33,707 nt of DNA from Flavobacteriaceae bacterium (GTDB lineage Bacteria; Bacteroidota; Bacteroidia; Flavobacteriales; Flavobacteriaceae). The stretch covers positions 1 through 33,707 of the forward strand of contig JAQWJH010000112.1 of NCBI GenBank assembly GCA_029248455.1, given 5' to 3'. The position numbers were made by a program, and so were the translations under genes. The notes beneath the pieces were generated by a model. The model was not told the origin of the DNA, searched no databases, and worked only from the letters and a program-made list of their open reading frames with translations. This document shows, piece by piece, positions 1 through 33,707 of the stretch (the first letter of the stretch is position 1; each line of letters starts with the position of its first letter).

Positions 1-1
1 T

Positions 2-259
2 GACAGTGGAGGTGTTCAAGAGGAAGCGCCAAGTCTGGGAAAACCTGTACTAGTAATTAGAGACAATACAGAAAGACCAGAGGCAGTAGAAGCAGGTACA
101 GTATTGTTAGTAGGTACTAATGAAGAGTTGATTGTAACGAAAGCATTGGGCTTATTAAATAACGAAGATAACTTTAAGAAAATGTCAAAATTGCACAATC
201 CATATGGCGATGGGCTGGCATCAAAAAGAATTGTAGATTTCATAAAAAACACAAAATAA
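2..259 (+). CDS. wecB: UDP-N-acetylglucosamine 2-epimerase (non-hydrolysing), C-terminal fragment; 5' end outside window
   Basis: Frame 2 translates to [40 protein letters not shown]..., the WecB-type C-terminal motif; stop TAA 257-259 overlaps the wecC ATG by 1 nt. Confidence 0.9.
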
Positions 260-1467
260 TGAATCCAGAAGTAGTTACCATAGGATTAGGATATATAGGA
301 TTACCCACATCAGCATTAATAGCATCGCACGGAACAAATGTGTTAGGTGTAGATATAAATCAAAATATTGTTGACACCATAAATGAGGGAAAAATTCACA
401 TTGTTGAGCCGGATTTAGATAAGATTGTATCTACAGCTGTTTCAAAAGGAAATTTAAAGGCTTCAACCAAAGCAATTAATGCTGAAGTATTTCTAATAGT
501 TGTTCCAACTCCATTTAAAGAAAATCACGAGCCAGATATTTCATTTGTTGAATCTGCTACCAAAGGAGTTATCCCACTACTTAAAAAAGGAGATTTATAT
601 ATTATAGAATCTACATCTCCAATAGGGACTACTGAAAAAATGCAGCAACTCATATTTGCATCAAGACCTGAACTGCAAGGAGCCATTCATATCGCTTATT
701 GCCCAGAAAGAGTATTACCAGGAAATGTCATGCATGAACTCGTTGAGAATGACCGTGTTATTGGTGGGGTAGATCAAGCCTCTACTCAAAAAGCAATCTT
801 ATTTTACTCTAAGTATGTTAAAGGTGAATTACACGGAACTAATGCTCGTACTGCAGAAATGTGCAAACTGGTTGAAAACTCATCTAGAGATGTGCAAATA
901 GCCTTTGCAAATGAGTTATCGCTTATCTGTGACAAAGCAGATATCAATGTATGGGAATTGATCTCTTTAGCAAATAAACATCCAAGAGTTAATATTTTGC
1001 AACCCGGATGTGGAGTAGGAGGGCATTGTATTGCTGTTGATCCTTATTTTATTGTTTCTGATTATCCAATGGAGTCAAAAATCATAGGAACGGCAAGAGA
1101 GGTAAATAATTACAAATCTTTTTGGTGTGCAGAAAAAATTCAAAATGAAAAACTTCAATTTGAATTAAAGCATGGTAGAAAACCTAAAACAGCTTTAATG
1201 GGCTTAGCATTCAAACCCAATATTGATGATTTAAGAGAATCCCCAGCAAAATATATTGCTCAGAAAGTACTTCAAAATTCCAATAACGAGGATCACTTTA
1301 TCGTAGAACCTAATATAGAAACCCATTCTGTTTATAAATTAACCGATTATAAAAAAGCAGTAAAAGAAGCAGATATTATCGCTCTTTTAGTAGCGCATGA
1401 TGAATTTAAAAAATTACATATTTCCGGAGACAAAATAATTTTAGATTTTTCTGGAGTAAAAAAGTAA
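259..1467 (+). CDS. wecC: UDP-N-acetyl-D-mannosamine dehydrogenase (UDP-sugar 6-dehydrogenase family)
   Basis: N-terminal Rossmann GLGYIGLPTSALIASHG, CPERVLPG, active-site GCGVGGHCIAVDPYF; directly after wecB. Confidence 0.92.
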   Translation: MNPEVVTIGLGYIGLPTSALIASHGTNVLGVDINQNIVDTINEGKIHIVEPDLDKIVSTAVSKGNLKASTKAINAEVFLIVVPTPFKENHEPDISFVESATKGVIPLLKKGDLYIIESTSPIGTTEKMQQLIFASRPELQGAIHIAYCPERVLPGNVMHELVENDRVIGGVDQASTQKAILFYSKYVKGELHGTNARTAEMCKLVENSSRDVQIAFANELSLICDKADINVWELISLANKHPRVNILQPGCGVGGHCIAVDPYFIVSDYPMESKIIGTAREVNNYKSFWCAEKIQNEKLQFELKHGRKPKTALMGLAFKPNIDDLRESPAKYIAQKVLQNSNNEDHFIVEPNIETHSVYKLTDYKKAVKEADIIALLVAHDEFKKLHISGDKIILDFSGVKK

Positions 1468-1485
1468 AAAAAAATAAAAAAAAAG

Positions 1486-3225
1486 ATGAAAACAAGAGCG
1501 ATAGTTCAGGCAAGAATGTTAAGTACTAGATTAAGAGGTAAATCCCTTATGTCAGTAACAGGCATTCCTATTTTATATAGAGTAGTAGAAAATATCAAAA
1601 AAATAGATTTCATTGATGAAATTGTAATTGCTACAACAAGTTTAGAAGCAGACAAACCTATAGTTTCAGCTGCACATGCTCTAAATGTAAAAGTATACCA
1701 AGGTAGTAGTTTAAATGTTCTTGACAGATACATTAAAGCATCCAGTGATATGAATGATGATGATTTAATAGTAAGGTTTACTGCTGACAATCCTATTGTC
1801 ATAAAAAGTATTGCTGAAGAATTACATGAGAAAGCAAAAAATAAAGACTACGTAGCTATTGAAAACCTATCGCATTTAGTTCCAGAGTTTATCAAAGTAA
1901 ATGCATTGAGAAAAGTTAAGGAAATATCTGATGACCCAATCGACATTGAACACGTAACTCCATTTTTCAGAAGAAAAGAAGGAAAGTCATTATTTGATGT
2001 TGAATTATTACCAAATGATTATTCTAGTTTAAGACCTGAATTGGATAAATATTTAACGATAGACACTGGAAAAGATTTAGTAAGACTTGAGAAAGTATTT
2101 GATGGGATAAAAAAAGAAAATGACCTTGATGAAATTTATAGCTTCATTGACCATAATATAAATACAGGTTTAGAATCTGAAGTACCTACAGTGAATCTTG
2201 ACGGAACTGTTCTTGGAGAAGGATTTCCAACATATATTATTGCTGAAATAGGTCAAAACCATAATGGATCTATTGATTTAGCAAAGAAACTAATAGACAT
2301 GTCAAAAAGATGTGGAGCAAGTGCTGTGAAATTTCAGAAAAGAGATATTCCTTCTGAATTAACAAAAGAAGCATTTGATCGCGTTTACGATAACCCAAAC
2401 TCCTTTGGGAGAACATACGGAGAGCATAGAATGTTCTTAGAATTATCAGAAGAAGCACATAAAGAATTAAAGGAATATTGTGATTTAATAGGAATGACGT
2501 ATTTCTGTACACCCTGCGATGTGCCATCGGTAGAACTTTTAGAACGTATTGGATGTCCATTTTTTAAAGTTGCCTCTAGAGATTTGACCAATATTCCGTT
2601 ATTAGAGAAGCTAGGCTCTATAGGAAAACCAGTTATTATTTCTACAGGAATGGCTTCCATTGAAGATATAGATGTCGCTATTGAAACTTTACAATTACCA
2701 AAAAATAAGCTTGTTATAACCCAATGTACATCTCAATATCCGTGCGATGTTAGAAATGTGAATCTGAGAGTTATGGCTACCTTGAGAGATAAATATAAAG
2801 TAAATGTTGGATTGTCAGATCATACCTCTGGGGTGATTATTTCTTCAGCAGCAGCAGCAATTGGCGCTCCTGTAATAGAAAAACATGTCTCTTTAGATAG
2901 GACGATGAAAGGTACAGACCAACCTGGGTCACTTGAAGAAAGCGGTTTACATAAGCTAGTTGATTACATTAGAGCTATTGAATTGGCAATGGGAAGTGAT
3001 TTGAAAGAAATAAACCCAGCTACAAAAGCAGCCAAAGAGAAACTTGCAAGAAGTGTAACATCCAAAAGAGATATTAAAAAGGGAGAAGTATTAACAGATG
3101 ATATGCTTTGTTTGAAATCACCAGGAACTGGTATTAAATGGAACGATAGAGAAATAATTTTAAACAAAAAAGCATTACTAGATATACCAGCTGATGTAAC
3201 CTTAGAAACATCTAATTTTGAGTAA
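1486..3225 (+). CDS. Fusion protein: SpsF-like cytidylyltransferase domain (N-term) + NeuB/SpsE-like nonulosonate synthase with SAF domain (C-term)
   Basis: N-term QARMLSTRLRGKSL...RFTADNPI resembles the SpsF QARMGSTRLPGK family; C-term IAEIGQNHNG, KFQKR, CTPCDVPSVELLERIGCPFFKVAS, STGMAS, GLSDHTSG, IEKHVSLD, then SAF-like RSVTSKRDIKKGEVLTDDML. Confidence 0.88.
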   Translation: MKTRAIVQARMLSTRLRGKSLMSVTGIPILYRVVENIKKIDFIDEIVIATTSLEADKPIVSAAHALNVKVYQGSSLNVLDRYIKASSDMNDDDLIVRFTADNPIVIKSIAEELHEKAKNKDYVAIENLSHLVPEFIKVNALRKVKEISDDPIDIEHVTPFFRRKEGKSLFDVELLPNDYSSLRPELDKYLTIDTGKDLVRLEKVFDGIKKENDLDEIYSFIDHNINTGLESEVPTVNLDGTVLGEGFPTYIIAEIGQNHNGSIDLAKKLIDMSKRCGASAVKFQKRDIPSELTKEAFDRVYDNPNSFGRTYGEHRMFLELSEEAHKELKEYCDLIGMTYFCTPCDVPSVELLERIGCPFFKVASRDLTNIPLLEKLGSIGKPVIISTGMASIEDIDVAIETLQLPKNKLVITQCTSQYPCDVRNVNLRVMATLRDKYKVNVGLSDHTSGVIISSAAAAIGAPVIEKHVSLDRTMKGTDQPGSLEESGLHKLVDYIRAIELAMGSDLKEINPATKAAKEKLARSVTSKRDIKKGEVLTDDMLCLKSPGTGIKWNDREIILNKKALLDIPADVTLETSNFE

Positions 3226-3742
3226 CCCGATCAAACTTTTTTTGACAGATATTGACGGTGTTTGGACAGACGGCGGAATGTATTATGACGAAAATGGAAG
3301 TGAATTTAAAAAATTCAATACCTCTGATAGTGCTGGAGTTTTATTCTGTCGATTGTCTAATATTCATGTAGGAATAATTACAGGAGAAAACAGTCTAGCT
3401 GTTAAAAGAAGAGCTGAAAAGTTAAAAATAGAACACTGTTTTTTAGGAATTAAAGATAAAGTTAAAGTAGCTGAAGAATTACTAAATGCACTAAATATAA
3501 CTTGGGAAGAAGTTGCTTATATTGGTGATGATATCAATGATATTCAATTATTGAAGAAGGTAGGATTAAGTGCTTGCCCAATTAATGCACCAGAATACAT
3601 CAAGAAATTGGTAGATTGGATTATCCCTACAAAAGGAGGAGATGGAGCATTTAGGCATTTTGTAGAGAAATATTTAGTAGGCGAAGAATTATTAGACAAG
3701 GCTATAGAAAAATACTTAAAAACAAAAGAATTTAAACAATGA
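3218..3742 (+). CDS. HAD-superfamily KdsC-like phosphatase (KDO-8-P / KDN-9-P phosphatase type)
   Basis: LFLTDIDGVWTDGG catalytic motif, IITGE, GDDINDIQLL, C-term GGDGAFRHFVE; TTG start overlapping the preceding stop. Confidence 0.85.
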   Translation: MSNPIKLFLTDIDGVWTDGGMYYDENGSEFKKFNTSDSAGVLFCRLSNIHVGIITGENSLAVKRRAEKLKIEHCFLGIKDKVKVAEELLNALNITWEEVAYIGDDINDIQLLKKVGLSACPINAPEYIKKLVDWIIPTKGGDGAFRHFVEKYLVGEELLDKAIEKYLKTKEFKQ

Positions 3743-4689
3743 AGTTTTTAATAGTAGGCGGAGGTTCTATAGGGCAGCGACATTTAAATAACCTGAAAAG
3801 TTTAGGTTATGACAATCTATATTGCTATAAACGGAAGTCTTCATCAGACTTTGAAGAAAAATACAATTGTAAAGTCATTACTAATTTTGATGAAGTACAA
3901 TCTATACAGCCAGATGTAATTGTAATTTGTAACCCAACATCTATGCATGTAGATTGGGTAAAAATTGCAAATAACTTAAAAGCACATGTATTTGTTGAAA
4001 AACCTCTGACTCATTTAGAAACACAATTAGATGATGTAAAATCAGAATGGAATAATAATTCTGTCTTTTTTATTGGTTTTATGCTAAGGTATCATCCTTT
4101 GGTGAAAAAGATCAAAGAATTGATTGATTCCAATAGATTAGGAAGAATTTATTCTGCCAGATTAGAATTTGGGAGTTGGTTACCTTATTGGCATCCATGG
4201 GAAGATCATAAAATTTCTTACGCTTCAAATAAAAATATGGGAGGTGGTGTAATTAATACTATTACCCATGAATTGGATTTGGTCCAATATTTTTTTGGAA
4301 ATCCAATAAGTATGAAAAGCAAAAAAGCAAACTTTGATTTTCTTGATATTGAAGTAGAAGAGATTGCAGAAAGTATTTTGATTTATGAAGATAAGTTAGT
4401 CACTTTGCATGTAGATTTTCTTCAAAAAGATTACGATAGAAATATTAAAATATTAGGAGAAAAAGGAAGAATTATATGGGATTGGCATACCAATAAAGTA
4501 GATGTAAAACTTCATAAAGATACAGAAGAAGAACATGAACTAAATGATTTTGATGTCAATCAATTGTATATCGATGAAATGAAAGATTTTATCAATTTGA
4601 TTGAAAATAATTGTATAAATCATCCTTTGGATTTTAAACATGCTGTTTCCAATACAGAATTGATGTTAGAAATGCATAAAGAAAATTAA
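3739..4689 (+). CDS. Gfo/Idh/MocA family oxidoreductase
   Basis: MKFLIVGGGSIGQRHLNNL Rossmann, VFVEKPLTH (EKP motif), GGGVINTITHELDL. Confidence 0.87.
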   Translation: MKFLIVGGGSIGQRHLNNLKSLGYDNLYCYKRKSSSDFEEKYNCKVITNFDEVQSIQPDVIVICNPTSMHVDWVKIANNLKAHVFVEKPLTHLETQLDDVKSEWNNNSVFFIGFMLRYHPLVKKIKELIDSNRLGRIYSARLEFGSWLPYWHPWEDHKISYASNKNMGGGVINTITHELDLVQYFFGNPISMKSKKANFDFLDIEVEEIAESILIYEDKLVTLHVDFLQKDYDRNIKILGEKGRIIWDWHTNKVDVKLHKDTEEEHELNDFDVNQLYIDEMKDFINLIENNCINHPLDFKHAVSNTELMLEMHKEN

Positions 4690-4726
4690 AAGCTACCTAA
4701 CAAAACTCATTAACCCAATAGAAAAA

Positions 4727-5533
4727 ATGAAAAAAGTCACTGAATTATTCTCTTTAGAGGGAAAAAACATTGTAGTAGCAGGAGGAGCTGGACAAATAGG
4801 TTTTGCTATGGTGCAAATTTTAGCAGATGCAGGAGCAAATGTTTGTATAGCCGATATCGACAGTGAAATGGCAATTCAAAAAATAGAAAAAGATTCAAAT
4901 ATAAAAGATAAAGTGTCGGTTATAAAATTAGATGTATCTAGTTCTGACTCAATAAACTCTTTTGATAAAGAATTGGGTGCTATTAAAATCCATGGACTTG
5001 TTAACTGTTTTCATTTTAAAGGAAATACTAGAAAATTGGACACATCATCTAACTTTTTTGCAGATTTCGAAAATTATCCAGAAGAAGCGTGGGATTTAGT
5101 CCATGATGTAAATTTAAAAGGCAGTTTTTTATTGAGTAAAAAACTATTACCAAAAATGAAAAACTGTAATGCTGCTATTGTAAACATATCTTCTACTTAT
5201 GGAATAGTTAGTGCAAATAAGAGTATTTATGGAGATTCAGGAATTAATTCACCGGTTGCCTATGCAACTTCAAAAGCAGCTCTAATTAACCTAACTAGAT
5301 ATATGGCTACACATTTAGCAGATGTTGGAATAAGAGTTAATTGTTTAAGCCCAGGAGGTGTTTTTAACAATCAAGCAGAAGACTTTTTTAAGAACTATTG
5401 TGAAAAAACACCACTCGGACGTATGGCAAATGCTGAAGACTATCAGGGAGCTATATTGTATTTAATAAGTAATGCATCATCATATATGACTGGAACAAAT
5501 TTAGTAGTTGATGGTGGTTGGACTGCATGGTAA
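4727..5533 (+). CDS. SDR family oxidoreductase
   Basis: VVAGGAGQIGFAM cofactor motif, NISSTYG, YATSKAAL active site, RVNCLSPGGV, C-term TGTNLVVDGGWTAW. Confidence 0.87.
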   Translation: MKKVTELFSLEGKNIVVAGGAGQIGFAMVQILADAGANVCIADIDSEMAIQKIEKDSNIKDKVSVIKLDVSSSDSINSFDKELGAIKIHGLVNCFHFKGNTRKLDTSSNFFADFENYPEEAWDLVHDVNLKGSFLLSKKLLPKMKNCNAAIVNISSTYGIVSANKSIYGDSGINSPVAYATSKAALINLTRYMATHLADVGIRVNCLSPGGVFNNQAEDFFKNYCEKTPLGRMANAEDYQGAILYLISNASSYMTGTNLVVDGGWTAW

Positions 5534-5549
5534 TTAATTTATTTAAATT

Positions 5550-6860
5550 ATGAACAAGAAAAAACTAGAAAATTTATTTGATGATCTATTCCCTTTAAAC
5601 AGATCAATTTTAGGAGAAGATTATAGAAACAGCCTTGATTTGTTAAAAAAATATGTGCCATTTAAGTATTATGATTTTAAATCAGGTACTAAAGTTTTTG
5701 ATTGGACTGTTCCAAAAGAATGGAAGATAAATGAAGCTTATATATCAAAATTAAACGGAGAAAAAATTATTGATTTTACAAATAGTAATCTTCATGTTTT
5801 AAATTATTCTTCTCCTATTGATAAGATTATTTCTCTGGAAGAACTTAAAAACAAAATATTTACTTTAAAATCAAAACCCAAAGCTATTCCATACGTCACT
5901 TCTTATTATAAAAAAAACTGGGGTTTTTGTATGTCTTATAATGACTTTAAAAATTTAAATGATGCTGAATACAAAGTCAAAATTGATTCAAAATTTACAG
6001 ATGGTAATTTAAGAATCGGCGAAGCAGTTTTAAAGGGCTCTAGTAAAAAAGAAATCTTAATCACGTCTTATCTATGTCATCCCAGTATGGCTAACAATGA
6101 GTTAAGTGGACCTTTGTGTTTAGTTTATCTTTATAATAAATTGAAGAATAAAAAAAACAGGCAATTTACATATAGATTTATTATTAATCCTGAAACGATT
6201 GGATCTCTTTGTTATTTAAGTGAAAAATATGATATATTGAAAAAAAATGTTATTGCTGGAGTAGTTTTAACTTGTTTGGGTGGTGATAGAAAAAAACTTA
6301 GTTTTAAATTATCCAAATCCTCGGATTCAATCTTTGATAAGTACTTTTTAAATATTGGTCAGTCGGATAAAGTAGATATAAGAAAATTTACTGCTTTTGG
6401 TGGTTCAGATGAGCGACAATTTAATTCACCAAGGATTAATCTTCCAATTTCTCAAATTTCAAAAACTATTTATGGAATGCATGATGAATATCATACCTCA
6501 TTAGATAATAAAGAATTTTTAAATTTTAACGAATTTTATAAAAGTTGCAATGATGTTTTAAATCATTTTATTGGTATTGATAACGCAAATTATTATTATA
6601 ACTCAAAAGGATTTGGTGAATTATTTTTATCAAAAAGAAACTTATACCCTACAATTAATTCCGAGGAAACAAGAGTAAATAAGTCTAACGATGATATAGA
6701 AGATAATAATAGAATGCAAAAAACAATTATGTATCTTTTGAATTATTCAGACGGTAAGCATAGTTTAACAGATATAGCTAATCTTTTAGAGGAACAAATA
6801 GATTACGTTGAGAAAATTTTAAATATTCTTTATAAAAATAAACTTTTACAAAAACTATGA
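5550..6860 (+). CDS. DUF4910/DUF2172-type aminopeptidase-like (M28-related) protein with C-terminal winged-helix-like segment
   Basis: ITSYLCHPSMANNELSGPL, RFIINPETIGSLCYLSE, GMHDEYHTSLDN resemble the CHPS-ANDN-SG / P-TIG / YHTSxDN blocks of this family; C-term GKHSLTDIANLLEEQIDYVEKILNILYKNKLL. Confidence 0.75.
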   Translation: MNKKKLENLFDDLFPLNRSILGEDYRNSLDLLKKYVPFKYYDFKSGTKVFDWTVPKEWKINEAYISKLNGEKIIDFTNSNLHVLNYSSPIDKIISLEELKNKIFTLKSKPKAIPYVTSYYKKNWGFCMSYNDFKNLNDAEYKVKIDSKFTDGNLRIGEAVLKGSSKKEILITSYLCHPSMANNELSGPLCLVYLYNKLKNKKNRQFTYRFIINPETIGSLCYLSEKYDILKKNVIAGVVLTCLGGDRKKLSFKLSKSSDSIFDKYFLNIGQSDKVDIRKFTAFGGSDERQFNSPRINLPISQISKTIYGMHDEYHTSLDNKEFLNFNEFYKSCNDVLNHFIGIDNANYYYNSKGFGELFLSKRNLYPTINSEETRVNKSNDDIEDNNRMQKTIMYLLNYSDGKHSLTDIANLLEEQIDYVEKILNILYKNKLLQKL

Positions 6861-7660
6861 ATGCAGTTTTATTAACGGGAAATCATCCTAGACATATTTA
6901 TTTAATTAATTTGTTAAATAAAAATAAACTCCTAAGCGGAGTTGTTATTCAAGATAGAGAAAATCATTTTCCTAAGCCTGATGAAAATTTAACTGAAAGA
7001 ATTAAGTATCTGCACAAGAAACATTTTTCAAATAGGTTAGTTGCTGAAAATGAAATTTTTAATTCTGAAGAATTATCTGATGTAAAAACTTTGAAAATAA
7101 AAAATTCAAGCGATTTTAATGAATCTAAAACGGTTGATTTTATTAAAAACTTGAAGCCAAAATTGATTGTTTCATTTGGAATAGGTGTTTTAAGTTCAAA
7201 TACTATAACTTCTTTAAGTTGTGAAATGTGGAACTTGCATGGTGGATTATCACCTGATTTTAAAGGAACTATTACTCATTTTTGGCCATCTTATCTGTTA
7301 AAACCACAATATACTGGTTGTACAATTCATCAACTTAAACCAAAGATTGATGCAGGAGAAATTATTCATCAAACTGGACCTGTAATGATTAAAGGAGACA
7401 ATTTACATATGTTTTCATGTAAGACACTTAAAGAAGGCTTTTATTCTTTAAAGTCACTGATTAAATTTTTTTTGGATGGTCGTAAAATAGATGCTTACCC
7501 TCAGAAGAGAACAGGAAAATTATGGCAGAATAAAGATTGGAGTCCTTATCATTTAGAATTAATATACGATTTTTATAATGACTCAATTGTTGATTTATAT
7601 ATTGACGGAAAACTAGGAGATAACAAGCCAGATTTAATTACCAATAAAATTTTTCAATGA
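6857..7660 (+). CDS. Formyltransferase-like protein (methionyl-tRNA/sugar N-formyltransferase fold)
   Basis: Asn-x-His motif in MWNLHGGLSPDFKGTITHFWP, TGCTIHQLKPKIDAGEIIHQ with the Asp-x-Gly. Confidence 0.78.
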   Translation: MNAVLLTGNHPRHIYLINLLNKNKLLSGVVIQDRENHFPKPDENLTERIKYLHKKHFSNRLVAENEIFNSEELSDVKTLKIKNSSDFNESKTVDFIKNLKPKLIVSFGIGVLSSNTITSLSCEMWNLHGGLSPDFKGTITHFWPSYLLKPQYTGCTIHQLKPKIDAGEIIHQTGPVMIKGDNLHMFSCKTLKEGFYSLKSLIKFFLDGRKIDAYPQKRTGKLWQNKDWSPYHLELIYDFYNDSIVDLYIDGKLGDNKPDLITNKIFQ

Positions 7661-9246
7661 TTAATAAAATATATAGATTCTTTATAAACTTTACAAAGCA
7701 ATTAGGAATTAAATTTCAATTAAATTCACTATTCTGCAATTATAATATTGAGAACAAACGTGATAAACATGTAGTCATTTTTTCTGCAATTGGAAAAATG
7801 TATATTACATACTATGAAATTATGTTTTATCACATTTTAAGATTCATGGGATATAATGTTAAATATTATATTTATAATTATGACAACCCAATTAACGAAC
7901 TAACAACTCAATCAATTTTTGAAAGTGGAAAAGCAAAATTTTTTATAAAAAAGAACGTAAGTAGTAGTATTAAAGTTTTAAAATCTGCAAATGTTAAATT
8001 TGAATTTATTGACTATTACCCAAATATTTTTGATCTAATCAATTTTAAAAAACCTGAAACATTAAATGAAATATTTGAATTTAAATATGAAAATGTAAAT
8101 TTTGGTCACATAACTAAAAGAACACTATATCGATATTACAAGAGCAAAAATTTTAATGAAAATGATTATAACACAGCATTAAAGTATTTAATTGTAGCCT
8201 TGGGTAATTATCATTTTATTCATAAGATCAATTTTAAAAATAATAAAATTGATTTACTGTTTATGTCACATGGTATATATACATCGTGGGAGCCTATAAA
8301 GATGTTGTGTGAAAAATATTCTATTAATTATGTATGTTATGATCGTGCAAAAACAGCTAATCATATAATTCTTAACAAAAATCAAGAGGCCCCTAATTGG
8401 GATTTTTCATCTTCATGGAGAAAATATATAAAAAAGAAATTAAACAAAAATGAAGACCAATTAGTTTCCAAATATTTTCTCGAAAGAGAATATCAAAAGG
8501 GTGATGTATTTTCTTATAATTTTTCAGGACGAGAAGATGGGTCAAGTCTTAAAAGAAGATTCAATATCCCTGAAGATAAATTAATTATTACAATTTTTTC
8601 AAACGTAATTTGGGATGCAGCTAATGTTTCAAGAGATATAACATTTGAAGATACATTAGACTGTATAATAAAGACAATTGAAAAGTATAAGAATAATAAT
8701 AAAGTTCATATAGTAGTTAGGACTCATCCAGCGGAAAAAGTTTTAGGCACTAATGAAGGGTACAATGATTTAATCAATAAACATCTAGATAACAAAAAAG
8801 AAATTAATAATTATACAATAATTAAGCCTAATGATAATGTAAATTCATATTCTGTAATTGATATTTCAGACATTGGTATTGTGAATACTAGTACAGTAGG
8901 CCTTGAATTTGCCATGTCAGGAAAACCTATCTTATTAATTTCAGAAACACACTATAGGAATAAAGGATTTACTTATGATATCTCTAGTCAAAAACAGTAT
9001 TTTGATATATTAGACTCTTTGATTAATAAAATTAACTTAAAACCTAATCAAGTTGAAATATCAAGAAAATATTTTTATATGATGATGTTTCTTTACCAAA
9101 AAAAACCCCCTTTAAAATATGAAAACGGTATTTTTTGTGGTTACAATTTTAAAAATTTTTCAGATTTAATTAATGATGATTTTGTTAAGGAATTCATTTA
9201 TATGATTGATAACATAGATTCAATAGATGATTTTGTTAATTGGTAA
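7657..9246 (+). CDS. Capsule/surface polysaccharide biosynthesis protein, probable GT-B-like transferase
   Basis: VHIVVRTHPAEK...DISDIGIVNTSTVGLEFAMSGKPILLIS resembles the C-terminal nucleotide-sugar/CDP-glycerol transferase-like core of capsule biosynthesis proteins. Confidence 0.6.
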   Translation: MINKIYRFFINFTKQLGIKFQLNSLFCNYNIENKRDKHVVIFSAIGKMYITYYEIMFYHILRFMGYNVKYYIYNYDNPINELTTQSIFESGKAKFFIKKNVSSSIKVLKSANVKFEFIDYYPNIFDLINFKKPETLNEIFEFKYENVNFGHITKRTLYRYYKSKNFNENDYNTALKYLIVALGNYHFIHKINFKNNKIDLLFMSHGIYTSWEPIKMLCEKYSINYVCYDRAKTANHIILNKNQEAPNWDFSSSWRKYIKKKLNKNEDQLVSKYFLEREYQKGDVFSYNFSGREDGSSLKRRFNIPEDKLIITIFSNVIWDAANVSRDITFEDTLDCIIKTIEKYKNNNKVHIVVRTHPAEKVLGTNEGYNDLINKHLDNKKEINNYTIIKPNDNVNSYSVIDISDIGIVNTSTVGLEFAMSGKPILLISETHYRNKGFTYDISSQKQYFDILDSLINKINLKPNQVEISRKYFYMMMFLYQKKPPLKYENGIFCGYNFKNFSDLINDDFVKEFIYMIDNIDSIDDFVNW

Positions 9247-9253
9247 TATTAAT

Positions 9254-9562
9254 ATGAGTAATGTCTCACGGTTATGGAGGGGAACTTTATCCATCAACAA
9301 AAATTCAATTCAAGAACAATTTGAAAAAATAAAGAATGCAGAAGAGGCTTTACATGTGAAGCATTTTATACATCAGCGACAAAATGTTAAATATTTAATT
9401 AATGCTTGTCCAGATCAGTGTTTTACATCCGAAAAAGATTTAAAAAAATGGTTAGACGATTATGAATTGGACAACAACATATTATCAAAAAATAATCAAA
9501 TAAGTTCAAATTTATTTTTGGAATCTTTTGAAGAACTTTCAGATAAATTATCCAATAATTAA
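9254..9562 (+). CDS. Hypothetical small soluble protein (about 102 aa from the ATG at 9254)
   Basis: ORF track runs 9227-9562; ATG at 9254 (MSNVSRLWRGTLS) fits better because it starts after the upstream stop at 9246. No recognised motif or transmembrane segment. Confidence 0.6.
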   Translation: MSNVSRLWRGTLSINKNSIQEQFEKIKNAEEALHVKHFIHQRQNVKYLINACPDQCFTSEKDLKKWLDDYELDNNILSKNNQISSNLFLESFEELSDKLSNN

Positions 9563-9565
9563 AAA

Positions 9566-11038
9566 ATGAAAAACTTATTAAAACTCTTATCCTTAAAGTT
9601 AGTTGCTTCAATTTTAGGTCTTTTAAGTTCAATAATTACGGTTTATATTTTTGGAGCTACAAGATTAATAGAAATTTATTTTGCTGCCCAAACTTTAATT
9701 TATTTAGTAGCATCATTAACCCAAAGTGGTCAATTGGCTGAGGTTTTTCTACCTGAATATCATAGATTAAATAAAATCTCTAAAAAAATAAGTTTTAATG
9801 CTTTAAATGTTGTTATAAACCGATTTTTCATATGGGGTGTTGCTATTTCATTAATGATCTTCTTAGCAGCACCTATTCTTATGAAATTGACAGTACCTGG
9901 TTTTAGTTTAGCTGAACAGGAAGAGGCTATTTTAATTTTCAGGTTTCTATTACCTTATTTATTACTACAGTTTTTTAATTCTTTTATTATTACCGTTTTA
10001 AATGCAGAAAAAAAATATGGAAGAGCTGAGTTAATTGGGCTGGTAAATATTACTATTAATATTTTAATGTTGATTATTTATCACCAAACTCTTGGTATAT
10101 GGGTGTTGGTTATCTCAGCTCTAATAGGGAAATTTTTGGAATTTTTATTTTATTTAATTCAGTTATATAAAATCGGATATAAATATAATTTCATCTTTTC
10201 GATTAAAGAATTCAACCATTTGTTTTTTTTTAGTACAATGAAAAGTACAATTATGTATGTAGGTGCTACTCAAATTTATAATATGGTTCTAACCGCTAGT
10301 ATTTCTTTTCTTCCAGAGGGTACATTTGCAGTTTTTAAATATGTTAGTAATTTAGGTAATAAAGTATATAATGTATTTATCCAGCCGTTTATCGTCTTGT
10401 TTTTCACACGGTTTTCATTGCTAACGCAACAAATGAAAGATACTAAGGAAGAAGTTGTTAAAAATATCGTTGGTATTGTTAGTGCCAATATAGTTATTTT
10501 AATTGGCACAATATTGTTAGGAGATATTATCATTGATCTGATTTGGGGTGGTAATAAATTTGATATTGATGATGTAAAACTTGCATACGTTTTTTTAATT
10601 TTTAACGTTTTAGCAATTTTCATTACTAGTTTAGGAAGTATTTATAGAAAAATGGCTATTTCACATGGGAAAGGAAAAGTTTTATATACGTATTGGACAT
10701 TTTCGCAAATACTGTCAGCTGGATTTGCATATATTTTAATTAAATACTTTAGTGTTGTTGGTATTTATATTTTAATGCCGTTAAATGCTTTTTTTATGGC
10801 TGTAGTAAGTTATTTTGTATATATAAAGATTAAAAAATCGAATTATGGTTTAATTAAAAATTATGTACCGGAATTATTGCTTATTGGCTTAGCATCAACA
10901 ATTAAATATTTAGGAGAATTTTATATTAAACCGTTATTTAACAAAGAATATTTAATCGCTTTTTTTGTTCTTACCACATTACTGCTATCATTATATCCAG
11001 TCTTGGTTATTTATAAAAAAATGAGAGTTAGTGAATAA
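9566..11038 (+). CDS. Polysaccharide flippase, Wzx/MurJ-like multi-pass membrane protein
   Basis: About 490 aa with many hydrophobic segments; FGATRLIEIYFAAQTL, LLPYLLLQFFNSFIITVLNAEKKYGRAELIGLVNI similar to MurJ/MATE-type exporters. Confidence 0.8.
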   Translation: MKNLLKLLSLKLVASILGLLSSIITVYIFGATRLIEIYFAAQTLIYLVASLTQSGQLAEVFLPEYHRLNKISKKISFNALNVVINRFFIWGVAISLMIFLAAPILMKLTVPGFSLAEQEEAILIFRFLLPYLLLQFFNSFIITVLNAEKKYGRAELIGLVNITINILMLIIYHQTLGIWVLVISALIGKFLEFLFYLIQLYKIGYKYNFIFSIKEFNHLFFFSTMKSTIMYVGATQIYNMVLTASISFLPEGTFAVFKYVSNLGNKVYNVFIQPFIVLFFTRFSLLTQQMKDTKEEVVKNIVGIVSANIVILIGTILLGDIIIDLIWGGNKFDIDDVKLAYVFLIFNVLAIFITSLGSIYRKMAISHGKGKVLYTYWTFSQILSAGFAYILIKYFSVVGIYILMPLNAFFMAVVSYFVYIKIKKSNYGLIKNYVPELLLIGLASTIKYLGEFYIKPLFNKEYLIAFFVLTTLLLSLYPVLVIYKKMRVSE

Positions 11039-11101
11039 TGATAAATAAGTAAATTAATTACATTATTTAATAAATATCAATACAATAATTTGCTTGGGAA
11101 A

Positions 11102-12127
11102 ATGAACACAAAAACATATAATTATTACGCATCCTTCCCATCTACTAAATTTGATATAGACAAGGAAAATCCATTCTTAATTATCGTCGATAATGAAATG
11201 GAAACACTCGGTTGGAAAAGTAAAATTATAAATTTCAAGTTTATTCCACTTTTTTTAAACAGGAACAAAATTAATTTTTTGTGGTTTCATTGGCCAGAAA
11301 GCATATGGAGAAGCAATAGATTATTTATGAAACTTATTAAGGCCTATGTTTTTATTTTAAAGTTACATTTTGCCAAATTAATGGGATATCAAATAATATG
11401 GTCTTCACACAATGTTATGCCTCATACACTAGAAAATTCAAATTTTGAATATTTCATGAGAAAATTTTTAGTGAACAATGTTAGTTTGGTAGTAGGACAT
11501 TCAAGAAATACTGAAAATTCACTAAATAAAAAAAAATTAATTCCATTTAAATATACTTTATGTTTACATGGTACTTATGATAATTTATATGAAAAGGATA
11601 ATAAAAACATAACAAGAAAATTCCTAGGGTTTAATAAAAATGATAAGATTATTTTAATTAAAAGTGGAAGAACAAAAAAGAATTTTGATGCAGCTTGTAA
11701 TTTTTTTAGTTCAATTAAGAATGAAAAATTTAATAACATTAAGTTTATTATAATCGGTAATGAAATCGAAACCAAACATGCTGATTATTTTGTCTCTGGG
11801 TGGCTAACTAATAGTGACTTGGGAGCATATCACAAAATCTCTGATTATGTGTGTTTACCGTACACTAATATCACTTGCTCTGGCGCATATTTTCTTTCAC
11901 TGACTTTTAATAAGCCTGTTATAGCTCCAAATTCAGATTTTTTTAATATGCATACACATAATGACACTTCGGTATTGTATGATAGTTCAAACGAGCTTAG
12001 AAAAAAACTTAAACTTATAGATGCTGATAAAATAAAAATTAATTACGGCTTAATTTCAAATTTAAAAAATGAGTTTAAGTGGTCAGACTCTTTGAACATT
12101 CTTGTGGGTGTATTAAATAAATTTTAA
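11102..12127 (+). CDS. Glycosyltransferase (GT-B fold, GT4-like)
   Basis: WFHWPESIW, IIWSSHNVMPHT, ADYFVSGWLTNSDLGAYHKISDYVCLPYTNITCSGAYFLSLTFNKPVIAP; ORF track uses TTG 11090, ATG 11102 looks better. Confidence 0.7.
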   Translation: MNTKTYNYYASFPSTKFDIDKENPFLIIVDNEMETLGWKSKIINFKFIPLFLNRNKINFLWFHWPESIWRSNRLFMKLIKAYVFILKLHFAKLMGYQIIWSSHNVMPHTLENSNFEYFMRKFLVNNVSLVVGHSRNTENSLNKKKLIPFKYTLCLHGTYDNLYEKDNKNITRKFLGFNKNDKIILIKSGRTKKNFDAACNFFSSIKNEKFNNIKFIIIGNEIETKHADYFVSGWLTNSDLGAYHKISDYVCLPYTNITCSGAYFLSLTFNKPVIAPNSDFFNMHTHNDTSVLYDSSNELRKKLKLIDADKIKINYGLISNLKNEFKWSDSLNILVGVLNKF

Positions 12128-12157
12128 AAATATGTTAATAAAAAGCATAAAAATAAA

Positions 12158-13789
12158 ATGAATAATAAATTTAAAATAGGACTTTTAATTTCTAATAACG
12201 ATTTAAGCTGCAGTAATTACAATTTAATTGATTCCCTGTCAAAAAATAAGGATATTGAAATAATTGTGCTTTATTCTAAATTATCAAAAAATAAGGAAAA
12301 ATTTTTTAGAAAATATATTTTAAAATTAACTAGGAAAAAAATTAATGCATTGTTTTTTCATTGTATAATAACAATTGAAAAATATATATTTAAATTAATT
12401 TATAAGAACACAGAAAATACATATGATTTAAAGACTTTAAATTTAAAAACTATATTTATCAATCCTGTTTTTTCAAAATCAGGATTATTTATAAGTTATG
12501 ATGAGAAAAATATTAAAATATTAAAAAATCTATCTTTAAACTTGATTATAAGGGTTAATACACCTGGTATTTATAAAGGAGATATACTAAATGTATCTAA
12601 AATCGGCATATTATCATTTCATCATGGAGACAACAATTGGAATAGAGGCGGCCCTGCTGCTTTTTGGGAGGTTTATAAAAAGAAAGATGCAACTGGTTTT
12701 ATAATACAGTTATTAACTTCTGAATTAGATGCAGGAAAAGTTATATGTAGAGGAGAATACATGACAAAAGAGTTTTATTATACTAATAAACAGAAATTAT
12801 TAAATGACTCTTACTATCACATGGAAAAGGTAATAAATAATATAATTGCTGGAAATAAAATTAAGATTGAAGATCAATACCCCTTTGATGGTGAAATATT
12901 AAAGATCCCAAATTTCAAAATAACATTTCATTATTTTGTTTTATTTATTTTAAAATTATGTAATAAAGCTTTCAGGAAATTATTTCCAAAACAAAGAATT
13001 TGGTCTATTTATTTTAGTAGAACAAGTTTTAAAAATTTAAAATTTAAGAAAGCTATTAAAATAAAAAATCCAACTGGTAAATGGTTTGCCGATCCTTTTG
13101 TCTATAAATTTAAAGAATCTTCATTTATATATTTTGAAGAGTTTAATGTAAAAGACAATATTGGATCAATTTCATGTATTGAACTGTTAAATGATAATTC
13201 TTACAAATATCTTGGCCAAGTTGTTAAAGAAAAATTTCATCTTTCATATCCTTTCTTGTTTGATTTTAAGGGCGTAATTTATATGGTGCCTGAGTCATCA
13301 AAAGACAATTCTATAAGACTTTACAAATGTGTGTCTTTTCCTTTGAAATGGACTTATCAATATAATTTAATGGATAATATTAATGCCGCTGACACAAATA
13401 TATTTTTCCACGATAATAAATATTGGCTGACTACAAACGTAGATCCAACAAATAAAGGAGACCAGAACTCGATTTTAAATTGTTATTATTCTGATAGTCC
13501 AATTTCTAAAGAGTGGATTGAGCACAATAATAATCCAATACAGTTCAGAAATGGCGCAAGAAATGCAGGTTATGTAAATAATAAAAACATCAAAATCAGT
13601 CAAAAGTTTTCATTTAATGAATATGGAAAGTCTTTGGAAATTTCAGAAATAGAGGAATTGAATATTAATAGTTATAAAGAAAAGAAGCTTCACGAAATTC
13701 ATCCAAAATTTTTTAAGAATGCTATTGGAATTCATCACCTTTCGTCTAATGATGAATACACGGTTTTTGATGTCAAAAGTTACAAGTAA
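12158..13789 (+). CDS. Two-domain protein: divergent formyltransferase-like N-terminus + GINT1-N-like (glucosamine inositolphosphorylceramide transferase type) C-terminal domain
   Basis: N-term ILSFHHGDNNWNRGGPAAFWEVY...TGFIIQLLTSELDAGKVICRGEY; C-term GKWFADPFVYKFKESSFIYFEEF...YPFLFDFKGVIYMVPESS...AADTNIFFHDNKYWL. Confidence 0.7.
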   Translation: MNNKFKIGLLISNNDLSCSNYNLIDSLSKNKDIEIIVLYSKLSKNKEKFFRKYILKLTRKKINALFFHCIITIEKYIFKLIYKNTENTYDLKTLNLKTIFINPVFSKSGLFISYDEKNIKILKNLSLNLIIRVNTPGIYKGDILNVSKIGILSFHHGDNNWNRGGPAAFWEVYKKKDATGFIIQLLTSELDAGKVICRGEYMTKEFYYTNKQKLLNDSYYHMEKVINNIIAGNKIKIEDQYPFDGEILKIPNFKITFHYFVLFILKLCNKAFRKLFPKQRIWSIYFSRTSFKNLKFKKAIKIKNPTGKWFADPFVYKFKESSFIYFEEFNVKDNIGSISCIELLNDNSYKYLGQVVKEKFHLSYPFLFDFKGVIYMVPESSKDNSIRLYKCVSFPLKWTYQYNLMDNINAADTNIFFHDNKYWLTTNVDPTNKGDQNSILNCYYSDSPISKEWIEHNNNPIQFRNGARNAGYVNNKNIKISQKFSFNEYGKSLEISEIEELNINSYKEKKLHEIHPKFFKNAIGIHHLSSNDEYTVFDVKSYK

Positions 13790-13844
13790 TTGTTTGTAAT
13801 TCGTCATATATTTAATATTTTGAATTATTAAATTCTATCTACCA

Positions 13845-14399
13845 ATGAAAAAAATAATTGTAAAAATACTTTCTGTTATAATTTCTTTTGAGGATTATCT
13901 GATACAAAATTTTATAATGCATATGCCTATAATGAAAATAAGATATATAGTACTTAAGTTAAAATTTAAATCTATCGGAAAAAATACGAGTTTTCTTATG
14001 GGTCTTGGGTATAGGAATCCAAAAAATATTGTCATTGGTTCAAACACAGTTATAAATAAAAATGTATTGTTGGATGGAAGAGGAGGTAAATTAATTATTG
14101 GTAACAATGTTGATATTGCTCAAGAAACAAATATTTGGACTCTGCAGCACGATCCAAATTCTAACTCACATAATTCTATTGGAGATAATGTAACAATTGA
14201 AGATTATGTGTGGATTGCATCTCGTGTCACTATTTTACCGGGTGTCAAAATAGGTAAGGGGGCAGTTATAGCTTCTGGAGCTGTTGTAACAAAAAATGTT
14301 TCTAATCTAACAATCGTTGGAGGAATACCTGCAAAAAAAATTGGAATCAGAAAAAATAATTTAAGTTATAGTTTAAATTATAAGCCTCTATTCAAATAA
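13845..14399 (+). CDS. Hexapeptide-repeat acyltransferase (LbH, WbbJ-like)
   Basis: IVIGSNTVINKNVLLDGRGGKLIIGNNVDIAQETNIWTLQHDPNS...DYVWIASRVTILPGVKIGKGAVIASGAVVTKNV left-handed beta-helix repeats. Confidence 0.9.
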   Translation: MKKIIVKILSVIISFEDYLIQNFIMHMPIMKIRYIVLKLKFKSIGKNTSFLMGLGYRNPKNIVIGSNTVINKNVLLDGRGGKLIIGNNVDIAQETNIWTLQHDPNSNSHNSIGDNVTIEDYVWIASRVTILPGVKIGKGAVIASGAVVTKNVSNLTIVGGIPAKKIGIRKNNLSYSLNYKPLFK

Positions 14400-14407
14400 A
14401 TATAGAT

Positions 14408-15598
14408 TTGAAAAGTACAATTATTTTAATGGCTAATTTTTATAAACCTCATATAGGAGGAGTTGAAAATTCTCTTTATTATTTGTCTAAAGAATATATC
14501 AAATTAGGCTATAAAGTAATAATATTAGTAAGTGATTCAGGCCTAACCAAAAAAGATAGGTTACCTTTTTATGAAAAAGTAAATAATTCTCTTGAAATTT
14601 TTAGATTTAGAACCTATTTTCCAAAATTCTATTTAGATTACTTATTAAAGTTTCCGTTTGAATTATTAAGAATTAAAAAAATAGTTTCTTTTTTAATGAA
14701 TGATAGATCTATTAAAAAAATTATTTCTAGACATTGGATTACATCACTAGGTACCATAATTTCAAGGAATAAAGTAACCTATGTTGTTCCTGGGATAGCT
14801 ATAAATCAAGATCTTCTTTCCACAAAAGATATTAAGTCTAGAATGATAAATTTATTAGCTATCAAACCTCAAATTTTTCTACAGAAATTTGCGTTAAAAA
14901 AATCTAAACTTGTTGTTTTTAGCAAGAATATGAAAAATCAAATATTAGATTTTCTTAAAAACCAGATTAAATTAATAGAGATATATGATCCAGGAGTTGA
15001 TTGTGATAAATTTGAAAGTCAAATAAATCCAAATATTCGCGAAAAATATAATATTCCTGATAATAGTTTTACTTTTCTTGTTGTGGGTAGATTAATTAAA
15101 GATAAAGCAATTCAATATGCTATTGAAGCCTTAAGTCTCTTAGAAAATAAAAATACACATTTACTGATAGTTGGAGAAGGTCCTGAAAGAAATTTTCTTG
15201 AAACCTTGACTAAAAAATTAAATATTGATAACAGGGTAATTTTTGTCGGAAAAATTAAAAAACATATAGAGAATTTTTATTTTGCATCTGATTGCTATTT
15301 AATGACATCTGTAAAAGAAACTTTTGGACAAACAATTTTAGAAGCTTTGGCATCTGGAATTCCTGTCATTGGGTGGAAAAGTGGTGGTGTCATTAAGACA
15401 GCAACCTCAGAAATTATAAAAAACAATATAAACGGTTATTTAATCGATTTTAAACAAAAGAAGTTAATAATGGCCATGGAAGACATAAGTAATTCTTCAA
15501 AAAATGAGATTAATATGTTCAGATTGAATAACAAGGCCCTTGCAAAGAAAAAATATTCTTGGAAATTAATTGCTTCAAAATTAATTAATGAAAAATAA
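14408..15598 (+). CDS. Glycosyltransferase family 4 protein
   Basis: FYKPHIGGVENSLYYL, FLVVGRLIKDKAIQYAIEAL, LLIVGEGPERNFLETL, SVKETFGQTILEALASGIPVIGWKSGG; TTG start retained because the first beta strand STIILMANF would otherwise be lost. Confidence 0.88.
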   Translation: MKSTIILMANFYKPHIGGVENSLYYLSKEYIKLGYKVIILVSDSGLTKKDRLPFYEKVNNSLEIFRFRTYFPKFYLDYLLKFPFELLRIKKIVSFLMNDRSIKKIISRHWITSLGTIISRNKVTYVVPGIAINQDLLSTKDIKSRMINLLAIKPQIFLQKFALKKSKLVVFSKNMKNQILDFLKNQIKLIEIYDPGVDCDKFESQINPNIREKYNIPDNSFTFLVVGRLIKDKAIQYAIEALSLLENKNTHLLIVGEGPERNFLETLTKKLNIDNRVIFVGKIKKHIENFYFASDCYLMTSVKETFGQTILEALASGIPVIGWKSGGVIKTATSEIIKNNINGYLIDFKQKKLIMAMEDISNSSKNEINMFRLNNKALAKKKYSWKLIASKLINEK

Positions 15599-16811
15599 AG
15601 GTTTAAAATTTTTATTAGTTTTCATAATTATATCCTTGGTTAATGATTTCTGGGGGAATGTTATTGGGGTTCCAACTCTTAATCAAATCTTTTTGGCTGT
15701 TATTATTTTTAATTTTAGATTCAAAAAGATCTCATCCTTACACACTTCATTAAAAAAAATTCATTTGTTGTTAAGGTTTTATATAATTCTACTTATTCTC
15801 AACGCTATTGTTACTTATGGACAATATAGTTCAGGAATCACTGTTCATACGACTATAATTAAATCAATAATTATAATTTGTTTATCTCCTTATTTAAAAG
15901 ATGTGTCAAGTTTAGATATTAAGTATTTTATTAAATATTTATTTTATTCGCTTTTGATTTTGGTTTTTTTACCAGGTCTTCTAGAACTGTATTTAAATAA
16001 AAATATAATGAGTTTCGCTGGCGGGTTGAGTGATGAAGTATTTTATATAAGAGCATTTACTAATGATAAAGTAGATTTTGGTTTCAATTTAATTATGCTT
16101 ATAGGGGTATCTTTTGTTCGTTATAATAACAACTTAAATTCTATAAAAAAATACTTTTATATTATCGTTTCAATAATTTCTACGGTATTACTGATCTTTT
16201 CATTTTCATCAACTAATATCTTAGGATTAATTTTAAGTGCTTTTATATACTTATTTTTTATTTCTAAAAATAAAATTCGTAGTCTATTAATAATTTTTTC
16301 CTTTGGCTTAATAACTTTTTATGCAACCCAAAAATACCATTATATATTTATAGAAAAGTACATTTTAACATCTGTTAAAGCAGAAAATTCAGAAGAATTT
16401 AGATCTATTGCGTTAAAAGAAAGTTATAATTTGTTTTTAGAATCACCATTTTTTGGATATGGTGCTGAGTCCAATGGATATTTATTGAGAGAGAGATTAA
16501 GATTGTCGTCCTCATACAAGACAATTAGCTCCCATAATATTATTACAGAATTTACAAATTTTGGATTAATCGGTGCTCTACCAATTTTACTGGTTTTTAT
16601 TTATGTCTTTTTTAGGGTTTATAAACAAAGAAAAAATATTTCACCCTTATTTATAATTTTTATCTTTCTTACAGGTCCACTTATAGCAAGGTTACTTTTT
16701 TATTTCCATAGATTTGACAGGTCATTATATGTGATTTGGATTTTATTAGGTACAGTCATTATTTACAATCATAGAAATGATATCAAAATACAAAGTAGGA
16801 ATAATAGTTAG
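15588..16811 (+). CDS. O-antigen polymerase/ligase-like multi-pass membrane protein (Wzy-like)
   Basis: About 407 aa very hydrophobic; ESPFFGYGAESNGYLL...SSHNIITEFTNFGLIGALPILL is the Wzy_C/O-antigen ligase-type motif. Confidence 0.82.
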   Translation: MKNKGLKFLLVFIIISLVNDFWGNVIGVPTLNQIFLAVIIFNFRFKKISSLHTSLKKIHLLLRFYIILLILNAIVTYGQYSSGITVHTTIIKSIIIICLSPYLKDVSSLDIKYFIKYLFYSLLILVFLPGLLELYLNKNIMSFAGGLSDEVFYIRAFTNDKVDFGFNLIMLIGVSFVRYNNNLNSIKKYFYIIVSIISTVLLIFSFSSTNILGLILSAFIYLFFISKNKIRSLLIIFSFGLITFYATQKYHYIFIEKYILTSVKAENSEEFRSIALKESYNLFLESPFFGYGAESNGYLLRERLRLSSSYKTISSHNIITEFTNFGLIGALPILLVFIYVFFRVYKQRKNISPLFIIFIFLTGPLIARLLFYFHRFDRSLYVIWILLGTVIIYNHRNDIKIQSRNNS

Positions 16812-17883
16812 TCGAATCGATTTTGGGGCTGCCGAATTATTAGAAGTTAATTTAGCTATTGAATTATCTAAATTAGGTTTAGAAGTTTTTTTGTTACCTC
16901 AATATTCAGAAAAAAAGTTTAATGATTTAAAATATGAGAAAAAAATAAAAAATAATAATTTAAAAATTATCAGATTAAATTTTGATATGCCTATAAAATT
17001 TATTGCTAATATTCAAAAAATTAGAGATCTAAAATTAGAATTTATTATTTCTCATAATAAAGGGGGGGATATCATTGGAACATTAATATCAATTTTTAGT
17101 AAAACCAAACACATTAAAGCATTTCATGAGTATTATAATAATAAAATTAATCTTTCCGTTATTAATATGTTATGGAAAATTTCTCTAAGGCTGGTAAATT
17201 TTACCTTTCACATCTCTTCATATGTTCAAAAAAAAAATATAGCCACCTTTAAATTAAACAATAATAAATCAAATGTAATTGATAACGCAATTCACTTTAA
17301 AGAAACAAATACTCCATTTTCATTAGAAAGATTCTCTTTACCAAAAAATAAAAAAATTATTTTATCTATTGCAAGGGTGGTAGAATACAAAGGTTATAAA
17401 CATAATCTAGATATTTTAATTCCTATTCTCAAGAATCGAGAAGATTCAATTTATGTGTTTGCAGGAGATAATTCTGAGGATTTATCATTTTTTAATAAAA
17501 TAAATGAAATAATTATAAATAATAATTTACAAAACAAAGTATTTTATTTAGGTCAAATAAATAATGTGATTGGTTTAATGAAAAAATCAAAAGTACTAAT
17601 ACATTTTCCTGAAAGAGAAGGATTCGGTTTAATTATATTAGAGGCATTGTTTGCTAATTTACCTATTGTAGCTTCTGAGGTTGGAGGGATTCCAGAATTG
17701 TTACATAACACTTTTTATAAGCCACTCTCACTATCAAATACTTCAAATGCACGAAAAACTATTGAAAAGTATTTAGATTCAAATGATATTATAAATCATG
17801 ACATAGAAAAAATTAAGAATAAATATTCTCATTCTAGGAGAGCAAAAAACATTTATAAAATTTTTGATAAACTATCAATTTAA
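16777..17883 (+). CDS. Glycosyltransferase family 4 protein
   Basis: ILSIARVVEYKGYKHNLDIL, HFPEREGFGLIILEALFANLPIVASEVGGIPELL. Confidence 0.85.
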   Translation: MISKYKVGIIVSRIDFGAAELLEVNLAIELSKLGLEVFLLPQYSEKKFNDLKYEKKIKNNNLKIIRLNFDMPIKFIANIQKIRDLKLEFIISHNKGGDIIGTLISIFSKTKHIKAFHEYYNNKINLSVINMLWKISLRLVNFTFHISSYVQKKNIATFKLNNNKSNVIDNAIHFKETNTPFSLERFSLPKNKKIILSIARVVEYKGYKHNLDILIPILKNREDSIYVFAGDNSEDLSFFNKINEIIINNNLQNKVFYLGQINNVIGLMKKSKVLIHFPEREGFGLIILEALFANLPIVASEVGGIPELLHNTFYKPLSLSNTSNARKTIEKYLDSNDIINHDIEKIKNKYSHSRRAKNIYKIFDKLSI

Positions 17884-17898
17884 AAAAACCTGCAAAAT

Positions 17899-19776
17899 AT
17901 GTGTGGAATATGTGGTCAATTTAATTTTAATGAATCTAGAATTATTAAAAAGGACTTTGTTGCTGTTAATGATTCATTAATTCATCGAGGTCCAGATAAT
18001 GGTTCGATAAAAGTATTTGAAAATGTCGCACTAGGTCATAGAAGACTTAGTATTATAGATTTATCTGATAACGCTAATCAGCCAATGTCTAGCCATGATG
18101 AAAGATATTTTATTGTATTTAACGGTGAGGTTTATAATTTTCTGGATATAAAAAAAGATTTAGAAATAAATGGAATTAAATTTTATACGAAATCAGACAC
18201 AGAGGTTATATTAAATGCATACATGCATTATGGTGATAAATGTTTTTCAATGTTTAACGGAATGTTCGCCTTAGCAATTTATGATAATATTAAAAAAGAA
18301 TTAATCCTTGTTAGAGATCAATTTGGAATTAAACCAATTTATTTCTATCAAGACGATAACAAGTTAATTTTTTCGTCTGAAAAAAAGGCAATATTAAAAT
18401 CTAAAGATGTAATCCTTAACATAAACAAACAAGCACTTTTAGAATATATGTGGTATGGAAATCCTTTAGGAAATAATACTTTTTACAGAGAGATTAACGA
18501 ATTGGAGCCTGGAAATATTATTAAAATATCAAAAGATAAAATAACAAACTTTAAATATTTTAATATTAACTCGATAAAGGAAATAGATATTTCAGAGCAG
18601 GAAGCTATAAATAGGATTAAATATTTATTTGAAGAGAGTGTAAAACGGCATTTAATAAGTGACGTTCCAGTTGGTGTTTTTTTAAGCGGAGGTATAGATT
18701 CATCCGCAATTACCGCCTATGCCTCAAAACATTATAAAGGTAAACTGAAAACTTTTAGTATCTGTTTTGATTATGATAAAGGTGTGAATGAGTTAAGCTT
18801 GGCATCTAAAGTTGCAAAAAAATTTGGTACTGACCATACTGAGGTTAAAATTTCAGGAGATGATTTAATTAATGTATTAGAATCTCTTGATATGTCTCAT
18901 GACGAACCTTTTGGGGATGCTGCAAATATTCCATTATATTTAATATCTAAAAAATTAAAAGGTAAAATAAAAGTAGTTCTTCAAGGGGATGGAGGTGATG
19001 AATTCTTTGGAGGATACAGTAGATATAATACTATTAAAAATAAAAATAAATGGAAAATTCTTTCGTTTTTACCAAAACTAATTGAATTAATTCAAACAGA
19101 AAATACTAAAATATTAAGATTTCAAAGATTTATTGACGCAATCACTCAAAAAAATCAATATGTAAGGAATGCACTTTTGCTTACCATGGAATCCAAATAT
19201 AGAAATCCAATAAAAGTATTTAATGAATCTATGAAAAATGAACTAAAAAAACTTAATCCATTTGAAAGATATAAGGACATATATTGTAAATATCCTAAAA
19301 TTTTAGATTATAGTCAAGCATTATTCTTCACAGATTCTCAAATAGTTTTAAAAGACACTTTTTTTGAAAAAGTAGATAAATCTACTATGGCTAACTCTAT
19401 GGAAATTAGAATTCCTTTTTTAGATAAAGAATTAACTGAATTTGCTTTAAGTTTACCTGCTAAATTGAAAACAAAAAAAGGAGTACCAAAATATTTGTTA
19501 AAAAAAGCTTTTAAAAATTTAATTCCAGATGAAATTTTATATGGTAGTAAAAAAGGTTTTGGAGTCCCTTATGGATACTGGCTTAAAACATCACTAAAAG
19601 AATATTTTTTAACACAATTAAATACAGATCATGTTAAAAATTTTATTGATATTAAAGTTGTTGAAAAAATGTTTTATGAACATCTAAGAGATAAAGGAAA
19701 TCATGGTTTTTTGTTATGGAAAGTTTTAATACTTTCCATTTGGTTAAATAAAAATAAAAGAATATTTAATGTCTAA
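17899..19776 (+). CDS. asnB: Glutamine-hydrolysing asparagine synthase-like amidotransferase
   Basis: MCGICGQFNF with N-terminal Cys, HRGPDNG, NGEVYNF, SDVPVGVFLSGGIDSSAITAY PPi-loop, GDGGDEFFGGYSRY. Confidence 0.93.
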   Translation: MCGICGQFNFNESRIIKKDFVAVNDSLIHRGPDNGSIKVFENVALGHRRLSIIDLSDNANQPMSSHDERYFIVFNGEVYNFLDIKKDLEINGIKFYTKSDTEVILNAYMHYGDKCFSMFNGMFALAIYDNIKKELILVRDQFGIKPIYFYQDDNKLIFSSEKKAILKSKDVILNINKQALLEYMWYGNPLGNNTFYREINELEPGNIIKISKDKITNFKYFNINSIKEIDISEQEAINRIKYLFEESVKRHLISDVPVGVFLSGGIDSSAITAYASKHYKGKLKTFSICFDYDKGVNELSLASKVAKKFGTDHTEVKISGDDLINVLESLDMSHDEPFGDAANIPLYLISKKLKGKIKVVLQGDGGDEFFGGYSRYNTIKNKNKWKILSFLPKLIELIQTENTKILRFQRFIDAITQKNQYVRNALLLTMESKYRNPIKVFNESMKNELKKLNPFERYKDIYCKYPKILDYSQALFFTDSQIVLKDTFFEKVDKSTMANSMEIRIPFLDKELTEFALSLPAKLKTKKGVPKYLLKKAFKNLIPDEILYGSKKGFGVPYGYWLKTSLKEYFLTQLNTDHVKNFIDIKVVEKMFYEHLRDKGNHGFLLWKVLILSIWLNKNKRIFNV

Positions 19777-20866
19777 AAATATACTATTTGTTGGCGCTTT
19801 CAATAGCAGAAAGACTAAAAATTTAATCGGAGGTCAATTGTTTGCTTGTGAATCACTTTTAGAATCTTATCTTTCTCAAAAATATAATTTTATTAAATTA
19901 TGTACATCGCAAAGAAGCATTCCTCCCCCAAATATTTTAATTAGAATTTTTGATGCATTAATTAGGATTCTAACATTATTAAAAATATTGATGTTAAACA
20001 AAATTGACATTGTACTTGCTTTTACTACCAGTGGATTTGGATTTATAGAAAAAGGTTTAATGATTATAATTTGTAAAAAATTCAATATCAAAACTATTCT
20101 ATTCCCTCGATCCGGTCTAATGGTAAATGATATGAAAAATTCAAACTTTCAAAACTATCTAAAATATGTACTTAAAAGCACAAATGTTTTAATAACCCAA
20201 GGGGAATCATGGTTAGATTTTTATAAGAAATATAATAATAATAATAATACCATTATTAAAGTTCAACAAAACTGGATTAATCATAAAAAATACCGATTTA
20301 TAAATAGAAAATTTGATAAAAAAGAATTAAACATTTTATTTTTAGGCTGGATAACAGATGAAAAAGGAGTGTTTGACTTATTATTAGTTTTTAAAGCCAT
20401 CATCCAAAAAACACAAGGGTTTACTTTAAATTTGTTGGTAGCAGGTATGGGGAGAGACTATATATTATTAAAAAACAAGATTGAAGTATTTAAATTAAGA
20501 AATAGAGTTAACTTGTTAGGTTGGGTTAATGGAGAGGATAAGCTAAAATTATTACAAATGACCGATATATACGTATGTCCATCATATTTTGAAGGTCTTC
20601 CAAATTCTTTATTAGAAAGTATGGCTAGTGGCATTCCCTCAATTTCAACTAATGTAGGAAGTATTTCTGATGTTATTTCTCATGGACACAACGGATTTTT
20701 ATATGATCCAGGGGACAATAATAAACTAGAATCATTACTTTTTAATCTTATAAATGATATTGATTTGAGAGAAAAATTTTCAAAAAACTCAGTAAGTCAT
20801 ATTAATAGCAATAATACCATTAAAATTGCTAGTGAGATGATGGATAACATCTTTTGTAAAATCTAA
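19769..20866 (+). CDS. Glycosyltransferase family 4 protein
   Basis: NILFLGWITDEKGVFDLL, VCPSYFEGLPNSLLESMASGIPSISTNVGSISDVI. Confidence 0.87.
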   Translation: MSKNILFVGAFNSRKTKNLIGGQLFACESLLESYLSQKYNFIKLCTSQRSIPPPNILIRIFDALIRILTLLKILMLNKIDIVLAFTTSGFGFIEKGLMIIICKKFNIKTILFPRSGLMVNDMKNSNFQNYLKYVLKSTNVLITQGESWLDFYKKYNNNNNTIIKVQQNWINHKKYRFINRKFDKKELNILFLGWITDEKGVFDLLLVFKAIIQKTQGFTLNLLVAGMGRDYILLKNKIEVFKLRNRVNLLGWVNGEDKLKLLQMTDIYVCPSYFEGLPNSLLESMASGIPSISTNVGSISDVISHGHNGFLYDPGDNNKLESLLFNLINDIDLREKFSKNSVSHINSNNTIKIASEMMDNIFCKI

Positions 20867-20870
20867 ATCA

Positions 20871-21830
20871 ATGGCAAATAATTCTATTTTACAAAAATTA
20901 ATGGGATCTTCATTTCATGTTGAAATGGTTATTAGAAGAATATATTGGTCTAAAATTACTCAGTTCATAAGAAAAAGATTTGTAGTTACTGATTTAGGCA
21001 CAAAAAAATCAACTATAATTAATCTTGAAAATATTAATAATCATTTAAAAAAAATTGGCCTTAAAAAAGGAGATATATTAATAGTTCATTCGTCTTTTAC
21101 TCCATTTGAAAATTCAGGTATATCACCTTTTGATATAATTAATATGCTTTTAGACCTTGTTGGAAAAGAGGGTACTTTGGTAATGCCAGTAATTCGTTCA
21201 CATGAAAAGTATAAAAAAAATAAAAATATAAAAAATGATAATTTAGAAGTAGTAGAGTTCGAATATAATGTTAAAAAGTCACCAGTTAGAACAGGAATAA
21301 TTCCATTTTATCTGATGAATAAAAAAAATGCAATTACAAGCTTAATACCATTTAATACAATTACTTCTATTGGGTCAGAGTCAAAGCAAATGATTAAAGA
21401 TGAACTATTAGATAAATTTCCAACTCCCAATGGAATTAATTCACCATGGAAATATTGTACTGACAGAAATGCATTAGTTATTTCATTGGGTATTGATTTG
21501 ACACACAATTTAACTATTCTTCATACTCCAGAGGATGTAATGAATGAAAATTGGCCTGTAAAAGATTGGTACAGAAAAAGAAAATTTAAGATTACAAATA
21601 AAGACTTTGTTTTAACAAAAACCTTTAAAGAAAGAAAGCCTGATTGGGGAAAACTACATTTTGGAGAAAGAACTCTTGCTAAAGACCTATTGGCGGAGAG
21701 CATAATGAATTCAGTTTCCATTGACGGAGTATTGTTAGAAAGCTTGAGGTCTAAAGATCTTTTTAATTATTTAAATTCAAGAAATCATAGTGGTTACCCT
21801 TATTTTTGGATAAAAAAACATTTAAAATGA
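20871..21830 (+). CDS. AAC(3)-fold (Antibiotic_NAT) N-acyltransferase, probably acting on an amino sugar
   Basis: GDILIVHSSFTPFENSGISPFDIINMLLDLVGKEGTLVMPVI, SPVRTGIIPFYLM, FPTPNGINSPW, LVISLGIDLTHNLTILHTPEDV. Confidence 0.8.
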   Translation: MANNSILQKLMGSSFHVEMVIRRIYWSKITQFIRKRFVVTDLGTKKSTIINLENINNHLKKIGLKKGDILIVHSSFTPFENSGISPFDIINMLLDLVGKEGTLVMPVIRSHEKYKKNKNIKNDNLEVVEFEYNVKKSPVRTGIIPFYLMNKKNAITSLIPFNTITSIGSESKQMIKDELLDKFPTPNGINSPWKYCTDRNALVISLGIDLTHNLTILHTPEDVMNENWPVKDWYRKRKFKITNKDFVLTKTFKERKPDWGKLHFGERTLAKDLLAESIMNSVSIDGVLLESLRSKDLFNYLNSRNHSGYPYFWIKKHLK

Positions 21831-22897
21831 AAATAATTAATGGATTAAAGTCACTAATAATAAATAAAAATGAATTAGTGTTAAGTAATTTACATGGATT
21901 ATATATTTATGATTTGATTACAGAAAGTTTAAAAAAAATCTATAATTTTAAATATACTCTAAGATCAATAATATCTTGTCTTTCAAGACCTCTAAGAAGG
22001 TTGTTACGTGAGGACATTTCTTTGGCAATTCTAGAAGACAATGAAAATATTTTATATGTAAAAAATAAAAAAATAACTTCTTTGAACATATTAAGCTCAA
22101 CTATTAATTACGAAATTAAATTACCTAGGGGTTCAAGGCCACTAAACTTATTAAAAATTGAATCAAATGAAAACTTTGATAAAGGCATATATTTTGGAGA
22201 ATATTTTAGTAATCCGGAGAAAAATAAGGTAGATGTTTTTAAGATTGAAAATGGAAATTTAAATTCAGTATTCACTTTTAAAGAAAATACTATTAATCAC
22301 ATACATAATCTTGTTGTTGATCACAATAATAACTGCATATGGATATTAACAGGTGATTTTGGCAGTGGCGCCGCTATATATCAAGCTACAGATAATTTTA
22401 AAACTGTAAAAAAAATTGTCGGAGGATTACAGAAGTTTAGGTCTTGCGTAGCTTTTCCAACTAATAAGGGTTTACTGTATGCTACAGACTCACAATTTGA
22501 GCCTAATAATATTAGAATTTTACATGAACAGAACAATAATTGGATAGATAATAATATTAATAAAATTAATGGTCCGTGTATTTATGGGACTTCTGTTTCT
22601 GATAAATTCTATTTTTCGACATCAGTTGAAGCTATTAATACAGGAAATTTATTTAGTAAATTAGTAAGAAATAAAAGAGGTCCTGGAATAATTAAAAATC
22701 AAAGTGAAATTGTGTGTGTAAATTCTGAAGGAAATATTAGTACAGTTTATGAAAATAAAAAAGATAAATTGCCTTACATACTTTTTCAATTTGGTAATAT
22801 ATTGTTTCCTAATGGAACAAATAATACTAATAAGTTGGTATTTACACCAATTGCATTAAAATCAAATGATTTTGACACTATAATTATGGATTTATAA
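21827..22897 (+). CDS. Uncharacterised protein, possibly beta-propeller-like; no signal peptide
   Basis: ATG at 21827 overlaps the upstream TGA (ATGA). Repeated strand-like blocks such as GLYIYDLITESLKKIYNF, GKGIYFGEY-like and GLLYATDSQFEPNNIRIL suggest a propeller, but no family was recognised. Confidence 0.6.
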   Translation: MKIINGLKSLIINKNELVLSNLHGLYIYDLITESLKKIYNFKYTLRSIISCLSRPLRRLLREDISLAILEDNENILYVKNKKITSLNILSSTINYEIKLPRGSRPLNLLKIESNENFDKGIYFGEYFSNPEKNKVDVFKIENGNLNSVFTFKENTINHIHNLVVDHNNNCIWILTGDFGSGAAIYQATDNFKTVKKIVGGLQKFRSCVAFPTNKGLLYATDSQFEPNNIRILHEQNNNWIDNNINKINGPCIYGTSVSDKFYFSTSVEAINTGNLFSKLVRNKRGPGIIKNQSEIVCVNSEGNISTVYENKKDKLPYILFQFGNILFPNGTNNTNKLVFTPIALKSNDFDTIIMDL

Positions 22898-22907
22898 ATT
22901 TAAAAAA

Positions 22908-23192
22908 ATGGAAAAAAACGAAAAAATTATTAATTTTTTGGAAGAATTTTTAACGGAAGAGTTAGATGAAACTATCAAACTTTCGTTAGATTCAAAATTG
23001 TTTGGAGGAGGGGGGCCTCTGGATTCAATGGCCTTAGTGACCTTAATTGTTGAGTTAGAGGAATTTCTTGAAGATGAATATAATGTTAATATAACATTAG
23101 CTGATGAGAAAGCGATGTCAAGAAGAACAAGTCCTTTTTCAAGAGTAAGTTATTTGATTGATTATCTAAATGAAAAAATAAACAATGAATAA
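22908..23192 (+). CDS. Acyl carrier protein
   Basis: 94 aa, acidic; GGGGPLDSMALVTLIVELEEFLEDEY with the DS(M/L) phosphopantetheine-attachment motif. Confidence 0.82.
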   Translation: MEKNEKIINFLEEFLTEELDETIKLSLDSKLFGGGGPLDSMALVTLIVELEEFLEDEYNVNITLADEKAMSRRTSPFSRVSYLIDYLNEKINNE

Positions 23193-23880
23193 AAAAATAT
23201 ATTTAATAACCGGTGATAGAAAAGGAATAGGAAGAAGTCTATCAGAATATTATTTATCAAAAGGTCATTTAGTAATTGGTTGTAGTAGATCAGGGTCTGA
23301 TTTAGTTCACAAAAACTATGACCATAAAATATGTGATGTGGCAGACGAAAATGCAGTAAAGTATTTAGTTTTATTTATTAGAAAAAAACACAAAAGAATT
23401 GATGTTTTAATAAACAATGCTGGAATGGCTTCTATGAATCATATTTTGACTACACCTGTTATTACATTTCAAAAATTAGTTGATACGAATTTTAAAGGAA
23501 CATTTTTGTTTATTAGAGAGGGATCTAAAATTATGAGAAAAAATGGTGGTTGCATAATAAATTTTTCGACAGTTGCTTCTCCACTCAATTTAGAAGGTGA
23601 AGCAATTTACGCTAGCACCAAAGCAGCAATTGAAAAACTAACAAAAATTTCAGCTCACGAATTAAGTTCATTTAACATAAGGGTAAATTGTATTGGACCA
23701 ACTCCTGTTCTCACAGATTTAATAAAGGCTGTGCCTAAAAATAAAATTGAAAAACTTCTTTCAAGTCAAGCAATAAAGAGGTTAGGAAGATTTGATGATG
23801 TTAAAAATGTAATTAACTTTTACTGCTCGGAAAAAAGTAATTTTATAACTGGTCAAACAATCTTCTTAGGTGGAGTCTAA
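23185..23880 (+). CDS. SDR family oxidoreductase (FabG-like)
   Basis: LITGDRKGIGRSL, NNAGMASM, NFSTVAS, YASTKAAIEKL, RVNCIGPTPVLTDL, TGQTIFLGGV; 8-nt overlap with ACP. Confidence 0.87.
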   Translation: MNKKIYLITGDRKGIGRSLSEYYLSKGHLVIGCSRSGSDLVHKNYDHKICDVADENAVKYLVLFIRKKHKRIDVLINNAGMASMNHILTTPVITFQKLVDTNFKGTFLFIREGSKIMRKNGGCIINFSTVASPLNLEGEAIYASTKAAIEKLTKISAHELSSFNIRVNCIGPTPVLTDLIKAVPKNKIEKLLSSQAIKRLGRFDDVKNVINFYCSEKSNFITGQTIFLGGV

Positions 23881-23892
23881 ATTTTTATATTT

Positions 23893-25239
23893 ATGGTAGA
23901 TATATTTTTAAATAAACTTAAAAAAATACCCTCGAACAAACAGGCTATTATTTTTAATTCAAAAACACATTCTTACGGAGAATTATTAATTAAAATAAAT
24001 GATTGTTATAATATTATATTAGACGCTTTTGATCATAAAAAAGTAGTTGTTATTTTAGGTGATTATTCATTTAGTTCAATAGCTATTCTTTTTGCACTTT
24101 GTAAACATAAATGTATTTTCATACCTATTATTTCTGAAAATGAACAAGAAATTAAAAAAAAAATAGAAGTTTCAAATCCTGATTATATAATTGAATCTAG
24201 TTCTTTTCAAATAACATCTTTAAAAGGAAACAATCATTCTCCTAACTCTTATTATGATGATTTATTTAATTCGAATAAATCAGGTTTAGTATTATTTAGT
24301 AGTGGAAGCACCGGAAACCCCAAAGCTATGGTCCATGATTTTGATAATCTAATTTCTACATATAATGTAAATAAAATAAAGAATCTAAATTTTCTTGTTT
24401 TTCTTCTTTTTGATCATATTGGTGGTCTAAATACGATGTTAAATATTCTATCAATGGGATCCACAATGATTATTCCCGAGAAGAGAGAACCCGAATCAAT
24501 TGCCAAATTGATAAAAAAATTCAAAGTTAATATCTTCCCATCTTCCCCTACATTTTTAAATTTGATGAACATAGGAGGGATTTTCGAAAATTATGATTTA
24601 TCCTCATTAAAATTAATTACATATGGAACTGAACCTATGTCTGAAAATTTATTAAGTATTTTAAAAAATAAACTACCTAAAACAAGATTAATTCAAACCT
24701 TTGGCACGAGTGAAACAGGGATAATTAAAACGAAAAGTAAATCCTCAGAAAGTTTACTACTTAAGTTTGAAGATAATAATCAAGAAATTAAAATAATGGA
24801 TGGTGAACTTTGGATAAAAAGTAAAACAAGGGTTTTAGGATATATCAATCACGATAATAATTCTTTTACAAAAGACGGATGGTTTAAAACCGGAGATTTA
24901 GTTGAGGAAAGGGAAGATGGGTATTTAAAAATAATTGGAAGAAAAAGTAAAGTTATCAACGTAGGCGGGGAAAAGGTTTTACCAATTGAAGTTGAAGAAG
25001 CTATTTTAACTCTTGATTTTGTTTTAGACTGTACAGTGTATGCCAAAGAAAGTCTTATAACTGGCCAAGCTGTTGCAGTAAAAGTGGTAGTTAAGTCTTT
25101 GATCCTAGATATTAAACAAATCAAAAAGAATATAAAATTACATTGTAAAAAGACTCTTGAAAGGTATAAAGTACCAGTTGAAATAATAATAACTGACAAA
25201 ATAAATTTTACATCCAGATTTAAGAGAAAATTAGACTAA
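23893..25239 (+). CDS. AMP-dependent acyl/aryl synthetase (ANL superfamily ligase)
   Basis: LVLFSSGSTGNPKAMVHDFDNL (P-loop), FGTSETGII, WFKTGDLVEEREDGYLKIIGRKSKVINVGGEKVLPIEVEEAI. Confidence 0.9.
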   Translation: MVDIFLNKLKKIPSNKQAIIFNSKTHSYGELLIKINDCYNIILDAFDHKKVVVILGDYSFSSIAILFALCKHKCIFIPIISENEQEIKKKIEVSNPDYIIESSSFQITSLKGNNHSPNSYYDDLFNSNKSGLVLFSSGSTGNPKAMVHDFDNLISTYNVNKIKNLNFLVFLLFDHIGGLNTMLNILSMGSTMIIPEKREPESIAKLIKKFKVNIFPSSPTFLNLMNIGGIFENYDLSSLKLITYGTEPMSENLLSILKNKLPKTRLIQTFGTSETGIIKTKSKSSESLLLKFEDNNQEIKIMDGELWIKSKTRVLGYINHDNNSFTKDGWFKTGDLVEEREDGYLKIIGRKSKVINVGGEKVLPIEVEEAILTLDFVLDCTVYAKESLITGQAVAVKVVVKSLILDIKQIKKNIKLHCKKTLERYKVPVEIIITDKINFTSRFKRKLD

Positions 25240-25247
25240 TTACTATT

Positions 25248-25264
25248 ATTCAAATCATTTGAAT
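25248..25264. promoter_or_regulatory. Short near-perfect palindrome ATTCAAAT-C-ATTTGAAT in the longest intergenic gap
   Basis: 8-nt arms around a single C, within the 105-nt gap 25240-25344; function unknown. Confidence 0.3.
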
Positions 25265-25344
25265 TATTACTCTAAAATTTAATTAAATAAATTAAGAATA
25301 TAACTAAACACAAAATATAATTATAACTCTTTTTTAAATAATAC

Positions 25345-27459
25345 ATGAAACAAATACTACAATCGTTTAAAACAGGGGTTACAGAATTAGCTGAGTTACC
25401 CTCACCGAAGGTAAAATCAGGTCAACTGTTAATAAAAACAACACGAAGCTTAGTATCATTGGGTACAGAGCGCATGTTGGTAGAGTTTGGTAAAGCATCT
25501 TTGATACAAAAAGCTAGGCAACAACCAGAAAAAGTGAAAATGGTTTTAGATAAAATTAAGAGCGAAGGTTTAATACCAACAATAGAAACGGTTTTTAATA
25601 AACTAGAACAACCCTTGCCATTAGGCTACTGTAATGTTGGAGAAGTTTTGGCAGTTGGTAAAGGCGTAACAGATTTTAAAGTAGGTGATAGAGTTGCTTC
25701 TAATGGACAGCATGCGGAGTTTGTCTCTGTGCCACAAAATCTGGCCGCACATATACCAGATAATATTTCTGATGAAGAAGCTGCTTTTACGATTATAGGC
25801 TCTATTGGTTTACAGGGTATTCGTTTGGTAAACCCAACAATAGGAGAAACGGTTGTAGTTATAGGTTTAGGACTTATAGGGCTTTTAACTGCAGAAATGT
25901 TAGTGGCAAATGGTTGTAAAGTAATTGGCTACGATTTAGATGATGCTAAAGTAGAAATTGCAAAAAGCAAAGGAGTAATTGCATTTAACCCATTAAAAGG
26001 AATTGATCCTGTTAAATTTGTACAAGAAAACACAAACGGAATTGGATCAGATGCGGTATTAATTACTGCATCTGCAAAAACAAATGAAATTATATCTCAA
26101 GCTGCTAAAATGAGTAGAAAAAGAGGTAGAATAGTTTTGGTTGGCGTTATTGGATTAGATATTTCTAGAGCAGACTTTTATGAAAAAGAATTAAGTTTTC
26201 AGGTATCTTGTTCTTATGGCCCAGGAAGATATGATGATGGTTATGAATTTAAGGGAATAGATTATCCATTACCATTTGTAAGATGGACAGAAAAAAGAAA
26301 CTTTGAAACAGTATTGCAGCTTATCTCTTCAGAAAAACTTAAAGTAAAAGAATTAATTTCTGAAGTTATCCCCATTGAAGAGTATGATAAAATTTACGGC
26401 AATATCGGGAATTCAAAATCAATTGCTTCAATTATAAAATACAACGAAAATAATACTCCGAAGCATACAATTGTCATCAATAAAAAAGAGAATACCCCAA
26501 CAAAAGGTGGTATAGGAATCATAGGTGCGGGTAACTTTACAAAGATGACAATGTTGCCAGCTTTAAAAGGAACCAATGCAAATATTAAGCATATTGTTTC
26601 TTCAGGTGGAGTTAATGGAACAGCATTAGCACAAAAGTATAATATTTCTCAAAGCACTACAGATTACGATTTAGTGTTAGATGACAAAGAGGTAGATTTA
26701 GTGATGATTACTACTCGTCATAATCTGCACGCTGAAATGGTAATCAAAGCATTAGAAAAAGACAAGCATGTTTTTGTTGAAAAACCTTTAGCTTTAAATA
26801 ACGAGGAGTTAGCTGCTATTGAGGCATCTTATAGTAAGAATAATGGTACATTAATGGTTGGTTTTAACCGTCGTTTTTCACCACATATTCAGAAAATAAA
26901 ATCATTAGTTAGTAATGCACCTATAAATATTGTAGCAACAATGAATGCGGGTGCAATACCGTCAGAATTTTGGGTTCATGACATTGCAATTGGTGGAGGA
27001 AGAATTATTGGTGAAGCGTGTCATTATTTAGATTTAATGGTCTTTTTGACAGGAAGTAAAATAGAAGCTGTTTGTACGAATGCTCTGGGAAAAAATCCAT
27101 CGGAAAATACAGACAATGCCTCTATTTTAGTAAATATGGAAAATGGTTCTACAGGAGTTGTAAACTATTTTGCTAACGGTGCAAAATCATACGCAAAAGA
27201 ACGTTTGGAAGTTTTTTCTCAGGGAAAAGTTTTTATAATGGATAACTTTATAAAGACTTCAGGTTTCGGGGTAAAAGGTTTTTCAAAATTTAGAACAAAA
27301 ATCGATAAAGGACATAAAGCACAATTTGGTCAAATAGTAGAGAAGATAAAGCAAGGTTCTGTAGAATTAATACCTTATGAAGAGTTAATAAATGTAACTA
27401 AAGCAAGTTTTGCAGCAATAGAAAGTTTAAAAGAAGGTTCTTGGGTAACTATTGAATAA
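25345..27459 (+). CDS. Bi-domain oxidoreductase: zinc-type alcohol dehydrogenase-like N-terminus + Gfo/Idh/MocA C-terminus
   Basis: PLGYCNVGEVLAVGKGVTDFKVGDRVAS, VVVIGLGLIGLLTAEML, then second Rossmann GIGIIGAGNFTKMTMLPAL, VFVEKPLAL, GGGRIIGEACHYLDLM. Confidence 0.9.
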   Translation: MKQILQSFKTGVTELAELPSPKVKSGQLLIKTTRSLVSLGTERMLVEFGKASLIQKARQQPEKVKMVLDKIKSEGLIPTIETVFNKLEQPLPLGYCNVGEVLAVGKGVTDFKVGDRVASNGQHAEFVSVPQNLAAHIPDNISDEEAAFTIIGSIGLQGIRLVNPTIGETVVVIGLGLIGLLTAEMLVANGCKVIGYDLDDAKVEIAKSKGVIAFNPLKGIDPVKFVQENTNGIGSDAVLITASAKTNEIISQAAKMSRKRGRIVLVGVIGLDISRADFYEKELSFQVSCSYGPGRYDDGYEFKGIDYPLPFVRWTEKRNFETVLQLISSEKLKVKELISEVIPIEEYDKIYGNIGNSKSIASIIKYNENNTPKHTIVINKKENTPTKGGIGIIGAGNFTKMTMLPALKGTNANIKHIVSSGGVNGTALAQKYNISQSTTDYDLVLDDKEVDLVMITTRHNLHAEMVIKALEKDKHVFVEKPLALNNEELAAIEASYSKNNGTLMVGFNRRFSPHIQKIKSLVSNAPINIVATMNAGAIPSEFWVHDIAIGGGRIIGEACHYLDLMVFLTGSKIEAVCTNALGKNPSENTDNASILVNMENGSTGVVNYFANGAKSYAKERLEVFSQGKVFIMDNFIKTSGFGVKGFSKFRTKIDKGHKAQFGQIVEKIKQGSVELIPYEELINVTKASFAAIESLKEGSWVTIE

Positions 27460-27477
27460 TTTTTTCTTGAGAAACAT

Positions 27478-29358
27478 ATGATAAATAAAATAAAGAGAAT
27501 AACAAACTTCATTTCTAATATGGGAATGAGGTATATCTTTTTTAGAGTTTCTTACTTAATTAAGACCAAGATGGGGCGGCAAAAAAAAGCTTTTCCCACA
27601 AATCCTGATTTTAAAAAATATATTAGCTTACAAGAATGGAAAGATAATTTACTCCCATTTTTTTTCTATGGAAAGGAAATAAAAGGGCTACAAAAACATC
27701 CTTCCGAAGATTTAAAAAAGAACTTAGAAGACCTGAAAAAAGGCATATATACTTTTTTTAATAAAACTAAAATTGGTTTGGGGGTTGATTATGATTGGGT
27801 AACAAACCCATTAACAAATTATAAATATAATATAAATACACATTGGTCAAAAATAGAAGATTTATCTTCAGAGGCTGGGGATATTAAATACGTATGGGAA
27901 AAAGCTCGTTTTTCTTTCTTATACGATGTTATTCGATATGATTATCATTTCGAAGAAGATCAATCTCAATTTGTATTTGAGCAGATTGAAGATTTTATTG
28001 ATAACAATCCTATAAACCAAGGTCCAAACTACAAGTGTAGTCAAGAAATTAGTTTGAGAATACTAAACTGGACGTTTGCATTTTATTACTACAAAGACTC
28101 AAAATATCTAACGGAAGCATTGTTTGCTAAAATTATGCACACAATTTATTGGCAAATACACCATGTTTATCATAATATTCATTTTTCAAGAATTTCAGTA
28201 AGAAATAATCATGCAATTACTGAAACTTTGATGTTGTATTTATCAGATAAATTATTTCCTTTTTTTCCAAATGTAAAAGGTTGGAGTAAGAAAGGTAAAT
28301 ATTGGTTTGAACAAGAGATAAAATATCAGATTTATCCCGATGGAACGTTTTTACAGTTTTCTATGAATTACCATAGAGTTGCTGTTCAATTATTAACCTG
28401 GGGTATTAAGCTAGCCAAATTAAACGATGATGTATTTGATTCACAAGTCTATGATCGAGCTAGGAAATCTCTTATTTTTTTAGATGCTTGTACTGATACT
28501 ATTTCTGGAAAGCTGCCAAATTATGGATCAAATGATGGGGCATTATTCTTTAAATTATCCGACGATGACTATCGAGTTTACCGATCACAATTAGATGATT
28601 TAAGGGCAGTTTTAGATGGATTTACAAATTACAATTCTAAAAGTTCTTTTTGGTATGGAATTCAGCCAGAAAACATAGAGCCTAATAAGATCTCAGAACT
28701 TAATGAGTTTAAAAATAGTGGTTATTATATTATCCAAGAAGAAAATACAAAAACTTTTATTCGATGTGGATCTTATAATGATAGACCTTATCAGTCAGAC
28801 AATTTACATTTGGATATTTGGGTTGATGGAGAAAATATTTTAAGAGATAATGGTTCTTATAAATACAATACGGATAAACAATTGTTAGAATACTTTACAG
28901 GATCAGAAGGTCATAATACTCTTAGTATAGCAAATAAAAATCAAATGCAAAAAGGTGGACGTTTTATTTGGTATTTTTGGGTTAAATACGCTGAAGCATT
29001 TTTAAAGAAGGAAAAAAATAATTTTAGCTTCTCAGGTAGAATAAAAGGTTATAAACAATTAGGAAATAATATTTTTCATCAACGAAAAGTAATTAAAGCT
29101 TTTGGTAAAAATGAATGGTTAGTTGAAGATAAAATTGAAGGAATAAAAAACCAGATAAATTACCAATATTGGCATTTTCCAATAGATTTAAAAGAGAGAA
29201 TTAGCATATCTTCTGTTGATGAAAATAATACTATTTTAGAGCCATATATTGAACAAAAATGGTATTCAGGTTATTATGGAGTGAAAGAATCATCATTAAG
29301 ACTTTCATTTGCATCGAAAACAAATATATTTAAAACAAAAATTACCTTTACTGTATGA
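27478..29358 (+). CDS. Heparinase II/III-like / alginate lyase family protein, no evident signal peptide
   Basis: NNHAITETLMLYL, YPDGTFLQFSMNYHRV, LPNYGSNDGALF, HLDIWVDGENILRDNGSYKYN..., GSEGHNTLSI. Confidence 0.83.
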   Translation: MINKIKRITNFISNMGMRYIFFRVSYLIKTKMGRQKKAFPTNPDFKKYISLQEWKDNLLPFFFYGKEIKGLQKHPSEDLKKNLEDLKKGIYTFFNKTKIGLGVDYDWVTNPLTNYKYNINTHWSKIEDLSSEAGDIKYVWEKARFSFLYDVIRYDYHFEEDQSQFVFEQIEDFIDNNPINQGPNYKCSQEISLRILNWTFAFYYYKDSKYLTEALFAKIMHTIYWQIHHVYHNIHFSRISVRNNHAITETLMLYLSDKLFPFFPNVKGWSKKGKYWFEQEIKYQIYPDGTFLQFSMNYHRVAVQLLTWGIKLAKLNDDVFDSQVYDRARKSLIFLDACTDTISGKLPNYGSNDGALFFKLSDDDYRVYRSQLDDLRAVLDGFTNYNSKSSFWYGIQPENIEPNKISELNEFKNSGYYIIQEENTKTFIRCGSYNDRPYQSDNLHLDIWVDGENILRDNGSYKYNTDKQLLEYFTGSEGHNTLSIANKNQMQKGGRFIWYFWVKYAEAFLKKEKNNFSFSGRIKGYKQLGNNIFHQRKVIKAFGKNEWLVEDKIEGIKNQINYQYWHFPIDLKERISISSVDENNTILEPYIEQKWYSGYYGVKESSLRLSFASKTNIFKTKITFTV

Positions 29359-30614
29359 GAATACTACTAATTCATCAATATTTTTTAGAAAAAAGTGATA
29401 GTGGTGGTTCTCGTTTTAATGAAATGACTAAAACATGGTCAGATCTAGGCCATGAAGTAACAGTTCTTGCTGGTATGGTTCATTATGCCACGGGCAAAAA
29501 ACCACAGCTATACAAAAGAAAATTCACTTATAAAGATTTACAATTTCATAAAAATGTAGATGTAATTCGTTGTCATGTTTCAGAAAGTTATAATGTGAGT
29601 TTTTTAGGAAGATTATGGGCGTATTTTTCATTTGTTTTTTCAAGTATTTATGCAGGTTTATTTAAAACTAAAGGCAAGTATGATGTTATTTTAGTTACTT
29701 CGCCACCGCTTTTTGTTGGTATTACAGCTTATGTCTTATCACTTTTTAAAAGAATTCCGTTTGTTTTTGAAATAAGAGATTTATGGCCAGAATCCGCAAT
29801 AGATACTGGAGTTCTTAAGAACAAAATGATTATAAGATTTGCTTATTGGTTCGAGTCATTTATTTATAAGAGAGCAAAATTAATTAATGTGTTAACTCCA
29901 GCTTTTAGAGATAAATTAATTCAGGATAAAAAAGTACCAAAAGAAAAAGTCATTTTTATACCAAATGCTGCTGATTTCTCTTTGGCAAATAAAATACAAG
30001 AAGATGATAATTTTGATTCAGTTAAGTTTAAATACAATTTAGGTTTAGCAGATAAGTTTGTAATCACTTATGTTGGAGCCCATGGAGTAGCAAATCATTT
30101 AATTCAATTAATAGATGCTGCTGAAAAACTAAAAGATACTAGTGTAGTTTTTCAATTAATAGGAGCAGGTATGCAAAAAGAAACATTAAAAGAAGAAGTT
30201 AATAAAAGAAAACTAAAAAATGTAATTTTCAGAAACCCAGTCCCGAAAGAAGAAGTTTTTAAATATATTTTAGCTTCTGATGTTGGAACTTCAGTCCTAA
30301 AAAGAGTAGATACATTTAAAACTATCTATTCAAATAAAACTTTTGATTATATGTCTTGTGAAAAACCTATTCTTTTAGCCATCGACGGAGTGTCTAGAGA
30401 GTTAATAGAAAAATCTGAAAGTGGCATCTATGTTGAACCTGAAAATACAAAATCAATTATTAACGGAATTAAGGTTCTGTTAAGTATGAGTGATAAAGAA
30501 CTATTATTGATGGGTAAGGCAGGATATGAATATTCAAAAAAACATTTTGATAGAGAATTTCTAGCAAAAAAATATTTAAATAAAATTTTTGAAATAAAAA
30601 ACTATCATGAATAA
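29355..30614 (+). CDS. Glycosyltransferase family 4 protein (WbuB-like)
   Basis: LLIHQYFLEKSDSGGSRFNEMTKTWSDLGHEVTVLAGM, FEIRDLWPESAIDTGVLKN, VITYVGAHGVANHLIQLIDA. Confidence 0.9.
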   Translation: MRILLIHQYFLEKSDSGGSRFNEMTKTWSDLGHEVTVLAGMVHYATGKKPQLYKRKFTYKDLQFHKNVDVIRCHVSESYNVSFLGRLWAYFSFVFSSIYAGLFKTKGKYDVILVTSPPLFVGITAYVLSLFKRIPFVFEIRDLWPESAIDTGVLKNKMIIRFAYWFESFIYKRAKLINVLTPAFRDKLIQDKKVPKEKVIFIPNAADFSLANKIQEDDNFDSVKFKYNLGLADKFVITYVGAHGVANHLIQLIDAAEKLKDTSVVFQLIGAGMQKETLKEEVNKRKLKNVIFRNPVPKEEVFKYILASDVGTSVLKRVDTFKTIYSNKTFDYMSCEKPILLAIDGVSRELIEKSESGIYVEPENTKSIINGIKVLLSMSDKELLLMGKAGYEYSKKHFDREFLAKKYLNKIFEIKNYHE

Positions 30615-31569
30615 TATTCTAATAACTTCTGCTGGCCGAAGAGTTTCTTTAATTAAAGCTTTTAAAGAAGTTTCAAAAAAACTTAAATTAAAATCAAAGG
30701 TTTTTATTACTGATCTAAACCCCAATATTGCCCCGACTTCATATTTTGCGGATGATTCATTCAAAATAGGGTTATTTACTGACTCAGATTATATTAATAA
30801 TCTATTAGAAATCTGTTTAAAAAATGAAATTTCAATTCTAATACCTACTTTAGATACGGAATTAATTCTATTAGCTAAATCAAAGTCACTTTTTAATGCA
30901 AACGGAATTAATATTATAATTTCAGATTTAAAATTAATTAAGATATTAAGAGATAAAATTACTACAAATACCTTTTTTAATTCTTTAAAAATAAAAACTC
31001 CAACTATCTTTAATAAAGAGAGTATGAAATTCCCAGTTTTTTTAAAACCACTAAATGGCAGTAATAGCAAAGGGATTTATAAAGCAGAAAATATTAATGA
31101 AATAAAGCCATCTGATCTTGATTCCAAAAACATGATGATTTTAGAAAATATTGATAATAAAGTTTATGACGAATACACTATTGACCTATATTATGATAAA
31201 AACTCGAGTTTAAAATGTGTAGTTCCTAGAATTAGGTTAAAAGTTGTTGGAGGAGAATCAAATCAAGGTATTACAAAAAAGAATGAAATTTTAGATTATG
31301 TGAAAGATAGATTTGGTTTTTTGGATGGTGCTATCGGTTGTCTGACACTCCAAGTATTTTCAAATAAGTTGAACCCTTTAGATATAATAGGAATTGAAAT
31401 AAATCCTAGGTTTGGAGGAGGTTATCCTTTCTCATTGAATGCAGGAGCTAATTTTCCGGAGTTTATCATTAGGGAATATATTTTAAATGAACAAATTGAA
31501 TATTTTGATAAATGGAAAAATAATTGCTTAAATATTCGTTATGAAAATGAAATCGTAATAAATGATTGA
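30607..31569 (+). CDS. ATP-grasp domain protein (carbamoyl-phosphate synthase large-subunit-like)
   Basis: NILITSAGRRVSLIKAF, FPVFLKPLNGSNSKGIYKA, IIGIEINPRFGGGYPFSLNAGANFPEFIIREYI. Confidence 0.85.
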   Translation: MNNILITSAGRRVSLIKAFKEVSKKLKLKSKVFITDLNPNIAPTSYFADDSFKIGLFTDSDYINNLLEICLKNEISILIPTLDTELILLAKSKSLFNANGINIIISDLKLIKILRDKITTNTFFNSLKIKTPTIFNKESMKFPVFLKPLNGSNSKGIYKAENINEIKPSDLDSKNMMILENIDNKVYDEYTIDLYYDKNSSLKCVVPRIRLKVVGGESNQGITKKNEILDYVKDRFGFLDGAIGCLTLQVFSNKLNPLDIIGIEINPRFGGGYPFSLNAGANFPEFIIREYILNEQIEYFDKWKNNCLNIRYENEIVIND

Positions 31570-32215
31570 TAATAATACACATATTGTTTTTGATTTAGAT
31601 GATACCCTCTTCAAGGAGATTGACTTTGTTAAATCAGCATATGTCTATATTAATAGTTATATTAATTCTAGATTTAATATAGACCTTTCAAAAAACATTA
31701 AAAAGTGTTTATCCGGTGAAGTTAATTTTTTTGATCTTATTAATTCGAAATTGCATCCAGATCAGAACTTTCCAATTGAAAAATATTTAGAACTTTATCG
31801 TTTTCATTACCCTGAAATCAAGTTGTCCAAAGATACTTCTGTTTTTTTCGAAAAGATTTTGAGTCACAATATAGATTTTTCAATAATAACGGATGGTAGG
31901 TCTATTTCTCAGAGAAATAAAATAAAAGCTCTAGGTTTATATGATCAAGTAAAAAATATAATTATTTCAGAAGAGACAGGGTTTGAAAAACCACATTTTA
32001 ATAATTTTAAAATATTAAATCGTATTTATTCAAACAAAAAATTAATTTATATAGCAGATAATACTTCTAAAGATTTTTTAGCCCCAAATTCTTTAAATTG
32101 GGATACTATATGTTTAATAAATAATGGGCAAAATATTCACCCACAAGATTTTAATTTAAGTATTGATTATTTACCAAAGATAAAAGTAAATTATTTAACA
32201 GAAATAAATATATGA
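31562..32215 (+). CDS. HAD family hydrolase
   Basis: HIVFDLDDTLFKEIDFV, SIITDGRSISQRNKIKALGL, EKPHFNNFK, LIYIADNTSKDFL. Confidence 0.85.
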   Translation: MIDNNTHIVFDLDDTLFKEIDFVKSAYVYINSYINSRFNIDLSKNIKKCLSGEVNFFDLINSKLHPDQNFPIEKYLELYRFHYPEIKLSKDTSVFFEKILSHNIDFSIITDGRSISQRNKIKALGLYDQVKNIIISEETGFEKPHFNNFKILNRIYSNKKLIYIADNTSKDFLAPNSLNWDTICLINNGQNIHPQDFNLSIDYLPKIKVNYLTEINI

Positions 32216-33360
32216 TACCATTATCAGTACCAAATATTGACGGAAATGAATGGCAATATGTTAAAGATTGTCTCGATACTGGATGGATTTCCTCTGCTGG
32301 AGCCTATGTTACTAAATTTGAAGAGGCTATTCAAAATTATACAGGAATAAAATATGCAATAGCTTGTATGAACGGAACAGCTGGTTTACAAGTTTCTTTG
32401 AATCTTGCGAGAGTCACCAACAATGATATTGTAATAGCACCAAACTTAACCTTTGTAGCTACACTTAATGCGATTACATATTCAGGTGCGCAAATAGCCT
32501 TGATAGATGTTTGTGAAGATTCTTGGCAAATGGATGTTGATTTACTTCAAAGATGGCTAGAGGAAAATACAATAACAACAGTTGATAATGGAAAAACAAT
32601 AACTACAGAAATAATATCAGGAAAAAAAATCGGTGCAATCATGCCAGTTTATGTTTTAGGAGGATTTATCGATGTTGACAAATTAATAGAAATCAGTGCT
32701 ACTTATGGTATTCCTTTAATAGAAGACAGTACAGAGGCACTAGGAAGTTTCAAAAAGGGAAGGCATGCAGGAACATTTGGTTTAACTGGTGTTTTAAGTT
32801 TTAATGGTAATAAAATAATTTCTACTGGTGGTGGTGGAATGATTTTAACAAATGATAAAGAAATTGCCAACAGAGCAAAACACATTACAACAACTGCTAA
32901 AACGGATCCTTTAGATTATTTTCATGATGAAGTAGGTTATAATCACCGCTTGGTAAATGTTCTTGCTGCTATTGGGGTTGCACAAATGGAAAACTTTGAA
33001 AGCATCCTGAAAAGAAAAAAAGAAATTGATGCCCTTTATAGAAGTGAACTATACGGAGTTGGAGATATTAAATTTCAGGAGAATGATCCTAATTCAAATC
33101 CTAATTGTTGGTTATTTACCTTTCGTACAAAAAGAATGAGAAGCTTGCTAGAATATTTAAACAAGAATGAAATACAAAGTCGTCCGTTTTGGACTCCAAT
33201 GAATAATCTTCCAATGTATAAAGATTTAATGTATATCAATAGTAATGATATATCAAATAAAATATTTAAAGAGTGTATTAGTATTCCCTCTTCATCGAAT
33301 TTAACAACTGAAGATCAACATAAAGTGATTTCAGAAATTAAAAAATTTTACGAAAAATGA
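32212..33360 (+). CDS. legC: DegT/DnrJ/EryC1 PLP aminotransferase, LegC-like
   Basis: IPLSVPNIDGNEWQYVKDCLDTGWISSAGAYVTKFE, ACMNGTAGLQVSL, EDSTEALGSF, SFNGNKIISTGGGGMI (PLP Lys). Confidence 0.82.
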   Translation: MIPLSVPNIDGNEWQYVKDCLDTGWISSAGAYVTKFEEAIQNYTGIKYAIACMNGTAGLQVSLNLARVTNNDIVIAPNLTFVATLNAITYSGAQIALIDVCEDSWQMDVDLLQRWLEENTITTVDNGKTITTEIISGKKIGAIMPVYVLGGFIDVDKLIEISATYGIPLIEDSTEALGSFKKGRHAGTFGLTGVLSFNGNKIISTGGGGMILTNDKEIANRAKHITTTAKTDPLDYFHDEVGYNHRLVNVLAAIGVAQMENFESILKRKKEIDALYRSELYGVGDIKFQENDPNSNPNCWLFTFRTKRMRSLLEYLNKNEIQSRPFWTPMNNLPMYKDLMYINSNDISNKIFKECISIPSSSNLTTEDQHKVISEIKKFYEK

Positions 33361-33707
33361 TGTTACCAAATATTTCCGAGTTTATTAAGAATTATGTAAC
33401 CAAAAGAAAAAATAGTTTTTTCTTGAATGACTTGATTAACAACAAAGAAAAACTAACTCTAGAAATTAAAGGAAAATCTATTTTAGTTATAGGTGGTGCA
33501 GGAACTATTGGGTCATCATATATCAAGGCTGCACTTAGATATCATCCCTCTGAATTAATTGTTGTTGATACTAATGAGAATGGTTTAACAGAATTGACTC
33601 GTACACTTAGGAGTGATTCTAGTATAATAGTTCCTGCACCACCTATAACTAAAATAGATTTTCCTTTAATTTCTAGAGTTAGTTTTTCTTTGTTGTTAAT
33701 CAAGTCA
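33357..33707 (+). CDS. LegB/CapD-like nucleotide-sugar dehydratase, N-terminal fragment truncated by window end
   Basis: ATGATG at 33357; MMLPNISEFIKNYVTKRKNSFFLNDLI...GKSILVIGGAGTIGSSYIKAALRYHPSELIVVDTNENGLTELTRTLRS; frame open to window end. Confidence 0.75.
   Translation, partial: MMLPNISEFIKNYVTKRKNSFFLNDLINNKEKLTLEIKGKSILVIGGAGTIGSSYIKAALRYHPSELIVVDTNENGLTELTRTLRSDSSIIVPAPPITKIDFPLISRVSFSLLLIKS

Follow-up and report, generated by a model that had tools for sequence, protein, structure and literature searches.

Acylation of O-antigen amino sugars through a dedicated acyl carrier protein (ACP) is already established in outline. In Flavobacterium psychrophilum, a 3,5-dihydroxyhexanoyl group sits on the 4-amino group of Qui2NAc4N, and the O-antigen genes wfpC-wfpG encode the ACP, ketosynthases, reductase and PglD-type transferase for this group (PMC6519341). 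The locus described here has in common with that system a dedicated ACP and a ketoacyl-ACP reductase-like gene inside a surface-glycan locus, but differs from it in that the ketosynthases and the PglD-type hexapeptide transferase give way to predicted priming by an AMP-forming (ANL) ligase, an AAC(3)-fold transferase and a putative β-propeller. In Vibrio cholerae O1, perosamine is acylated with tetronate (wbeL; PMC3441752). Amino-sugar acylation with a hydroxy acid, by way of dedicated locus genes, is common to that system and, as a prediction, to ours. Other genes of the V. cholerae O1 tetronate region have ACP and ligase roles, and the dehydrogenase and transferase types there presumably differ from those of our locus. 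D-Alanylation by DltA-DltC likewise combines an ANL ligase with a small carrier, and in a Segatella version of our locus a DltA-like ligase is accompanied by an alanine racemase. No DltB or DltD was seen in the cassette studied here, which has a short-chain dehydrogenase (SDR) gene, and its ligase is closer to acyl-CoA/MenE-type ligases than to DltA. With an ACP scoring 27.8 bits against a cut-off of 68 and top ligase matches that are not DltA-like, it lacks the DltA and DltC equivalogs of the Dlt system.

The window, i.e., the whole stretch of 33,707 nucleotides analysed, comes from a Flavobacteriaceae metagenome-assembled genome (MAG) of 1.55 Mb and 73% completeness. It is a surface-polysaccharide locus, encoding a UDP-ManNAc dehydrogenase (above cut-off), a NeuB/cytidylyltransferase fusion, a flippase, an O-antigen polymerase/ligase-type protein, glycosyltransferases, a heparinase II/III-like protein and a hexapeptide protein (13845-14399). 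A dedicated ACP within a polysaccharide locus, the feature expected of ACP-dependent N-acylation of O-antigen or capsule amino sugars, is present. The genes that concern us are as follows:

20871-21830, forward strand: AAC(3)-fold (Antibiotic_NAT) acyltransferase gene (Pfam PF02522, 2.8e-24)
21827-22897, forward strand: orphan gene for a predicted β-propeller (AF2 model; 0 Pfam/NCBIfam families above cut-off)
22908-23192, forward strand: ACP gene (DltC-like, 1.9e-6; phosphopantetheine Ser40)
23185-23880, forward strand: FabG-like SDR gene (adh_short_C2, 3.1e-43)
23893-25239, forward strand: ANL (AMP-forming) ligase gene (AMP-binding, 2.9e-30; AMP-binding_C, 1.6e-9)
32212-33360, forward strand: LegC-family UDP-sugar 4-aminotransferase gene (TIGR04181, 436.6 bits against a cut-off of 420)
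33357-33707, forward strand: 5′ part of a Polysacc_synt_2 NDP-sugar 4,6-dehydratase gene (PF02719, 26.2 bits against 20.2)

The first-pass annotation had described five consecutive, mostly coupled genes at 20871-25239, and both the open reading frames, four of which fall into recognised families in profile searches, and their junctions agree with it: an ATGA overlap of 4 nt at 21827 between the AAC(3) and orphan genes, a gap of 10 nt from orphan to ACP and an ACP/SDR overlap of 8 nt, to which we add a gap of 12 nt from SDR to ligase. Its term "self-contained" fails at the upstream edge, where a glycosyltransferase gene that overlaps an asparagine-synthase gene ends 4 nt before the AAC(3) gene; glycosyltransferase and amidotransferase genes form an operon into which the cassette extends. 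The sole clear gap is one of 105 nt 3′ of the ligase, followed by a fused alcohol-dehydrogenase/GFO gene, and a search of 20500-25600 gave no site resembling a terminator. PADLOC returned no match of note to a defence system.

The right end of the window encodes a candidate acceptor pathway; here the LegC-family aminotransferase gene, above its cut-off, runs by an ATGA overlap into the start of the 4,6-dehydratase gene, which the contig end cuts. Together these two genes make a nucleotide-linked 4-amino sugar a reasonable product of the locus, and give it the amino-sugar pathway that N-acylation calls for. Of the earlier proposal that the acyl group goes to an amino sugar, the acceptor is therefore plausible and the N-linkage stays putative. 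The LegC aminotransferase is also present in the L060 locus (L093), and falls below cut-off in Segatella. Given the incomplete MAG and the cut dehydratase gene, an acetyltransferase of the conventional PglD/LegH type could be encoded past the contig end.

The AAC(3)-fold protein scored 86.4 bits against an Antibiotic_NAT gathering score of 25, and is a member of that family. Its profile matches include BA2930, YokD, FrbF and AAC(3) enzymes; Foldseek of its AF2 model (pLDDT 71) gave AAC(3)-IVa and FrbF as the best matches (TM ~0.6-0.75), with BA2930 also among the top ones. It has the HSS motif at 73-75, invariant His218 and Glu221 (alignment A8), and the catalytic His in the T-x-x-H-x-x-E context that, with the fold, marks Antibiotic_NAT proteins. 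At 60.2 bits against an NCBIfam cut-off of 270, it is not an aminoglycoside AAC(3) resistance equivalog. Thus, fold, HSS motif and catalytic-type His are shared with AAC(3), FrbF and BA2930, whereas an additional N-terminal helical segment, the C-terminal end, the carrier-protein neighbours and the propeller partner set the window protein apart.

The orphan stayed below cut-off for every Pfam and NCBIfam family. It was modelled by AF2 as a β-propeller (pLDDT 81, pTM 0.85) for which Foldseek returned generic propeller folds only, and no signal peptide was recognisable by inspection. A phage origin was considered on a single weak match, a member of the distant orphan group on a faecal "phage" scaffold that is unverified and contains polysaccharide genes, and was set aside; scans of viral contigs gave no match.

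To the first-pass annotation, this gene had seemed part of no known pathway of this kind. It and the AAC(3)-fold protein are instead conserved partners, their genes standing side by side or with a single gene between them in five loci: the window, L037 (a Segatella copri plasmid), L060 (a Bacteroidetes MAG), L078 (a "Gallicola" bin) and L080 (an Oscillospiraceae MAG). For every new locus, one partner served as the probe and its counterpart then turned up beside it. With the AAC(3) protein as query, tblastn of plasmid sequences yielded a single match, in Segatella copri, where the order is ligase-ACP-AAC(3)-alanine racemase-orphan and the orphan, annotated "hypothetical protein", is 37.5% identical to that of the window. 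Searching 295 Bacteroidia genomes with an AAC(3) profile led to L060, in which the orphan gene overlaps the AAC(3) gene. An orphan-alignment scan of 84,980 species (one pattern, four loci returned) gave L078 and L080, in each of which AAC(3) adjoins the orphan; in L080 the order is orphan-AAC(3)-ACP-citrate-type transporter-ligase. The number of pairings is small, but five of them rule out an accidental insertion of the orphan. L078 is a contig of 4.2 kb on which the gene beside the pair is 70% identical to its window counterpart; the "Gallicola" label may therefore stem from faulty binning.

Phylogeny gave the same picture from both sides. Orphan-linked AAC(3) proteins form one clade (support 100/99), with clustering as tight in 0/500 label shuffles, and the orphan was absent from all 19 other AAC(3) loci. 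AAC(3)-linked orphans also group together (99/98); the single exception within their clade is L090, whose orphan adjoins a GNAT (Acetyltransf_6) gene in place of AAC(3). In L030 (AAC(3)-X-ACP-SDR-ligase), the position of the orphan is taken by X, a protein of 378 aa and no family match, relatives of which adjoin 16 of the 19 AAC(3) genes outside the orphan clade; a polysaccharide deacetylase-like identity for X found no support from Pfam or NCBIfam. AAC(3)-fold proteins of this kind thus seem to travel with a partner that varies by clade. No description of an AAC(3)-propeller pair was met in the literature searched, of which coverage was partial, and the pair appears undescribed so far.

The three remaining genes retain their conserved motifs. 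The ACP scores 14.1 bits where Pfam requires 20.8, resembles DltC and retains the DS(M) motif (39-44) at Ser40; for its phosphopantetheinylation, one candidate transferase is encoded in the genome. The SDR has intact TGxxxGIG, NNAG (at 77) and YxxxK (142-146) motifs, and scores 147 bits against the 296 that define the FabG-type 3-oxoacyl-ACP reductase equivalog. In the ligase, the P-loop at 136, A5 at 269, the hinge at 349 and the C-terminal Lys-containing motif at 443 were located, and TFGTSE and TGDL are intact. Relatives of the ACP head ACP-SDR-ligase trios: this order recurs in distant Bacteroidota (L030, L033 and L035), with SDRs 55-57% and ligases 37-41% identical to those of the window, values well in excess of generic SDR similarity, and less strict arrangements are present in L032 and in a plasmid from Rhizobium. 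The gene that follows the trio varies, being a PglD-type sugar N-acyltransferase gene in L035 and genes for a hexapeptide protein and a halogenase in Rhizobium. In L015 and L017, the ACP, ligase and SDR genes are flanked on one side by a PglC-type sugar transferase gene and on the other by genes for a hexapeptide transferase and an aminotransferase, as would be expected of a locus that N-acylates a 4-amino sugar.

The first-pass annotation had staked its cassette on a correlation of these genes in homologous loci, and such a correlation was observed, with ACP, ligase and/or SDR beside AAC(3) in L030, L031, L037, L062 and L080. The genes co-occur, then, but as two modules rather than one cassette, because the trio exists without AAC(3) (L033, L035 and L038) and the AAC(3)-orphan pair exists without ACP or ligase, neither of which was detectable in ~58 kb around the L060 pair. 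It follows from L060 that ACP use is not obligatory. Beside the pair, the acyl supply varies from ACP-SDR-ligase in the window to a DltA-like ligase-ACP with alanine racemase in Segatella, ACP-transporter-ligase in Oscillospiraceae and a MaoC hydratase in L060. Judged by these genes, the supply would be an alanyl group in Segatella, a hydroxyacyl-CoA in L060 and an imported carboxylate in L080.

These results suggest, with a probability of roughly 0.6, that the window is a surface-polysaccharide locus in which an acyl-supply module and an AAC(3)-propeller transfer module acylate the amino nitrogen of a 4-amino-4,6-dideoxy sugar. The ligase would charge the ACP with a small carboxylic acid, and the FabG-like SDR would most likely reduce, or set a hydroxyl on, the ACP-bound acyl group; because of the SDR, a 3-hydroxyacyl group is favoured. 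From this ACP, the AAC(3)-fold acyltransferase and the predicted cytoplasmic β-propeller would then pass the small carrier-bound acyl or hydroxyacyl group on to a nucleotide-activated sugar, at its amino nitrogen. This sugar would most likely be made by the LegC-type aminotransferase together with the 4,6-dehydratase, and the propeller would assist transfer, e.g., by binding the acceptor or the enzyme. Points that weigh against this reading are the L060 pair with neither ACP nor ligase, the GNAT gene beside the L090 orphan, the low Pfam score of the ACP and the chance of a conventional acetyltransferase past the contig end. Somewhat short of an even chance, in our estimate, is the wider proposal that AAC(3)-fold enzyme and β-propeller make up an undescribed two-component class of carrier-protein-dependent acyl/aminoacyl transferases in Bacteroidota and Bacillota, acting on surface glycans with interchangeable supply modules (hydroxyacyl, alanyl and others).

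The separation of the two modules could also mean that their functions are unrelated, with the pair acting as an acetyl- or acyltransferase that depends on CoA and the trio feeding another transferase such as the hexapeptide protein at 13845-14399. The trios that lack AAC(3) fit this view, as does the L060 pair, for which the MaoC hydratase could supply hydroxyacyl-CoA. We hold it to be improbable, since ACP directly adjoins AAC(3) in L037 and L080, and L030 has AAC(3)-X-ACP-SDR-ligase; the differing ligase types of these three loci make coincidence unlikely. For the acceptor, an assignment other than amino-sugar nitrogen, namely a hydroxyl, uronamide, peptide or lipid, would suit the AAC(3)-fold proteins found outside sugar loci (L030, L061-L077) and the asparagine-synthase-like amidotransferase in the operon of the cassette. 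Characterised AAC(3)-fold enzymes (AAC(3), FrbF) are, however, N-acyltransferases, and 4-amino-sugar genes are present in the window, so that an acceptor of another kind has, in our judgement, a low probability.

The propeller itself might act on the glycan as a catalyst in its own right (lyase, epimerase or glycosyltransferase) instead of assisting the acyltransferase, and be linked to the latter through one shared sugar residue. Distant relatives of the orphan adjoin genes for heparinase II/III-like proteins (L011-L013), a glucuronyl C5-epimerase (L014) or glycosyltransferases, with AAC(3) near none of them, and polar residues are strictly conserved in the family (HxH 158-160, D165, D177, Q202, R205 and D221). 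Against this, no known β-propeller enzyme family was matched in Pfam, NCBIfam or the PDB, the fold matches are to generic propellers, and the close orphan clade tracks the acyltransferase, not heparinase. An enzymatic propeller is accordingly rated unlikely. The neighbours of the distant relatives point to a wider orphan family of polysaccharide-locus proteins, one branch of which is tied to acyltransferases.

If amino-sugar acylation by the two modules is the correct reading, a set of AAC(3)-fold genes would encode acyltransferases that act on glycans, take their acyl groups from carrier proteins and have an unannotated propeller as partner, an unnamed family would gain a function, non-acetyl N-acyl groups would be predicted on capsules, and a modular route by which surface glycans vary would be explained. 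Routine annotation labels AAC(3)-fold genes as aminoglycoside resistance enzymes, and the copy in Segatella bears the "response to antibiotic" GO term.

Downstream of the cassette, the window continues with a fusion gene and its neighbour:

25345-29358, + strand: Zn-alcohol-dehydrogenase/GFO fusion, then a heparinase II/III-like gene

The fusion also lies downstream of the AAC(3)-orphan pair in L060, a Bacteroidetes metagenome-assembled genome (64%), and in L078 (70%). The L078 contig, which carries this gene at 70% identity to the fusion of the window, is binned as Gallicola (Bacillota), and is likely a Bacteroidota contig placed in the wrong bin.

An unassigned gene of 330-380 aa adjoins the AAC(3)-fold genes of a second clade in 16 of the 19 loci (L030:7867-10318 (-), L031:8144-10634 (-) and L061-L077). 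Two of these loci, L030 and L031, have a further adjacent gene of 144-149 aa, which is conserved and likewise unassigned. For the K-antigen (capsule) operon of P. gingivalis W50, an 'aminoglycoside 3-N-acetyltransferase' is listed directly ahead of a hypothetical protein (PMC8003790, Table 2), and the two are a candidate for another AAC(3)-orphan pair.

An FkbH-domain protein (TIGR01686, 255 bits vs 147) adjoins an ACP at L034:7067-9152 (-); this ACP belongs to the same class as the carrier of the window but is paired with a different loading enzyme. At L038:8893-16516 (+), on a Rhizobium plasmid, a halogenase annotated as CmlS is grouped with an ACP, an SDR, a ligase and a hexapeptide protein, and this grouping suggests a halogenated carrier-bound acyl group.

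Elsewhere in the window are:

12158-13789, + strand: GINT1_N-domain protein (Pfam 7.3e-38, domain in the C-terminal half)
1486-3225, + strand: cytidylyltransferase/NeuB-type synthase fusion

The N-terminal half of the GINT1_N protein resembles a formyltransferase, by eye and by weak BLAST similarity, and the protein is possibly another acyltransferase joined to a propeller-type domain. The cytidylyltransferase-NeuB fusion is followed by HAD, GFO and SDR genes, and together these form an unusual nonulosonic-acid-type set.
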